Source: Neptunomonas japonica JAMM 1380 (GTDB lineage Bacteria > Pseudomonadota > Gammaproteobacteria > Pseudomonadales > Balneatricaceae). Taken from it: a DNA stretch of 64,000 nucleotides. Under the pieces are notes generated by a model that did no database searches, was not told the DNA's origin, and saw nothing but the letters and a program-made list of their open reading frames with translations. The translations under genes were made by a program, and so were the position numbers. Shown here piece by piece: positions 1-64,000 of this stretch. The DNA is taken from NCBI RefSeq assembly GCF_016592555.1, contig NZ_AP014546.1, positions 2,614,501 to 2,678,500 of the forward strand, read 5' to 3'. Within the stretch, counting starts at the first letter, position 1, and every line of letters begins with the position of its first letter.

Positions 1-26
1 GCAATGCAGCGCCAGTGTTCAGGTAA

Positions 27-1004
27 TCAGGCGCCCCAAACATCCTTAAGAAGCGTGATCCAGTTTTCGCCCATAATTTTGCGCACCTGTGATTCAGAGA
101 AACCACGACGTAACAATGCTTCGGTCAGGTTAGGAAATTCACCCACCGTGCGAATACCTTCTGGATTGATAATCTTGCCAAAACGCGTCAAACGGCGTGC
201 ATAACCTTTATCGTGAGTCAGATATTCAAAAAAGTTCTGATCTTGGCCTTGAGTAAAGTCTGTACCGATACCAATGCTGTCTTCACCAACGATGTTGTAG
301 ATATACTCAATCGCTTCCACGTAATCTTCGATGGTCGAATCAATACCGTTTTTAAGGAAAGGTGCGAACATGGTGACACCAACAAAACCACCGTGATCTG
401 CTATAAACTTCAGTTCAGCATCTGACTTATTACGAGGATGATCTTTTAAGCCGGTAGGTAAGCAGTGCGAATACGCCACACGCTTCTTCGATTCGAGGAT
501 AACTTCTTCAGAGGTTTTAGCACCCACGTGAGACAGATCACACAAGACGCCAACACGATTCATTTCAGCAACAATTTCACGACCAAAACCAGACAGACCA
601 CCATCACGTTCATAGCAACCAGTACCTACCAGATTCTGCGTGTTGTAACACATCTGAACGATACCAACGCCGAGGTCTTTGAATACCTGCACATAGCCAA
701 TTTGATCTTCATAGGCATTCGCATTCTGAAAGCCCATCATGACGCCGGTTTTACCTTCCTGTTTAGCGCGATGAATATCTGCTGTGGTATGCACTTTAAT
801 AAGCAGGTCACTGCTGGCTTCAATCAGCTGATTCATCTCAACAACATTGTTAACCGTATTCTGGAAATTCTCCCAGAAGGAAACAGTACAGTTAGCGGCA
901 GTCAACCCACCTTTTGACATGTCTTCGAAAAGCTCACGATTCCATTTCGCGCAAATCAGACCATCAATAACAATGGCGTCTTGGTGTAGTTCAGCAGCGT
1001 TCAT
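27..1004 (-). CDS. Peptidase M19 (membrane dipeptidase-like) protein
   Basis: A 325-residue TIM-barrel protein of the renal dipeptidase family M19. The visible family features are DLSH near residue 157 and YSHCLP near 178, followed by a conserved Arg-Asn. The canonical first metal motif (His-x-Asp right after the opening VIDG) is replaced by LICAKWN, and the usual bridging Glu segment reads FQNANAYE. The dinuclear zinc site is therefore altered and ordinary dipeptidase activity is doubtful. As I recall, similar proteins sit beside the dimethylglycine and glycine-betaine catabolic genes of pseudomonads, and here the next gene is a GbdR-like regulator on the same strand. A role in betaine or quaternary-amine catabolism is therefore an inference. 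The last codons lie about 26 bases from the window edge, so downstream operon partners cannot be seen. Confidence 0.85.
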   Translation of the reverse strand: MNAAELHQDAIVIDGLICAKWNRELFEDMSKGGLTAANCTVSFWENFQNTVNNVVEMNQLIEASSDLLIKVHTTADIHRAKQEGKTGVMMGFQNANAYEDQIGYVQVFKDLGVGIVQMCYNTQNLVGTGCYERDGGLSGFGREIVAEMNRVGVLCDLSHVGAKTSEEVILESKKRVAYSHCLPTGLKDHPRNKSDAELKFIADHGGFVGVTMFAPFLKNGIDSTIEDYVEAIEYIYNIVGEDSIGIGTDFTQGQDQNFFEYLTHDKGYARRLTRFGKIINPEGIRTVGEFPNLTEALLRRGFSESQVRKIMGENWITLLKDVWGA

Positions 1005-1274
1005 TTTTTTCTATCCTTCTATCCCGGGCTTTTCGCTTATGACTCAGCCCTGATTCAATAACACCTCAACAGATACGTTTGTTGAAGTGAGGGACAGACC
1101 GAATAAATCAATCTCCCCAACATTCAGGCCAGTGTAAAATTTCACAGGGATCATCATGACGCTGGAAGCGACTCTCTTGTTACCAAAACCGTCACTTGTG
1201 ATTTGTTGTGAAATAAATGCAGTTGGATTCGGGATAGATGAGAACGAGATACAACTAAGTATGAGCAGGCTTAA

Positions 1275-2510
1275 TTATTTTTTAATGCGGACACTGCCAA
1301 AAGTGGATTCTGAGCGCGCTTGCGCTAATGCATCACTCGCCGTCGAGTCACGCTTTCCTTCCTGCTGTTGAATATTTTTCCCGTTCTCTAAGGAAGGAAC
1401 AGGCTCTTCTTTGTGGGCGCCCGACAACTCGCTGTCTTGCACTTTTAATTGCCTTCTTTGCGGCAGTTCTTCCGGTGGAGCGCGCTCTATTTCAGGCGGC
1501 ACATTTTGCTTCACACTTTTAGCACGCGAATTACCCGAGCGCTCTTCACTCGGAGGAACCCCCATCTGCTCTCGATAGCATTTACTAAAATGAGGAGTAG
1601 AGACAAAACCACACGCGGTAGAGACTTCAATAATAGGTAAGTTACTTTGTTTTAGTAATTGACGTGCCCGTAGTAAGCGTAATTTCAAATAGTACTTTGA
1701 AGGCGAGCACTGTAAGTATTTTAAAAACAATCGCTCTAATTGTCGTCGAGAAAGGCAGGCATAGTGTGCCAGCTCATCCATATCGATTAACTCTTCTAAA
1801 TTGGCCTCCATTAAGCCCACCACTTCAACCAACTTAGGCTGTGTCGTACCAGAAACATACTGTAACGGGACTTTTTGTTTATCTGTTTCACTGCGAATAC
1901 GATCGCAAATGAACATTTCCGAAATCGCTGTACACAACAAGGTTCCATGTTCTTGCTTGATCATATGCAACATCATATCAAGCGGCGCGGTTCCTCCCGT
2001 GGACGTCATCCGGTCACGATCAATACTAAAAAGACGATTAGAACAACTGACGCGTGGGAAAGCTTCTTGTAATGCAGCGATATACTCCCAATGAGTGCTG
2101 CAATCATAACCATCTAATAACCCAGCTTCTGCAAGAACATAGGCTCCGGTGCAAATCCCTCCTAATCGACAACCTTTACGGGCCTGCATCTTGAGCCAAT
2201 TAAGCTGAATTTTAGAAAAAGCACGCGTAACATTAATCCCGCCAGCGACAATAACAACATCCAGTGATGCCGTATTAAGTAGACTAGAATCAGGTGTTAT
2301 TCGAATGCCATCGCTGGCACTAACCGGCAGGCCTTCTTCCGTAAGAGTAAACCACTCATACAGTGTTTCCCCACTCAACTGGTTAGCCATACGTAAAGGC
2401 TCAACAGCGGAGGCTAGTGATATCATCGTAAAATTATTGAGTAACATAAACCCAATTTTTTTCGTTATGAAGGCACTACCACCTTGATTATCAGTACTCG
2501 ACTCACTCAT
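1275..2510 (-). CDS. GlxA-family AraC transcriptional regulator, GbdR-like
   Basis: Two-domain regulator. Residues about 15-190 form a DJ-1/PfpI (class I glutamine amidotransferase-like) domain with a nucleophile-elbow stretch GGICTGAYVLA. Residues about 230-325 form an AraC double helix-turn-helix ending in the GFVSTPHFSKCYRE signature. This architecture is that of GbdR and CdhR, which sense betaine-, carnitine- or dimethylglycine-type ligands. GbdR identity is supported only by architecture and by the adjacent M19 dipeptidase. I start at the ATG at 2510; a TTG four codons upstream is also possible. After the HTH there is an unusual hydrophilic tail of roughly 85 residues rich in Glu, Pro, Gln and Lys, so the protein (411 aa) is longer than the roughly 320-370 usual for the family. 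Confidence 0.85.
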   Translation of the reverse strand: MSESSTDNQGGSAFITKKIGFMLLNNFTMISLASAVEPLRMANQLSGETLYEWFTLTEEGLPVSASDGIRITPDSSLLNTASLDVVIVAGGINVTRAFSKIQLNWLKMQARKGCRLGGICTGAYVLAEAGLLDGYDCSTHWEYIAALQEAFPRVSCSNRLFSIDRDRMTSTGGTAPLDMMLHMIKQEHGTLLCTAISEMFICDRIRSETDKQKVPLQYVSGTTQPKLVEVVGLMEANLEELIDMDELAHYACLSRRQLERLFLKYLQCSPSKYYLKLRLLRARQLLKQSNLPIIEVSTACGFVSTPHFSKCYREQMGVPPSEERSGNSRAKSVKQNVPPEIERAPPEELPQRRQLKVQDSELSGAHKEEPVPSLENGKNIQQQEGKRDSTASDALAQARSESTFGSVRIKK

Positions 2511-3000
2511 TACTAAACCCAAGCCACACCGTTAATAAGCCTACATTACGCTATCAAGAAGCTCGAATAAATGGCCCAAAGACACATAGAGCGACAAGTC
2601 AACCACACACCACTCGTTACCTAAGCTTTGCTGAAGGCTTAACTCACAAAGCACCTAGATAAAGGCAATAGAAAAGCCAGAAGCCCGAAATCCCTGGGTG
2701 AGGTTCTCTGAGTATGACGTCTCAGATCAAAAATAACCTAGGCTTCTGGTAAAAAGGGTTAAGAACCAGATAATAGCGGTCACACAGATAAGAGCCATGA
2801 CTGGCGACGCCGAGACAAAGCCCATTTACGACAGGTAAAATTTAGCTACGAAGCTAAAGCGGGTTAATGCAAGATAGCACAGCAATCGCTTATCCAATTG
2901 CGTATAATCGGCGTCAACTTTCTACCAGCCAGCCTATTGTTGGAGAGTTTTAAATAAATTTTTTGTGATAAAACCAATCACCCCAGGACAGATACTATCA
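2511..3000. other. Intergenic region with long-range inverted repeat
   Basis: About 490 bases without a convincing gene, separating the divergent GbdR-like regulator and the VF530-like gene. It contains an outer inverted repeat, CCAGAAGCC at 2677-2685 and GGCTTCTGG at 2741-2749, which encloses a second hairpin, TCTGAG at 2706-2711 with CTCAGA at 2720-2725. A good sigma70 -10 box TATAAT lies at 2903-2908, pointing toward the VF530-like gene, but its -35 match is poor. I do not recognise a known RNA family here. Confidence 0.5.
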
Positions 3001-3231
3001 ATGAGTGATCAACAAAATGAGCCCCAAAAGAACAACCCTCTACACGGATTGTCTCTTGAGAAAATAGTCACCGCTTTGGAAGCGCACTATGGGTGGGAGC
3101 ATCTCGGACAACTGATCAACATTCGTTGTTTTCAGAGTGATCCGAGCATTAAATCAAGCTTAAAATTTCTACGAAAAACGCCTTGGGCACGCAGCAAAGT
3201 TGAAGATTTATATATAAAAACGCGTTTTTAA
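3001..3231 (+). CDS. VF530-type (DUF2132) small DNA-binding protein
   Basis: A 76-residue protein with the compact VF530 signature: an N-terminal polar stretch, then [20 protein letters not shown], a central INIRCF and a C-terminal [16 protein letters not shown]. Family members are small helical proteins implicated in DNA binding; the cellular role is not established. The frame stays open upstream to 2965, but the ATG at 3001 is preceded by a Shine-Dalgarno-like AGGA and gives the usual family length. The gene stands alone between divergent neighbours and probably uses the TATAAT promoter near 2903. Confidence 0.85.
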
Positions 3232-3286
3232 CAGGCGAATGTTTACATTCACACGCGCTCTATAAAACTGACAACTTGTTAGCAAA

Positions 3287-3739
3287 TCAGCTGCTTTCGC
3301 GAAAACGGTCGTGGCAACTTTTGCACTGCCTAGCGGTGTTCCCATAAGTAGACCTGAGATCATCTTTATCTTCAGCCCCTGCTTTTGATGCCAGTTCAGC
3401 CGTTGCCTTTATCAAGTTCTGCATATACTGATCAAAGCGCTCTTGCTGATACCACATTTCAGATTTCAGCCTTGTGGGTAGTTCAGTATTTTTTGTTTCG
3501 TCTATAAAGCCTTCGCCAGGCAGTTTAGATAACACAGAAACTGCCGTCGCACGGCGCTTAAACTCTGCTGCATCATAAGGGATTCGCCCCTGAATCATGG
3601 CACCCATTTTTTTAAAGTGCCAGCCCATCGCATTAAAAGCCGCTTGGCGATATTCCACGTAATCATCTGAACGCTGTTCTTGAGCATTACTCAACATAGG
3701 CAATAACAATAAACCTGCACACATTATCAATTTTTTCAT
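3287..3739 (-). CDS. Cytochrome c' (class II c-type cytochrome)
   Basis: About 150 residues. It opens with a classical Sec signal peptide (MKKLIM, then a hydrophobic stretch ending in SNAQ), so the mature protein is periplasmic. The single haem-binding motif CKSCH lies near the C-terminus, the hallmark of cytochrome c' four-helix bundles, and conserved features such as FNAMGWHFKKMGAMI and a Met/Trp-rich middle fit the family. The frame extends further upstream to 3823, but the ATG at 3739 gives a proper signal peptide and is preferred. Cytochromes c' bind NO or act in nitrosative stress and electron transfer; no neighbouring gene narrows this down. It is transcribed away from the VF530-like gene and is followed by no clear terminator. 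Confidence 0.85.
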   Translation of the reverse strand: MKKLIMCAGLLLLPMLSNAQEQRSDDYVEYRQAAFNAMGWHFKKMGAMIQGRIPYDAAEFKRRATAVSVLSKLPGEGFIDETKNTELPTRLKSEMWYQQERFDQYMQNLIKATAELASKAGAEDKDDLRSTYGNTARQCKSCHDRFRESS

Positions 3740-3925
3740 TTTAGCATCGTCAATTTGTGTTAAATCTGCATACAGCTGCCTGCTAAGCAGCAATACAAAA
3801 AAAGTAAACATGAGTTGAAGCAAACGATTGAAGCATATTTGCTAGCGATTAAAAAGCCACCCTTTTAATCGCCTACTGTCATTAGCTAAATAAATAGCCT
3901 AACAACGGCCGCTATTCAGGCACAA

Positions 3926-3950
3926 AAAAGCGGGCATATAGCCCGCTTTT
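3926..3950. terminator. Rho-independent terminator after htpG
   Basis: GCGGGC at 3930-3935, a five-base loop and GCCCGC at 3941-3946, flanked by an A-run on the left and TTTT on the right. On the minus strand the stem is followed by a T-run, so it ends htpG; it could work in both directions. Confidence 0.85.
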
Positions 3951-3967
3951 AAATACCCATCATAAAT

Positions 3968-5908
3968 TTACTGGCTTAATTCCAGTAGTAGTTTATTCAG
4001 GCGCGCAACATAGGCTGCAGGGTCAGACAAATGCCCACCTGCGGCTAAATCTGCTTGGTCAAAGATAATAAATGCCAATTCACCAAAACGATCTTCATCA
4101 GGCTCTTGATCCAACTTCTGAATCAGAGGGTGCTCTGGGTTTACTTCAAATACGGGCTTAGAATCGGGAACAGCTTGACCCGCTGCTTCCATAATCTGGC
4201 GCATTTGAGCACCCATGTCGTAGGCATTCAATACCAAGCATGCAGGAGACTCAGTTAAACGATGTGTTACACGTACATCCGATACCTTATCTGAAAGACG
4301 TGTTTTCAAACGCTCTACAAGACCTTCTGCTTCTTTAGCGGCTTCTTCTTGTGCTTTTTTATCTTCTTCAGTTTCAGTTTCGCCCAGTTCTAATTCACCT
4401 TTAGTGACATCCTGAAGCGACTTACCATCGAAGTCGAACAAGTGGCTCATCATCCACTCATCAACACGCTCAGTCATCAATAATACTTCGATACCTTTCT
4501 TACGGAAGATCTCTAAGTGCGGGCTGTTTTTAGCTGTGTTGTAGTTTTCTGCGACAACGTAGTAGATCTTAGTTTGGCCTTCTTGCATGCGGCTAATGTA
4601 TTCATCCAGTGATGTTGTTGGCTCTTCACTGTCTGTATTAGTGGATGCAAAACGCAATAGCTTCATGATTTTTTCACGGTTAGTGTAATCTTCAGCTGGC
4701 CCTTCTTTGATGACGCTACCAAACGCTTTCCAGAAAGTAGCATATTTTTCTGGCTCATTTTTAGCCAGCTTAGTTAGCATATCCAGTACGCGTTTTGTCA
4801 GTGCTGAGCGCAACTTATCAACGTTTGGATCTTTCTGTAAAATTTCACGAGATACGTTCAGTGATAGGTTATTTGAATCAACCACACCTTTAATAAAGCG
4901 CAAGTACAATGGTAGGAAAGAGTCGGCCTGATCCATTACGAAAACGCGCTGGATGTATAATTTCAGACCGCGTGGTGCATCACGATTCCACAAGTCATAA
5001 GGCGCAGTTTCTGGCACATACAACAAGCTCGTGTATTCTAGATTACCTTCTACACGGTTATGGCCAACGGTTAGCGGGTTACCAAAGTCATGCGAAATAT
5101 GCTTATAGAATTCGTTATATTCCTCTTCAGAAATATCACCTTTGTTCAATGTCCACAAAGCCGTTGCGCTGTTAACTGTTTCCAGCTCCAACGGAGCAGC
5201 TACTTCTTTCTCTTCGCCTTCAGCGACCTCATCTGCAGCGCTTTCTTCACCTAAAGGTGCTTCTTGCATCATCATGACTGGCATAGCGATATGGTCTGAA
5301 TATTTACGTACAAGGTTACGTAAACGCGAGCCATCAGCGAACTCTTCTTCGCCTTCTTTCAAATGCAATACGATTTGTGTACCACGTGTTTCTTTTTCAA
5401 TCGTCGCAATACTGAACTCACCTTCACCAGCCGAGTTCCAATGCACACCTTCAGTGCTAGGCGTACCAGCAGCACGTGTATACACATCCACTTGCTCAGC
5501 AACAATAAATGCAGAATAGAAACCTACACCAAACTGTCCGATTAACTGGCTATCTTGCGCTTGGTCACCCGTTAGCTGGCCTAAAAAGCTCGCTGTACCC
5601 GATTTAGCAATCGTACCGAGATGTTCAACAACGTCATCGCGGCTCATGCCCACGCCGTTATCTTCGATTGTGACGGTTTTTGCTTCTGGATCAAAACTAA
5701 CCGTAATTTTTAGATCACCGTCATTTTCGTAAAGATCACCATTTGAAAGTGCTTTAAAACGTAATTTTTCAGCCGCGTCTGATGCATTGGAGATCAGCTC
5801 GCGCAGGAAGATCTCTTTGTTAGAGTACAAAGAATGGATCATCAGATTAAGGAGTTGTTTTACTTCCGTCTGAAAACCAAGCGTTTCTTTCTGCGTTTCT
5901 GTGCTCAT
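3968..5908 (-). CDS. htpG: Molecular chaperone HtpG (bacterial Hsp90)
   Basis: A 646-residue full-length Hsp90 homologue. The N-terminal GHKL ATPase domain shows the ATP-lid motifs: [15 protein letters not shown] near residue 36, DNGVGMS near 83 and [11 protein letters not shown] near 123. The middle domain carries the [10 protein letters not shown] element near residue 350, and the C-terminal dimerisation domain ends in [13 protein letters not shown] short Glu/Ala-rich insert near residues 215-240 resembles a small charged linker. HtpG is a cytosolic homodimer that remodels clients with DnaK. It is monocistronic: its own terminator follows, and the next upstream gene is 90 bases away. Confidence 0.97.
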
Positions 5909-5998
5909 AGATACAGTACCTTATTCTCTTAGAAAAATGATTTTTTCACTTTCTGAGAGATGGGGGCACTGTTTCGCTTTTCAAGGGTATTTTTTAGA

Positions 5999-6451
5999 TT
6001 ATGTCAGCGATGAGAATGAATCGAGTAGAAAGTGCCCACGTGCAGACGCTATCGGTTGGCTTTTACGCTCTTGCCAGGCAATGATTGAGCAATTGGCTAC
6101 CCGGCGCCCCTGCCGCTCCACAGTACACATAGCAAAAGTGTCTCGCTCCAACCCTGCACGCATATAATCGACCGAGAAATCTATAATTTTTGGCAGCGCT
6201 GGATGTTCCAGCTGAAGCGTCAACTGAAAGGCAGCGGTCAACTCCATAAACGACGCTATCACCCCACCATGAATCGCAGGGATAGTTGGATTTCCGATAT
6301 TATCCAAGTTACGCGGTAAGCGAAAAATCATCTCTTCACCAAAACGCTCACACTGCACGCCCAAAACACCAGCATAAGGAATAAGATCAATAACAGGCTG
6401 ATAATCACCGCTAGCATGCGCTTGGTTGACTCGTTTCTGTAACAGCTCCAT
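5999..6451 (-). CDS. PaaI-type hotdog-fold thioesterase (second of a pair)
   Basis: A 150-residue single hotdog domain. The PaaI-type motif appears as IHGGVIASFMELTAAF near residues 68-83, and the strand around IIDFSVDYMRAG completes the core. Such enzymes hydrolyse acyl-CoA thioesters as cytosolic tetramers; the substrate cannot be read from sequence. The ATG overlaps the end of the preceding thioesterase gene, so the two are translationally coupled in a three-gene operon with the DUF599 gene. The two proteins are only distantly alike and may form a hetero-oligomer, which is inference. Confidence 0.85.
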   Translation of the reverse strand: MELLQKRVNQAHASGDYQPVIDLIPYAGVLGVQCERFGEEMIFRLPRNLDNIGNPTIPAIHGGVIASFMELTAAFQLTLQLEHPALPKIIDFSVDYMRAGLERDTFAMCTVERQGRRVANCSIIAWQERKSQPIASARGHFLLDSFSSLT

Positions 6452-6927
6452 TAAATAGTACCCTCTACACCATCAACAAGTGCTTTAAAAGCAAGATCAG
6501 TATTGCCAGCGCCAGGACGCATAAAGGTAGATATAGCATACGCGACGGGCTTACTCGGGTTTTCCTGATACACAGTCGCCCGTGTAAATAACACATTACG
6601 TGTGACGCGATAGCATTCGGCATGTGCATACATCGGCTGGCTAGTCACCGGAGCGGACATATGATCAATTCTTAAATCCAACGTTGGGCAGAGTTCGTAC
6701 TCCTTTAATGCCGGAATCGTTGATAAGCTAGTGGCCGTATCCACCAGCGTTGTTAACACACCGCCATGCATATAAGTGTCTAATTCAGGACTCAGGAGCT
6801 GATCCTGTACCGGTAGAACAACGGTGACACTTTTTTCATCCGCTTTTATTACCTGCATTTGCAACTTGCGCATATGCGCCAATGAGCCAAGAAAGCGACG
6901 ACATTTGCCGAGAATTTTCTCACTCAT
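6451..6927 (-). CDS. PaaI-type hotdog-fold thioesterase (first of a pair)
   Basis: A 158-residue hotdog protein with the motif MHGGVLTTLVDTATSLS near residues 53-69, where the Asp is the catalytic position of PaaI-like thioesterases, followed by LDLRIDHMSAP. It is likely a cytosolic acyl-CoA thioesterase of unknown substrate. Its start overlaps the stop of the upstream DUF599 membrane gene by a few bases, and its stop touches the next thioesterase start, so the three genes form a tightly coupled operon. Confidence 0.87.
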   Translation of the reverse strand: MSEKILGKCRRFLGSLAHMRKLQMQVIKADEKSVTVVLPVQDQLLSPELDTYMHGGVLTTLVDTATSLSTIPALKEYELCPTLDLRIDHMSAPVTSQPMYAHAECYRVTRNVLFTRATVYQENPSKPVAYAISTFMRPGAGNTDLAFKALVDGVEGTI

Positions 6928-7649
6928 AACTTACTCTCCGTCTCGGAAGACATCATTAATATATGCAAGGTAGATGAGTTAAACTCACGACGATAGAGTA
7001 TGTAAGCGATAAAGGTTGCTAAGCCCATAAAGAGTATTGGGTTAATAAACCAGCCCAAAACAGCCTGGCTAAAATAAAATGTTCTCAGACCCGTATTAAA
7101 GTTATTCGCTGCCTTAGAGGTCATCTTTGCTATTCGCTCAGCAGTGGCTTGCTTTACCTGCTGTGATGCATTCTCTTCTGGTGAAGGCGCCCCACCAATC
7201 ATGACAGAAGCAAACCCGTATTGGCGTAAGCTCCATGTGAACTTAAAAAACGCATAGACAAACAGCACAATTAACAACAAGATTTTAAGTTCCCATTCTT
7301 GTCTTGTTGCCAATACCGCAAAAGGAATATCGGCAACTATACCTATCGCTTTTTCAGTTGAACCCAACACTGTCATTAAACCTGCTAAAATTAGCATGGT
7401 GGTTGATGCGAAAAAAGATACACTACGCTCAAGATTGGCGATGGCTGATGTATCAGCAATACGGTTATCACGCTCCATGACACGTAACATCCATTCTTGA
7501 CGATACAGATGTAAAACGCTGGCAAGACACGGCGTTGTGAAACTTTTACTTTTAGCGTAATACATATAGCCACGAAAACAGAGTAAAAACCACGCGAGCG
7601 CCGTGAGGTTTAACCAGTTTTGTAATAAAAATGCGGAAACTTCTTCCAT
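6924..7649 (-). CDS. DUF599 family inner-membrane protein
   Basis: A 241-residue integral membrane protein of the DUF599 family. It has an N-terminal membrane segment (LNLTALAWFLLCF), a family-typical RQEWMLRVMERDNRIADTS region near residue 50, then hydrophobic segments around residues 75-105, 120-140 and 195-220. Its function is unknown. It is the first gene of a three-gene operon with two PaaI-like thioesterases; the four-base overlap with the next gene suggests coupled translation. It is divergent from the DMT permease. Confidence 0.8.
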   Translation of the reverse strand: MEEVSAFLLQNWLNLTALAWFLLCFRGYMYYAKSKSFTTPCLASVLHLYRQEWMLRVMERDNRIADTSAIANLERSVSFFASTTMLILAGLMTVLGSTEKAIGIVADIPFAVLATRQEWELKILLLIVLFVYAFFKFTWSLRQYGFASVMIGGAPSPEENASQQVKQATAERIAKMTSKAANNFNTGLRTFYFSQAVLGWFINPILFMGLATFIAYILYRREFNSSTLHILMMSSETESKL

Positions 7650-7707
7650 TTATCTCTTCCAGCGGGTGTGTAAGCACCCATTGTAGTTGAAGTGTCAGGA
7701 TTCTCAA

Positions 7708-8619
7708 TTGATCTCATCACCAACTGAAAATATCGGCCTTGGTGCCTTTTATGCCATAGCAACAGCCTTGGTCATGAGCATTGCTGCCGCTTTGATTAAA
7801 TACACCGCTACACTGATCACTATCGAGATCATTGTGGCAGTACAGTATGCGATTTGCGTGGTATTTATGCTGCCTTGGCTTTTACAAAAGGGCCTTCGAG
7901 GTGTCAAAACAGACAAGCTCGGTTTGCATATTATTCGGGCACTGTGTGGCTGGGCATGTTTTTATACATATTACCTAGCCATCGCACACGTACCACTGGT
8001 TGAAGCAGCCTTACTGCGTAACGCAGCTCCTTTATGCGTTCCCTTTTTCGTATTGATAATACATAAAGTGAGCTTTGCCTGGGTCCGTTGGATTCCTATC
8101 GCTATCGGTTTTTTAGGCATTGGGCTCATCCTAAAACCCGACGGTAACTCTCTGAATATTTGGCACTTAGTAGGCTTTGGCTCTGCCATCACATTGGCAG
8201 GGTCAATTATCACAACGCGCATGCTGACGCGCACTGAGCCAACTAACCGCGTATTGTTTTACTATTTTGCTCTATCCGCAGTGGCCAGTTTGCCTTTAGC
8301 ACTGCTTAATTGGCAACCCATTCCGGCAAAAGCATTATTACCAATGGCACTGATAGGCTTATCAATTTGGTTAACCATGTGGTTATACACACAAGCCTAC
8401 GTTTATGCGAAAGCCTCTATTATCTCTCCGCTGAGCTATACAGGTGTGGTGTTTGCGGGGTTTTGGGGCTGGTATTTTTGGGATCAAATACCGGACTGGC
8501 TATCTTTTGCAGGTGTCGTGCTTGTAGTTGGCGGTGGAATTGGTTCTGTTGTACTAGGGTCACAAGCGGATAAGCGTCATGCGCTATCAAGTAATCTAGT
8601 CAATAAGCAACCACATTAA
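7708..8619 (+). CDS. EamA/DMT-superfamily permease
   Basis: About 303 residues with ten predicted membrane helices arranged as two EamA repeats, the drug/metabolite transporter layout. The opening YAIATALVMSIAAALIKY and the repeat-two region GVVFAGFWGWYFWDQIPDW fit EamA family members of the RhaT/YdcZ-like type; the substrate is unknown. No ATG exists near the natural N-terminus. The TTG at 7708 is preceded by AGGA seven bases upstream and is my preferred start; another TTG in frame lies at 7687. The gene converges on luxS and shares a bidirectional terminator with it. Confidence 0.82.
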   Translation: MISSPTENIGLGAFYAIATALVMSIAAALIKYTATLITIEIIVAVQYAICVVFMLPWLLQKGLRGVKTDKLGLHIIRALCGWACFYTYYLAIAHVPLVEAALLRNAAPLCVPFFVLIIHKVSFAWVRWIPIAIGFLGIGLILKPDGNSLNIWHLVGFGSAITLAGSIITTRMLTRTEPTNRVLFYYFALSAVASLPLALLNWQPIPAKALLPMALIGLSIWLTMWLYTQAYVYAKASIISPLSYTGVVFAGFWGWYFWDQIPDWLSFAGVVLVVGGGIGSVVLGSQADKRHALSSNLVNKQPH

Positions 8620-8640
8620 TCACTAACCTTACACAACAAA

Positions 8641-8680
8641 AAAGCCCGGCTTTATCTTAAAAAACCAGGCTTTATTTTAA
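8641..8680. terminator. Bidirectional terminator between DMT permease and luxS
   Basis: AAAGCCCGG at 8641-8649 and CCAGGCTTT at 8665-8673 form a nine-base stem with one mismatch, flanked by A- and T-rich sequence on both sides. It sits between converging genes. Confidence 0.65.
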
Positions 8681-8694
8681 ACGCTATCACCGAC

Positions 8695-9207
8695 TTAAGA
8701 ATGTGCTTTTAGAAACTCAGGGTCTAGTTTCAATTCATCATTGCTATTGACTGAAATACCACGCGACTTAATATCAGCAGCAATCAACTTAGCTTCATCT
8801 AAAGAGTGCATCGCTTCTGTTCCACACTGATATTCGTTTAGCTCTGGAATATCACTCTGAACTTGAACTTTTTCTACATCATCCATGGCTGCCAACCAAG
8901 CATCACCTACTTGCTTCTCGTCAGGCTGGCCAATTAAGCTCATATAAAAACCAGTACGACATCCCATTGGGGAGATATCAATAATTTCTACATTATCGCC
9001 ATTAAGGTGGTCACGCATAAAGCCTGCAAAAAGATGCTCCAAGGTATGAATCCCACGCTCACTGAGAATCTCTTTATTTGGCAAGCAAAAACGCAAATCA
9101 AACACAGTGATGGTATCACCGCTCGGCGTTTGCATTGTTTTAGCTACCCGTACAGCCGGAGCGTGCATACGAGTATGGTCAACAGTAAAGCTATCAAGCA
9201 ATGGCAT
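8695..9207 (-). CDS. luxS: S-ribosylhomocysteine lyase LuxS
   Basis: A 170-residue LuxS, standard family length. The metal ligands are present: His54 and His58 in HTLEH, and Cys128 in YQCGTEAMH. Glu57 and the catalytic Cys83 ([11 protein letters not shown]) are also present. The enzyme cleaves S-ribosylhomocysteine to homocysteine and DPD, the precursor of autoinducer-2, in the activated methyl cycle. It is monocistronic, with no methionine-cycle gene next to it, so whether AI-2 is used for signalling cannot be judged here. Confidence 0.97.
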
Positions 9208-9367
9208 GAACTTTCCTCAAAAAACGCTATTAGTCACTCACAATGAAACAATTATCCCAATGGAATGACTGTTTAATCAACTTATTTAATTAACTTAAAA
9301 CAACATCTCGCATCACAAAAAATAGAACTAGTCTTTTGTGACACATATTTTCAAGCTTAGAAAGTCA

Positions 9368-10861
9368 TTACGAAGAACAACTAAGGCTGATACCACCAGC
9401 CCACTCAGGCGGCTGCCCAGCATAACGAGCGTACTCATCCTTCGCATCAAAAGGGTATCGGACCACGCTCTGCAAGGTGTTTACCAAACGATAATCTCCA
9501 TTGTTAGCCTCACGTATCGCCTCTTCAAGCATATAGCTACGTAATAGATAACATGGGTTTACACTACGCATCTGTTGCTGGCGATGGGTAAAACCTGTGC
9601 CTTCCTGCTCAGTACGCTGTGTATAAGCCAGCAGCCAGTCAGTCGCCGCTACAGGGTCACTAAAATGACTCAAGCACTGCTGTAGTGTTACATCATTATC
9701 AGGTTGTAAGTCACATAGATCACGTAAGAATCGATTAAGATCAATACGCTGTACGGTTGCTAAGCGAATGAACTGGTCAATCAACGCCTCATCTTCTTCT
9801 TGTTCACTCAACCAGCCTAAACGTAGACGCATTTGTTGCGTGTACGCTTTTAAATACAGGTCTTTGTATCCATCTAAAACAGCAACGAGTTCATCACGCT
9901 TAACTAGGGGTAACAAGGCTTGTGCCAAGCAAGATAAATTCCACAGCATAATATCTGGTTGGCGTTTAAAGGCGTATCGGCCCTCATAATCAGTATGGTT
10001 ACTGACAAAATCCGGTTGATACTGATCCATAAATACATAGGGGCCATAATCAAAAGTCTCACCCAAGATAGACATGTTATCGGTATTCATAACGCCATGA
10101 ACAAAACCGTACGCTTGCCACTTGGCAACCATCAGAATTGACCGGTCACGAATCTCTTTAAACATGCCAAGGTAAGCTGAGGCTGAATCATCAGCCTGCT
10201 TTTTACATTCAGGGAAGTAACGATCCAAACAATAGTCCGCTAACGTTTTAAGACTGTCATGCTGTTGGGTGTAGTAAAAGTGCTCAAAATGCCCAAAACG
10301 AATATGACTTTGGGTAACACGCAATACGTTAGCGCAAGGTTCCATCCCTTCACGCATGGTGTACTCTTCGCTACCGACAAGACACAGCGCTTGTGTTGTG
10401 GGAATACCCAGCCCCTGCATTGCAGCACTAATCAAATATTCACGGATACTTGAACGCAACACTGCACGACCGTCGCCAAAACGAGAGTAAGCGGTTTTAC
10501 CTGCGCCTTTAAGATGCAGATCCCAACGCTCACCTTTGCTGTTGAGCACCTCGCCTAATAACAAGCCACGACCATCACCTAAGTTTGGATTATATTGGCC
10601 AAACTGGTGCCCCCCATACTTCATCGCGAGAGGCTCACTGCCCTGTAAAACATCACCGCCACCAAAGAAACGCGCTAAATCAAATGGCTGTACTGAACAC
10701 GAGTCTAAGTCCAGTATTGTGGCTACATCAGGATTAAAACTAATGAGATGCGCGTTCTTTAATCCGCTAGGATTTACGCGATGATAGAAATTATCAGGAA
10801 AATCAAGATAAGCATTCTCCAGTGTTAATTCGCTTATTGTTTTTAACATGCCTCGCTTCAT
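9368..10861 (-). CDS. selO: SelO/YdiU protein adenylyltransferase
   Basis: About 497 residues of the SelO pseudokinase family, which transfers AMP rather than phosphate to protein hydroxyls. Visible motifs are MKYGGHQFGQYNPNLGDGRG (nucleotide binding, inverted ATP orientation), HLKGAGKTAYSRFGDGRAVL, and the catalytic-loop/metal residues in NTDNMSILGETFDYGP. The protein ends in Cys-Ser-Ser; this Cys occupies the place of selenocysteine in some eukaryotic SelO proteins and of a regulatory disulfide in E. coli YdiU. The frame is open to 10912, but the ATG at 10861 has an AAGG Shine-Dalgarno and leaves MKRGMLKTISELTLENAYL, close to relatives. Monocistronic. Confidence 0.93.
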   Translation of the reverse strand: MKRGMLKTISELTLENAYLDFPDNFYHRVNPSGLKNAHLISFNPDVATILDLDSCSVQPFDLARFFGGGDVLQGSEPLAMKYGGHQFGQYNPNLGDGRGLLLGEVLNSKGERWDLHLKGAGKTAYSRFGDGRAVLRSSIREYLISAAMQGLGIPTTQALCLVGSEEYTMREGMEPCANVLRVTQSHIRFGHFEHFYYTQQHDSLKTLADYCLDRYFPECKKQADDSASAYLGMFKEIRDRSILMVAKWQAYGFVHGVMNTDNMSILGETFDYGPYVFMDQYQPDFVSNHTDYEGRYAFKRQPDIMLWNLSCLAQALLPLVKRDELVAVLDGYKDLYLKAYTQQMRLRLGWLSEQEEDEALIDQFIRLATVQRIDLNRFLRDLCDLQPDNDVTLQQCLSHFSDPVAATDWLLAYTQRTEQEGTGFTHRQQQMRSVNPCYLLRSYMLEEAIREANNGDYRLVNTLQSVVRYPFDAKDEYARYAGQPPEWAGGISLSCSS

Positions 10862-11050
10862 AGCAGCCTTCATTCTTAACGCCATCGTCTGTCTACATCT
10901 TTTACTGGACATACCATAGCATTTTACTCAACTACTAGCATCACAGATTCTTGCTAACGCCTAAGTACAATAAAACGATTCAGTTAACAGCCTTTATTTT
11001 CAAAGGCTTTTACCTCAAACTGATAGAAAGTCCATTGAAGTATTATTGCT

Positions 11051-11374
11051 ATGTTTATAGAGTTTTCCGATCTGTTCTGGTTCACCCTGATTTGCCTTTG
11101 CCTCTGGTATTGGTGGTCAGCACAACAAGTGAGAGAAATTGCACTCAATGCAGCTCGAAAACGCTGTAAAGAGATGTCATTACAGTTATTGGATGAAAGT
11201 GTCAGTTTAAGAGCGCTCTGGTTAAAGCGAGATGACAATGGACAAATTAGAGTATGGCGGCGCTATATATTTGAATTTTCCTCAACAGGTGAGGACCGCT
11301 ACCAAGGTAAAGTGATTATGCTAAGCCTGCGTATTACACATGTAGAACTCGAACCGCATCGCCTCAGCGAGTGA
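11051..11374 (+). CDS. DUF3301 family membrane-anchored protein
   Basis: A 107-residue protein with a single N-terminal membrane segment rich in aromatic residues (FWFTLICLCLWYWW) and a soluble remainder ending in a strand-rich region with WRRYIFEFSSTGEDRYQGKV, the DUF3301 signature. Function is unknown; it is common in marine gammaproteobacteria. The segment after the helix carries paired Cys/Arg residues. A potential eight-base stem, ACCGCATC at 11353-11360 with GATGCGGT at 11373-11380, overlaps its end but has no T-run. Confidence 0.8.
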   Translation: MFIEFSDLFWFTLICLCLWYWWSAQQVREIALNAARKRCKEMSLQLLDESVSLRALWLKRDDNGQIRVWRRYIFEFSSTGEDRYQGKVIMLSLRITHVELEPHRLSE

Positions 11375-11408
11375 TGCGGTATTCAACTAACGCTCTTGCC
11401 GACAAGTA

Positions 11409-11942
11409 CTAACTAGGTTCAATAGGGTTATTTTCAGCATCTTCTTGATCATAACCCTCTTCATCTTCTTCTAAATCTTCGACTTCATAGACATTTTCTG
11501 CGGCATCATCGTAATCAAATGCACCTAAAAAAGTCATATACTGATCTTTTTCTACACCCGAAATTTTGAGGCTATATTCAACCTCAAACAACATGATGAT
11601 CCAGCTAACTTCTTCAAGCTTTTTCTTTCTTGCCTTACTCATCAAGGTTTCTATATATGAAGTAGAAAACGAGCACTCGCCTGCCGCCACTTCAATACTA
11701 ACTCGCCCCTCTTCAGCACCATTAGTTTCTAAGTTTTCAGGCATGAAATTTTTAAGATTGAAGTTTTTAGACCACGTATTAACCGCTCGGGTATTATTTT
11801 TACTAAATGTCTCTTCAAAATAATCATCAGGGACATCTGCATAAGGATGTTGTGATGCCCATACTGACACTTTATATTTCTTAGTAAAGTCGTGGCCTTT
11901 ATCAGCTTTAACCGGTTTTTTTCTTGCCTGTTTATCTGTCAC
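11409..11942 (-). CDS. Imm22-like (immunity 22 family) acidic protein
   Basis: A 177-residue soluble protein. The region from KYKVSVWASQHPYADVPDDYFEE to the central SYIETLMSKARKKKLEEVSWIIMLFEVEYS resembles immunity protein 22, a family found with polymorphic toxins, but this is a weak match from memory. The N-terminus is Lys-rich and the C-terminus is a strongly acidic tail (EDLEEDEEGYDQEDAEN). The start codon is GTG with a strong AGGAAGG a few bases upstream. There is no toxin gene next to it, so it may serve as an orphan immunity or housekeeping protein. Confidence 0.5.
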   Translation of the reverse strand: MTDKQARKKPVKADKGHDFTKKYKVSVWASQHPYADVPDDYFEETFSKNNTRAVNTWSKNFNLKNFMPENLETNGAEEGRVSIEVAAGECSFSTSYIETLMSKARKKKLEEVSWIIMLFEVEYSLKISGVEKDQYMTFLGAFDYDDAAENVYEVEDLEEDEEGYDQEDAENNPIEPS

Positions 11943-12002
11943 ATTACCTTCCTAAATAGCTAACAAAAGGGCTCACTATAGCCCCTGCCAAAGTGTATTC
12001 AT

Positions 12003-12527
12003 CTACTGCTTACTTATATGTATCTCTTGCTGCGTTGCGGGCAAGTTATCCATCAAACTTACCACTCTTGCCGTTATATACATAGTTAGCACTACCGCTG
12101 CCGTAAAAGCATACAGGCCAAAGCGCATCTCTACACTCGCTATCGCCCCCAGTTTAACGGCCACCACCAATATCGCCACAACAAAAACATCTAACATCGA
12201 CCACTTCCCAAACAGATGCATCCAGTGCAAATACCTATCTAGATGCACCCCACTCTGCTGCCTGGCACTCAACAACTTATACAGAACCCCCATCTTTAAC
12301 AGCGGTAATACAACGCTAAACCCCGTAATCACCATAAATAAGAAGTACTGCTGTTCTTGTAATAAACCCAAAGCACCACTTAGCACTGAGAAGGTGTTTT
12401 CCAACAATAAAAACTTCGTCATTGTAATAATTGGCGTTACCAGTCCCGCAATAAAAACAACCAGCGTAATGGCTAATAATATTCGTAGTCGGCGGGTTTC
12501 AACTGAAAAAAGGGTCGCTATGTTGAT
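12003..12527 (-). CDS. Paraquat-inducible protein A (PqiA)-like membrane protein with non-canonical start
   Basis: About 174 residues if translation begins at the ATC at 12527. The first ATG, at 12422, would remove a family-typical first membrane helix (RRLRILLAITLVVFIAGLVT), which is encoded in the same open frame upstream. That frame contains no ATG, GTG or TTG between its stop and 12422. An AGGAAG lies seven bases before an in-frame ATC at 12527, an ideal spacing. The rest shows four membrane segments and the PqiA motifs FSVVLPLLKMGVLY and GKWSMLDVFVVAILVVAVKLG. PqiA-type proteins work with MCE proteins in membrane lipid transport; no MCE gene is adjacent. A sequencing error or frameshift is the alternative explanation. 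Confidence 0.7.
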   Translation of the reverse strand: MNIATLFSVETRRLRILLAITLVVFIAGLVTPIITMTKFLLLENTFSVLSGALGLLQEQQYFLFMVITGFSVVLPLLKMGVLYKLLSARQQSGVHLDRYLHWMHLFGKWSMLDVFVVAILVVAVKLGAIASVEMRFGLYAFTAAVVLTMYITARVVSLMDNLPATQQEIHISKQ

Positions 12528-12755
12528 GTTGATGCTTCCTGTAAGTAAATAAATAATTGAGAAGAATAGAAAGTTTCTCTTGGCGTGATCATTTTTTGAT
12601 ATTTTAACGGGTTATGGAGATACGAACCAGAAAGTGCTAGGAATAACCTAACGCAAGAAACGTTACATGATAGAACTACTGATAAATTTTCATCTCTGGA
12701 TTGAATGGTATATTCTTATGCTAACTACCATGAAAAATCATAGGTTTATTGTTGA

Positions 12756-13973
12756 ATGCTGACCTCTATAGAGATCAAAAACTACAAATCTGCCCAAGAC
12801 CTAAAACTAAATTTAGGCCGAGTGAATGTATTTATCGGTGAAAACGGCTCAGGGAAGAGTAATATCCTTGAAGCAATTGGGTTAGCCTCTGCAGCCAGTG
12901 CATATAAATTAGATAATGAATTTTTATCAAGCAGAGGCATCAGAGTTACATCAGCTGACTTAATGAAGTCATGTTTTGAGGCAAATCAATCGAGTGATCC
13001 CATTACATTAACAGTATTTTTTGACCGACTCAAAAATGACGAGTGGACAAAGTATATTCTTACAAATGATCTGAAGGCCTATTCAAAATGGGAATGCGAA
13101 ATTGAGTCGAATACTCTTGAGATAGATTCTGACGACCCAATATCAGAGTTTAATTCTTATTTTAAAGAACTCCTAAGCTTTCAAAAGAAACGAGATACAC
13201 TGAAAATACATGGCTCTATTGACGATAAGGGTTTAGAGAAAGAGATAAAACAGTCTCGTAATGTTATGCAAAACTACCTCGTTAAACTAAGAAAGTCACA
13301 AGAAAAAAACAACTTTGCCAACAATTACGTTATTTATTCACCCGAGAACTCTGCATTAAGGAATTTTTACAAAGAAGGTCAAATTGAACCGTTAGGCATT
13401 AATGGTGAAGGCTTGCTAAAGCTTCTTAAAGTGCTGCATGAAACAGACCCCGAAGTATTTTCAATAATCGAAGAGAAACTCAAGCTTTTTGGTTGGTTTG
13501 AATCTATTAAAGTACCAACATCACTATCTAATGACGATGACAAAATTGAAATTAAAGATCGTCATATCAATAAAGTATTTGACCAGAGAAGTGCAAATGA
13601 AGGCTTCCTTTTTGTTCTTTTTTATACTGCCCTTTTTGTATCAACGGACACACCATCTATATTTGCGATTGATAATATTGACGCGTCACTAAACCCCAAG
13701 CTATGTACGAAAATCATAAAAGATATTTCCGAATTAGCTAAGCGCTTCGACAAGCAAGTATTACTTACCACACACAACCCAGCGATTCTTGACGGATTAG
13801 ACCTAAATGACCGTGAGCAAAAACTCTTTGTAGTGAACCGCTCTAAAGTAGGCGCCACTCGCTGTAAAGAAATATCTATAGAAAATAAACCAAAGTCAGC
13901 TTCTGACGAACCTTTGAAGATGTCTGAGGCGTTCTTGCGTGGTTATCTCGGCGGCCTCCCTAAAAGTTTTTAG
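12756..13973 (+). CDS. AAA_15/OLD-like AAA family ATPase of a putative two-gene defence module
   Basis: A 405-residue ATPase of the ABC/SMC-like OLD clade. The Walker A GENGSGKS lies at residues 28-35 just after the N-terminal KNYKS element, followed by a helical insertion rich in Lys and Glu and a signature-like region. Near residues 302-312 the Walker B reads FAIDNIDASLNP, with Asn where the catalytic Glu usually stands. The H-loop TTHNPAILDGLD follows. It is coupled with a TOPRIM-like gene 16 bases downstream. The pair resembles split OLD/Gabija-like or AbiL-type anti-phage systems; that function is inference. It appears inserted between a PqiA-like gene and glpD, and its base composition looks more AT-rich than its neighbours. 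Confidence 0.8.
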   Translation: MLTSIEIKNYKSAQDLKLNLGRVNVFIGENGSGKSNILEAIGLASAASAYKLDNEFLSSRGIRVTSADLMKSCFEANQSSDPITLTVFFDRLKNDEWTKYILTNDLKAYSKWECEIESNTLEIDSDDPISEFNSYFKELLSFQKKRDTLKIHGSIDDKGLEKEIKQSRNVMQNYLVKLRKSQEKNNFANNYVIYSPENSALRNFYKEGQIEPLGINGEGLLKLLKVLHETDPEVFSIIEEKLKLFGWFESIKVPTSLSNDDDKIEIKDRHINKVFDQRSANEGFLFVLFYTALFVSTDTPSIFAIDNIDASLNPKLCTKIIKDISELAKRFDKQVLLTTHNPAILDGLDLNDREQKLFVVNRSKVGATRCKEISIENKPKSASDEPLKMSEAFLRGYLGGLPKSF

Positions 13974-13989
13974 ATGAGAGTTAATAAAT

Positions 13990-14661
13990 ATGGATTTCGG
14001 GTTAGCCTGTGAAGGAATTACAGATCACGTCGTAATTGAAAACATTTTATGTGGTTTTTTCGAAGAAGATATCACTGATAATATTGCTTACCTACAACCT
14101 CCGCTGGACGAAACTGATAGTAAGCAGCTTGATTTCGGAGGTTGGAATCAGCTAATAAGTTATCTATCAGGCCAAACGTTTCGAGAAGACGTACTGAACC
14201 AAAAATATATAATCATCCAAATAGATACTGATATATCACAAGAAAAAGGCTTTGACGTACCCTTTTATGATGAAGATAACAAAGAGCTGGCAGTCGATGA
14301 ATTAATTAACCGTGTCATTATCAGGCTTGAACAAGCTATCGATTTTGGCGAAGCAAGGTTTTCTGATTTACATCGCGACAAAATCATCTATTGTATCTGT
14401 GTTCATTCTCTGGAATGTTGGATATTAGCCCACTATTTAAAAGCGAGACCCAGTAGCACAAAAACAAAAGGCTGTTTTAACAAGCTCAAACGTGAGTTGG
14501 CCAAAAGCAAACGCAACCCTGTTTTGACAAAAGATAAAGACACCTACGACCACATAAGTATGCCTTTTTATAACTCTAAAAAAGCAATCGAAAGTGCGGC
14601 AAGCAATGATATAAGTATGGACATTTTCATTCGAAAATTAGAAGCCATTACCTACCCATAG
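13990..14661 (+). CDS. TOPRIM-like nuclease partner of the upstream ATPase
   Basis: A 223-residue protein. Residues expected of a TOPRIM-type metal site can be picked out: Glu8 and Asp12 in the opening CEGITDHVVIENIL, Asp79 and Asp81 in IIIQIDTD, and a later conserved-looking Glu142 in VHSLECWILAHYL. Similar layouts occur in RloB-like and DUF4276-like partners of AAA ATPases. No signal peptide or membrane segment is present. The 16-base spacing to the ATPase gene argues for a shared transcript and a joint role, probably nucleic-acid cleavage during phage infection. Family assignment rests on motif reading alone. Confidence 0.6.
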   Translation: MDFGLACEGITDHVVIENILCGFFEEDITDNIAYLQPPLDETDSKQLDFGGWNQLISYLSGQTFREDVLNQKYIIIQIDTDISQEKGFDVPFYDEDNKELAVDELINRVIIRLEQAIDFGEARFSDLHRDKIIYCICVHSLECWILAHYLKARPSSTKTKGCFNKLKRELAKSKRNPVLTKDKDTYDHISMPFYNSKKAIESAASNDISMDIFIRKLEAITYP

Positions 14662-14728
14662 GATATGTTCCAAATTACATTCATTAATAACCTGCTCAAT
14701 TAATTCAACCTTCGAGAGGGCAGCTATA

Positions 14729-16255
14729 ATGAATCACCAATATCCGACCTACGACCTGTTAGTCATAGGTGGTGGTATCAACGGCGCGGGGATCGCCGCT
14801 GATGCATCAGGCCGCGGTTTAAAGGTAATGTTATGCGAGATGAATGACCTAGCCTCGGCAACGTCTTCTAGCAGCAGCAAACTCATTCATGGCGGCTTAC
14901 GTTATCTTGAGCACTATGAGTTTCGACTCGTAAAAGAGGCGCTTGCCGAGCGTGAAGTATTGCTAAAAAAAGCACCTCATATTATCTGGCCACTGCGCTT
15001 TTTATTGCCACACCAACCACACTTGCGCCCAGCATGGATGATTAAAGCGGGGCTTTTTCTGTATGACCATCTAGCCACTCGTACCACATTAGGCGCTTCT
15101 GAAAGCGTTGATTTTGGAACTGACAGCCCTCTCAACTCAGAAATGAGGCATGGTTTCGAATATTCTGATGGCTGGGTAGATGATGCACGCTTAGTGGTTT
15201 TAAATGCGGTAGCGGCACACGATGCTGGTGCTTGCATTAAAACTCGTACTCGCTGCATAAAAGCTAAGCGTAGAGCTGATCACTGGGTAGTCACGTTACA
15301 AAACACGCTTAACTTAGAGCGATACACCGTTGCAGTAAAAGCCCTTGTTAATGCCACAGGACCTTGGGTAAGCGAGCTGCTTACAAATGATGTTATACAA
15401 CTACCCCCTTCAACTGACTCTGCATCAAAAAAAATTCGCTTAGTAAAAGGCAGCCACATTATTGTTCCCAGGATACACGATGCTCCTGAAGCATTTATTC
15501 TACAAAACAAAGATGAGCGCATAATTTTTGTAATCCCTTTTGAGGATAAGTATTCACTTATTGGCACAACCGATGTCGAGTACGAGGGGGATCCTTCAAA
15601 GGTTTCTATTAGCAAGGCAGAAATTGATTACCTCATCACAGTGACAAATGAATACTTCAAAACCCCGATAAGTGCTAACGATATAACGTGGAGCTACTCC
15701 GGCGTACGGCCTCTTTTAGACGATGATGAATCTGATTCAGCCCAAGCCGTTAGCCGTGATTACAGCTTTGAGATCGATACCACAGGAGGTGGTGCACCTT
15801 TACTCTGTGTATTTGGAGGGAAAATCACTACCTATCGAAAACTGGCTGAAGCTGCCGTCAATACACTCAGTGATTTTTTCAATGCGGTAGGCCCAGCCTG
15901 GACAGAAAACGCACACCTACCTGGCGGTGGCTTTGAGGATCATACTTCGCTTTCAAATGAGATGCAGCGACAATACACTTGGCTACCTGATGAGCTGCGC
16001 AATCGCTATGTGCGTACCTACGGCACACTTGCCTATACTTTTTTAAGTAACACGACTTCATTAGAAAATTTAGGTGAGTGCTTTGGCGCAAATTTATATG
16101 CCGCAGAGGTCGATTACCTCATCAAGTATGAATGGGCATTATCTACTGAAGATATACTTTGGCGTAGAACTAAACTGGGGTTGAGCCTCAGTGAAATAGA
16201 GGTAAACCGCCTCGGCGAATACTTAAAAGTACGGCATAGTCATAAAGAGTCTTAG
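14729..16255 (+). CDS. glpD: Aerobic glycerol-3-phosphate dehydrogenase
   Basis: A 508-residue FAD-dependent enzyme. It has the N-terminal Rossmann motif VIGGGINGAGIAADASGRG, the family motif SSSSKLIHGGLRYLEHYEF near residues 47-65, SGVRPLLDD near 333, and a C-terminal FGGKITTYRKLAE. GlpD oxidises sn-glycerol-3-phosphate to dihydroxyacetone phosphate at the inner membrane, passing electrons to ubiquinone. The start ATG follows a GAGAGG-like ribosome-binding site. No glpFKR partners are visible beside it, so it is an isolated copy next to the putative defence insert. Confidence 0.95.
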   Translation: MNHQYPTYDLLVIGGGINGAGIAADASGRGLKVMLCEMNDLASATSSSSSKLIHGGLRYLEHYEFRLVKEALAEREVLLKKAPHIIWPLRFLLPHQPHLRPAWMIKAGLFLYDHLATRTTLGASESVDFGTDSPLNSEMRHGFEYSDGWVDDARLVVLNAVAAHDAGACIKTRTRCIKAKRRADHWVVTLQNTLNLERYTVAVKALVNATGPWVSELLTNDVIQLPPSTDSASKKIRLVKGSHIIVPRIHDAPEAFILQNKDERIIFVIPFEDKYSLIGTTDVEYEGDPSKVSISKAEIDYLITVTNEYFKTPISANDITWSYSGVRPLLDDDESDSAQAVSRDYSFEIDTTGGGAPLLCVFGGKITTYRKLAEAAVNTLSDFFNAVGPAWTENAHLPGGGFEDHTSLSNEMQRQYTWLPDELRNRYVRTYGTLAYTFLSNTTSLENLGECFGANLYAAEVDYLIKYEWALSTEDILWRRTKLGLSLSEIEVNRLGEYLKVRHSHKES

Positions 16256-16283
16256 CCATAAAAATCTCCAATCGTAAAAAGCT

Positions 16284-17756
16284 TCAATCACAAGGGACCG
16301 TGCGGTCTTTCGCCCAGTGACGTAATGAGGCTATCTGCTCAGACATTACGATAGATAATGGCCGCGTTTTACGAAGCTCATTCATCAACAATTCCTGTGA
16401 AAATGGAACGCCTTGAGCATGTGCAGAGTAATATGCCGAGATCACTGACTGCTCAATTTCAGCACCCGAAAAGCCTTCACTAATCTCAACTAAACGCGCA
16501 AAATCAAACAACTCAGGCGATTGCTTTTGGCGCTTCAAATGAATATCAAAAATGGAAAAGCGCACTTCAGCAGTGGGTAAATCAACAAAGAAGATCTCAT
16601 CAAAACGGCCTTTACGTACCAACTCAGGAGGAAGCGCCGTAATATCATTCGCCGTTGCCACTAGAAATACAGGTGCTTTTTTCTCGGCCATCCATGTTAA
16701 TAAGGTAGCCAAAACCCGCTTAGCAGGGCCACTATCATCACCCCCGCTAACAATGCCTTTTTCTATTTCATCCAGCCATAAAACACAGGGGGACATCACT
16801 TCTGCTGTTTTTAAGGCATGTCTGATATTTTTCTCTGTTTCACCATAATATTTGTTATATAAGGAGCCAAAGTCTAAACGTAGTAGTGGTGCCTGCCATA
16901 CTCCAGCGACTGCTTTTGCCGCCAAGCTTTTACCGCAACCCTGTACCCCCAGCAATAGAACGCCCTTAGGGGCAGGCATATGCGCGACCTGAGCATCGCC
17001 TGTGAAAAATGCCTTACGCTCACTCAACCATGTTTTGAGACGAGCAAAACCTGCGACATCTGAAAACTTGGCGGTATCATATTCAAAATTCAAATTCCCA
17101 TCATCGCTAAGCAGCTCATATTTAGCTTGCGTCACGCTCGGTATATCACTGTGTGTAATCGCACCATCATCATAGATTGCGTTGCGCGCTAATCGCCTGG
17201 CATCCATGTGTGATAATCCTGTGAGATTGCTAACTAATAATCCCAAAGTTTGATTATCAGTCTGTACTCTTTGGCCACTTTGTTGCGTCCATTGACGCGC
17301 CTCTTCCCTAACAATTTGCTCTAATTCAATTTTATTCGGTAATGACATTTCCAGTTTTGCACTGAGTTTTCGAAGCTCTACTGGGATTTCAAATGCATGA
17401 CTAATGAGAATTAATGTATGACCTAGACGCTCAAAATTAAGTGCTATATCTTTGAGTAAACGCACATGCAAGGGGTCATCAATAAAAGGATGAAAGTCAG
17501 CCAATACATACACGCCTGATACACGAACAGACTTAATATGCCCCAGAGCATCGGTCGGCTTAGAAAAAAGCTTTTGTGCGGCCATCGGCTGATCAAGGCG
17601 TTCAAACCCTTCTGTTAAACTCCATTTAAAGATAGGTCGCTGCAATACTGCACGCATTCCTGTAATCATCGAAAGCGCTTGGTTCTCTTCATCTGTTTCA
17701 ATAACGATCAAAGGTGTACGCGATTTAACAAGAAGCTCGATCTGGTGCTGGCTCAT
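16284..17756 (-). CDS. Ycf46-like AAA+ ATPase
   Basis: About 490 residues. The C-terminal half is an AAA+ module: Walker A GVQGCGKSLAAKA near residue 270, Walker B LWLDEIEKG, a GxGRFDEIFFVDLP region with the arginine finger, and a final helical lid (GFSGAEIEQSV). The N-terminal half is divergent and contains ILISHAFEIPVELRKLS, typical of Ycf46/DUF-type proteins related to FtsH-like ATPases without a protease. I start at the ATG at 17756; a TTG seven codons upstream would also be in frame. Function is unknown in bacteria; cyanobacterial Ycf46 is linked to carbon uptake. It lies beside a YiiX-like amidase gene on the same strand. Confidence 0.85.
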   Translation of the reverse strand: MSQHQIELLVKSRTPLIVIETDEENQALSMITGMRAVLQRPIFKWSLTEGFERLDQPMAAQKLFSKPTDALGHIKSVRVSGVYVLADFHPFIDDPLHVRLLKDIALNFERLGHTLILISHAFEIPVELRKLSAKLEMSLPNKIELEQIVREEARQWTQQSGQRVQTDNQTLGLLVSNLTGLSHMDARRLARNAIYDDGAITHSDIPSVTQAKYELLSDDGNLNFEYDTAKFSDVAGFARLKTWLSERKAFFTGDAQVAHMPAPKGVLLLGVQGCGKSLAAKAVAGVWQAPLLRLDFGSLYNKYYGETEKNIRHALKTAEVMSPCVLWLDEIEKGIVSGGDDSGPAKRVLATLLTWMAEKKAPVFLVATANDITALPPELVRKGRFDEIFFVDLPTAEVRFSIFDIHLKRQKQSPELFDFARLVEISEGFSGAEIEQSVISAYYSAHAQGVPFSQELLMNELRKTRPLSIVMSEQIASLRHWAKDRTVPCD

Positions 17757-17812
17757 TAATAAAGTCTCAATTATCAACTGAACAGGTTATTTGTTAGGCT
17801 TTCTTTGACAAA

Positions 17813-18727
17813 CTATTCATTAATAGAACGGATCGGTTTAACACGGCGGCTTTCTACAACTTCAACTTCCTCATTTTCAATCAACTCATTCTCATTGTTT
17901 TCCTGCGTTACTTGAATGCTTCCCAACGCTTCATCAAGCGGCTCTAAAGGCTCAGTAAGTATCGTATTACTTCCCGGTAACGGATCACCCCAGCAAACAA
18001 TGTTGTGATAATTAAAGCCCTTTTCCAGCATCGGCTTGATCACCTTGAAATAAGGTGACACATCAAAATCTCTTGGTGTAAATAAACTAGAATGGCGACT
18101 GTAGAGCATTCGCTCTCTCTGGCCGATCTCCTCGCCAGTGATGACCGATGGAAGTATAGGATAGTGCACAGACTGAAAAGCTTCCGCTATTAGTGAAGAA
18201 CAAATAGCGCGCGTTGGGTCTCCACTGCCCAACTGGAGTAACTTTCTGCGCCACCGAGTGGGAACTGGAGGAGTAGGAAAAAGGTAGCGGGCTAAATCAA
18301 AGATATTTTTGCGATCGTATTGATCACCTAAACGCGAAATCAAATACGTAATAACATCATCAATTTCATGCGCTGAAAGGCCTGATGGCCGACAAATACG
18401 GGTATGTTGGTCATAATAGACACTTAAAGGGATAGCTCTTACGCCTTCAATAATATCGGCTTCAATTAAGGTTCTGGCTTCATCAGGCTGATCCATTAAA
18501 TCCATACTATCGCCAATGTATACCGCCGCATGAGACCACGTCGACTGCGTAAGATACTTAATCGCTGTACTCACACGGCTGGTGCCCTCTACCAGCAACA
18601 CATCACCTTTCTTAATGCTCGATGCCAATCTTTCAGGTGAACTGGTAGCTACAAATGTATTGTCGTCTCGTGGAGCCGATAAATACTCAGCCAGCATAGA
18701 TCCAACATTTTCCAACATAGGCCGCAT
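17813..18727 (-). CDS. YiiX-like permuted papain-fold amidase/peptidase
   Basis: A 304-residue protein of the permuted NlpC/P60-like superfamily, the YiiX/YebB type. In the permuted order the catalytic His comes first, in the segment around TWSHAAVYIGD near residue 85. An acidic residue follows, and the catalytic Cys comes later in DPTRAICSSLIAEAFQ near residue 190. The last 60 residues are acidic and apparently disordered. There is no clear signal peptide, so the site of action (cytosol or lipid interface) is open. It lies 56 bases upstream of the AAA+ ATPase gene, on the same strand, and may be co-transcribed with it. Confidence 0.8.
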   Translation of the reverse strand: MRPMLENVGSMLAEYLSAPRDDNTFVATSSPERLASSIKKGDVLLVEGTSRVSTAIKYLTQSTWSHAAVYIGDSMDLMDQPDEARTLIEADIIEGVRAIPLSVYYDQHTRICRPSGLSAHEIDDVITYLISRLGDQYDRKNIFDLARYLFPTPPVPTRWRRKLLQLGSGDPTRAICSSLIAEAFQSVHYPILPSVITGEEIGQRERMLYSRHSSLFTPRDFDVSPYFKVIKPMLEKGFNYHNIVCWGDPLPGSNTILTEPLEPLDEALGSIQVTQENNENELIENEEVEVVESRRVKPIRSINE

Positions 18728-18863
18728 AATATCTCCGTATATAGTATTACCCGATACTTATTAGAGTATAGACTCTAGCCCCCTGTTCAATGAACTTTAC
18801 TAACAGATAGTTTTCTAATAATGCAGACCAAAAGAGGACAGATAAATTACTACTATAGATAAG

Positions 18864-19355
18864 ATGTCTAGCATTATGCGCTACTTAACCTGGTTAATTG
18901 CACTAGCCCTGCTGACCATGCTGTTTAATAATTGGTTAGATAAACAACAAAACCCTAATGCGGCGCTCGCCTCGGTTAATGTTGATATAGACACTCCAGT
19001 TATCCTTAAAAGAAACAGACAAGGGCACTATATTGCATCAGGGCTTGTGAATGAGCAGCCCGTGGTTTTTTTGCTAGATACTGGCGCTACCGTCATTAGT
19101 ATTCCTGAAAATATAGCAGCGCAGATGGGGCTAAAAAAAGGACCTGAAGTACAGGTTGGTACAGCCAACGGGTCAATTAAAGTTTACTCAACTCTATTAG
19201 ACAGCGTACAGCTCGGACACATCGTACTAAAAAATGTAAGAGGCCATATAAACCCTTATATGAACGGTCAAACAGCCTTATTAGGAATGAGCTTCCTTAA
19301 ACACCTTGAATTACAACAGTCGGGTGACACATTGAAATTAAATATTCCAAACTAG
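18864..19355 (+). CDS. Retropepsin-like (clan AA) aspartic protease, TIGR02281 type
   Basis: A 163-residue protein with an N-terminal membrane anchor (LTWLIALALLTMLFNNWL) and a periplasmic single-domain retropepsin fold. The catalytic motif is LLDTGATVISIPE near residues 72-84, preceded by VNEQPVVF and followed by the flap region and a second ALLGMSFLKHLE element typical of the family. Such proteins are presumed to act as dimers; substrates are unknown. An alternative ATG lies four codons downstream. The gene converges with an MFS transporter gene. Confidence 0.85.
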   Translation: MSSIMRYLTWLIALALLTMLFNNWLDKQQNPNAALASVNVDIDTPVILKRNRQGHYIASGLVNEQPVVFLLDTGATVISIPENIAAQMGLKKGPEVQVGTANGSIKVYSTLLDSVQLGHIVLKNVRGHINPYMNGQTALLGMSFLKHLELQQSGDTLKLNIPN

Positions 19356-19367
19356 CTCTCTTCCCCA

Positions 19368-19415
19368 CAAAAAACCTACAAAATGAAAGCGAGTACCTAA
19401 ACATCATTTTGTAGG
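19368..19415 (-). terminator. Terminator overlapping the stop of the MFS gene
   Basis: CCTACAAAATGA at 19375-19386 and TCATTTTGTAGG at 19404-19415 are a perfect 12-base inverted repeat with a 17-base loop. On the minus strand it is followed by TTTTTT, so it ends the MFS transcript, and the stop codon of that gene lies inside the stem. Confidence 0.8.
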
Positions 19416-20573
19416 GTCTGAAGATAGCAGTAGTCGCATGGTCCACAGGCCGACAAGTGGTCCAGGAAGCATCAGCCAGGCAACATAATTACCTATATAG
19501 GAGTACAGCATCGTCGTTAATGAGATAGAGAAAATAGTCATCAAAAACCCAATGCTATTCATCAAAGATAAAGCGCTACCCAAATACTCCTTAGGACAAG
19601 TCGCTGCCGCCAACGCCGAGTACTGAGCTGAATCTGCAATCACTGTAGCCCCCCATATCAATAACAAAGCCAGAACAACAAAAAGGCTAAATTCAGCAAA
19701 AAACGGCCAAATAAAACAGATTAAACCTGAAATAAATAACATCAAATAAGCCGTTTTAGCACTACCCCACTCACGACTTAAGAGCCCAGCGATTAAACAG
19801 CCCGGCATACCTATAGCGACGATAATGAAAGAGACCCACGGCGCGTAGTATAAAGAAAAATCAGCTTGCTCAAGTGTTGCTAAAACAATCACAGGAAGCA
19901 ATGTCCAAAAAGCATAGAGCTCCCAACAGTGTCCGAAATAAGCCAATGCAGCTGCCCGGAACTCAGGCACTTTAAAAGCCGCCAGTGCTTTGCCTTTCAT
20001 CACTAATGCTGAACTTGCAGGAAGATGTTGTCCTTCACCTAGACGATAAATCATAACAGCAGAAACAAGTGCCAATAATGATGCCCCTAACACAACCCAC
20101 TGCCAATCAAAACCACTACTCATGCCTCGCATAGCATGAGGCAAACTTGTGCCTAACGTCAGCATTCCCACGAGCCACGCAAGCGCATGACCCGTTTTAT
20201 TCGGCACCCAGCTAACGACTAATTTCATACCCAAAGGATAAATACCCGCAAGGCAAACACCGGTTAAGAACCGCCATAACAACGCAGAAGAAAAACTGCC
20301 TTCAGAGACAATAAAAAGCGCATTAAATACAGCCCCTAATACAGCGCTAATAGTAAAAATACGACTGGCACGGTAGCGATCAGCCAGGCCACTAAAAGCA
20401 ACAAACAGTGTGCCTATAATAAAACCCAATTGCACTGCACTTGTTAGATAGCCCAGTTGATCAAGCGAAAGTGCCCAATCGAGCATAAGAGCGCTGGCTA
20501 CACCATTTGGCGTAAACCACAAAGAAGTACCCAATAGCTGAGCAATAACGATAATACTTAAAGGAGAGTTCAC
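19404..20573 (-). CDS. MFS transporter
   Basis: A 389-residue polytopic protein of the major facilitator superfamily, 12 predicted helices. The loop after helix two carries a GxxADRYRASR motif (FSGLADRYRASRIF) typical of MFS proteins, and the N-terminus opens with SLWFTPNGV. The ligand is unknown; the sequence does not match a family I can name with confidence. The start codon is GTG. It lies between a retropepsin-like gene and the suc operon and ends in a terminator that overlaps its stop. Confidence 0.85.
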   Translation of the reverse strand: MNSPLSIIVIAQLLGTSLWFTPNGVASALMLDWALSLDQLGYLTSAVQLGFIIGTLFVAFSGLADRYRASRIFTISAVLGAVFNALFIVSEGSFSSALLWRFLTGVCLAGIYPLGMKLVVSWVPNKTGHALAWLVGMLTLGTSLPHAMRGMSSGFDWQWVVLGASLLALVSAVMIYRLGEGQHLPASSALVMKGKALAAFKVPEFRAAALAYFGHCWELYAFWTLLPVIVLATLEQADFSLYYAPWVSFIIVAIGMPGCLIAGLLSREWGSAKTAYLMLFISGLICFIWPFFAEFSLFVVLALLLIWGATVIADSAQYSALAAATCPKEYLGSALSLMNSIGFLMTIFSISLTTMLYSYIGNYVAWLMLPGPLVGLWTMRLLLSSDPTK

Positions 20574-20621
20574 GTACAGGGCCTGAAAAACAGCAAATAA
20601 TAATCAGCTCACAATAACGCA

Positions 20622-20645
20622 AAAAGGCAGCCGAAGCTGCCTTTT
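20622..20645. terminator. Terminator after sucD
   Basis: AAAAGGCAGC at 20622-20631, CGAA tetraloop-like bases and GCTGCCTTTT at 20636-20645. It is a perfect ten-base stem with A/T flanks on both sides, ending the suc operon on the minus strand. Confidence 0.9.
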
Positions 20646-20660
20646 ATATGCAAGACGAAC

Positions 20661-21533
20661 TTACCAGCCAGTAACGTCAGATAGCGCTTTGCCGATATCA
20701 GCTAAAGAGCGAACTGTTTTAACGCCAGCATCTTCAAGTGCTGCAAATTTCTCATCAGCAGTACCTTTACCGCCAGAGATAATTGCACCAGCATGACCCA
20801 TGCGCTTACCTACAGGCGCAGTAACACCGGCAATGTAAGAAACAACAGGCTTAGTCACGTTTGCTTTAATATAAGCAGCCGCTTCTTCTTCAGCAGAACC
20901 ACCGATCTCACCGATCATAACGATCGCTTCAGTCTGTGGGTCATTCTGGAACATTTCCAGAATATCAATGAAGTTAGCGCCAGGAATAGGGTCACCACCA
21001 ATACCTACACAAGTAGATTGGCCGAAACCTGCATCAGTAGTCTGCTTAACAGCTTCATACGTCAATGTACCAGAGCGAGAAACGATACCCACTTTACCTG
21101 GCAAGTGAATATGGCCAGGCATGATACCGATCTTACATTCACCCGGAGTGATAACACCTGGGCAGTTAGGACCGATTAGACGAACGCCTAGTTCATCACA
21201 CTTCACTTTGCACTGCAGCATATCCATAACTGGAATATGTTCAGTAATACAAACGATCAGCTTGATACCAGAAGTAGCCGCTTCAAGAATTGAATCTTTA
21301 CAAAATGCAGCAGGAACGTAGATAACGGATGCATCAGCACCTGTCACGTCAACTGCTTCTTGAACTGTATTAAATACAGGAAGACCTAAATGCTCAGTAC
21401 CGCCTTTACCCGGTGTAACACCACCGACCATTTTAGTACCGTAAGCAATCGCTTGCTCAGAGTGGAAAGTACCCTGACCACCGGTGAAACCCTGACAGAT
21501 AACCTTAGTATCTTTATTAATCAGAATGGACAT
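20661..21533 (-). CDS. sucD: Succinyl-CoA synthetase alpha subunit
   Basis: A 290-residue protein. The phosphohistidine site is in [17 protein letters not shown] near residue 247, and the CoA-binding Rossmann motif [18 protein letters not shown] lies near residue 15. With the beta subunit it makes succinate, CoA and NTP from succinyl-CoA in the TCA cycle. It follows sucC with only a two-base gap and is the last gene of the suc operon, just before a terminator. Confidence 0.97.
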
Positions 21534-21535
21534 TA

Positions 21536-22702
21536 TTACTTACCCCCCGCAGCTTTAACTGCTTGCTGAGCAGCATCTGTCAGACTGGTAGCAGCAATGA
21601 TATCCAAACCAGACTCAGCTAGGCGCTGTGCACCCAACTCAGCATTGTTACCTTCTAAACGTACAACAACTGGTACGGTTACACCTACTTCTTTAACAGC
21701 ACCGATGATACCTTCAGCAATCAGGTCACAACGTACGATACCACCAAAGATGTTAACCAAAACGGCTTTAACTTTATCGTCAGCCAGAATGATTTTGAAC
21801 GCTTCAGTAACACGTTCTTTCGTTGCACCACCGCCAACATCAAGGAAGTTAGCTGGGAAACCACCGTGTGTCGCTACGATATCCATTGTACCCATAGCCA
21901 AACCAGCACCGTTCACCATGCAACCGATAGTACCATCGAGTGCAACATAGTTAAGGTCCCAAGTAGCAGCGTGAGCTTCACGAGCATCTTCCTGTGAAGG
22001 ATCGTGCATTTCCTGAAGATCTTTATGACGGTAAACAGCGTTGCCATCGATAGCAATTTTAGCATCTAGACAATGCAGATTACCGGCATCAGTAATAACA
22101 AGAGGGTTGATCTCAAGTAACGCTAGATCTTTCTCTTCAAACATTTTAGCCAGACCTAGGAAGATCTTGGTAAACTGCTTAATCTGGTCACCCTTCAAGC
22201 CTAGTTTGAAAGCCAGTTCGCGTGCCTGGTATGGCTGCGCACCAGTCAAAGGATCAACCGTAGCTTTTAAGATTTTTTCTGGTGTTTCTTCAGCCACTTT
22301 CTCGATTTCAACACCACCTTCAGTAGAGGCCATGAAAACGATACGACGTGAAGAACGATCAACAACAGCACCCAAATATAGCTCTTCAGCGATATCAGTA
22401 CATGTTTCAACCAGTATTTTAGTGACAGGCTGACCATTAGCATCAGTCTGGTAAGTTACTAGGTTTTTACCTAGCCAATGAGCAGCGAATTCTTTTGCAG
22501 CTTCTGGTGTTTCAACCAGTTTAACTCCGCCCGCTTTACCACGGCCACCTGCGTGAACCTGAGCTTTTACAACCCATTTGTCACCGCCGATTTTGTTAGC
22601 TGCTTCTACTGCAGCTTCTGGAGTGTCTACCGCGTAACCTTTGGATACAGGCAGACCGTATTGAGCAAACAATTGTTTGCCTTGGTACTCGTGAAGATTC
22701 AT
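21536..22702 (-). CDS. sucC: Succinyl-CoA synthetase beta subunit
   Basis: A 388-residue ATP-grasp protein. It has the N-terminal [12 protein letters not shown], the nucleotide-binding [15 protein letters not shown], and the C-terminal [13 protein letters not shown] element. It supplies the nucleotide site of the SucCD heterodimer or tetramer. It is adjacent to sucD and 143 bases downstream of lpd; that gap contains two strong hairpins, so sucCD level may be set by RNA processing or partial termination. Confidence 0.97.
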
Positions 22703-22734
22703 GCTCTAGTCCGTTGTGTTGTCTCTGATTATTC

Positions 22735-22810
22735 TGGGTCAGCCAAAACTGACCCAGCCCACAGGTCTTACGACAAGTTCTCGCTAATTTAGCCGGGTAC
22801 ATCACCCGGC
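22735..22810. promoter_or_regulatory. Two hairpins between lpd and sucC
   Basis: TGGGTCAG at 22735-22742 pairs with CTGACCCA at 22749-22756. GCCGGGT at 22792-22798 pairs with ACCCGGC at 22804-22810. Neither has a T-run on the minus strand, so they look like processing or stabilising structures or a weak terminator rather than a full stop. Confidence 0.5.
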
Positions 22811-22845
22811 CAAAACTTTAAAAACGTTTTTAATAGTGTACTAAA

Positions 22846-24294
<1,449 letters not shown>

Positions 24295-24323
24295 CTATTC
24301 TCACGTTGGTTACAGGGTTGAAA

Positions 24324-25526
24324 TTACACATCAAGGAGAATGCGAGCAGGATCTTCCAGCAGACTCTTAACAGTAACAAGGAATTGTACCGCCTCTTTGC
24401 CATCAATCATACGATGGTCGTATGACAATGCCAGATACATCATTGGAAGAATGACAACTTCACCGTTCACAGCCATAGGGCGATCCTGGATTTTGTGCAT
24501 TCCCAGAATGGCAGTCTGTGGTGGATTAAGAATAGGAGTAGACATAAGTGAGCCGAATGTTCCGCCATTAGTGATAGTAAAAGTACCACCTTGCATATCG
24601 TTCAGACCCAATTTTCCGTCACGGCCGCGCTTACCGAAATCAGCAATGGTTGCTTCAATATCAGAAAGCCCCATACCGTCAGTATCACGAAGAACAGGAA
24701 CCATCAGACCACGATCAGTTGATACAGCTACACCGATATCTTGGTAGCCATGATAAACCATATCGTTACCGTCAATAGACGCGTTTACAGCAGGGAAACG
24801 TTTTAGCGCTTCAGTGACAGCTTTCACGAAGAAAGACATAAAACCAAGACGTGTTCCGTTATGAGTTTTTTCAAACAACTCTTTATATTGCTTACGCAGA
24901 TCCATAACAGGTTTCATGTTAACTTCATTGTAAGTAGTCAACATCGCCGCTGTTTGCTGCGCTTCAACCAAACGCTTAGCGATAGTGGCGCGTAAACGTG
25001 TCATAGGAACACGCTTCTCTACACGCTCACCTGGAGCAACGTTTACTGCAACAGGTGCTGGTGCAGCGGCTTTCGTTGCTGCGGGTGCAGCAGCAGCGGG
25101 TGCGCCAGATTTCATGAAGTTCAAAACATCTTCTTTTGTAATGCCACCATTTTTACCCGTTCCTGGGATTTGGTTTGCATCAAGATTGTTTTCATCAATC
25201 AACTTACGTGCAGCAGGACCCACTTTATCTGAATCACCGGCTTCAGTAGAAGCAGCTTCAGCGGTAGGCGCGGCAGCAGATGCAGCAGCACCGGCTTCAA
25301 AAACCGCAATAACTTCATCGCTAAGAACGGTATCGCCTTCGCCTTTAAGAATTTCTTTAATAACACCGTCTTGTGGTGCTACAACTTCCAAAACTACTTT
25401 ATCTGTTTCAATATCTACAATCAGGTCATCAGCAGAACATGCTTCACCTGGTTGTTTATGCCAAGTCGCAACAGTACCGTCGGCAACCGATTCAGGAAAT
25501 GTAGGGGCTTTAATTTCGATGGACAT
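24324..25526 (-). CDS. sucB: Dihydrolipoyl succinyltransferase (E2 of 2-oxoglutarate dehydrogenase)
   Basis: A 400-residue protein. The N-terminal lipoyl domain has the lipoylated Lys in [11 protein letters not shown] near residue 43. A linker rich in Ala and Pro, a peripheral-subunit binding domain ([20 protein letters not shown]) and the acyltransferase core follow, the core carrying the catalytic [13 protein letters not shown] motif near residue 370. It forms the 24-meric core binding SucA and Lpd. A terminator-like hairpin separates it from sucA upstream. Confidence 0.97.
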
Positions 25527-25548
25527 TTCTATTCCTTATATGCTCAAA

Positions 25549-25573
25549 AAGCTGCCCCTATTTTGGGCAGCTT
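25549..25573 (-). terminator. Terminator-like hairpin between sucA and sucB
   Basis: AAGCTGCCC at 25549-25557 and GGGCAGCTT at 25565-25573 form a nine-base stem. On the minus strand it is followed by TTTTT and lies after the sucA stop, 20-odd bases before the sucB start. It probably reduces, rather than ends, transcription into sucB. Confidence 0.6.
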
Positions 25574-25578
25574 AGTCA

Positions 25579-28410
25579 TTAACCGTTGATTGCTTTATTT
25601 ACTAGTGTTTCTTGCTGCTCAACATGCACAGAGATATAACCAACCGCTGGTGCTGCAGATGCTGGGCGACCAACACCTTCCAATGTGAGAGAAGAATCAT
25701 GCTTATGAAGAACATGGCGCATATGGTGTTGCGTGCAATACCATGCTCCTTGGTTCATAGGCTCTTCCTGACACCAGACTACCGAATCTAGATTGGTATA
25801 TTCTTTGATTGTTTCAGCCAGATCTTTTTCAGGGAACGGGTAAAGTTGCTCAATACGAACAATCGCAACATTATCGTTCTCAAGTTCAGCACGACGATTG
25901 TAAAGGTCATAATAAACTTTACCTCCACACAGAACCAAACGTTTCACATTTTTCGGTTCCTGTGCATCCACTTCTCCAATCACTGGAAGGAATGTACCTT
26001 CTGCCAGCTCTTCTAAAGTAGATGTAGCCTGTTTATGGCGCAGCAAGCTCTTCGGTGACATAACCACCAACGGCTTACGCAGAGGACGCACAACCTGACG
26101 ACGCAACAGATGATAAATCTGTGCAGGAGTAGTCGGTGTACAAACCTGGATATTATGTTCAGCCGATAGCTGCAAGAAGCGCTCTAAACGTGCAGATGAG
26201 TGCTCCGGCCCCTGCCCTTCAAAACCATGTGGCAATAGTAACGTCAAACCACATAGACGCTGCCATTTATGCTCACCACTGGTAATAAACTGATCAATTA
26301 CAACCTGGGCACCGTTGGCGAAATCACCAAACTGAGCTTCCCAAATAACCAATGCGTTTGGCATGGTAGTCGAGTAACCGTATTCAAATGCCAATACAGC
26401 TTCTTCTGACAAGTAAGAATCATGCAAGGTAAGACGCGGCTGGTCAGATGATAAGTTCTCTAACGGCAAGTATGTTTCCTGCGTCTTCTGGTCATGCAAT
26501 ACAGCATGACGATGCGAGAACGTTCCACGACCAACATCCTGACCGGTTATACGTACAGGGTGCCCTTCAGCAAGAATAGTGGCATAAGCAAGTGACTCTG
26601 CCATACCCCAGTTCAGCTCCATTGCGCCCGCTGCCATTCGCTTACGGTCATCATAGATTTTCTGAACCTGGCGCTGCACAGAGAAACCTTCAGGAGTTTC
26701 ACAAATCTGTGCACCAATTTCTTGAAGCAACTTGATATCCACACGAGTATCACACTCGAAGGACCATTGGTGCCCCAAATATGGCTGCCAATCAACAAAC
26801 AACTCAGAGTTAGGCTGCTGCACTAAAGACTGAACAACATGCTCACCGTTTTCTAGCAATTTACGGTACTCAACTTCTTGTAACTTGCTTTCTTCAGCAG
26901 TGATGACACCTTCGCTGATAAGCTGAGTGGCGTATAAATCACGCGTTGTTTTCTGCTTTTTAATCTGCGCATACATTAACGGCTGAGTACCAGATGGCTC
27001 ATCAGCTTCGTTATGGCCACGACGGCGATAACAGAACAGATCAATTACAACATCTTTCTTAAATTCGTTACGGTAATCCAATGCAACCTGCGTCACAAAA
27101 CGCACAGCTTCAGGATCATCACCGTTAACATGGAAGATAGGTGCCTGAATCATTTTTGCAACATCGGTTGCATATTCAGTCGAACGCGAATCTTCTTTTT
27201 TGTTCGTAGTAAAACCCACTTGGTTATTAATCACAAGATGGATGGTACCACCGGTTTTATAGGCGCGAGTTTGAGACATCTGGAATGTCTCCATCACAAC
27301 ACCTTGGCCGGCAAACGCTTGATCACCATGAATATTGACAGGAACAACCGACGTTCCTATAGGGTCACTACGGCGATCCTGACGAGCACGAACAGAGCCT
27401 TCAACTACAGGCGCAGAAATCTCTAAGTGAGATGGGTTAAATGCCATCGCAATATGAACTTCACCACCGGCAGTCATGACATTAGAAGAAAAACCTTGGT
27501 GGTATTTAACATCACCCGATGTTTCTAGCGTCTTCTTACCTTCAAACTCACTAAACAACTCAGCTGGATTTTTACCAAAAATATTAACCAGCGTATTCAA
27601 GCGCCCACGGTGAGCCATACCAATGACTACTTCTTTGGCACCCTGCTTACCCGCGCGTTGAATCAACGTATTTAATGAAACAATCAGTGATTCACCACCC
27701 TCTACACCAAAACGCTTAGCGCCGGCATAACGTGAACCTAGATATTTTTCCAGACCTTCTGCAGCCGTCAAACGCTCCAGAATCATCTTTTTCTTGCCAA
27801 CTTCCACCTGCGGATGAGAACGCACAGGCTCAAGACGTGACTGAATCCAACGCTTTTCTTGCGTATCGACGATATGCATGTACTCAGCACCTACTGTCGC
27901 ACAGTAAGTTTTTTTAAGATCAGCAAGAATATCTTTAAGCGGTGCTTCATCAGGACCGAAGAACAAAGAACCTAACTGGAATTTTGTATCAAAATCAGCT
28001 TCTGACAATTCATGGTAACGCAGCTCTAAATCGGGCACATCTTCACGTTCCATCAACCCTAGCGGGTCAATTTTCGCTACCTGATGACCACGAACGCGGT
28101 AAGCATTGATCATTCGCAACACGCGAATCTGCTTTTGTTCATGTTCCGAAGAAACACTGCTCACAGCGCTTGGCTGGCTACGCTTCTGATTTTTAGATAA
28201 ATGAAGGAAGTGCTCACGCACTGGAGAATGAGGGACATCCAGAGAAATGCTTTCTCCCACTTTTGGCAAGCGGTCAAACTCTTCTCGCCATTCCTGAGGA
28301 ACAGCATTGGGGTCCATAAGGTAAGTTTCATATAGTTGCTCGATGTAAGAAAGGTTGCCACCATAAAGGTGAGCATTTTTCCACAGCAACTCCATTACGC
28401 CTTCTTGCAT
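25579..28410 (-). CDS. sucA: 2-oxoglutarate dehydrogenase E1 component
   Basis: A 943-residue thiamine diphosphate enzyme of full family length. Visible motifs are the N-terminal GGNLSYIEQLYETYL, the ThDP-binding HGDQAFAGQGVV and the catalytic-site region NNQVGFTTNKKEDSRSTEYA near residue 395, and the GHNEADEPSGTQP stretch near 490. It decarboxylates 2-oxoglutarate and transfers the succinyl group to SucB lipoate. It heads the suc operon. Upstream lies a 271-base gap that ends with the sdhB terminator, so it has its own promoter. Confidence 0.97.
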   Translation of the reverse strand: MQEGVMELLWKNAHLYGGNLSYIEQLYETYLMDPNAVPQEWREEFDRLPKVGESISLDVPHSPVREHFLHLSKNQKRSQPSAVSSVSSEHEQKQIRVLRMINAYRVRGHQVAKIDPLGLMEREDVPDLELRYHELSEADFDTKFQLGSLFFGPDEAPLKDILADLKKTYCATVGAEYMHIVDTQEKRWIQSRLEPVRSHPQVEVGKKKMILERLTAAEGLEKYLGSRYAGAKRFGVEGGESLIVSLNTLIQRAGKQGAKEVVIGMAHRGRLNTLVNIFGKNPAELFSEFEGKKTLETSGDVKYHQGFSSNVMTAGGEVHIAMAFNPSHLEISAPVVEGSVRARQDRRSDPIGTSVVPVNIHGDQAFAGQGVVMETFQMSQTRAYKTGGTIHLVINNQVGFTTNKKEDSRSTEYATDVAKMIQAPIFHVNGDDPEAVRFVTQVALDYRNEFKKDVVIDLFCYRRRGHNEADEPSGTQPLMYAQIKKQKTTRDLYATQLISEGVITAEESKLQEVEYRKLLENGEHVVQSLVQQPNSELFVDWQPYLGHQWSFECDTRVDIKLLQEIGAQICETPEGFSVQRQVQKIYDDRKRMAAGAMELNWGMAESLAYATILAEGHPVRITGQDVGRGTFSHRHAVLHDQKTQETYLPLENLSSDQPRLTLHDSYLSEEAVLAFEYGYSTTMPNALVIWEAQFGDFANGAQVVIDQFITSGEHKWQRLCGLTLLLPHGFEGQGPEHSSARLERFLQLSAEHNIQVCTPTTPAQIYHLLRRQVVRPLRKPLVVMSPKSLLRHKQATSTLEELAEGTFLPVIGEVDAQEPKNVKRLVLCGGKVYYDLYNRRAELENDNVAIVRIEQLYPFPEKDLAETIKEYTNLDSVVWCQEEPMNQGAWYCTQHHMRHVLHKHDSSLTLEGVGRPASAAPAVGYISVHVEQQETLVNKAING

Positions 28411-28651
28411 TAGTTGTTCACCCTGGCTCGAGGGACTGTCTACGGAGACGGCGTATAGAATACCGACGTTGACCCGTGCAGATGCCCCTTCTTGTGTTTC
28501 CGTTGTCTTAACCCTGCACTACCACGATGTGGCATGGAAATGCGGGCAATATTGTACGCCTTTTATATCAGGCTTTATATATCAAACAATGTTCAATTCT
28601 ACAGAAAGTTACAGCTTTGAAGCATAAGCCTTTCGGCTAAACAGACAAAAA

Positions 28652-28674
28652 AAACGGCACCCAAGGTGCCGTTT
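28652..28674 (-). terminator. Terminator after sdhB
   Basis: AAACGGCACC at 28652-28661, three-base loop and GGTGCCGTTT at 28665-28674. On the minus strand the stem is followed by a run of eight T. It separates sdhCDAB from sucA. Confidence 0.9.
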
Positions 28675-28681
28675 ATTGTTT

Positions 28682-29386
28682 CTATGTTGCTTGCTGGATC
28701 AGCATGTTGCGAATTTTTCCGATTGCCTTAGTAGGATTCAAACCTTTCGGGCAAACGCTTACGCAGTTCATGATGCCATGACAGCGGAAGACACTAAACG
28801 GATCATCCAGCTCTGCTAGACGCTCACGCGTAGCAGTATCTCGACTATCCGCAAGGAAACGATATGCTTGCAACAGACCCGAAGGCCCAACAAACTTATC
28901 TGGATTCCACCAGAATGAAGGGCAAGCCGTTGTACAACATGCACATAAGATACACTCATACAAACCATCTAACTCTTCACGCTCTTCTGGAGACTGTAAA
29001 CGCTCCATCGGCGGTGCCGGCGTGTCGTTAATTAAGAACGGTTTAATTTTCTCGTACTGCTTGTAGAACTGCGACATATCAACGACCAAGTCGCGGATAA
29101 CTGGCAGCCCAGGAAGAGGACGAAGAACCAGCTTATCATCTACAACCACCTGAGAAAGCGCAGTAATACAAGCCAGTCCATTCTTACCATTCATATTCAT
29201 ACCATCAGAACCACACACACCTTCACGGCATGAACGACGGTAACCCAGTGATGTATCTTTGTCCTTCAATAGCTGAAGGAGATCCAAAACCATGATGTCT
29301 TTTCCACCAGGGATATCAATATGGATATCCTGCATGTAAGGAGCATCATCAGTCTCAGGATTGTAACGATATACGCTTACTAACAC
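28682..29386 (-). CDS. sdhB: Succinate dehydrogenase iron-sulfur subunit
   Basis: A 234-residue protein with all three clusters. The [2Fe-2S] ligands are in CREGVCGSDGMNMNGKNG near residue 56, and the [4Fe-4S]/[3Fe-4S] ligands lie in CILCACCTTACPSFWW near 146 and CHGIMNCVSVCPKGLNP near 205. It passes electrons from the SdhA flavin to ubiquinone at the SdhCD anchor. The start codon is GTG with an AGGGG ribosome site. It follows sdhA with a 12-base gap and ends in a strong terminator. Confidence 0.97.
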   Translation of the reverse strand: MLVSVYRYNPETDDAPYMQDIHIDIPGGKDIMVLDLLQLLKDKDTSLGYRRSCREGVCGSDGMNMNGKNGLACITALSQVVVDDKLVLRPLPGLPVIRDLVVDMSQFYKQYEKIKPFLINDTPAPPMERLQSPEEREELDGLYECILCACCTTACPSFWWNPDKFVGPSGLLQAYRFLADSRDTATRERLAELDDPFSVFRCHGIMNCVSVCPKGLNPTKAIGKIRNMLIQQAT

Positions 29387-29398
29387 TGTAATTACCCC

Positions 29399-31171
29399 TT
29401 AGTATGTACGAACTTTTGGTGGGAAAGCTTCAACAGTTTTTGGCGAGAAGTTAACTGCACGCTTACCAACTGTTTTATCCTGCGGGAAGAAAACTGAATG
29501 GCACAACCAGTTTTCATCATCACGTTCTGTGAAGTCGTTACGAGCATGCGCACCACGAGATTCTTTACGAACTTCCGCGGCAATCGCTGTTGCTTCTGCA
29601 ACTTCCATTAGGTTTTCAAGCTCTAATGCTTCTAAACGTGCTGTGTTGAATGCATTACTTTTATCTTCAAGATACAGGTTACCGACTTTAGCACGGATTT
29701 CACCCAATAACTCAAGACCCTTCTGCATGCTTTCGCCATCGCGGAAAACACCGAAGTAAAGCTGCATCGTTGCCTGAAGCTCTTTACGAACATCAGCAAC
29801 ACTCTCACCTGAAGTAGATTTATTCAAGCGATTCAAGCGCGCCATAGCACGATCAAGATCAGCCGCAGTTGCTTCTTTGGCTTCATAGCCTTCGCGCATC
29901 TGCTTCTCAATCTGGATACCCGCCGCACGGCCGAATACAACCAAATCAAGCAATGAATTACCACCTAGACGGTTTGCACCATGAACTGACACACAAGCCA
30001 CTTCACCACAAGCAAACAGACCATCAATAATTGCATGATCGCCATCCTTGTTAGGAGCCAAGGCTTGCCCACCAATATTGGTAGCAACACCACCCATCTG
30101 ATAGTGACAAGTCGGAACAACTGGAACCGGCTCTTTCACTGGATCAGCATGAGCAAATGTTTTAGAAAGCTCACAGATACCTGGCAAACGAGATAGCAGT
30201 ACGTCTTCACCCAAATGATCGAGCTTCAGATATACATGATCGCCATCAGGACCACAGCCACGGCCATCTAGAATTTCTAGAATCATTGAACGCGCAACCA
30301 CATCACGACCAGCAAGGTCTTTTGCGTTTGGCGCATAACGCTCCATGAAACGCTCGCCGTCTTTGTTGATCAGGTAACCACCTTCACCACGACAGCCTTC
30401 AGTAACAAGCACACCCGCCCCAGCAATACCGGTTGGGTGGAACTGCCACATTTCCATATCCTGCGCCGGAACACCCGCACGCAAAGACATGCCCATACCG
30501 TCACCAGTATTGATCAAAGCATTAGTAGTCGAAGCAAAGATACGGCCAGCACCACCAGTAGCAAGTACTGTTGCTTTGGCCTTAATGTAAACTGTTTCGC
30601 CTGTTTCTATACAGATGGCAATACAGCCGACAACAGCACCGTCTTCATTTTTAACTAGATCTACAGCAAACCATTCGTTAAGAAAAGTTGTACCGGCTTT
30701 CAAGTTAGCCTGATAAAGAGTATGCAACAAGGCATGACCAGTACGGTCAGCAGCAGCACAAGTACGCGCTGCCTGAGTTGGATTATCTGGGCCTTTAGAC
30801 TGACCACCAAAAGGACGCTGATAAATTCGTCCAATCTCTGTACGAGAAAACGGCATACCCATATGATCAAGCTCAAACACAGCCTGAGGACCTACAGAGC
30901 ACATATACTCGATAGCATCCTGGTCTCCAATATAATCAGACCCCTTAACTGTGTCATACATATGCCAGCGCCAATCGTCATTCGGATCAGCACTTGCGAT
31001 TGCACAGGTAATACCGCCCTGAGCAGATACAGTATGTGAGCGTGTTGGAAACACTTTAGTCACACAGGCTGTATTTAACCCAGATTGCGCCAGCTGTAGT
31101 GCGGCTCGCATACCTGCACCACCACCACCGACTACGATCGCATCAAAAGTTAACGTACGCAGTTCATTCAT
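29399..31171 (-). CDS. sdhA: Succinate dehydrogenase flavoprotein subunit
   Basis: A 590-residue flavoprotein. The N-terminal FAD fold [17 protein letters not shown] is followed by the covalent-FAD His in [10 protein letters not shown] near residue 45. The active site includes [20 protein letters not shown] near 285 and [18 protein letters not shown] near 400. It oxidises succinate to fumarate on the cytoplasmic face. It sits in the sdhCDAB operon with only a few bases to sdhD. Confidence 0.97.
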
Positions 31172-31174
31172 CTC

Positions 31175-31522
31175 TTAGACACCCCATAGAATCTGAATAC
31201 CCCAAACGACGTAGATAAACGTCAACAAACCACAACCAGCCTGGACAATAAAACGCAGCCCAGTATGTTTAATGTAATCTGTACTTACTGACCATAAACC
31301 GATCCAGGCATGTGCAGCCATAGATAGTAAAGCCAATAGGGTGAAGATGCGCATCGAAGTGCACTCAAATAATGATTTCCACTGGTTGTAATCCAAATCT
31401 GAACCAAACAGCAGATAACCCATCATGAAAATCGTATAGGCCAGCAATACTACTGCTGTGACTCGCTGGACCATCCAGTCGTATAAGCCACTTCGGCCAA
31501 AGCTAGTGATACTTGTTACCAT
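31175..31522 (-). CDS. sdhD: Succinate dehydrogenase membrane anchor subunit SdhD
   Basis: A 115-residue three-helix membrane protein. The family pattern SGLYDWMVQRVTAVVLLAYT is followed by the conserved HAWIGLWSVSTDYI near residue 70, whose His and Asp/Tyr contribute to the haem b and quinone sites. It pairs with SdhC. Its ATG overlaps the sdhC stop by seven bases, showing translational coupling. Confidence 0.95.
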   Translation of the reverse strand: MVTSITSFGRSGLYDWMVQRVTAVVLLAYTIFMMGYLLFGSDLDYNQWKSLFECTSMRIFTLLALLSMAAHAWIGLWSVSTDYIKHTGLRFIVQAGCGLLTFIYVVWGIQILWGV

Positions 31523-31893
31523 ACCCAGACTCCTGCCAGTAGAATTGCGACTGCACCAGCGATCAAGGTAGCTTTTGCCGCCATTGTTCCGCTCTCCAAC
31601 TCCTCAAAATGTCCCGCATCCATAATAAGATGCTTTACACCAGCAAGTAGGTGATACAGTAATGCAGATACTAATCCCCATGTAATCAGCCTCGCGAAGA
31701 AGCCCTCTTCTAACATGGTAGTTGCTTCGTTAAAGCCAGCTTCTGATTCGAGAGACAATCCTAATGCATATGTCATGAAGAGCGTGCCGAAAAACAACAC
31801 TACTCCAGTTGCACGGTGCAATATGGATGAAATCGCCGGAAGTGGCTGCTTGATAGTTCTTAGGTCTAAATTTACAGGTCTTTTTTTGTTCAC
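31516..31893 (-). CDS. sdhC: Succinate dehydrogenase cytochrome b556 subunit SdhC
   Basis: A 125-residue three-helix protein. The N-terminus MNKKRPVNLDLRTIK and the ISSILHRATGVVLFFG motif with the quinone-site Ser and Arg are typical, and HLLAGVKHLIMDAGH holds the haem ligand His. The start codon is GTG. As the first gene of sdhCDAB it is read from a divergent promoter region shared with gltA; a TTGACA/TATCTA pair 62-90 bases upstream fits. Confidence 0.95.
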   Translation of the reverse strand: MNKKRPVNLDLRTIKQPLPAISSILHRATGVVLFFGTLFMTYALGLSLESEAGFNEATTMLEEGFFARLITWGLVSALLYHLLAGVKHLIMDAGHFEELESGTMAAKATLIAGAVAILLAGVWVW

Positions 31894-31954
31894 GGCTCTT
31901 ATTCACACTTTGCTGCCCATCAAGGGGCAAGGTTGCTAGGTAGTGTTCAGAGAG

Positions 31955-31982
31955 TAGATACTCAGACTAAAATACGTGTCAA
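31955..31982 (-). promoter_or_regulatory. Putative sigma70 promoter of sdhCDAB
   Basis: On the minus strand a perfect -35 TTGACA (31977-31982) is followed after 16 bases by TATCTA (31955-31960), pointing into sdhC. Confidence 0.6.
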
Positions 31983-32204
31983 CACTTACCATACACGTAC
32001 TTCGGAACGAGATTATAGACAGTTCAAAATTAGAATACAACGCGCCAGATCAAGCTATAAGCCTAACGTCTAGTGAAGACAAACCCTAGCCATCAACTAC
32101 TTATGCGTACCTTATACAACTAAAAGAGTATTCTTCCCAAGGCCTATTATTGGTAAAAATTGCCCTCGATTGCTGCAATGCAGAAAAAGCACTTAGTGTC
32201 CAGA

Positions 32205-32232
32205 TTGACAATCCTGAATCAATCTTTATATT
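32205..32232 (+). promoter_or_regulatory. Putative sigma70 promoter of gltA
   Basis: TTGACA at 32205-32210, a 16-base spacer and TATATT at 32227-32232, giving a leader of about 90 bases before gltA. The GATTGA/TCAATC inverted repeat overlaps the promoter. Confidence 0.55.
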
Positions 32233-32331
32233 GGGCATATCCCAAGCGGACTAAGACTCTGTATATAACTTTGGCTACAACCCATATATTACAGCAGTCT
32301 AATATAATGAATAAAATGATAGGAGCCTATA

Positions 32332-33609
32332 ATGGCTGATAAAAAAGCACGTTTGACAATCGATGGTGTTGAAGAAGTAATTGAACTATCTGTTTATTCC
32401 GGCACTGAAGGACAGGACGTTATTGACGTACGCCCTCTAACCGGCCTTGGTCTTTTTACCTATGACCCGGGTTTTGTATCTACCGCAGCTTGCGAATCCA
32501 GCATTACTTATATCGACGGTGATAAAGGTATCTTGCTACACGGTGGTTACCCGATAGAACAACTTGCTAAACACTCTGATTATCTGGAAACGTGTTATTT
32601 GCTGTTAAACGGCGAGTTACCTACTCCAGAACAGAAAGCAAAATTTGTTGGAACCATTAAAAACCACACAATGGTTCACGAACAGATGAACCACTTCTTT
32701 AACGGCTTCCGTCGTGACGCACACCCAATGGCTATCATGGTAGGTGTAGTGGGTGCTTTATCTGCCTTTTATCATGATTCTTTGGATATTGATGATCCGC
32801 ACCATCGTGAAGTATGTGCATACCGCCTTATTGCCAAAATGCCTACTATTGCATCAATGTGCTACAAATACAGCATGGGTCAGCCATTCCAATACCCACG
32901 CAATGATTTAGACTATGCAGACAACTTCCTGCATATGATGTTTGGTACGCCTTGCGAAACATATGTTCCTAATCCAATCCTTGCAAAAGCTATGGACCGC
33001 ATCTTCTTACTACATGCAGACCATGAGCAAAATGCTTCTACCTCCACTGTACGTTTAGCGGGCTCTTCTGGCGCCAACCCATTTGCATGTATTGCATCTG
33101 GCGTTGCTGCACTTTGGGGACCTGCTCACGGTGGTGCAAACGAAGCCGTATTGCAGATGCTGGAAGAGATTGGTGATGAAGCAAACATCCCAGAGTTCAT
33201 CGATCGCGCTAAAGACCCAGAAGATAACTTCCGTCTAATGGGCTTCGGTCACCGTGTATATCGCAACTTTGACCCTCGCGCCAAAGTGATGAAGCAAACA
33301 TGTGACGAAGTACTCGCCGAACTAGGTATTGAGAACGATCCTCTACTTAAAATCGCTAAACGCCTTGAACAAATCGCACTTGAAGACGAGTACTTTGTAA
33401 GCCGTAAACTGTACCCGAACGTTGATTTCTACTCAGGTATTATTTTGAAGGCCATTGGCATCCCAACCAATATGTTCACGGTAATCTTTGCCCTATCACG
33501 CACGATTGGCTGGATTTCTCATTGGAGCGAGTTCCACAGCAGCCCGAATAAAATCGGCCGCCCTCGTCAGCTTTATATGGGCCCAAGCAAGCGCGATTAC
33601 CCAGAGTAA
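32332..33609 (+). CDS. gltA: Citrate synthase (type II)
   Basis: A 425-residue hexameric-type citrate synthase. Catalytic residues are visible in [11 protein letters not shown] near residue 228, [15 protein letters not shown] near 262 and [17 protein letters not shown] near 304, and the catalytic Asp lies in NVDFYSGI near 364. It condenses acetyl-CoA and oxaloacetate; type II enzymes are usually inhibited by NADH. An AGGAG lies eight bases before the ATG. It is divergent from sdhC, so the first and the succinate-oxidising steps of the cycle share a control region. Confidence 0.97.
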
Positions 33610-33621
33610 TTGCAACGCTAT

Positions 33622-33650
33622 AAAAAACCCGCTTTATGCGGGTTTTTTTT
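33622..33650 (+). terminator. Terminator after gltA
   Basis: AAAAAACCCGC at 33622-33632 and GCGGGTTTTTT at 33638-33648, with a five-base loop and a run of T. Strong Rho-independent terminator. Confidence 0.92.
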
Positions 33651-33681
33651 GATTTAAAGAAAAGTCATTGCGCATAAGAAA

Positions 33682-34470
33682 CTATTCCCCTGACTGCCAA
33701 TTAACCTCTATTGCAGTCGCAGCCCCCACCACCACATGCTCCAAGCTTGGCGGTATTAATGCGATGGAAGGCGATATTTGCACTCGCCCTCCCATAATTT
33801 CCGCTTTAGTTTGCGGCAACAATGGCTCTTGTGTGGGGGCTGCATACCCATCAGGCCATACAGGCCAATTGGTGGCGGGGTCGTATTTATCTGAAGCACC
33901 TAAGGTATGCAGCAATTCATGCGCTGCAATTAAATTATTCTGCCCCTGATACTCAACATCAGCATAACCATTGACTATACCAATCAAACCTTTCTGCAAA
34001 CCTAACGAATGGCGTAACCGTTTGGGATTATCAGGCGAAAAAAAACGCATATATATTTTCACATCAGAATCAGGACCCTGCCAGCTATCTTGTCGCCAAG
34101 ACCAGTAGCGCATATGCAAACTCCAAAGCACATTACCTATAATGCTTGGATTCTCTGGCGGCTCCGGTAGCTGCTCTTTAAGCTGAGGTGCTAACATCAC
34201 CTGCACAGGGGCTTCTGCGTTTAGCTGATAACGCTTAGACTCCTTAGTAAAAAAACGCTCAATATCATCAAACTGAGACTCCTTTAATGAATCAATATAA
34301 TGCTGCGTATCCTCCCTACCGTCAGCATTAAGCGGATATACAACAACCCATAAAGAGGTATTCCAATCTGTCGTGCGAATTTGCGATAGTACAGCATTTA
34401 AACTAACCACCACTAGCACAGCAATAAGCAATATCAAACGTAATTTTCGAAACATACCAGAAACCAGCAA
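33682..34470 (-). CDS. Putative exported zinc metalloprotease
   Basis: About 262 residues. An N-terminal membrane or signal segment (RKLRLILLIAVLVVVSLNAVLS) precedes a soluble domain with the zinc-binding HELLHTLGASDKYD near residue 184, a metzincin-like HExxHxxGxxD. Much of the remainder is Trp- and Pro-rich and unfamiliar. The most likely start is the TTG at 34470, which lies 11 bases after a perfect AGGAGG; an ATG five codons further in is the alternative. Its start follows the YqaA-like gene stop by 18 bases, so the two share an operon with recQ. Confidence 0.6.
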   Translation of the reverse strand: MLVSGMFRKLRLILLIAVLVVVSLNAVLSQIRTTDWNTSLWVVVYPLNADGREDTQHYIDSLKESQFDDIERFFTKESKRYQLNAEAPVQVMLAPQLKEQLPEPPENPSIIGNVLWSLHMRYWSWRQDSWQGPDSDVKIYMRFFSPDNPKRLRHSLGLQKGLIGIVNGYADVEYQGQNNLIAAHELLHTLGASDKYDPATNWPVWPDGYAAPTQEPLLPQTKAEIMGGRVQISPSIALIPPSLEHVVVGAATAIEVNWQSGE

Positions 34471-34488
34471 TATGCCAGCGACCTCCTG

Positions 34489-34905
34489 CTATACAAATAG
34501 ACCTGCTATCAGCATATACCGGATTGCCTTCCCTAAGGCAATAAAGAAGATTCCCATGACAGCATTAACCCTTAGCCAACCGGCAACAAAACACAACGGA
34601 TCTCCCACTACCGGCAACCAGGATAACAACAACACACTACTGCCAACCTTCTCAAACCAGCGCTTTGCTCTTTGATGCTTATTTTTGTCCAGCAACTTAA
34701 AGGGGTAACGCATAGCAACAAGCCTCCCCATGCCATAGGTAATCACCCCCCCCAGGGTGTTACCTAGCGTTGCCACCGCTATCAACACCCACGCAGAGAT
34801 TTCACCATCAGAGACTAACCAAGCAAGATAAGCTTCCGAGCCTCCCGGCAGCAAGGTAGAGGATACTAAGCTACTAAAAAACAAACCAAGGAGACTAGCA
34901 TCCAT
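34489..34905 (-). CDS. YqaA family (DedA-like/SNARE-associated) membrane protein
   Basis: A 138-residue membrane protein with the short YqaA architecture. It has an opening amphipathic segment with LLGLFFSSLVSSTLLPGGSEAY, the GNTLGGVITYGMGRLVA helix near residue 47, a charged cytosolic loop, and the conserved WLPVVGDPLCFVAGWLR re-entrant-type segment near 94-112. Related DedA proteins act in membrane lipid flipping; the role of YqaA is not established. Its start overlaps the recQ stop by one base, so translation is coupled. Confidence 0.85.
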   Translation of the reverse strand: MDASLLGLFFSSLVSSTLLPGGSEAYLAWLVSDGEISAWVLIAVATLGNTLGGVITYGMGRLVAMRYPFKLLDKNKHQRAKRWFEKVGSSVLLLSWLPVVGDPLCFVAGWLRVNAVMGIFFIALGKAIRYMLIAGLFV

Positions 34906-37025
34906 TAACGCTCTAACCCCTGACGGATACAGCTCAGCACACCAATTTCGTAGACACCCGCTAATGCTTCATGAACCGGTTTTAACGCCTGCCCAAAACG
35001 CTCCTGACAATCCAAAATCACTTGCTGAATATGCTGCAACTCAGCCTCTGGCAGCTCAACCACCTCTTCAACTGATAGCTCACCCTTTTTAATGCCAGCA
35101 GATAAGTGAATAAAAATAACTTTCTCTGAAAGCTTTTGCATTTTAGCAACTTGAGCAATAGTCATACCTGCTTTAAAAAGCGCGATCGACTCCTGTGTCT
35201 GACCGCCCTTATCTTGCTCAACAGATGGCTCCTGACAAATAGCTTCTAAAAACTCTTCACCGTACAGCTCTAATTTACGCTCACCTACGCCACTAATTTT
35301 ATGCAGTTGCGCATTAGTCGCCGGGCGATACATCACCATCTCCATCAAGGTTGCATCATGAAAAATTACATACGGAGGCACATCTTGCTCATCCGCCAAG
35401 CGTTTACGCAACTTCTTTAACAACTCCCAAAGCTTATGATCCGCAGCGTCTAGCTGCTGCTGAGGCCCTCTATTTTTCTGGTAACCACTACTGCGCTCTC
35501 GCTTATCTTCTCGAAGCAGCAACGTCTCATTGCCTTTAAGTAAAGATCGACACCGATCACTCAGATGAAGGACTCCATAGCCATCAGGGTCTACATTAAG
35601 ATAACCTCGCGCGACTAGTTGACGAAAGACAGAGCGCCACTGATTTCGATTAAGGCCGACACCAATCCCCCATGTAGATACCTTTTCATGGTGTTCAGAT
35701 TTTACTTTATCGGTTAAATTGCCCAAGAGAACATCAATGACATGATTAACACCATAGCGCTGCCCTGTCCGGTATACAGATGACAACGCTTTACGCGCCG
35801 CCTCAGTACCATCCCATTGCGGAACAGGCTCTAAGCAGGTATCACAATTACCACATGGCGCATGATCATTCTCACCAAAATAACCCAACAACACCTGCCG
35901 CCTACAAGTAGTAATTTCACAAAACCCCATCATTGCTTCAAGCTTCTGTCGTTCAATTTGCTTGAACTGCTCCGCCGCTTGCGAGCCTTCTAACATTTGC
36001 CTCAAAAAGATCACATCTTGCAGACCATAAACCATCCAGGCATCAGCAGGCATACCATCACGCCCTGCCCGTCCTGTTTCTTGGTAATAAGCCTCGATAC
36101 TTTTAGGTAAATCCAAATGTGCTACAAACCTCACATTAGGCTTATCAATCCCCATACCGAATGCAATAGTGGCAACGATGATGATCGACTCTTCCGTAAG
36201 AAACCTATGCTGATTATGATTTTTCAAATCAGTTGAAAGCCCTGCATGATAAGGCAACGCATTAAAGCCTCGCTCTGTCAGCCATGCCGCCGTTTCTTCA
36301 ACACTTTTACGTGACAAACAGTAAACAATACCTGCATCACTGGGGTGCTCTTGCTTCAGAAAAGAGAGTAATTGCTCACGCGCACGGTTTTTCTGACCTA
36401 TACGATAACGAATGTTAGGACGATCAAAACCTTGAATAAAGATACGCGCGTTATGTAACCCTAGCCGATCAACAATCTCTTGCTGTGTTCGCGGGTCAGC
36501 CGTGGCAGTTAATGCTATACGTGGCACATCTGGAAACGTATCAGCCAATGATGCCAGCTTTAAATATTCAGGCCTAAAGTCATGACCCCACTGCGAAACA
36601 CAATGGGCTTCATCAATAGCAAAAAGGGCAATCTCACACTGCTGCAACAGAGCGAGTGTTTTTGGCTGCGTCAACCGCTCTGGCGCAATATACAACAGAT
36701 CCAACTGACCACTTAATAGCGCCTGTTCAACCTCTGTTTGAATCACATAATCCAGCGATGAGTTAAGGCAAGCCGCTCGAACACCCAATTGCGATAACGC
36801 CGTAACTTGGTCATACATCAAAGCAATGAGTGGTGATACAACCAAGGCAGTACCAGAGCGCAACAAGGCTGGCAATTGATAGCAGAGCGACTTCCCCCCA
36901 CCTGTTGGCATAATCACTAACGTATCTCGGTTATCCAACAAGCTCTGAATCACCTCGTCTTGAGGTGCTCGGAACTGGTCATAACCAAATATTTCTTTTA
37001 ACACATGGAGGGTTTTATTCGTCAT
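34905..37025 (-). CDS. recQ: ATP-dependent DNA helicase RecQ
   Basis: A 706-residue RecQ helicase. Walker A is [16 protein letters not shown] near residues 40-55, the DEAH box is near 138, and the motif VI-type region [14 protein letters not shown] lies near 322. A zinc-binding region with [17 protein letters not shown] and CGNCDTC follows near 376-396, then a winged-helix RQC segment and an HRDC domain around residues 530-610. A further C-terminal helix-turn-helix-like segment ([22 protein letters not shown]) is present. It unwinds recombination intermediates. It is the first gene of a three-gene operon with the YqaA-like protein and the metalloprotease. Confidence 0.95.
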
Positions 37026-37135
37026 CCGTTGATTATCCGTAAAGGCTAGACCACTGTCATCTCAAATTATCACTGACTACGCATTCGTCTAGGAGTAGAA
37101 TAGCGAAAACTGCCTTTCTTTTAGGAAACCCGAAT

Positions 37136-37723
37136 ATGCAAAGTACATTAAATAGTGCTCCTTTATCCGATGATGAACTCGATCGTCTAGAAAATTTCAT
37201 CTTTTCAGATGTTGTATCAGAAGATTCTCTTGATCTTATCGGCATTCATGGTTTCCTATGCGCGCTCAATATTAGTCCTGTTCCTGCCGCTGAAGAGGAA
37301 TGGATGGACGTTTTGTTTGACGGAGTACCTAAATGGACTTCTGCAGAACAAGAAAAAGAGATCACTAGTACACTGAACCGCTGGAAAAGCTCAATTTACA
37401 GCGACCTGAGCAACGACAGTGAACTCGGTATGCCTTGCGAACTTACACTAGAAACAAAAAATGAAGAATCTGAGCTTGAGATTTGGGCACAGGCCTTCAT
37501 GGAAGGTGTCTTTCTTAACGAAGATGAGTGGTTCTCAGAAGGCACATCTAAAGAAGAAACTGTTGCTGAGTTGATGCTGCCTATCATGGTTGTTTCAAAT
37601 CTATTTGATGAAAAAGAATTCAAAGAGATCCGCAAAAATAGCGCTGTAGCAGAGCAAATGGCTAACGAAATACCTGATATTTTAGTTGATCTATTTTTAC
37701 TATTTCACGCGCCTGAAAAGTAG
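37136..37723 (+). CDS. UPF0149 family protein (YecA/YgfB-like)
   Basis: A 195-residue acidic protein of the UPF0149 group. Its family pattern begins PLSDDELDRLENFIFSD, with the conserved GFLCALNISPVP near residue 46 and AFMEGVFLNEDEWF near 122. A SEC-C metal-binding tail, present in YecA, is missing. The cellular role is unknown. It is transcribed divergently from recQ and converges with the alr gene. Confidence 0.8.
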   Translation: MQSTLNSAPLSDDELDRLENFIFSDVVSEDSLDLIGIHGFLCALNISPVPAAEEEWMDVLFDGVPKWTSAEQEKEITSTLNRWKSSIYSDLSNDSELGMPCELTLETKNEESELEIWAQAFMEGVFLNEDEWFSEGTSKEETVAELMLPIMVVSNLFDEKEFKEIRKNSAVAEQMANEIPDILVDLFLLFHAPEK

Positions 37724-37736
37724 GTAGCCATTGCGT

Positions 37737-37768
37737 GTAAAAAAACCCCGATGAATTATCGGGGCTTT
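37737..37768. terminator. Terminator between UPF0149 gene and alr
   Basis: CCCCGAT at 37746-37752 and ATCGGGG at 37758-37764, with a five-base loop. On the minus strand a run of T follows, ending the alr transcript; the plus side has only a weak CTTT. Confidence 0.8.
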
Positions 37769-37789
37769 ACCTAAATCTATTATACTCGA

Positions 37790-38866
37790 TTAAATGTAGT
37801 GCCTTGGGACCCTTCTAGTAATACCGGTAAACAAAGTATAAGGAATAGTGCCACAGTGGCGCGCTACTTCATTAACGCTTAACTGCGCTCCCCATAACTC
37901 TACTTTTGATCCAACATCCACATTTTCTAGGCCTGTTAGGTCTATTGCGCACATATCCATTGATACACGACCAATAATTTTGGTTCGCTGACCGTTCACA
38001 ATAACAGGCGTTCCAGTGCCTGCATGGCGCGAATAGCCGTCACCATAACCAATAGCCACCGTTCCTACGCGTGTATTTTCTTCACACACATAAGAAGCTG
38101 CATAGCCAACCGCTTCTCCTGCTTTTAAGTCATGTACCGCAATCACTTCACTCTCAAGTGTCATTGCCGCCAACAGCTTGTCTGCATTAAGTTGGGGCTC
38201 TTCAAATGGAGATGCTCCATAGAGCATTAAACCAGGGCGAATCCAGTCGCGATGCAAATCCGGCCACGCCAGAGTTGCAGGAGAATTAGCTATACTATGA
38301 GGTGCTGATATGCCCTCTACAGTTTGATCAAATAGCGCTGCCTGTTGCACGGTATGAGGCTTATCCAACTCATCCGCACATGCCAAATGGCTCATTAAGA
38401 CGATATCAGAAACATTCTTACATGCCTGCAAGCGCTCATATGCTTGCCTGTAGTCCGGAGCATCCAAGCCTAAACGATGCATACCCGAATCTAGCTTCAG
38501 CCAAACGTTAACAGGTGTAACCAGCTGAGCCTCTTCTAGCATTGCGATCTGCTCTACACGATGAATCGCTGTCCAGAAATTTTTCTCTGCAATAGTAGCC
38601 AACTCATCAGCCGTAAAGAAACCTTCTAACAGTAAGATAGGTTTCTGCACACCTGCGTCACGTATTTCAATGGCTTCTTCTATACAAGCCACCCCAAACG
38701 CAGGCACTTCAGGCTCCATAGATAAAGCAACACGTACAGCACCATGACCGTATGCATCAGCCTTAATCACAGCGACAGCATCAGCACCCGCCGTTAATGA
38801 TTTTGCCAAACGATAATTCTGACAGATAGCCGATAAATCAATAATCGCCCGTGTTGCCCGCCCCAT
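37790..38866 (-). CDS. dadX: Alanine racemase (DadX/Alr)
   Basis: A 358-residue PLP enzyme. The Schiff-base Lys is in AVIKADAYGHGAV near residue 34. The catalytic Tyr lies in GYAASYVCEENTRVGTVAIGYGDGYSRH near residues 250-275, and CAIDLTGLENVDVGS closes the C-terminal beta domain. It interconverts L- and D-alanine. It lies in the dadA-ridA-alr gene cluster, so I name it as the catabolic racemase; a general Alr role is possible because no second copy is visible in the window. Confidence 0.9.
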   Translation of the reverse strand: MGRATRAIIDLSAICQNYRLAKSLTAGADAVAVIKADAYGHGAVRVALSMEPEVPAFGVACIEEAIEIRDAGVQKPILLLEGFFTADELATIAEKNFWTAIHRVEQIAMLEEAQLVTPVNVWLKLDSGMHRLGLDAPDYRQAYERLQACKNVSDIVLMSHLACADELDKPHTVQQAALFDQTVEGISAPHSIANSPATLAWPDLHRDWIRPGLMLYGASPFEEPQLNADKLLAAMTLESEVIAVHDLKAGEAVGYAASYVCEENTRVGTVAIGYGDGYSRHAGTGTPVIVNGQRTKIIGRVSMDMCAIDLTGLENVDVGSKVELWGAQLSVNEVARHCGTIPYTLFTGITRRVPRHYI

Positions 38867-38901
38867 AGGTATCCCCTTTTCAATATTGAGCTAAACCAGA
38901 A

Positions 38902-39288
38902 TTACTCTGGGATAACCATGATGGATTCAACTTCGATATCAGCATCTTTAGGCAATGCTTTTACGGCAAAGGCTGCTCGTGCTGGGTATGGTTCAGAGAA
39001 ATAACGGGCCATAACTTCGTTAACCTGAGCAAAATACTTAAGGTCAGAAAGTAAAATAGTGAGTTTAACCACATCTGAAAAAGAACCACCTGAAGCTTCT
39101 GCAATGGCCTTCATATTTTCAAATACACGAACAGCCTGTGCTTCAAAAGACTCCGTCACCATTTCCATAGTTTCAGGATCAAGTGGAATCTGACCAGAGA
39201 TATAAACTGTATTACCCGCTTTAACAGCCTGAGAATACGTTCCGATAGCTGCTGGCGCCTTGTCTGTAGAAATAATGCTGCGATTCAT
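38902..39288 (-). CDS. RidA family (YjgF/YER057c/UK114) imine deaminase
   Basis: A 128-residue RidA protein with the family patterns [20 protein letters not shown] and [21 protein letters not shown], where the conserved Arg acts in the trimer-interface active site. RidA proteins hydrolyse reactive enamine/imine intermediates from PLP and flavin amino-acid enzymes. Its position between dadA and the racemase gene fits removal of 2-iminopropionate made by D-amino acid dehydrogenase. Confidence 0.93.
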
Positions 39289-39363
39289 AATAAGCTCTCT
39301 TTAAAATAATTATGTTGGGTCATGTGATTCAAAAGTATAACAATAATGGGTCAGGCACTTTTT

Positions 39364-40617
39364 TTAAACATATCTTTCTATACCAAGCCCTGATGGATCA
39401 ATATCCGTCTTACGACCAATGATTGTATCAGTCACAAAACGAGCAGAACCAACAGCCATCGTCCAGCCAAGGGTACCGTGTCCAGTATTGAGATAAAGAT
39501 TTGAATACTTAGTAGCTCCTAACACAGGCGTACCATCGGGTGTCATTGGACGCAGACCTGTCCAAAATTCAGCCTTAGACAAGTCGCCACCACCCGAGAA
39601 CAGATCACTCACAACAAAATCGACATTATTTCTGCGCTTTTCTTTCAAGCTCAGGTCATAACCTGTTAATTCTGCAGTACCGCCTACACGAATGCGATTA
39701 TCAAAACGAGTCACTGCAATTTTGTACGTTTCATCCATAATGGTAGAAACTGGTGCGCGACTTTCATCAATAATAGGCAGCGTTAATGAGTAACCTTTTA
39801 CAGGGTATACCGGTATTTTAATGCCCACTTTTGCCAATATAATTGGACTATAGCTACCCAATGCCATGACATAACGGTCAGCTGTAAGTACTTCATTTTC
39901 TAGCTGTACACCCTGAATCTCGCCAGCCTCTTTAACAAGCCCTTTCACTTCAGTGTTATATCTAAAAGTCACACCTAGTTTTTCACACTCAGCAACTAAA
40001 CCTTGAGTAAACTTATAGCAATCACCAGTACCATCACCTGGCAAACGTAAACCACCAATGATTTTCTCTTTGACATGCGCTAAAGCAGGCTCTTTTTCAA
40101 TACATGCTTCACGGTTTAGCACTTCGTATTTAACACCGCACTCATCTAAAATAGCTATATCCGCCTTAGAAGAAGCAACCTGCTTCTCTGTACGGAACAC
40201 CTGTAATGTCCCGCCAAAACGCTGGTCGTAATCAATAGCGACATCATTGTTCAACTCATTCATACTATCGCGGCTATACTCAGCAATACGCAGCATACGA
40301 GACTTGTTCACTCGATACGCAGCTTCTGTGCAGTTACCGAGCATTTTGGTCATCCATTTGAATAACACAGGGTCTAATGCTGGCTGTATACGTAGCGGAG
40401 CAAGATCTTGCATCATCCATTTAACCGCTTTAAGCGGTACACCAGGAGCAGACCAAGGAGAGGAGTAACCCGGAGAGATCTGGCCAGCATTTGCATAACT
40501 AGTCTCCAACGCAGCAGCAGGCTGACGATCAATTACGATCACTTCATGGCCAGCCTTCGCTAAATAATACGCATTTGTAACACCGATAACACCGCTACCC
40601 AACACTAATATTTTCAT
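39364..40617 (-). CDS. dadA: D-amino acid dehydrogenase small subunit-type protein
   Basis: A 417-residue membrane-associated flavoprotein. It has the N-terminal FAD motif VLGSGVIGVTNAYYLAKAGH, the ETSYANAGQISPGYSSPWSAPG segment near residues 38-59, and a C-terminal RPMTPDGTPVLGATKYSNLYLNTGHG typical of DadA. It oxidises D-alanine and other D-amino acids to 2-oxo acids and ammonia, donating electrons to quinone. It is first in the dadA-ridA-dadX cluster and is divergent from an Lrp-type regulator, the classic DadR layout. Confidence 0.95.
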   Translation of the reverse strand: MKILVLGSGVIGVTNAYYLAKAGHEVIVIDRQPAAALETSYANAGQISPGYSSPWSAPGVPLKAVKWMMQDLAPLRIQPALDPVLFKWMTKMLGNCTEAAYRVNKSRMLRIAEYSRDSMNELNNDVAIDYDQRFGGTLQVFRTEKQVASSKADIAILDECGVKYEVLNREACIEKEPALAHVKEKIIGGLRLPGDGTGDCYKFTQGLVAECEKLGVTFRYNTEVKGLVKEAGEIQGVQLENEVLTADRYVMALGSYSPIILAKVGIKIPVYPVKGYSLTLPIIDESRAPVSTIMDETYKIAVTRFDNRIRVGGTAELTGYDLSLKEKRRNNVDFVVSDLFSGGGDLSKAEFWTGLRPMTPDGTPVLGATKYSNLYLNTGHGTLGWTMAVGSARFVTDTIIGRKTDIDPSGLGIERYV

Positions 40618-40666
40618 TTTTATTCTCAGAGTCTATACAAGATATACGGCTAGAATAAATGAAAAT

Positions 40667-40686
40667 AACAATAAAATTTTATTGTT
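40667..40686. promoter_or_regulatory. Perfect 20-base palindrome between dadA and lrp
   Basis: AACAATAAAATTTTATTGTT is a perfect palindrome in the 128-base divergent gap. AT-rich palindromes with an AAATTT-like centre are typical Lrp/AsnC operators, so it is a candidate binding site for the divergent Lrp-type gene product. Confidence 0.6.
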
Positions 40687-40745
40687 TTATTTGTTAAAAA
40701 TAGTTATTTTTACCAGCTATTTAAAAATAAACAGAATTTTATATA

Positions 40746-41213
40746 ATGAAGAAATTAGACAGAATCGATAAAAACATCTTAACAAAGCTGCAAAAAGATG
40801 GCCGCATATCGTACACCGACCTTGCAGACAAAGTAGGGCTATCGACTACACCTTGCATTGAGCGGGTTAAACGTCTAGAAAAAGACGGCTTTATACAAGG
40901 TTATCATGCCAGGTTAAATCCTGAAGCCCTAGGGTACAGCATGTTAGTTTTTGTCGAAATTTCTTTGTCTTACCAATCACCGGATGCTTTCGAGCGCTTT
41001 AACTTAGCCGTTAATCAGTTGCCCTACATTATGGAATGCCATCTAGTATCTGGGGATTCAGATTTCCTACTAAAAGCACGTATAAAAGACATGTCAGAAT
41101 ATCGTGCATTATTAGGGGATATGTTACTTACACTACCGGGAGTGAAAAACTCAAAAAGCTATATCGTCATGGAAGAAGTAAAAGAATCATTTAGCATTCC
41201 TGTACCCGTTTAA
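40746..41213 (+). CDS. Lrp/AsnC family transcriptional regulator
   Basis: A 155-residue regulator. The N-terminal helix-turn-helix runs over residues about 5-60 (LDRIDKNILTKLQKDGRISYTD, then LADKVGLSTTPCIERVKRLE). The C-terminal RAM (ACT-like) ligand domain shows ECHLVSGDSDFLLKARIKDM near 99-118. By position it is DadR, the alanine-responsive activator of dadAX; no experimental evidence is visible here. Confidence 0.9.
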   Translation: MKKLDRIDKNILTKLQKDGRISYTDLADKVGLSTTPCIERVKRLEKDGFIQGYHARLNPEALGYSMLVFVEISLSYQSPDAFERFNLAVNQLPYIMECHLVSGDSDFLLKARIKDMSEYRALLGDMLLTLPGVKNSKSYIVMEEVKESFSIPVPV

Positions 41214-41275
41214 TAAACGTTGTCATCTAACAGTAAACATACTGGCAAGTTGTGAGTGTGAGCCATAAGAAAGGC

Positions 41276-41303
41276 AAAGCAGGCATTAGCAATGCCTACT
41301 TTT
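41276..41303. terminator. Terminator after lrp
   Basis: AGGCATT at 41281-41287 and AATGCCT at 41291-41297 with a three-base loop, followed on the plus strand by ACTTTTT. It serves lrp and might also act on the converging chemoreceptor gene. Confidence 0.7.
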
Positions 41304-41322
41304 TATCTAACTCGCATAATGG

Positions 41323-43302
41323 TTATACTTTAAAGCCATGCACTAGCTCTTTTAACTCATGTGCCATTTTTGCAAGGCTTTGTGCAGAGTTGGATATCTG
41401 ACCCGCAGCCGTTGCTACCTCATCAGAATTACCATCAATCACTGCTAAGTTGTGGCTAACATCCTGAATAACAGCCGACTGCTCCTCAGAAGCAGTCGCT
41501 ATTTGTCCCGACATATCCATAATGCCAGCAACCGCACTCACAATGGTATCCAAAGAGCTTTCAACATTATGTGTGCTATCAACAGTTTCTAACATTTTGG
41601 CGTGATTTGCTTCAACCAAGGTAAATGCCTGCTCTACTTCACTTTGCAGTTCTTGAATAATGGCTGCAATTTCTGCTGTCGATTTTTGCGTTCTTTGAGC
41701 CAACGTCCTCACTTCATCGGCAACAACCGCAAAGCCTCGCCCTTGCTCTCCTGCACGTGCTGCTTCAATTGCCGCGTTTAGAGCAAGCAAACCTGTTTGA
41801 TCCGATACATGATGAATCACTTCAACTACATTAGAAATATTAGTACTACTGGCATGTAGCTTATTAACCAACTGACTTAATGAACTAACATCATCTGCCA
41901 ACTGATTAACCGAAGCAACAGACGTCTGAACCACGACATGCCCGTCATTAGCCATCTGGCTTGCAGTATTCGCTTGCTCTGCCGTATTAGCGGTATTACC
42001 AGCAACTTCTTGAACTGCTGCAGACATCTCTTCAACCGCCGCCGCCACTTGTGTGGTGCGCTCTCTCTGCTCCTGTAATTTCTGTACGCTATGCCCTACA
42101 ACATCAGATGTTTCGTCTGCAATAACCACTAATGTATCGCAACTACCCGATAGTTGATGTATTGCCTTTGAGAAGTTGGCAAGCGTATCATTTAAGCCTT
42201 CAGCAACATGGCCTAGTTCATCCTGACTGAACACTTCAACCCGTAAGCGTAAGTCGTGTTCATGGCGCACTTTACTCATCACAGAAGATAACGACGCCAC
42301 TTGACGGTTTAAACCGCGAATAATACTAAAGGCAATAAATGCAACGACTAAGAGAGATGCAAATAACAACACAATGTAAAAAACAAGCGCGGAATACGCC
42401 TGATCTTGCGCAGAATTAGCATCATAAATAACATCTTCAGCCAAGGTATCTTCTAATTTTTTGAGTAGGTTTATACGCTTTGTCGCTTCGCCAAACCAAT
42501 GCTTAGAATCAATATTAAACCCTCCTGCCATAGCCTTATCTGAAGCAATAGATCTTAATCTTTCTACTTCCTTTACAGCACCGGAGTTTGAAAGCTCACG
42601 AAATAAAGCGGTATGCTTCTCTGATGCCAAAGTATTAAAGATACGACTATAGGTATCTTGCTCCGTCACTAGCGTAATGTATTTTTCGTACATTCCTGCT
42701 GCAAAGGTATCGCCCGCAAATGAATTACTTAAAACAGCGCGCTCAATTCCTGCACGCTCTTTTGCCTGCAAAAAGTTGTAATAGGCTAGCGATGCGCGTG
42801 TAAGGTTTACATCTTGACTTAAGTTAGCGGTAATAGAGCCTGCCGATAGCAGTTTTGTATTTAACCCTGTGTAATACTTTAGCGCTTCAGAAAGTGGGAT
42901 ATCCAAAGCAGTCACTCGCGTTCTTACAGATTCAAGGTTATTGAGCTTTTGCTTAATATCCCTCATTAACGCTTGCAGTGATGCATTATTAATATCGTTG
43001 GTACCAACAAAGTCTTGCCAGTTCTTTAAAAGCTTCTGCGTTGTCGATCTTTGCTGCATCAACACATCTGAAAACTGCTCTCCCGATGAGCCAAGAAAAC
43101 CCGCGGTTGCTCCCCTTTCTTTTTGTATCTCATGCACCAGCGCACTATTAACTGTTGTCAGTTGCGTATAAAGCGCTAACTCACCGCTTTGCTGACTTAT
43201 AGAGTAACTATTAAATACCTGTTGCAGTAGCATCACTGTACTAATAAGTACCGGAAGAGCTATCAACAGCAACAACTTATATTTAAAACTCAAATTCTTC
43301 AT
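41323..43302 (-). CDS. Methyl-accepting chemotaxis protein with NIT sensor domain
   Basis: A 659-residue chemoreceptor. An N-terminal membrane segment ([18 protein letters not shown]) is followed by a periplasmic NIT-type helical domain (residues about 30-290) with [23 protein letters not shown] and [26 protein letters not shown] second membrane segment near 300-325, a HAMP domain and a coiled-coil signalling domain follow. The hairpin tip [33 protein letters not shown] is intact. NIT domains often sense nitrate or nitrite, but ligand identity is not shown. The protein has no che genes next to it. Confidence 0.93.
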
Positions 43303-43569
43303 GGAAAAACTTCCTGATCCTATATTTTGCGGCCACTTTCAGCGCTATGTGTAAATAAAAGCTATCTATAAACCTGAACGAAAAATGAATACAAAACCAA
43401 GTGTAGTTCATTTTAAAATAATCATGACGCTGAACTGAACAAAACAACCCGCCTACCTCTAAATTTCTAATAGGCAGTATAGGGAGTACGAGGGATAGCC
43501 TACTGCGCGGCATAACGCTCATGTATACTTAAAAATTCATATAGGAAGACATAACATACGGATAACGCA

Positions 43570-43935
43570 ATGAATATAAGTGATGCAATCATTCGAATTA
43601 CCAATTTAAGGCTACGCACTTATATAGGTTTCAACCAAGATGAAATGGAGAAGCAGCAGGACGTCATCATCAATATCAAGATTCATTATCCGGCAGAAAA
43701 AGCCTATCAAACTGACAATGTAGAAGAAGCGCTCAACTACAAAGTAATCACTAAGCAAGTGATTCACCACGTTGAAGAGGGGCGTTTCTTATTGTTAGAA
43801 AAATTGGTCGCTGATGTTCTCGATATCTGTACGCAACACGTCTGGGTTAAATACGCCTCTGTCACGGTGGATAAGCCCCACGCACTGCGCTTTGCCGATT
43901 CTGTTTCACTAACATTAGAAAAATACTGCGACTAA
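43570..43935 (+). CDS. folX: Dihydroneopterin triphosphate 2'-epimerase
   Basis: A 121-residue FolB/FolX-type tunnelling-fold protein. It has the family motifs IRITNLRLRTYIGFNQDEMEKQQD, the catalytic Lys region, and ALNYKVITKQVIHHVEEGRFLLLEKLV. Its pairing with a FolM-type reductase 10 bases downstream points to FolX, which makes dihydromonapterin triphosphate for tetrahydromonapterin. FolB (aldolase) would be the alternative on domain alone. Confidence 0.85.
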   Translation: MNISDAIIRITNLRLRTYIGFNQDEMEKQQDVIINIKIHYPAEKAYQTDNVEEALNYKVITKQVIHHVEEGRFLLLEKLVADVLDICTQHVWVKYASVTVDKPHALRFADSVSLTLEKYCD

Positions 43936-43945
43936 GGAAGCCTCT

Positions 43946-44671
43946 ATGAGCGCCCCCATTATCATTACAGGTATCGGTAAACGGATTGGTTATGCATTAG
44001 CAAAATACCTACTCAACTCAGGATACCTTGTAATAGGCACCTACCGAACAGAATACGAGTCCATCGAAGAGCTGCGTCAACTCGGTGCAGAGCTACATTG
44101 CTGTGACTTTTATGATAATGCGCAGGTCACAGCATTCATCCACTCCATAAAAACTAATCACCCACGATTACGTGCGGTTATTCATAACGCATCCGACTGG
44201 CTACCTGACAGCAATTCTTTATCGCCTGCAACAACACTCGAAAGAATGATGCAAATTCACGTCAATACGCCTTACCAAATCAACTTAGCATTGATGGATA
44301 AGTTACAAGCCTACGCTGAGGACTCTTCTCTTAAAGAGTCTAGCGACATTATTCATTTTACCGATTATGTCGTTGATAAAGGTAGTAAAAAGCACATCGC
44401 TTATGCCGCAAGTAAAGCGGCCTTAGCAAATATGACTTTATCCTTTTCAGCACTATTAGCGCCTAAAGTAAAAGTTAACGCCATTGCACCGGCTATGATT
44501 ATATTCAACACTGATGATAATGCCGAGTATCGAATAAAAACACTGAAAAAATCGCTAATGGAAATTGAACCCGGCGTACAAGAGATTATTGAAGCCGTTA
44601 ACTACCTGCTACATAGCCGCTACGTAACAGGCAGAACACTGCATGTTGATGGCGGGCGCCATCTTAAATAG
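43946..44671 (+). CDS. folM: Dihydromonapterin reductase
   Basis: A 241-residue short-chain dehydrogenase. The N-terminal nucleotide motif is TGIGKRIGYALAKYL, and the catalytic Tyr-x-x-x-Lys is in YAASKAALANMTLSF near residues 153-167. The VTGRTLHVDGGRHLK end is typical of FolM, which reduces dihydromonapterin to tetrahydromonapterin, the cofactor of phenylalanine hydroxylase. It is in an operon with folX. Confidence 0.9.
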   Translation: MSAPIIITGIGKRIGYALAKYLLNSGYLVIGTYRTEYESIEELRQLGAELHCCDFYDNAQVTAFIHSIKTNHPRLRAVIHNASDWLPDSNSLSPATTLERMMQIHVNTPYQINLALMDKLQAYAEDSSLKESSDIIHFTDYVVDKGSKKHIAYAASKAALANMTLSFSALLAPKVKVNAIAPAMIIFNTDDNAEYRIKTLKKSLMEIEPGVQEIIEAVNYLLHSRYVTGRTLHVDGGRHLK

Positions 44672-44688
44672 GAGCTGGGCCTGCTATC

Positions 44689-45291
44689 TTAAGATAAAGA
44701 AGCTACAAGCTCAGCCAAAGCCACATCACCGCCTCTGAAAATCGGCCAGCCATCTCCCGGTAACACCGCCGTTATCCCGCTGATAGTTGCCAACTGTTTT
44801 ACCGAAGAAACAGCTTGGCTCTTATCCTGTAATTTTCCGTCCGGAAGAATACACAACGCCCCCCCTGAATGAGCTCTCACCAAATCACCCGTAATCAAGG
44901 TATCGCCTTCAACGACAAACGCCAACTCACCCTCTGTTTTTGAGCCTGAAACACTATAAATATCCAAGCCATCCAACAGCGTGCTTCCGGCACTCATCCA
45001 TTGAGCACATTCAATAGGAAAGCTATCTTTCTCCGCTTCTGGTCCACATATCAGGGCTCCCGTTTTCGCAGCTAAAGCTTGCGCATCCCTAACATGGTCA
45101 GAGTTAGAGATGAGGATATGACTTATCTCACCCAACGACAGCAAATGCTGCTTATCATGTTCTGTTTGAGGTAGAGGATCAAAAACGATATTTCCCTGCG
45201 GCCGAACCCATAGATAACTGTGAAAATCGATATTTCGATCTTCATCAAAGACACTCCAGCAATAGAAGTTATTTTTATGAAGTGTTTTCAT
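44689..45291 (-). CDS. MBL-fold metallo-hydrolase-like protein with degenerate metal site
   Basis: A 200-residue metallo-beta-lactamase-fold protein. The opening YSFDEDRNIDFHSYLWVRPQG-like start, the LITGDLVRAHSGG segment and the final PGDGWPIFRGG region fit. In place of the THxHxDH motif there is LISNSDHVRDAQ, so most of the zinc ligands seem lost. Hydrolase activity is therefore uncertain; a binding role or altered metal use are options. The gene converges with folM. Confidence 0.7.
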   Translation of the reverse strand: MKTLHKNNFYCWSVFDEDRNIDFHSYLWVRPQGNIVFDPLPQTEHDKQHLLSLGEISHILISNSDHVRDAQALAAKTGALICGPEAEKDSFPIECAQWMSAGSTLLDGLDIYSVSGSKTEGELAFVVEGDTLITGDLVRAHSGGALCILPDGKLQDKSQAVSSVKQLATISGITAVLPGDGWPIFRGGDVALAELVASLS

Positions 45292-45521
45292 GATGTGTCT
45301 CCAAAAAGAGGGCTAATATCAATAATCCGAATAGTTCTACCATACTCTTATCTGTTATTTACTGACAATGAGCCATCAAAGATTAGCCTAATAGCGCTTT
45401 CCAGCCATGAATTAGCAGATAATGCTGACAACCTTATCTCATCTTTATCCTGATTCGCGGTTCCCTATATAATTACTTATCTGTAATATTTGTTTTTTAA
45501 TACTTTTAATGGAACAGCGTA

Positions 45522-46238
45522 ATGGGCAGAGCCTACCAAAACCGCAAAGAATCCATGGCTAAGACGTCAGATAATAAAGCCAAGATTTATAGTAAATATG
45601 GTCGTGAAATTTATGTATGTGCTAAAGCCGGTGGTACTGATCCGGACGGTAACCTAACACTACGTGGATTAATTGAACGCGCTAAAAAAGACCAAGTCCC
45701 AAGCCATGTAATTGACAAGGCTATCGACAAAGCAAAAGGCGGTGGTGGTGAAGACTTCTCCTCTGCTCGCTACGAAGGCTTTGGACCAGGTAACTGCATG
45801 GTTATTGTTGACTGCCTTACTGATAACCCAAACCGCACCTTTGGCGATGTGCGCAACTGCTTCACTAAAACCAAGAGCAAAATCGGCACATCGGGTAGTG
45901 TCAGCCACATGTTTGACCACAGTGCTATCTTGGTATTTAAAGGTGATGATGAAGAAGCAGCGCTAGAAGCACTCATGATGGCCGATGTTGATGTCTCTGA
46001 CATCGAGTGCGAAGACGGAATTATTTCTGTATTTGCACCCCATACGGACTACTTCAAAGCCAAAAACGCACTGGCTGATGCCTTTGGTGAAATTGACTTT
46101 GACGTTGCTGAGATTCAGTTTGTACCTCAAAATACAGCGCCTATCGCTGAAGATGATATCCCCATGTTTGAGAAGTTCTTAGAGATGTTGAATGACTTAG
46201 ACGATGTTCAGAATATTTTCCACAGCGCAGAACTGTAA
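45522..46238 (+). CDS. YebC/PmpR family transcriptional regulator
   Basis: A 238-residue protein of the YebC/TACO1 family, starting [30 protein letters not shown] as in YeeN-type members. Internal motifs include [31 protein letters not shown] near residues 60-90 and a central [13 protein letters not shown] region. Such proteins act as DNA- or ribosome-associated regulators. It is followed by a long hairpin without a T-run (46249-46275). Confidence 0.93.
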
Positions 46239-46550
46239 ACGCACTATCAACCCATGCTCTAACAGAGTATGGGTTACTCTCCCCCTTCTTCAGTCACGCT
46301 AGTTAAGCCCTGCCGTAAAACCATCTATCGACAAATGGAACGTATCAACACCTCCAGCACTCAAAGTTATTAAACCTTTAAAAATAAAAGCGATTAGTAA
46401 AAGAGCACAGAGGCAATTTTAGAGGGAAGTTAAAAATATTTAAGTAGGCTGTCGGTCTGGCAAAGTGTGCATCTCATCTAATCGGGTCTATCCTGAGTAC
46501 TGTGTACAACGGGTATAGGGTCAAAACCCCTAAAGCAGATGGAAACAGCT
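46239..46550 (+). other. Intergenic region after YebC-family gene
   Basis: About 310 bases without a gene. The first part holds a strong hairpin: AACCCATGCTCT at 46249-46260 pairs with AGAGTATGGGTT at 46264-46275, with one G-T pair. It lies just after the stop and may act as a weak terminator or RNA stabiliser. I recognise nothing in the remaining sequence apart from general AT-rich promoter-like DNA. Confidence 0.5.
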
Positions 46551-47747
46551 ATGTCGCAACACAAGCTTGTCGTAATTATATTATCGTTATCACTTATGAG
46601 CTGGCCCTTCATGGCCACAGCTAAGTCTTTTACTCACTTATCTGATGCATTGAGCTTTTATACAGACTTAGAAAACTCAGACCAGTGGAAGAAAATACCC
46701 AAAGGGCCTTCTATACGTGTGAATGACACCCATCCAAGTATCCCTTTACTACGCCAAAAACTGCAATTACTCGGCGATTTAGAGCCCGCTCTCGATACAC
46801 CAGAGCACCCGGAACTATTTGACCAAGTGCTTGCTCAAGCTCTAACTAACTTCCAATCTCGACACGGCGCCGAAGCTGATGGCATTTTAGGCCCCCATAC
46901 TCGGCGCTTGCTGAACACCTCGCCCGCTTTTCGCATCAAGCAACTGCAAATCAATGCCTCTCGCCAACAAAGCTTTGGTACGCCCGCGGCGCAACATTAT
47001 ATTCGGGTGAATATTCCAGAATTCAAACTGAGACTATATGACCAAGAACAAGTAACCCTAGAAATGAAAACGGTTGTGGGCCGCAAAAAAAGACAAACAC
47101 CCGTATTTGATACCACCATAAGAACATTAGTCATCAACCCCTCTTGGAATGTCCCTAAAAGTATCGCCTTTAAAGATATATTGCCAAAATGGGAGCAAGA
47201 CGATAATTTTTTGGACAGCCACAATCTACAAATTCGCTCCGGCTGGGGGCCTAATAGCAACGTTATTCCAGCAGAAAATGTTGTACCGTCGAGCATGTAC
47301 CAAGGTGCTAATTATCTACGTTTTTTTGAACCACCCAGTAAACAAAACACACTAGGGCAGTTCAAGTTTCTATCACAAAGCCGCTATGCAATTTACCTTC
47401 ATGACACCCCTGCCAAACACTTATTTAATCGAACACGACGCGATTACAGTTCTGGCTGCGTGCGCTTGGAGAGAGCACAGGATCTTGCTAGTGCACTTTT
47501 GTCACTTGCAAACCGTCCTGAAAAAACACGATTAAAGCAACTCGCTAAAACAGATAAGACACGTAATATAAACTTCGCTGAGCCTGTTCCTCTTTATGTT
47601 GTTTATTGGACAGCATGGTTGGATAAAGAAGGAACTCTGCACTTTAGAGATGACATCTATAAGCGTGATTTAAATGATCTTGCCAAGTTAAAAAGTGAAG
47701 AAAATCAATTAAGTGCCATCGACCAGCACATCGAACAACAAAACTAA
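46551..47747 (+). CDS. L,D-transpeptidase, YcbB-like
   Basis: About 398 residues. An N-terminal signal peptide (VVIILSLSLMSWPFMATAKS) places it in the periplasm. A peptidoglycan-binding domain 1 lies around residues 60-125 (LLRQKLQLLGDLEPA, then FQSRHGAEADGILGPHTRRLLN). The YkuD catalytic domain ends with HDTPAKHLFNRTRRDYSSGCVRLE near residues 285-315, with His and nucleophile Cys. It makes 3-3 peptidoglycan cross-links. It is shorter than E. coli LdtD (YcbB). The ATG at 46551 has a closer ribosome-binding site than the ATG four codons before. Confidence 0.92.
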   Translation: MSQHKLVVIILSLSLMSWPFMATAKSFTHLSDALSFYTDLENSDQWKKIPKGPSIRVNDTHPSIPLLRQKLQLLGDLEPALDTPEHPELFDQVLAQALTNFQSRHGAEADGILGPHTRRLLNTSPAFRIKQLQINASRQQSFGTPAAQHYIRVNIPEFKLRLYDQEQVTLEMKTVVGRKKRQTPVFDTTIRTLVINPSWNVPKSIAFKDILPKWEQDDNFLDSHNLQIRSGWGPNSNVIPAENVVPSSMYQGANYLRFFEPPSKQNTLGQFKFLSQSRYAIYLHDTPAKHLFNRTRRDYSSGCVRLERAQDLASALLSLANRPEKTRLKQLAKTDKTRNINFAEPVPLYVVYWTAWLDKEGTLHFRDDIYKRDLNDLAKLKSEENQLSAIDQHIEQQN

Positions 47748-47838
47748 AACAAAACAAATGGTCAATTAATATACAGATCGGCCGATATTAGGCATAATTG
47801 CGGCTTTTAAATTCAATAATGACCAGTTGAAGCGAAAT

Positions 47839-48411
47839 ATGCCAAATAAACACCAGCGCTCACATCATCAGTCTCGCCGATCCTTTTTACGCCAAATGGG
47901 CGGTCTTGGTGCCGGCCTAGCCATTTCTTCAACGGCACTGGGAAACATCCAAACACCACTATTTGATAAAACATTGAGGTTCCAGAACCTCCATACTGGT
48001 GAAGCACTCAAAACCACCTTCTACACAGGTGGTGACTATGTAACCGAGAGCCTAGACAATATTAATTACCTATTACGCGACCATCGTAATAACCAAATAG
48101 GCAACATGGATCCACAGCTGTTAACCCTATTACATGACTTAAAAAATATGCTGGGTACAGCAGATCCTTTTCACGTTATTTCTGGTTATCGCTCGGCCGA
48201 AACTAACGCGATGCTCAGCCAGCGCAGCAATAAAGTAGCCAAAAAGAGCTTACATATGCAGGGCAAAGCAATTGATATTCGCCTACCAGGCGTTGACACA
48301 AAACACCTACACCAAGCAGCTTTAGCACTACAAGGAGGCGGAGTTGGCCTTTATACTCGTAGCGATTTTGTCCACCTTGATGTAGGCCGCGTACGACAGT
48401 GGGGAAAATAA
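47839..48411 (+). CDS. YcbK/DUF882 peptidase M15-type protein with Tat-like signal
   Basis: About 190 residues. The N-terminus has a twin-arginine motif (SRRSFLRQMGG) and a hydrophobic segment, pointing to Tat export. The catalytic domain of the DUF882/M15A type holds SGYRSAETNAMLSQRSNKVAKKSLHMQGKAIDIRLPG and DFVHLDVGRV, with the zinc ligands His-x6-Asp and His. It likely trims peptidoglycan peptides. As in many gammaproteobacteria it follows an L,D-transpeptidase gene (ycbB-ycbK order). A decayed copy of its last ~100 bases follows. Confidence 0.88.
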   Translation: MPNKHQRSHHQSRRSFLRQMGGLGAGLAISSTALGNIQTPLFDKTLRFQNLHTGEALKTTFYTGGDYVTESLDNINYLLRDHRNNQIGNMDPQLLTLLHDLKNMLGTADPFHVISGYRSAETNAMLSQRSNKVAKKSLHMQGKAIDIRLPGVDTKHLHQAALALQGGGVGLYTRSDFVHLDVGRVRQWGK

Positions 48412-48620
48412 GCAGCAGGCGTTCGAGTTTACTCCATTAATTCCAACGCTGCTGTATGGCTTAATATTTATGACAACACCTTATTTGAAGAAACCAACTC
48501 AGCGTTAATTAAACACACCTACACCAAGTTGCTTTAACGCCAAAAGAGGCTGCGCAGGCCATTGGGCCCGCAGCAACTTTGCACACCTTGATATAGGCAA
48601 AGTAGTAACAACGTAAATGA
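48412..48620 (+). pseudogene. Decayed duplicate of the ycbK-like gene 3' end
   Basis: A noncoding stretch that echoes the end of the preceding gene. ACACCTACACCAAG and CTTTA at about 48512-48536 match the gene near 48303-48323, and GCACACCTTGATATAGGC at about 48581-48598 matches CCACCTTGATGTAGGC near 48372-48387. The order and spacing are kept, but many substitutions and a premature stop are present. It looks like a partial tandem duplication in decay. Confidence 0.65.
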
Positions 48621-49091
48621 TTAACACTTGTCACTTGCCAACGTGCACATGTATTTAGTGGTCTTTTTCACTAGGCTGCACCACTTACCCGTTTTTTTCT
48701 TGCAGTAATCATCCTTAAAAGGGTCATCAACTTGGTGGCAACACTTGTTATTACTCAACGTCAAAAAACCAATCATTTTAGCCTGAGTAATCGCATTAGA
48801 TGCAGCTAAGCCCACATCCTCACTAGTACGTGTGAATAGATCCCTGATAGTTATATCACCGGCATCGGTCACTAAGCATTTAAGAATTTCAAAGGTTTTT
48901 TCATCTGGCGATGCATTGCTAAGGCTTTCAAACAGTTCTTCATCTGAAACAATAGGCTTATTACACAAAGAACTACAACAGCCATCTTTTGTAAAAGCGT
49001 TTTTGACGTGATTACTCGCGGACTTTTCTTCGAGAATATTAACCCGAGCAAACAAGTTACCAATATCTCTGCCTATCTTATAGTTACTCAT
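48621..49091 (-). CDS. Cysteine-rich hypothetical protein
   Basis: About 156 residues with a Cys-rich pattern: CCSSLC near residue 38, single Cys in the middle, NKCCHQ near 118 and three more Cys toward the tail ending in DKC. The Cys content and even distribution hint at a metal- or Fe-S-binding protein, but no known motif matches. The N-terminus MSNYKIGRDIGNLFARVNILEE is amphipathic without a signal peptide. I start at the ATG at 49091, preceded by GGGAGAG. No operon partner is visible. Confidence 0.6.
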   Translation of the reverse strand: MSNYKIGRDIGNLFARVNILEEKSASNHVKNAFTKDGCCSSLCNKPIVSDEELFESLSNASPDEKTFEILKCLVTDAGDITIRDLFTRTSEDVGLAASNAITQAKMIGFLTLSNNKCCHQVDDPFKDDYCKKKTGKWCSLVKKTTKYMCTLASDKC

Positions 49092-49353
49092 AATAACTCT
49101 CCCTTTTCTTACCCTTATGCATCGTAAGATAAGCAAAGGGTATAGATGCTGATTGAGCCTTTATCATCACTAGCATCGCCAGTTGAAAGGTACTCAAACC
49201 CATAAAGAGAAAGGCCCGATAACCTCTAGAGTACTCCCATCATTTCGTTTGTAAAATCACACCTCCCCCCCTGCGCAAGCTACAAGAGAGAGACTATCGT
49301 GTTATAACGGGGCGCTAACAAGGGAAGATGGCGTATAAAGCTAGGTTTGCCGT

Positions 49354-50028
49354 TCAGGATTGATTTGATTTTTTCTCCCAAAAAGGGATTTCTTGCTCCC
49401 CACGAGGAGAGAGTGCGTAAATACCTTGCGACTCCCTATCAAACCAACCATAAACATTTTTGTATAAAATATCTCGCGCTTTAGGTTCCTGAATACGCTG
49501 GGAAATTAGCGCAGCTTTTGTTGACCCGTGCTCCCTTAAAAATTGAGCAATGAGTAAAGCCTTTTGCCGATAAGCCGTTACGAGGCCTTTTCTTCTGTCT
49601 ACGCCACCGAGGTTAGGATCACCTACTCGTCTTGAGAACTCACCTAACAAGCAGACTTTTCGCCGCTCTGACTTACGGGGCTTGTACTCACCTGGGTCAA
49701 GGAGCACCTTCACATAGCCCTCCTTTACTGGCTCTATCACCATAAGCCCTAAACCAAGCATACGCAGTAACTTAATAATTTTCTTACGTTTACGCTCTAG
49801 GCTACTACAACGATTAGGCACACCGATATAAACACTAGATGTTAACGAAAGCCGCTCAACGGCTTGGAGAATTACGCTAAGATTAAGCGATAACTTAAGC
49901 TCAACAATAACCGGAGGCTCTTCAGCACGTACGGCTAAGACATCGCAGTCGTGAACTTCCCCCTTCACTTCATAATTCTGAGAGGTTAAAAAGTGTTTTA
50001 ATGGAAGGTAAAGATCCGACTCTTTCAT
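49354..50028 (-). CDS. DUF2161 family PD-(D/E)XK-like protein
   Basis: A 224-residue protein with the DUF2161 layout. The N-terminal part is PD-(D/E)XK nuclease-like, with GEVHDCDVLAVRAEEPPVIVELKLS near residues 24-48: the Asp and the E-L-K form the putative active site. The C-terminal part, with GLVTAYRQKALLIAQFLREHGSTKAALIS, resembles a winged helix. Function is unknown; a DNA-repair or processing nuclease is plausible by fold. Solitary gene. Confidence 0.85.
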   Translation of the reverse strand: MKESDLYLPLKHFLTSQNYEVKGEVHDCDVLAVRAEEPPVIVELKLSLNLSVILQAVERLSLTSSVYIGVPNRCSSLERKRKKIIKLLRMLGLGLMVIEPVKEGYVKVLLDPGEYKPRKSERRKVCLLGEFSRRVGDPNLGGVDRRKGLVTAYRQKALLIAQFLREHGSTKAALISQRIQEPKARDILYKNVYGWFDRESQGIYALSPRGEQEIPFWEKKSNQS

Positions 50029-50116
50029 ACAATTCCTTATAAATTAACAGCACTATATTCAAGCCACTTCTTTAAGCTAATTACTAGCCTAAATTAACGA
50101 ATCAAATAATCCTTTG

Positions 50117-50515
50117 CTATGATGCGGGCTGGTGAAACTCAATCACATTGTCATCTGGGTCACGTATAAAAATGAACGAGGCTCCCTCTGGGGTGACAAT
50201 AGGCCCCTCTGTAATCGTGTAACTTATTGATTCCAAGTACGCCTGCGCTGTCGCAAGGTCTGTAACCTCCAACGCTATATGCGTAAAACCCGTATGTTTA
50301 TCGGGCACATCCATCAGTACATTTTGTTTTTTTCCAGCAGAGGCATTTAAAATAAAGTTAATATTAACCCCCGAAGGATGCTCCATCACTGCAACAGGCT
50401 CAGGCCCTATTGGGCCAACGATAAACTCAAACCCAAGCTTTTCATAAAACCCACGAGCCACCTCTAAACTTGTTACCCTGAGCCCAACATGATTGATTCT
50501 TGTGATCTCTTTCAT
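50117..50515 (-). CDS. VOC family (glyoxalase/dioxygenase) protein
   Basis: A 132-residue VOC protein with two beta-alpha-beta-beta-beta modules. The start KEITRINHVGLRVTSLEVARGFYEKLGF and the second-module TGFTHIALEVTDLATAQAYL have the metal-ligand His positions, and FIFIRDPDDNVIEFHQP supplies the final Glu. Such proteins bind divalent metal; whether this one is a glyoxalase, a dioxygenase or a fosfomycin-type protein cannot be said. Confidence 0.9.
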   Translation of the reverse strand: MKEITRINHVGLRVTSLEVARGFYEKLGFEFIVGPIGPEPVAVMEHPSGVNINFILNASAGKKQNVLMDVPDKHTGFTHIALEVTDLATAQAYLESISYTITEGPIVTPEGASFIFIRDPDDNVIEFHQPAS

Positions 50516-50605
50516 CGTAAAAACCTCTACGTTAATGAAGCGTAACAGCGAATTAAACTACTTTTAGTACTTAATAGATCAGTTGTTCAAAAAAAATTAA
50601 CTCTA

Positions 50606-51766
50606 TTATTGATGCGTTTCGCTTTTTCTTTTTTGAAACTGGCTAGTAACAGGGTATAGCGTTTGGCCAATAAAAGACTCCGGCAGCTTTTTAGTTGTAC
50701 CATATTCTGCAGGCCAATGTTTCTTTGGCAAGTGCATCGTATTAAACAGCCAATCAAAAAGAATAGTGTGCGCTGAATAATTGGTATCAATAGCCGGTTT
50801 CTCCGAACTGTGGTGCCAATGATGGAATTGAGGCGTCACAATAATGTACTTCAAATAGCCAAATGGCAGGTTAGTATTACAGTGAATAAGCACGGCTTGT
50901 AATGCCGCAAAGGCTACATAAATATTCAACGCGGTTTCATCAACACCTAGCAAGTAAAGCGGTACCATCACCATGGCTCGCTCTGAAAACACTTGGATAA
51001 AATGCCCACGAGAACCTGCCAACCAGTCTAAATTTTCAACTGAATGGTGCACGGCATGAATTGGCCACAACCATTTAACCTCATGATACAAGCGGTGCTC
51101 CCAATACAGTACAAAATCAGCACTCAATACCACCAGCAAGAACTGAAGCAGTATCGGCATTGACTGTATGCTTTCTTGAAGCGAAGTACTCAAGGCCCAA
51201 TCAAAATGGCTGACATGGTAGTTTGCATAAACCAACACCGCCGAAATGGCTAAATGATTAAAGCAAAAATAGAAAAGATCTAAGCCCCAACCGCTGCGCA
51301 GAATCACTTGGTTCTTATACTTGGGCCATAGTTTTTCAAGCGCCAGGAATATAAAAACAGAGCCTAGGAATGCCAGTATTAGCCAGTCCACACCTAACGA
51401 TAAACGCTTAGCTTCTACCGGGCCAACAGGTACAGTGTAACCCCCGAGCAAAAACGCACAGCTTGTTAAAGCGATCCCAACAGCCCCCATAAGGCGGTAT
51501 CTCTTGAGATAAAAAGTGATAAACCCAAATAACAAAGAAAAGTACATTCCATACTTCAATACATTTTGCAGTACAGCAGCATCATATACATTGCGTAATT
51601 CGTTAGTGGTTAAATAAGAAGGAAATAGATAAGCAATAACCGCTAAAAGACTCAATGCCCCAAGAAACACCGAGCAGTAGCCGCTGATCTTTCCTTCGCC
51701 AAGTCGAAACTGCTTATCGGCATCGAGCTCAACGTGACGGTCTCGATAGGTATAATTTTTATCCAT
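50606..51766 (-). CDS. Sterol desaturase/fatty acid hydroxylase family membrane protein
   Basis: A 386-residue multi-pass protein with about seven hydrophobic segments. The conserved di-iron His clusters are visible: HRLYHEVKWLWPIHAVHHSVENLDWLAGSRGH near residues 215-245, and HCNTNLPFGYLKYIIVTPQFHHWHHS near 289-315. Members hydroxylate lipids or sterols, or process polar head-group precursors, using O2; the substrate is unknown. The gene is solitary and 28 bases from the DUF-type membrane gene on the same strand. Confidence 0.88.
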   Translation of the reverse strand: MDKNYTYRDRHVELDADKQFRLGEGKISGYCSVFLGALSLLAVIAYLFPSYLTTNELRNVYDAAVLQNVLKYGMYFSLLFGFITFYLKRYRLMGAVGIALTSCAFLLGGYTVPVGPVEAKRLSLGVDWLILAFLGSVFIFLALEKLWPKYKNQVILRSGWGLDLFYFCFNHLAISAVLVYANYHVSHFDWALSTSLQESIQSMPILLQFLLVVLSADFVLYWEHRLYHEVKWLWPIHAVHHSVENLDWLAGSRGHFIQVFSERAMVMVPLYLLGVDETALNIYVAFAALQAVLIHCNTNLPFGYLKYIIVTPQFHHWHHSSEKPAIDTNYSAHTILFDWLFNTMHLPKKHWPAEYGTTKKLPESFIGQTLYPVTSQFQKRKSETHQ

Positions 51767-51794
51767 GGTATATCCAGTTTAATCTCTGTTGATG

Positions 51795-52790
51795 CTAGTG
51801 AGTCTTAGGAACATAGCGCTGCACACTCAAAGGCAGGAGCCCTAATAACCCCTCTCGAATTAAGTGCCAATATACTGACAAGACCAATAGCGCACTGCCT
51901 ATAAAAATGCCGGTTAGTGCGAAGCTTAGACCAACGCCCCCAATTTCGTTAAAAATAGCAGTAATCGCGTATATAACATAAGCCAATGACGACACCATGA
52001 AGGCACGACGATCTACTATTATAGATAACAATGTCATGAAGATATAAAGCGCTACCACAACCAGCATATTGCTGAGGTCTTCATTACCTTCAAATATATC
52101 TAGCCCTGTAAAAACAGGGTGAATAATCAAAGGCGCTGCTAATAAATGCAGCCAAAACGCCACATCCGATTTACGTGTAGTACGCGTAATATCAGAAGAG
52201 TCCCAATACATCGCAAAGCTAAAAATAACGATGCCACATAAAAAGAAGGCAAATAACATATATGCCTTAGTATCGGGGAACAAACTCAGCACGATAGAAA
52301 CAATGAGCGTTGTTAACGCTGCCGTAGTTGCCGCAATAGTGATGGGCACACCAAAACGCTTCCAATGTAACCATGCGGCAAAGGCCGACACGGTAGAAGC
52401 AATAATGAACGCAAGCTCAGCGGGATCATCAAACAAGCTCAAGCAGAAGCTAAATACACCGCCAATAAATGACAACAGCAAAGCAATTGAAGGCAAAGCC
52501 ATCTTTCTTTTGAGGGTAAAAACCTCAGCTAGCAGCCACGATAGCAAAGCAAAAATAAGGCCACCTACCCCATCGCTGATACCTTCACCAACCCATAGCG
52601 AAGAAAATAACAGCAAGGCGCAAGCAATCACGACAAAGATATCGTTAAAACTACTCACTAAACGAAAATTTTCTTCATCCACAAAGTGCGTCTTTTTAGC
52701 GCTTTCTAGCTGTGCCCTAAACTCGTCAACCGCATCTGTTGTAAATATTCCCTTTTTAACTGCAAAATTAAGATCTTCGTTTGTATACAT
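51795..52790 (-). CDS. Hypothetical multi-pass membrane protein (DUF2157/DUF4401-like)
   Basis: A 331-residue protein with a soluble N-terminal segment of about 50 residues (MYTNEDLNFAVKKGIFTTDAVDEF) followed by about nine hydrophobic helices. The layout resembles DUF2157/DUF4401 families, which I recognise only loosely. No motifs or catalytic residues stand out. Its stop lies 28 bases before the sterol-desaturase-like gene on the same strand, so they may share a transcript. Function unknown. Confidence 0.65.
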   Translation of the reverse strand: MYTNEDLNFAVKKGIFTTDAVDEFRAQLESAKKTHFVDEENFRLVSSFNDIFVVIACALLLFSSLWVGEGISDGVGGLIFALLSWLLAEVFTLKRKMALPSIALLLSFIGGVFSFCLSLFDDPAELAFIIASTVSAFAAWLHWKRFGVPITIAATTAALTTLIVSIVLSLFPDTKAYMLFAFFLCGIVIFSFAMYWDSSDITRTTRKSDVAFWLHLLAAPLIIHPVFTGLDIFEGNEDLSNMLVVVALYIFMTLLSIIVDRRAFMVSSLAYVIYAITAIFNEIGGVGLSFALTGIFIGSALLVLSVYWHLIREGLLGLLPLSVQRYVPKTH

Positions 52791-52869
52791 ACCTACCCTT
52801 AAAAGCGAGCTCTGAAAAAGAGCATCCTAGCAAAACAATGGCCATAGATAACATCCGTAGCCACAATAT

Positions 52870-53280
52870 TTAATCATGATTTTTATAGTCATTTTTCATA
52901 GCCTTTATCTGCTTTTTTTCGGCTGCCGTTAACGCTTTGTATAAGCGAGGATATGACCAGCCATACCCCCATCTAAATGATGCAGGAAAGTAAGGGCTTC
53001 CTCCAACACGAACACCCGCTAACATCAGGTTTGCGATTTTCGGCTTACCTACTTTAGCAACACACTGCTGCAACTGCTGATCTGCGATGCGCCTTTCATC
53101 GTACGAGCCCCCTTGCCAATAAGAATAATCATGCGCAGTACAGCAAGATAACCATAATTCATTTTGTGCAAACGTCCCGTCTGGGAAGGCACTGCACCCG
53201 TCAGAAGTGAAAGGCTTTATATTCTCAGCACTCGCTACGGCTGAAACAAGCAGAAGGAAACAGACAATAACTACACGCAT
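52870..53280 (-). CDS. Exported phospholipase A2-like protein
   Basis: A 136-residue exported protein. The signal peptide MRVVIVCFLLLVSAVASAEN is followed by a mature domain with the phospholipase A2-like active-site segment LSCCTAHDYSYWQGGSYDERRIAD near residues 44-67, where CC-x2-HD carries the catalytic His-Asp. It starts DGCSAFPDG, with a further Cys near residue 74. Catalysis on phospholipid is plausible; another HD-dependent role cannot be excluded. Solitary gene. Confidence 0.7.
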   Translation of the reverse strand: MRVVIVCFLLLVSAVASAENIKPFTSDGCSAFPDGTFAQNELWLSCCTAHDYSYWQGGSYDERRIADQQLQQCVAKVGKPKIANLMLAGVRVGGSPYFPASFRWGYGWSYPRLYKALTAAEKKQIKAMKNDYKNHD

Positions 53281-53505
53281 AATTTATATATCACCGATAG
53301 AGTTCTTATCTCAGCAGCACATTTAGTGCATGCAGTAAAGATTCACCAGAACCAGCGGCGTTGCTTATTAGAACTATTAAGCAAATTGTTGCCAGAATAT
53401 AATATGATTCAAAAAAACAGGGCAACATAGATATACTATGCCCCCATTTTTAACCTCACCAATCGATGGGGTAGATATTCATAAAGCACGCAGCTTTAGG
53501 TGGCT

Positions 53506-53742
53506 CTATTTACGCCAATAGTTATTGGCAGCAGCGATGGTAGCAAACTCAGTTGCTACAACCTGGCCAATGCTAATAAGCATGGCTGGGTCATTGGCAT
53601 AAACACCGCGCATTTTATTGCGAGCCTCTTCGTCGGGTTGCGTCGCTTTAATAATGAGCCTTGACAATTTTACTGCCAAAGCACGGCCCTCTTCAGGCGT
53701 TTCAGTCATTAATGTGTTATTAGGAATTAGAGTAGTGGTCAT
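53506..53742 (-). CDS. Small hypothetical protein
   Basis: A 78-residue protein starting MTTTLIPNNTLMTE after a good AGGACAG ribosome site. It has a helical middle (GRALAVKLSRLIIKAT) and ends NNYWRK. I know no family for it. It lies about 80 bases downstream of the GFA-domain gene, on the same strand, and could be co-transcribed with it. Confidence 0.5.
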   Translation of the reverse strand: MTTTLIPNNTLMTETPEEGRALAVKLSRLIIKATQPDEEARNKMRGVYANDPAMLISIGQVVATEFATIAAANNYWRK

Positions 53743-53820
53743 AGCTGTCCTTTGATCAAAGTAAATTTTGTAAATGATAGTTGAATATTCTGATGCCTGA
53801 CGCAATGCTCAGTTAGCTAC

Positions 53821-54234
53821 TTACTCACCACCTTCAAAATGCGCAAAGACTTCGGGCCCCGTCATATTTTGAGTTTCATTTTTAAAATCGTAATAGTCGG
53901 GTTTTTCATCGATGAATATTTGATGAGTTAGTTTGTAGGTGTCTTCGCTGGACAGTAAGCCAACAGGAAGGTGGTACTGGTTATTCGGCTTCAGATAGTA
54001 AAACAGGTGCGTCCCGCATTTACCGCAAAATCCCCTTTCAGCCCATTCTGATGATGGATACCTAACAACACTTGTTTCATCTGAAATTTTTACCGAATCA
54101 GCGCAGTCAATGGCTAACATCGGGCCACCCGACCAATTTCTGCACATACTGCAATGACAAGCTGCTAATTCGCTACTAGCGTACTCTACTTCCAATTCAA
54201 CAGAGCCACACAAGCACTTACCTTTACCCTTCAT
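53821..54234 (-). CDS. GFA (CENP-V-like) zinc-binding protein
   Basis: A 137-residue GFA-fold protein. The zinc ligands are spread over GKCLCGSVELEVEYASSELAACHCSMCRNWSGG near residues 5-37, with FCGKCGTHLFYYL near 68-80. Such proteins bind zinc and include glutathione-dependent formaldehyde-activating enzymes, but most are of unknown function. It lies just outside the IS element at the end of the cassette array. GFA-like genes are common cassette cargo, but no attC is evident after this gene. Confidence 0.85.
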   Translation of the reverse strand: MKGKGKCLCGSVELEVEYASSELAACHCSMCRNWSGGPMLAIDCADSVKISDETSVVRYPSSEWAERGFCGKCGTHLFYYLKPNNQYHLPVGLLSSEDTYKLTHQIFIDEKPDYYDFKNETQNMTGPEVFAHFEGGE

Positions 54235-54378
54235 AGATCCTCCGATTTATGTAACGTACGTACAACTCAATATCAGCTAGACATAATGACTCCCACGAGG
54301 TGCTGACCTCCATTTTCGTGGGTTAGCTGTAAGCCAGAGCCATACTGTATCTGTTACCAATACACGCTGGAGGTCAGC

Positions 54379-55529
54379 ATGATTAACAGTAGCATAATTT
54401 TTATTGGCTTAGACACTCACAAAGAATTTGTGGAGGTCGCCTATATTGAAGATGATCGCAACGCTAAGGTCACTCATTTAGGTCAGGTTCCTAACAGCAA
54501 ACTGTCTATTAAAAAAATGGTGCGCCAATTTCAATCTAAATACCCTAAAGACACACTTCATTTTGTTTATGAAGCCGGCCCCTGCGGTTACTGGGTCTAT
54601 CGATTACTCACGAGTCTCGGCCACCCTTGTTATGTGGTGGCACCCTCGCTTATTCCCAAGAAGCCGGGTGAACGGATTAAAACAGATAAGCGTGATGCGA
54701 TGAAGCTCGCTCAGCTCCTACGTTCTGGGGATGATCCTATTTATGTGCCCGAACCCGAAGATGAAGCAATACGTGATTTATCCCGGGCACGCGAAACCGC
54801 GATGAAGGACCTTAAAGATGCTAAATACCAACTCAAAGCGTTATTACTGCGTAACAATATCAAACCGACAGTCACAGATAATTGGTCGCAAAAACATCTG
54901 CGTTGGTTAACAGAATTAGTGTTGCCCTATCCCAGCCAACAGATTGTTCTGCAAGAGTACATACAGACAGTCAATGAGCGAGTTAAACGCTTAGAGCGAC
55001 TCGATAATGAGTTGATTCATCATGTAAAAACTGGCGCTATTACCCCGTTGTTAAAGCGGTACAAACAATGCGAGGGGTTCGGTTATTAGTGGCGGTTGGA
55101 GTCATTGCCGAACTAGGAGACCTCACCCGTTTTGATCATCCCCGTAAACTCATGAGCTACCTTGGTTTAGTGCCTAGCGAACATTCCAGTGGCGGGCATA
55201 AACGCCAAGACAATATTACTAAATGCGGGAATGGACGAGCCAGGCGTTTGTTGATTGAAGGCGCTCATAGTTACCACTATAGCGCGAACATATCGACGGA
55301 ACTACAAAAGCGGCAAGAGTCGCTGAGTAAAGAAATCGTTGATATAGGTTGGCAAGCACAGTTACGTTTATGTAGACGCTACCAGCGATTGATGAAACGA
55401 GGTAAACACTACAATGTCGTGGTCACGGCCATTGCGCGAGAGATGATTGCATATATCTGGGTTATTGCCAGAGAAGCCGTGCTCTCACCGGTTAACCCAA
55501 GTAATCGTTTATCACGGGTGCCTGCATAA
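54379..55529 (+). pseudogene. Frameshifted IS110-family transposase
   Basis: The first part (54379-55089) begins IIFIGLDTHKEFVEVAY with the RuvC-like DEDD domain; it includes PSLIPKKPGERIKTDKRDA near residues 88-106 and ends abruptly in QCEGFGY. The second part (55068-55529) begins MRGVRLLVAVGVIAELGDLTRF and holds GLVPSEHSSGGHKRQ, the serine-containing C-terminal domain. The two frames overlap by 22 bases. The junction sits where relatives read through as a continuous LQAMRGV-like segment, so one base was lost at about 55064-55070. There is no slippery heptamer, so this is decay rather than programmed frameshifting. Confidence 0.8.
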
Positions 55530-55838
55530 TGATCAGTTTTGAGTTAGTGCATCGGATCGGGCCACGGCAGTGGCATAAGCTCCGACGGCGTTAGGCAGGC
55601 AACTACGTGAGTCGTTGATCCTCGAACATAGACTGAAGATCGGTGCCACGACGCCTCCTCATTCAAGAAAGTAGTAAGGTAGGCGCTGCTCATTGCAGAA
55701 TGAGTAATCCACGAATACCAGCATGAAAACCGACGACATTACCGGCCTCATTCGATTTGCTAACTCATCCTATTTTGAGAAAAAGGCTTTAAATAAAAAG
55801 CAGATATTAGTGTGGGTGAACTTGACAGTGGGAGTCAT
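55530..55838 (+). other. IS1 right noncoding end, likely bridge RNA region
   Basis: About 310 bases between the transposase remnant and the right subterminal repeat. In IS1111-type elements this side carries the noncoding RNA that guides target choice (bridge RNA). No structure or conservation test was possible from the sequence alone, so this is inference from family knowledge. Confidence 0.45.
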
Positions 55839-55841
55839 ACC

Positions 55842-55938
55842 AACGCCTCGTTAAGAGGCGAATAATATGTTGGCTAAAATAAGCGACGCAGGAGCAAAAG
55901 CCAACTGTTATTTGTCCTGCTTTAACGACTTGTTAGGC
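55842..55938 (-). repeat. attC A, interrupted at its 3' core by IS element 1
   Basis: On the minus strand this reads GCCTAAC (55938-55932) at its 5' core and ends with GTT at 55844-55842 next to the IS. The stem arms pair: AACAAGTCGTTAA with TTAACGAGGCGTT. The variable top carries an inverted repeat, GTTGGCT/AGCCAAC. The middle is nearly identical to attC B (shared TAAAATAAGCGACG and GGAGCAAAA on the plus strand). The usual trailing RRRY of the 3' core is replaced by IS sequence. Confidence 0.78.
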
Positions 55939-55965
55939 TTTTGTAAAACACCTAGCCTGATTGGT

Positions 55966-56247
55966 TTAGTTGCTTACCTTATAAAAAGAAAACAACAAAA
56001 AGACTAGAAGATAGCATACAAAAAAGGTTAAAAGCTCTTGAGTATATGAAAAGACATTAAGCAGAGCACTACCCCGATGACCATTAGGTTTCCCCATAGT
56101 TGATAGTGCTGAGTAAGCAAAGTAAAAATATAAAGTAGCGATAATTGTTGAAACACCAGCACCAATATATAAATATTTGAATGTAAGAAGAAAAGAGCCT
56201 ACGAGAATCACTAATGGTATTATTATAAAAATAAAAACAATTATCAT
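55966..56247 (-). CDS. Cassette-encoded small membrane protein
   Basis: A 93-residue protein beginning MIIVFIFIIIPLVILVGSFL with three hydrophobic segments. The ATG at 56247 lies 31 bases after the GTTAGGC core of attC B, as expected for a cassette gene, and the stop is 28 bases before attC A. The larger open frame upstream reads through attC B and is not genuine. No family recognised; membrane location is clear, function unknown. Confidence 0.6.
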   Translation of the reverse strand: MIIVFIFIIIPLVILVGSFLLTFKYLYIGAGVSTIIATLYFYFAYSALSTMGKPNGHRGSALLNVFSYTQELLTFFVCYLLVFLLFSFYKVSN

Positions 56248-56277
56248 GTGCCAACCTATCCTTGGTAAAATAAAAAA

Positions 56278-56371
56278 GCCTAACGCCCAATTAACAGGCA
56301 AAAAATAGTTGGTTAAAATAAGCGACGAAGGAGCAAAAACCAACTGTTTTTTGTCCTTGTTGAATTGCTTG
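56278..56371 (-). repeat. attC B, split by IS element 2 (main part)
   Basis: On the minus strand the 3' core reads GTTAGGC (56284-56278). The body shares its central inverted repeat (GTTGGTT/AACCAAC) and the TAAAATAAGCGACG segment with attC A. On the plus strand it ends TTGAATTGCTTG at 56371, where the IS begins. The missing TGTTAGGGC continues at 57955 on the other side of the IS. Joined, the site matches attC E in form. Confidence 0.82.
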
Positions 56372-56450
56372 ATACTTATTGAGCCTTCTCCCCCAGCCAC
56401 CGCAGTCGCGATAAGCTGGAAGGCAACCAAACCAAAAAAGGAGAAGACCC

Positions 56451-57494
56451 ATGAATTTCTACAATACCACTCATCTCCATTATTGTGGAATCGATTTACA
56501 TGCCCGATCTCTTTACGTCTGTATCATTGACCAAGAGGGTAAAACGCTGCTGCATAAAGAGATAGCCGCCAACCCCGAAACACTTTACCAGCTGATTCAA
56601 CCCTATCTTGACGACCTCGTTATAGGTGTCGAATGTATGCATTGCTGGTATTGGCTGGCCGACTTTTGTGAAGATCACGGTATTCACTTTATTCTGGGTC
56701 ATGCGTTATATATGAAAGCCATACATGGCGGTAAAACCAAGAATGATCGGATCGATTCTTACAAAATTGCCAAATTAATGCGGGGCGGTAACTTTCCGTT
56801 AGCTTATGTATATCCACGAGCGATGCGGGCTACACGTGATTTACTAAGACGACGCACACATATTGTTCGCCATGGCGCTGACCTAAAAGCCCATATCGTG
56901 AATACGACGAGCCAATACAACCTACCACCGAATAAAGTTAACTTGAAAAATGTGTGTGCGCGTGAACAACTCAAATCGACGTTTGAGAATCCTGAAGCAC
57001 AACGCAACATCGATTTAGACCTCAATATACTGGAATGCTATCACCGCGAACTCAGCAAGCTCGAATGGCATCTGGAACAACAGGCTAAACATCATAACCC
57101 GGTCTGTTTCACCTTACTCAGAAGCATACCGGGTGTAGGCCGTATTTTGGCGCTAACCATCTTGTATGAGATTGGTGAGATTCAACGCTTTGAGTCGGTA
57201 CAAAACTTTGCGTCGTACTCTCGACTGGTAAAATGCAAAGCCGAGTCTGCGGGAAAAACCTATGGTACGCAGGGTAATAAGATAGGTAATGCGCATTTAA
57301 AATGGGCTTTCTCTGAAGCCGCCGTTCTCTTTTTACGCGGTAACCCAGACGCTCAAAAATACTTACAACGGCTCCAGAAACGGATGAGTAAAGCCAAAGC
57401 CTTATCGGCACTAGCCCATAAACTTGGGAGTGCGGTGTATTTTATGCTGAAGCAGGAGAAAGTCTTCGATGAGCATCGGTTTTTAGTGGGTTAG
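56451..57494 (+). CDS. IS110-family transposase, intact
   Basis: A 347-residue DEDD transposase. The RuvC-like N-terminal domain starts YCGIDLHARSLYVCIID, with a second acidic position in VIGVECMHCWYW near residue 60 and KNDRIDSYKIAKLMRG near 97-112. The C-terminal Transposase_20 domain has LLRSIPGVGRILALTILYEIGEI near 222-245 and KCAESAGKT-like Ser-containing region. It has a GGAGAAG ribosome site. IS110 enzymes move DNA through a guide (bridge) RNA with no classic terminal repeats. It sits in an attC site, as expected for attC-targeting members. Confidence 0.93.
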   Translation: MNFYNTTHLHYCGIDLHARSLYVCIIDQEGKTLLHKEIAANPETLYQLIQPYLDDLVIGVECMHCWYWLADFCEDHGIHFILGHALYMKAIHGGKTKNDRIDSYKIAKLMRGGNFPLAYVYPRAMRATRDLLRRRTHIVRHGADLKAHIVNTTSQYNLPPNKVNLKNVCAREQLKSTFENPEAQRNIDLDLNILECYHRELSKLEWHLEQQAKHHNPVCFTLLRSIPGVGRILALTILYEIGEIQRFESVQNFASYSRLVKCKAESAGKTYGTQGNKIGNAHLKWAFSEAAVLFLRGNPDAQKYLQRLQKRMSKAKALSALAHKLGSAVYFMLKQEKVFDEHRFLVG

Positions 57495-57951
57495 TCACGC
57501 AACAAGGTGAGCTGAACGTCTAACTGGATCGCACCGGAGAGTGCTGAGTATCTACGTGTGTTAACTGATGCTCGACATCTAAAAAGATACTCTACTCCTA
57601 CTCATGAAGCTCCTTTGCCTTGATTAGACACCTTGTTGGCGTGCATTAGTGTCATTAGCAAATGCGCTTACACCTGAGCTGAGCCTGAAACTAACTGGAG
57701 TTACAGCCCGTCTTTTGAATAGGACAGCCACAGGTTAACCGATGAATGTCTAGTGCCCCTGAATTGCTAAAGGACTGGTAATCAGGCAGCGGTAAACGCC
57801 GCAATAAGAGAGCCTCTATATGTGTTTGCTGTAAGTGTATTTAACAGCCGACAAAGACAGATGAAGTGAACGGTCTTGCTAATGGTTTTATAATTGGCCA
57901 CTAACGCGGCCGATAAGAACTACTTCGACCTATTTACTTGAGAAGGCTCAT
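57495..57951 (+). other. IS2 right noncoding end, likely bridge RNA region
   Basis: About 457 bases between the transposase stop and the right subterminal repeat, longer than needed for a terminus. I see no reading frame of note. IS1111-type elements carry their bridge RNA on this side; a copy specific for an attC-like target would be expected. Structure prediction would be decisive. Confidence 0.45.
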
Positions 57952-57954
57952 ATG

Positions 57955-57962
57955 TGTTAGGG
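57955..57962 (-). repeat. attC B, short 5' core fragment beyond IS element 2
   Basis: The plus strand TGTTAGGG at 57955-57962 is the 5' core CCCTAAC(A) of the cassette's attC on the minus strand. It overlaps the stop codon of the AbiTii gene, as in the neighbouring cassette (59736-59742). The remainder of the attC is on the other side of the IS. Confidence 0.75.
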
Positions 57963-58850
57963 CACAATTGCCGCCAACGCAGGTAAAAACGGCGCTACAA
58001 CAGGCCCGTAGACTTGAAAATGATCTGATAATACCGACATAAATTTATTGTAATTTTCTTTAAAGCCAACACTCCCTTGAGTGTCTCTCATTTCTTCAAC
58101 TGCACCAACAATTTCGTCTTTAGACTCTTTTGAATCATTTACTTGCACAAGTGCATGCAGTAGTTCATTTAATACTTCATTGTGTTCATTATTTATCGCG
58201 TGCTGTTTTACATTGGTACTACCCGTTGCAAGATTCTGAACGTTACCAGAGATATGCATGTGAAAAATCTGTTGAACTTTATCTTCTGCCACAGGCTTTG
58301 AATTAAGTGGAGCATCTCCAGCTGCAGGGTCTTCTGATTCTATTTCTAACACAAAGTTTAATATCCTATTTCTAATTACATCGAGCACACCAACAAGTGC
58401 ATTTACAGGGATAACTTTCCACGCTTGCATGCAGTTATAGCCTTGATACATTTTAGTACCAAAGTGTGCGGTAACATTAGCAGGCCAAGGCTCTTGGACT
58501 GTACCCCCATCTGAATCATTTATTAGAGATTCAAGAGAAGATATAGGTTGCACCATATAGGTGGTATAAAGGTTTTCTCGATATTCTTTAGGTATGCAGT
58601 TACTTGGTATTTCAGCATTGTTAATTGCGGCACCAAAACCACCTGAGAAATGACCTTTACAGCTAACCGACATAATCCTGTACTCAGGCATATCCTTTAC
58701 ATCAGCGTAACCATTTAATTCAGAATCAACCCAAGATTTAAACTCTGAACTTCCTAACCTTGCAGCTAGTATCTTACACTTTCTAAGTAATGTACCAATT
58801 GACTCATTTGCATCAACAGCCGAATCCTGAATTTCTCTCAAAAGTGACAT
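57957..58850 (-). CDS. AbiTii-domain protein (cassette gene)
   Basis: A 297-residue protein. Residues about 1-60 hold the AbiTii signature MSLLREIQDSAVDANESIGTLLRKC, LAARLGSSEFKSWVDSELNGYA, then PEYRIMSV. A helix IRNRILNFVLEIE marks the end of the domain near residue 170. The C-terminal part holds SGNVQNLATGSTN, a repeat-like Asn/Gly stretch, and a hydrophobic end (VVAPFLPALAAIVP). AbiTii is linked to abortive phage infection, so a defence role is likely but not proven. The gene starts 15 bases after the attC D core GTTAGGG and stops inside the 5' core of the next attC. Confidence 0.8.
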   Translation of the reverse strand: MSLLREIQDSAVDANESIGTLLRKCKILAARLGSSEFKSWVDSELNGYADVKDMPEYRIMSVSCKGHFSGGFGAAINNAEIPSNCIPKEYRENLYTTYMVQPISSLESLINDSDGGTVQEPWPANVTAHFGTKMYQGYNCMQAWKVIPVNALVGVLDVIRNRILNFVLEIESEDPAAGDAPLNSKPVAEDKVQQIFHMHISGNVQNLATGSTNVKQHAINNEHNEVLNELLHALVQVNDSKESKDEIVGAVEEMRDTQGSVGFKENYNKFMSVLSDHFQVYGPVVAPFLPALAAIVP

Positions 58851-58864
58851 ACTTACTCCATGTG

Positions 58865-58925
58865 CCCTAACGTTTAAGCTAACCGGCCGCGCTTTAGCGC
58901 GGTCGGGTTTAGTGAATTGTTATGC
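58865..58925 (-). repeat. attC D (61 bp)
   Basis: On the minus strand: 5' core GCATAAC (58925-58919), then a long imperfect hairpin with the arms CCGACCGCGC and GCGCGGCCGG around TAAA, and 3' core GTTAGGG (58871-58865). It closely resembles the 60-base attC of aadA1-type cassettes in layout (AACAATTCAC near the start). It ends the protease cassette and precedes the AbiTii gene. Confidence 0.88.
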
Positions 58926-58928
58926 AAC

Positions 58929-59633
58929 TTATTGCAAATAATAATCTAAAGACCTTATACACTTCAGTAGATTACAGCCGTAAATTTCATTTTTTTCGGT
59001 GCAGCCTCCACTTACAAGGCTTACAACTTTACCGTCCTCTCCAATAATTGGAGCGCCACTACACCCCTGAAACATTTTATGTCCAGGATGATCTTCTGGT
59101 AATTTAAAAACTAGCATGTCATTTTCCACTCTATCGAACTTCAATCCATGATAAATGTGTTGAGTGGCTTCAAAAGCGTTTTGATCAGGAATAGCTGTTG
59201 GGAGGATATCTCCAGAAAAACCATAATATATATCTTTGTTTGGCTCGCTAATGTCATCCATCGCAAATATAGGCCTTTCTCTGGACTCTAAAATTTCACC
59301 TTTCCAATTAATATTTTGATAGGAACTTGTAAAATCTAGGCGAACCGGGTGAAAAGAAAACTCCACATTTTCTATTTCTGTTTTATCTGAAGAATAGTCA
59401 GCAAAATAACTAAACTCATTTAAGAATAGGGCCTCAAATTTTTGTACTTCTTCGTTGTATTTTATTTGAGCACTCCAGTTAGATGAATTTTGAGTAACAT
59501 GGAATACGGTTAATAAAAAGCGTTGGCCTTTCAAATCAAGAAGACAGCCAGAACCGATACCGCAAGGCATGTCGTTATCTTCATGTTTTCTGAGTTGAAC
59601 GCTAGAGTATTTTATTAGATCTTGCCAGTTCAT
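58929..59633 (-). CDS. Trypsin-like serine protease domain protein (cassette gene)
   Basis: A 234-residue protein with a chymotrypsin-type fold. The catalytic His45 is in FLLTVFHVTQ, and the nucleophile Ser192 is in QGCSGAPIIG, followed by a Gly/Ser-rich SLVSGGC segment that fits the S1 pocket. The catalytic Asp is not clear and could be missing. There is no signal peptide, so it is intracellular. Such proteases occur as effectors in some anti-phage systems. It sits between attC E and attC D and starts about 10 bases after the attC E core. Confidence 0.75.
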   Translation of the reverse strand: MNWQDLIKYSSVQLRKHEDNDMPCGIGSGCLLDLKGQRFLLTVFHVTQNSSNWSAQIKYNEEVQKFEALFLNEFSYFADYSSDKTEIENVEFSFHPVRLDFTSSYQNINWKGEILESRERPIFAMDDISEPNKDIYYGFSGDILPTAIPDQNAFEATQHIYHGLKFDRVENDMLVFKLPEDHPGHKMFQGCSGAPIIGEDGKVVSLVSGGCTEKNEIYGCNLLKCIRSLDYYLQ

Positions 59634-59642
59634 AATTTTGGT

Positions 59643-59742
59643 GCATAACGCCGCATTAAGCGGACTAAAATTGTTGGTTATAATGTGAAGCGAAGCGGAA
59701 TCTAACCAACTGTTTTAGTTCCGTTTAAATGCCTTGTTAGGG
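59643..59742 (-). repeat. attC E (100 bp)
   Basis: On the minus strand: 5' core CCCTAAC (59742-59736), stem arms AACAAGGCATTTAAACGGAACT and a top with GTTGGTTAG/CTAACCAAC-like pairing, and 3' core GTTATGC (59649-59643). The top half is like attC A and B (CAACTGTT, GTTGGTTA). It separates the nuclease-like cassette from the protease cassette. Confidence 0.85.
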
Positions 59743-60393
59743 CCTATTACCTGGCTTATTATCTCTTTTTTTTCTTGGCTTAGGTGTCGGAGTATATTCA
59801 AGTCCATTTACATCAACAGTAAGCCCGCTTAATTTACTGCTAGCTACGCCTTTAATAAAGTCAGAACGCCTGTCTCCATGCTTACAAGATAAGACTAATT
59901 CAAGGAAATAATCATCAAGCCTCATTCTTGTTTTTCCCCAAGTTTTGGTGCTTGGAGTACCTACTCTTATAGTTGGTACCGCACCTGCTATCTGAGGAGC
60001 TTCTAGTACTATATAATCGTTTGTATAGCGAGACATCTTCTCACATTGCTCACGAAGTCGTGTTATTTCTGTTTTTGGCATCCCATCAACAGTATCATTT
60101 TTGGCTTGTGATAATATGGCTTTGCTAATTGGTTCATCTACATTTTCACTTTTAAAAACAATTGCGAAATCTGCACCATATAAGCTTTCAGCACTCCCTG
60201 GTCCACGGTCAGCTACAATAGTAGACGAAAAATCTATAGAGCCATTACCATCACCAAAATCCAACACTCCATCTAAGCGTCCAATAAGCGCATCAACATA
60301 TGCACTTTCATGTGCATATCTAACCCTATTTAATCGACTACAAGCATCTGAAAAATATTGTTTAACTCTTTTTTCTACTTCTGCATTATCCAT
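59737..60393 (-). CDS. PD-(D/E)XK-like nuclease candidate (cassette gene)
   Basis: A 218-residue soluble protein. The motif arrangement Glu69 ... Asp75 in YGADFAIVF ... Gln96-x-Lys98 in LSQAKND fits a PD-(D/E)XK-type nuclease core with Gln in place of Glu, as in some Mrr/restriction-like families. The C-terminus is basic (KPRKKRDNKPGNRP), suited to nucleic acid binding. I know no named family for it. The stop TAA at 59737-59739 lies inside the attC E core. It starts 15 bases after the attC F core. Confidence 0.6.
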   Translation of the reverse strand: MDNAEVEKRVKQYFSDACSRLNRVRYAHESAYVDALIGRLDGVLDFGDGNGSIDFSSTIVADRGPGSAESLYGADFAIVFKSENVDEPISKAILSQAKNDTVDGMPKTEITRLREQCEKMSRYTNDYIVLEAPQIAGAVPTIRVGTPSTKTWGKTRMRLDDYFLELVLSCKHGDRRSDFIKGVASSKLSGLTVDVNGLEYTPTPKPRKKRDNKPGNRP

Positions 60394-60407
60394 AATATTC
60401 CATTGAG

Positions 60408-60457
60408 CCCTAACAGCCCGTTTAAGAGGCCGTTGGCCTCATAACAGTTATTAGAGG
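60408..60457 (-). repeat. attC F (short, probable)
   Basis: On the minus strand the 3' core GTTAGGG (60414-60408) is preceded by a six-base hairpin GAGGCC/GGCCTC around AAC and arms CTAATAAC and TTAAACGGGC. It is shorter and less regular than the other sites. It marks the upstream border of the nuclease-like cassette and the left end, in reading direction, of the recognisable array. Confidence 0.6.
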
Positions 60458-60740
60458 GCCGGCACGAAAAAATGAACTATTTAAAAAAAGAGAATTAACG
60501 TTATGATTTGAAGACATTTTTAGTTTCCTTGTCATAAAGCATAAATCCATTAGTGTTGCCATTGGCCTCATAACATATGAAAAAAGGGCAAACATTGCCA
60601 TACTGTATATAAAAACAGTATCAACTCTCATACTTTCAGGCACTCATTTGCTGTAAACAGGCCGTGATATTCGTACCACTCAAATCTATACGCATGTTAT
60701 CGGTCAGCATTTTGCGGGCACTTTCAGCCCGCTCGATGAA
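60458..60740. other. Noncoding region upstream of the array with a repeat and a hairpin
   Basis: No convincing gene. GCCATTGGCCTCATAACA at 60558-60575 repeats the attC F segment GCCGTTGGCCTCATAACA at 60429-60446 with one change, so a second decayed attC-like site may lie here. A hairpin GCGGGC/GCCCGC at 60714-60719 and 60727-60732 sits just downstream of the oxidoreductase stop; it lacks a T-run. No integron integrase gene is present. Confidence 0.5.
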
Positions 60741-61760
60741 TTAGCCCAATAATGCTTTTGCCAACAGCTCAAAGCTACGCTTTCTTGATTCAAAATCGTG
60801 CGTCACCGTGACTAAACCTATCTCATCTGTTTGCCAATATTCAGAGATTTGCTCAAGCTGGCTGGCGCATTCTTGTGGGGAGCCAAGGGCTACAGAGTTA
60901 ATTAGGCTCTGGTAATAGCTCTGGTCTGATACGGGCAACTGTTTTAACTTGTTTATTGCTTCTTCTGGGCTTAACCAAGGGTTACGCATACCATGGCGAA
61001 AGGCCATGACTTTCCAATAGGCTTGTGGTGCGGCAAGGTAGAGTGCCTCTTCTCGTGTGGGAGCACATAATGCCGAGATGGTAATCATGGTGCGTGGTGT
61101 TCCGTCATGCCCGGATTGTCGATAAGCGTTTTTATATTCATCCATAATCGCGATGGTTTGGTCATCTGGGCTGATAAACAACCCAAGTGACATACTAAAA
61201 CCCATCTGCCCGGCAAAGGCGGCACTGCCACCACTGGTGCCTAGCATCCAGAGCTCTGGGCACGGCTCATCGCTTGGCATCACTTTTAGATCATTAAACG
61301 CATGGTTTGTAGGAAAGTCGCCTCGCAAAAAGCTGCTCAACAGTTGCGTTTGTTCTGCGTAGCGCTCACCGTGTGTTGGCTTATAAGGGTACGCCAGTGC
61401 TTGGCTGGCTATGCCATCTCCGCCGGGGGCTCGGCCAATGCCTAGATCAATCCTTCCTGGGAAGAGTGTTTCTAGCATTCTAAATTGCTCAGCCACCTTG
61501 TAAGGGTTATGGTTAGCCAGCATAACCCCCCCGCTACCCACCCGAATATTTTTGGTAATGCTGGCAATATGGCTGATTAATACTTCAGGGCATGGTCCGG
61601 CAAAACTGTTGCTGTTGTGGTGCTCTGCTAGCCAGTATCGGTGATAGCCTAACTGGTCACACGCTTGTGCTAACTGCGCTGATAGATGCGGGGCGAGCTC
61701 AGGCCCACCTGTCCCAAGCTGTACGGGAGATTGATCTACAACGGTGAGTTTAAAAGTCAT
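60741..61760 (-). CDS. LLM-class flavin-dependent oxidoreductase (luciferase-like)
   Basis: A 339-residue TIM-barrel protein of the bacterial-luciferase-like superfamily. The N-terminal LTVVDQSPVQLG, YHRYWLAEHHNSNSFAGPCPEVLISHIA near residues 39-66 and GSGGVMLANHNPYKVAEQFRMLE near 76-98 are family hallmarks, as is the flavin-binding GIGRAPGGDG. It probably uses FMN or F420-like cofactor with an unknown substrate. It lies just outside the cassette array and heads away from it. Confidence 0.88.
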   Translation of the reverse strand: MTFKLTVVDQSPVQLGTGGPELAPHLSAQLAQACDQLGYHRYWLAEHHNSNSFAGPCPEVLISHIASITKNIRVGSGGVMLANHNPYKVAEQFRMLETLFPGRIDLGIGRAPGGDGIASQALAYPYKPTHGERYAEQTQLLSSFLRGDFPTNHAFNDLKVMPSDEPCPELWMLGTSGGSAAFAGQMGFSMSLGLFISPDDQTIAIMDEYKNAYRQSGHDGTPRTMITISALCAPTREEALYLAAPQAYWKVMAFRHGMRNPWLSPEEAINKLKQLPVSDQSYYQSLINSVALGSPQECASQLEQISEYWQTDEIGLVTVTHDFESRKRSFELLAKALLG

Positions 61761-61801
61761 CTATTTATGCCCGATTCTTTGAAAATAATGAGTAAAAGTA
61801 A

Positions 61802-62383
61802 TTACTCTAATCTGAGTTCTTCCACATGCTGTTGCAGCTCAGGGAAAAATGCTAAAAATCCGTTTTCTATCTCATTTTGGTGCGCGGTTAACTCTTCGAT
61901 AGATCCATAAAATGCATGATCAAAGCGTATTCTGCCTGCAATCCGGTCCAGCGCAAAACCAATCCCTTGCAATGTTTGATATGAGTCAAACCATCGCTGC
62001 GATACGACCCGCTGGGTAACACGCTGCATTGGCTCTGGCATAAGCGCCTGCCCTTGCGTAAGTGATTGATAATACACAAGGCTGCTATCTGCAAAGCTAT
62101 GATGACTAAACGTGTACCAGTGTTTTATAAGGTAGTGATCAAACACCACATCTAACATAATGCCTGCAAAGCGCTTTCGCTCGGCACTCATCAGCCCTTT
62201 AAGCTGCTTAACAATGGCATGGTTATCGGTATAGCGATCCACAGCACGGTGATTTAACAAACCGTTTTTTACGGGTTCAGGTAACGGGGCAACGGCTACA
62301 CCCTTGGCAAAATCTCCCAAGAGATTTCCAACGCGTGACTCCACCGTAGGCTGAGCCAAAAATAGATGAGCTAGGTAGTTCAT
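61802..62383 (-). CDS. acpH: Acyl carrier protein phosphodiesterase (AcpH-like)
   Basis: A 193-residue protein with the AcpH pattern: MNYLAHLFLAQPTVESRVGNLLGDF at the start, HRAVDRYTDNHAIVKQL near residues 45-61, then the DVVFDHYLIKHWYTF segment near 98-112. It removes the 4'-phosphopantetheine group from holo-ACP. The gene follows the MocR-type regulator gene with a 14-base gap, so they may be co-transcribed. Confidence 0.9.
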   Translation of the reverse strand: MNYLAHLFLAQPTVESRVGNLLGDFAKGVAVAPLPEPVKNGLLNHRAVDRYTDNHAIVKQLKGLMSAERKRFAGIMLDVVFDHYLIKHWYTFSHHSFADSSLVYYQSLTQGQALMPEPMQRVTQRVVSQRWFDSYQTLQGIGFALDRIAGRIRFDHAFYGSIEELTAHQNEIENGFLAFFPELQQHVEELRLE

Positions 62384-62397
62384 CGTGTTTTCATCGT

Positions 62398-63789
62398 TTA
62401 AAAGGTTTCAATTTTTTCATCTACCTCAGAAAGCGCTAACTGCTGAATCATTCTTAAACCCTCTTCCAGCGAAGCAAGATCTTTAGCTGCACTGATGCAA
62501 ATTCTTACGGCTTGCGGTGCTGGGTAGTTGCCAACAGCAAAGCTTTCTGCAGCAGTAATCAAGACTTTTTTCTCTTCGGCGGCTTTTACAAAAGCACTGG
62601 CTCGCCAATGTTCAGGCAACACTAACCAGACAAAAAAACTATCGGCTCTGGCCGAAAAATCCAGCGAACGAAATATATCGCTCACCAATGCAAAACGTAC
62701 CTGTAACGCTTCGCGCTGCTTCGCGAGTAACTGAGTCGCCGCGCCTTGCTGAATCCACCGACACGCTATCTCAACCATTAACGGTGGAGCCATCCAACAA
62801 CTAGCGCGCAGGGCCGAGGCCGCTCTGTCTCGATACGCCTGCGGTGATACAAGAAAGCCTACCCGTAAACCACCCGCTAACCCCTTTGAGCAACTACTGA
62901 TATAAAAAACTCGCTCGGGCGCCATAGATGCCAAAGGCTCTGGCCGGTTTTGCACTAACGACGCCGAGACATCATCTTCGATAATCAACAACTGGCACTC
63001 ATTAGCCACAGAAATCAGTTGCCGCCTTCGCTGCAACGTCATTTGTACATTGGTCGGGTTATGCTGAGTCGGCGTGCAATAGATCAAACGAGGGTTATAT
63101 TGACGACATAGATCAGCAATAGAATCTAATAAAATACCCTGCTCATCCATCGGTATGGGAATAACTTTAAGACTAAGTTGCCTCGCTATGGATTTTAACC
63201 CAGGATATGCCAGCCCTTCGGCAAGAATGGTATCACCCGGGCGGCATGCGGCTATTAAAGCCAGCTGTATGGCATGCTGGCCACCATTACACAAAGTAAT
63301 ACTATCCGGGGGCGAGGCAAAATTACCGTAACTTATCCACTTAGCTATAACTTGGCGATGGTGCTCAAAACCTCCATCGGGATGATATTCCAGCATATGC
63401 GCAAGTGTGTCGGGGTCGTGCTGCAATTCCCCGAGCGTTTCTGCAAGCAACGCCTGCTGGCCGAGCCTTACCGGCAAGCTCACCGTCAGATCGATAAAAC
63501 CCTCGCGCGGATCAGGGATCAAAAACTCATCCCGTACTTTTGCACCCTTCTCATTTACATAGGTTCCACTACCCACACGGGCTGATACTAAACCACGACG
63601 CTCAGCCTCGGCATATCCTCGTGTCACTGTGCCTAATGTCACACCTAACGCATCGGCTAGCTGTCGTTGGGGCGGCAATTTTTGCTGCGCGATTAGCTCA
63701 CCAGCATCAATGCCTAAAGCAATGGCTGTTGCTAAGGCTTTATAACGCGGCCCTGCATATTCAGTTAAATCTGGAATCCAAATTGTCAT
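62398..63789 (-). CDS. MocR-type (GntR/aminotransferase fusion) transcriptional regulator
   Basis: A 463-residue protein. The N-terminal winged helix (residues about 10-75) has RQLADALGVTLGTVTRGYAEAERRGLVSARVGSGTYV. The aminotransferase-like domain follows, with the PLP-binding Lys in YISSCSKGLAGGLRVGF near residue 300 and an YPGLKSIARQ region earlier. MocR regulators use PLP-bound ligands to control a divergent gene; here the divergent gene is alaX-like and the gap carries a direct repeat in its promoter. Confidence 0.92.
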   Translation of the reverse strand: MTIWIPDLTEYAGPRYKALATAIALGIDAGELIAQQKLPPQRQLADALGVTLGTVTRGYAEAERRGLVSARVGSGTYVNEKGAKVRDEFLIPDPREGFIDLTVSLPVRLGQQALLAETLGELQHDPDTLAHMLEYHPDGGFEHHRQVIAKWISYGNFASPPDSITLCNGGQHAIQLALIAACRPGDTILAEGLAYPGLKSIARQLSLKVIPIPMDEQGILLDSIADLCRQYNPRLIYCTPTQHNPTNVQMTLQRRRQLISVANECQLLIIEDDVSASLVQNRPEPLASMAPERVFYISSCSKGLAGGLRVGFLVSPQAYRDRAASALRASCWMAPPLMVEIACRWIQQGAATQLLAKQREALQVRFALVSDIFRSLDFSARADSFFVWLVLPEHWRASAFVKAAEEKKVLITAAESFAVGNYPAPQAVRICISAAKDLASLEEGLRMIQQLALSEVDEKIETF

Positions 63790-63870
63790 GGTAACAATAA
63801 ACCGATTGACTCATAAATTATGAAATATATGATGTAAAAACAATACAAAAGAAACGATCAATAACATTTA

Positions 63871-63899
63871 TTTACAATTGTACCCATACAATTTAATAT
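63871..63899 (+). promoter_or_regulatory. Promoter of the divergent alaX-like gene with a direct repeat
   Basis: TTTACA at 63871-63876, a 17-base spacer and TAATAT at 63894-63899 fit sigma70. Direct repeats TACAATT at 63873-63879 and 63887-63893 lie between the two boxes and would be a suitable binding site for the MocR-type regulator. Confidence 0.6.
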
Positions 63900-63913
63900 T
63901 TCAAGGATTTCTC

Positions 63914-64000
63914 ATGACAACAGCACTGTTCAATATCGATAGCTATCAAACGCAAGCAAGTGCTGTCATCACTGCAGTCACAGAAAACCACCTTGAGCTT
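63914..64000 (+). CDS. Probable alanyl-tRNA editing protein AlaX, partial
   Basis: Only the first 29 codons fall inside the window. MTTALFNIDSYQTQASAVIT then AVTENHLEL resembles the start of AlaX-type trans-editing proteins, which deacylate mischarged Ser- or Gly-tRNA(Ala). An AAGGA ribosome site precedes the ATG. The active-site HxxxH residues are beyond the window, so the call rests on the opening alone. Confidence 0.5.
   Translation, partial: MTTALFNIDSYQTQASAVITAVTENHLEL

Follow-up and report, generated by a model that had tools for sequence, protein, structure and literature searches.

An eroded chromosomal integron with attI, LexA-box-like sequence and intI remnant, and its five cassettes, in Neptunomonas japonica

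Results

Features of the locus

The window (the whole 64,000-nt stretch analysed, positions 2,614,501 to 2,678,500 of NZ_AP014546.1 in Neptunomonas japonica JAMM 1380) contained an array of five single-gene cassettes, all in one direction on the minus strand, for a nuclease-like protein, a protease, an AbiTii-domain protein, a small membrane protein and a GFA-domain protein. A preliminary description had named four cassette genes; those four stand, while the count was one short, since the GFA-domain gene lies hidden behind an insertion sequence. The features were as follows (R2 and R3 are attC models described below):

53812..53818, minus: AGCTAAC, end of the array; it matches the cassette 5 start and is probably what is left of R'' from that cassette's lost attC
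53821..54234, minus: cassette 5, GFA-domain protein, 137 aa (PF04828, E 4.8e-17)
54279..55841, plus: ISa, IS110/IS1111-type, about 1563 bp, with 11-bp subterminal repeats ATGACTCCCAC
55842..55938, minus: attC1, end of cassette 4, its outer R' core cut by ISa (R3 55838-55938, E 9.3e-22)
55966..56247, minus: cassette 4, small membrane protein, 93 aa (ORF trimmed to start at the ATG that follows the core, a start chosen by reading)
56278..56372, minus: attC2, main part (R3 match 56278-56377, E 1.7e-24)
56373..57953, plus: ISb, IS110/IS1111-type, about 1581 bp, with 11-bp subterminal repeats TGAGCCTTCTC; transposase 56451-57494
57954..57963, minus: R'' side of attC2, severed from the rest by ISb (CCCTAAC core; 11-nt match to the cassette 3 start)
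57957..58850, minus: cassette 3, AbiTii-domain protein, 297 aa
58865..58925, minus: attC3, end of cassette 2, short, the weakest site (R3 E 0.0038, filters off)
58929..59633, minus: cassette 2, chymotrypsin-fold serine protease, 234 aa
59643..59742, minus: attC4, end of cassette 1, uninterrupted (R3 E 1.3e-22, filters off)
59737..60393, minus: cassette 1, putative PD-(D/E)XK nuclease, 218 aa
60411..60458, minus: attI; the first cassette starts at G 60414
60603..60618, strand not assigned: LexA-box-like CTGTATATAAAAACAG (CTG-N10-CAG) of the former integrase promoter
60621..60743, plus: intI fossil, the 3' end of the gene joined to sequence from the promoter side, with a further small deletion

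attC sites and cassette boundaries

Sites were identified with covariance models, the E-values of which are all rough. Model R3 was built from ten full-length attC sites and the arm-only model R2 from 20 sites, all taken from outside the window; model R1 was trained on the window sites and was not used as proof. With filters off, the next R3 match after the four sites (their opposite strands aside) reached only E 0.56; the pooled default run, which reported matches up to E 1, omitted 58865-58925. R2 was weaker (386 kb searched), giving E 0.0063 for 55839-55938, 0.029 for half of attC4 and 1.6 for 58865-58925; with filters off it returned fragments only and did not report the last of these. The cores of attC3 fit both adjoining cassettes. 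A script for the strict consensus found no site because it demanded exact consensus cores, and no Rfam family reached its threshold within the window.

Cassette boundaries were also examined through the cores themselves. Four cassettes start at a core fitting their own R'' core, and the fifth fits once the insertion sequence is set aside; among the 24 permutations of four starts and R'' cores, the pairing of each cassette with its own core had the highest match sum (38; next 35). Chance resemblance to attC was rejected on the strength of the window-free models and this core pairing. When the five stretches were folded as single-stranded DNA (plus strand), their z-scores relative to shuffled sequence ranged from -2.4 to -3.6, which is consistent with attC and not specific to it. 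Five attC sites in one direction on the minus strand had been proposed; R3 bore out four, and the fifth was attI. Three of the minus-strand sites do share a near-identical centre, two stops (57957 and 59737) do fall within cores, and starts do follow shortly after cores, 9 to 30 nt past the 7-nt motif. A 154-aa membrane ORF from a TTG start was rejected in place of cassette 4, as it runs through attC2 and its matches at other loci hit attC centres. No attC was found near 53812..53818 by R2. Sigma-70 promoter-like sites were not enriched (15, against 16.7 in shuffles).

Insertion sequences

ISb splits attC2 and ISa cuts the outer core of attC1; when the flanks of ISa are joined, cassette 5 follows the GTTAGCT core of attC1. 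Element ends were set by the 7-bp/3-bp rule given in the available part of PMC11187229 and are uncertain by a few bases. The ISa transposase is split over two frames (54379-55089 and 55068-55529). Both elements combine subterminal repeats with an attC target, as IS1111-attC elements do, and a relative of ISb in another genome (G005, locus L044) occupies the same position of another attC.

The head of the array

The fifth proposed attC (about 60405-60459) was rejected, being listed by none of R1, R2 and R3 and having as its homologue an attI (79% identity over 48 nt) that adjoins an intact intI in another genus (L015). Judged by this homology, an attI is present at the array head; two further copies of this segment, at 94%, occur in the same genome. 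A CTG-N10-CAG motif occupied roughly the position expected of a LexA box in 7 of the 12 upstream stretches compared. It had been stated that the window held no intI; this was incorrect, for besides the LexA box (60603-60618) the 3' end of the gene persists, matching TIGR02249 residues 289-315 at 60663-60743 (E 2.9e-5, 25 bits). The same fusion was read in the related species G001, and in both G001 and another relative, G007, the intI remains adjoin the same neighbour, an LLM gene. Since the deletion is also found in a related species, it probably predates N. japonica itself. Matches of 47 and 50 nt past the LLM gene in G006 and G004 may be the last trace of the same intI and are too short to count.

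The array had been described as CALIN-like and integrase-less. That holds insofar as no functional intI lies nearby: there are four attC sites and only a 25-bit intI stub (cut-off 265), most of the gene being missing and its 3' end further deleted. It falls short in that attI, LexA box and intI stub are retained, and the anatomy and history are very probably those of a complete integron that has eroded. That cassettes were instead inserted at a secondary site, where no full integron ever stood, would suit the lack of a working intI close by and the presence of other intI-less arrays in the genome; it is contradicted by the three elements at the array head, as by the intI remains next to the LLM gene in two other species, and is scarcely credible.

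Elsewhere in the genome there was one intact intI (431 bits against the cut-off of 265), 580 kb away. Two of the other intI-less arrays have an identical 1114-bp first cassette with edges at core sites; given the single intact intI, supply of cassettes in trans is therefore plausible.

Cassette genes and their relatives

Cassette 3 was a clear match to the AbiTii family, as first described (Pfam PF18864, E 7.2e-50, 170 bits against a cut-off of 27.6; PADLOC, E 4.8e-48). The domain spans residues 2-193, far above cut-off, whereas the C-terminal 100 or so residues had no Pfam match above cut-off; fusions of AbiTii with HEPN are described in the consulted portion of PMC3710099. A sequence search of solved structures gave a best E of only 0.4. 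At E 1e-40 the protein was found in 2 of 293 genomes of the order, its own counted. Among 72,556 plasmid records, 116 had a match to it, all below 60% identity.

The trypsin-like protease of the preliminary description was supported by its predicted structure (pLDDT 91), which has the S1 fold (a Foldseek search of the PDB gave a best E of 9.2e-7, with 310 chains reaching 0.001 or lower), and by a GCSGAP motif; Pfam gave no match above its cut-off (best E 0.22). For a possible His-acid-Ser triad, H45 and S192 were invariant in 26 sequences, with a candidate acid, E91, in at least 90%. Cassette 2 is regarded as a putative protease. Of the 41 rows that its profile returned against solved structures, 40 were flavivirus-type viral proteases, aligned over short stretches of 33-51 residues around the serine; the remaining row (E 0.093) was an unrelated protein. 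The protein also resembled the PADLOC profile for LmuA (PDLC03855), weakly (E 1.5e-6, residues 2-207); each of the 26 members of its alignment also matched that profile, at E 0.01 or better. A protease domain occurs in some LmuA proteins; by contrast with the Lamassu effector of that type, the window protease is a stand-alone protein of 234 aa, and PADLOC matched no LmuB partner among the four cassettes scanned. Counting its own genome each time, the protease was present in 4 of the 293 genomes searched from the order and in 1 of 369 from the class, and the plasmid records contained one distant match (27%).

For cassette 1, suggested to be a PD-(D/E)XK-like nuclease, the assignment is plausible: E29, D75, Q96 and K98 were invariant in 23 aligned sequences, giving the acidic residues and, as Q96xK98, the D/E/QxK motif. 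The predicted fold gave weak matches to nucleases of the PD-(D/E)XK superfamily, and NCBIfam MzaD, a PD-(D/E)XK protein, was matched at E 0.096 only. No Pfam or PADLOC family was matched, and a sequence search of solved structures had no match at E up to 1. The gene was found in 1 of 369 class genomes, its own, and once, distantly (32%), among plasmids. Cassette 4 had no Pfam match at E 0.05. None of nuclease, protease and AbiTii had a match in 50,697 phage records; with plasmid matches all below 60% identity, a phage or plasmid origin for the three was rejected.

An attC adjoined the gene in four of six nuclease relatives, on both sides in L048, L049 and L052 and on one side in L050; there was none beside the gene in L051 and L053. 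Around protease relatives, a weak site directly followed the gene in L062 (R2 E 0.46; absent from the R3 list), L064 had one site within a broken copy of the gene, separating its fragments (9387-9477, R3 E 1.3e-4), and a second at 10400-10465 (R3 E 0.08; R2 E 0.016), and L065 had one site 1.9 kb off (R2 E 0.041). For an AbiTii relative, L063, a site lay 136 nt upstream (R2 E 1e-4). The case that protease and AbiTii are cassettes in other genomes is accordingly less strong than that for the nuclease.

Discussion

One defence module or several cassettes

Nuclease, protease and AbiTii are adjacent, co-directional and defence-like, and it had been suggested that they work as one anti-phage module. 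However, each gene is bounded by its own cores, and none of ten loci around relatives of the three genes held a second member (tblastn, E 1e-5); in a Colwellia MAG the nuclease instead follows an OLD/GajA-like gene. With attC beside four of six nuclease relatives, own-core pairing and no pair at any locus, the single module is therefore unsupported, and a three-gene system that came to sit in an integron by chance is very improbable.

More probably than not, the three are separate defences, single-gene anti-phage cassettes standing side by side: the nuclease would be a small restriction-like enzyme, the protease an effector resembling the protease domain of LmuA, and AbiTii an abortive-infection protein. 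It is possible, if on balance doubtful, that all three have other roles and that the array samples cassettes at random. No defence link was found for two of the five cassettes (GFA and membrane protein; the PADLOC scan left out the former), the LmuA match is weak, and the defence roles are read from sequence and predicted fold; against this, AbiTii is a PADLOC defence family, and published screens find a minority of cassettes anti-phage when expressed, at least 16 of 179 in V. cholerae and 9 of 57 tested in V. parahaemolyticus, as summarized in the part of the review PMC12409362 consulted. The locus also points to two small protein families, nuclease-like and protease, that are carried about on cassettes, for which the evidence is good in the first and thinner in the second; the defence library searched lacks them or matches them only weakly.

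Decay of the integron

The locus is best described as a chromosomal integron in decay, in which intI is reduced to its 3' end, five cassettes stand in one direction, and the cores of attC2 and attC1 have each been hit by an attC-targeting IS1111-type element. Cassettes 3-5 would be frozen, whereas an integrase acting in trans could still excise cassettes 1 and 2 and insert new ones at attI. The locus displays the stepwise death of an integron, from an intI deletion also found in a related species to insertions in attC cores, with the cassette genes staying open. A bolder proposal, which we regard as speculative, is that intI-less attI arrays, the window array among them, are live satellite platforms fed in trans by the one intact integrase, defence cassettes being dealt to several unlinked first positions simultaneously, and that the nuclease founds a new one-gene phage-defence family. 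This genome could show directly whether a single integrase supplies more than one attI array.

Comparison with known systems

The remnant is a well-preserved case of an already known type and not a new type of system. Like CALINs (IntegronFinder, PMC9024848) and the degraded ilvD-linked integrons of Xanthomonas (PMC12444791), as the available parts of these papers describe them, it is an attC cluster without a working intI, in a conserved position, with intI lost independently in related species; it differs in keeping attI and a LexA box, in having several intI-less attI copies in its genome, and in being cut by two insertion sequences. ISa and ISb share with the IS1111-attC elements, in the portion of PMC11187229 consulted, 11-bp subterminal repeats, an IS110-type DEDD transposase and insertion at one attC end, but one of the two lies in R' and the other at R''. 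With the anti-phage integrons of Vibrio (Darracq 2025 and Getz 2025, as excerpted in PMC12409362) the array shares single-gene, defence-like cassettes within a chromosomal integron; it counts five cassettes, where V. cholerae N16961 has at least 179.

The attC sites and cassettes of the array

The integron cassette array ran from 60458 down to 53812 on the minus strand of the window (G000:C1:2614501-2678500), whose source genome is a single contig of 4.1 Mb. Three covariance models of attC were built: R1, trained partly on window sites, was excluded as proof; R2 described the arms of 20 sites, all from other loci; and R3 described ten full-length sites out of L045, L046, L011 and L048, most with a shared centre. 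Applied to the 64 kb with filters off, R3 recovered four of the minus-strand attC sites proposed from sequence alone (E-values of these models are rough, calibration having been short), and the next match had E 0.56 once opposite-strand echoes of the four were set aside. The weakest site was attC3, since it was absent from the pooled default R3 run (E up to 1) and had E 1.6 with R2.

Features of the array (window coordinates; attC scores from R3, filters off, 64 kb)
53812-53818, minus: AGCTAAC, end of cassette 5, the remainder of its attC lost
53821-54234, minus: cassette 5, GFA-domain gene
about 54279-55841: ISa, interrupting the R' core of attC1
55838-55938, minus: attC1, 85 bits
56278-56377, minus: attC2, 94 bits, E 1.7e-24
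about 56373-57953: ISb, cutting attC2 at its R'' side
58865-58925, minus: attC3, 20.5 bits, E 0.0038
59643-59742, minus: attC4, 88 bits
60603-60618: LexA-box-like sequence, beyond attI
beyond attI: intI remnant, TIGR02249 residues 289-315, E 2.9e-5

The start of a once-circular cassette is expected to fit its own R'' core. These matches spanned 8 nt for the nuclease and protease cassettes and 11 nt for the AbiTii and membrane cassettes, and pairing each start with its own core gave the top sum (38) among 24 permutations, the runner-up being 35. Joining the flanks of ISa produced GTTAGCT and thereby revealed the GFA-domain gene as a fifth cassette, where the preliminary description had counted four.

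Insertion sequences

The IS ends were placed by 7-bp and 3-bp outer extensions, following a rule in PMC11187229; for ISb, ends so placed left about four bases more than sister sites. An ISb relative (67% identical DNA) occupied the matching position of an attC in another genome (G005, L044). Within the same genome as the window, ISb 3'-end fragments lay near other attC (2598223-2598356 and 1954402-1954479), and ISa-end pieces adjoined a lone attC at L066:4535-4754 (about 2.7346 Mb).

Two kinds of IS end were found inside the LexA box of a related species, G001, at five contig ends (L075, L078, L035, L041, L036), amounting by count to at least three insertions; the L035 element carried a zinc ribbon of the IS1595 type (PF12760, E 2.7e-13). 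Do these elements prefer integrase promoters? A limited literature search found no paper combining IS1595, LexA and integrons.

The head of the array

The fifth attC of the preliminary description is instead attI, as it matched (79% over 48 nt) a site lying ~190 nt upstream of an intact intI in L015, from another genus of the same family. The intI remnant beyond it corrects the earlier statement that the window held no intI. The neighbouring luciferase-like monooxygenase gene was also present in G001 (95% identical), preceded by a promoter-to-3'-end intI fusion common to G000 and G001, with a longer C-terminal stub in the latter. In a second related species, G007, the intI beside this gene retained residues 15-157 and a stop, with other pieces after. 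Remains of intI beside one neighbour gene in all three place an integron at the locus before these species parted, and the integrase was lost there by at least two routes.

A direct repeat, GCC(G/A)TTGGCCTCATAACA, occurred inside the attI segment at 60429-60446 and 60558-60575 (spacing 129 bp); these are possibly integrase-binding repeats.

Integrases and attI copies elsewhere in the genome

One intact intI, a plausible source of integrase in trans, was found in the genome (3254481-3255422, 431 bits), and another (2485512-2485909) had an internal deletion. The window attI segment (about 205 bp) had two copies at 94%, at 2.600 and 1.334 Mb, and the own-genome search matched no intI near either. 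The attI-to-LexA-box segment (window 60410-60619) recurred in the same genome (2599997-2600206 and 1334161-1334363), in G001 (C8:329-533, C4:257431-257633) and in G007 (C70:294-497); in these five copies homology stopped within, or one base beyond, the LexA box.

An identical first cassette of 1114 bp, comprising a 316-aa gene and attC, headed the 2.600-Mb array, with window-type attI (L069:4890-6003, about 2.599 Mb), and the 1.58-Mb array, with another attI type (L070:3837-4950, about 1.581 Mb); both arrays were without intI. Identity ran from TGTTAGCC to GCGTTA, which are core sites, and this is the trace that an integrase-made insertion would leave, although the cassette may have been duplicated by another route. 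At L069:6200-6320, window-type attI was followed by partial other-type attI with a LexA-like stretch, the remnants of two tandem integron heads.

Recurrence of the cassette trio

The nuclease, protease and AbiTii cassettes had been proposed to form either one anti-phage module or three independent defence cassettes. The single module was not borne out by recurrence: a second trio member was found in none of ten loci, of 5 to 21 kb each, around trio relatives (L048-L053, L062-L065; tblastn, E 1e-5). Among the six nuclease loci examined for attC (L048-L053), attC bordered the nuclease relative at both ends in L048, L049 and L052 and at one end in L050; no attC lay beside it in L051 or in L053, which ends within the gene.

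In L048, a Colwellia MAG, an OLD/GajA/AriA-like gene (8038-9894) formed the cassette before the nuclease, lying between two attC and terminating inside the attC. A cassette of a second integron (L011:6174-6704) encoded a SLATT 2TM effector-like protein (PADLOC 8.9e-14; SLATT_4 4e-6).

Comparison with known integrons

Two protein families from the array are worth testing. A limited literature search, covering titles and abstract openings, found no paper on AbiTii in integrons, which does not prove absence. Published accounts describe loss of intI from stable arrays in Xanthomonas, with CALINs elsewhere in the genome (PMC12444791), CALINs as degraded integrons (PMC9024848) and anti-phage cassettes in Vibrio (PMC12409362); on this basis the window array belongs to a known kind.
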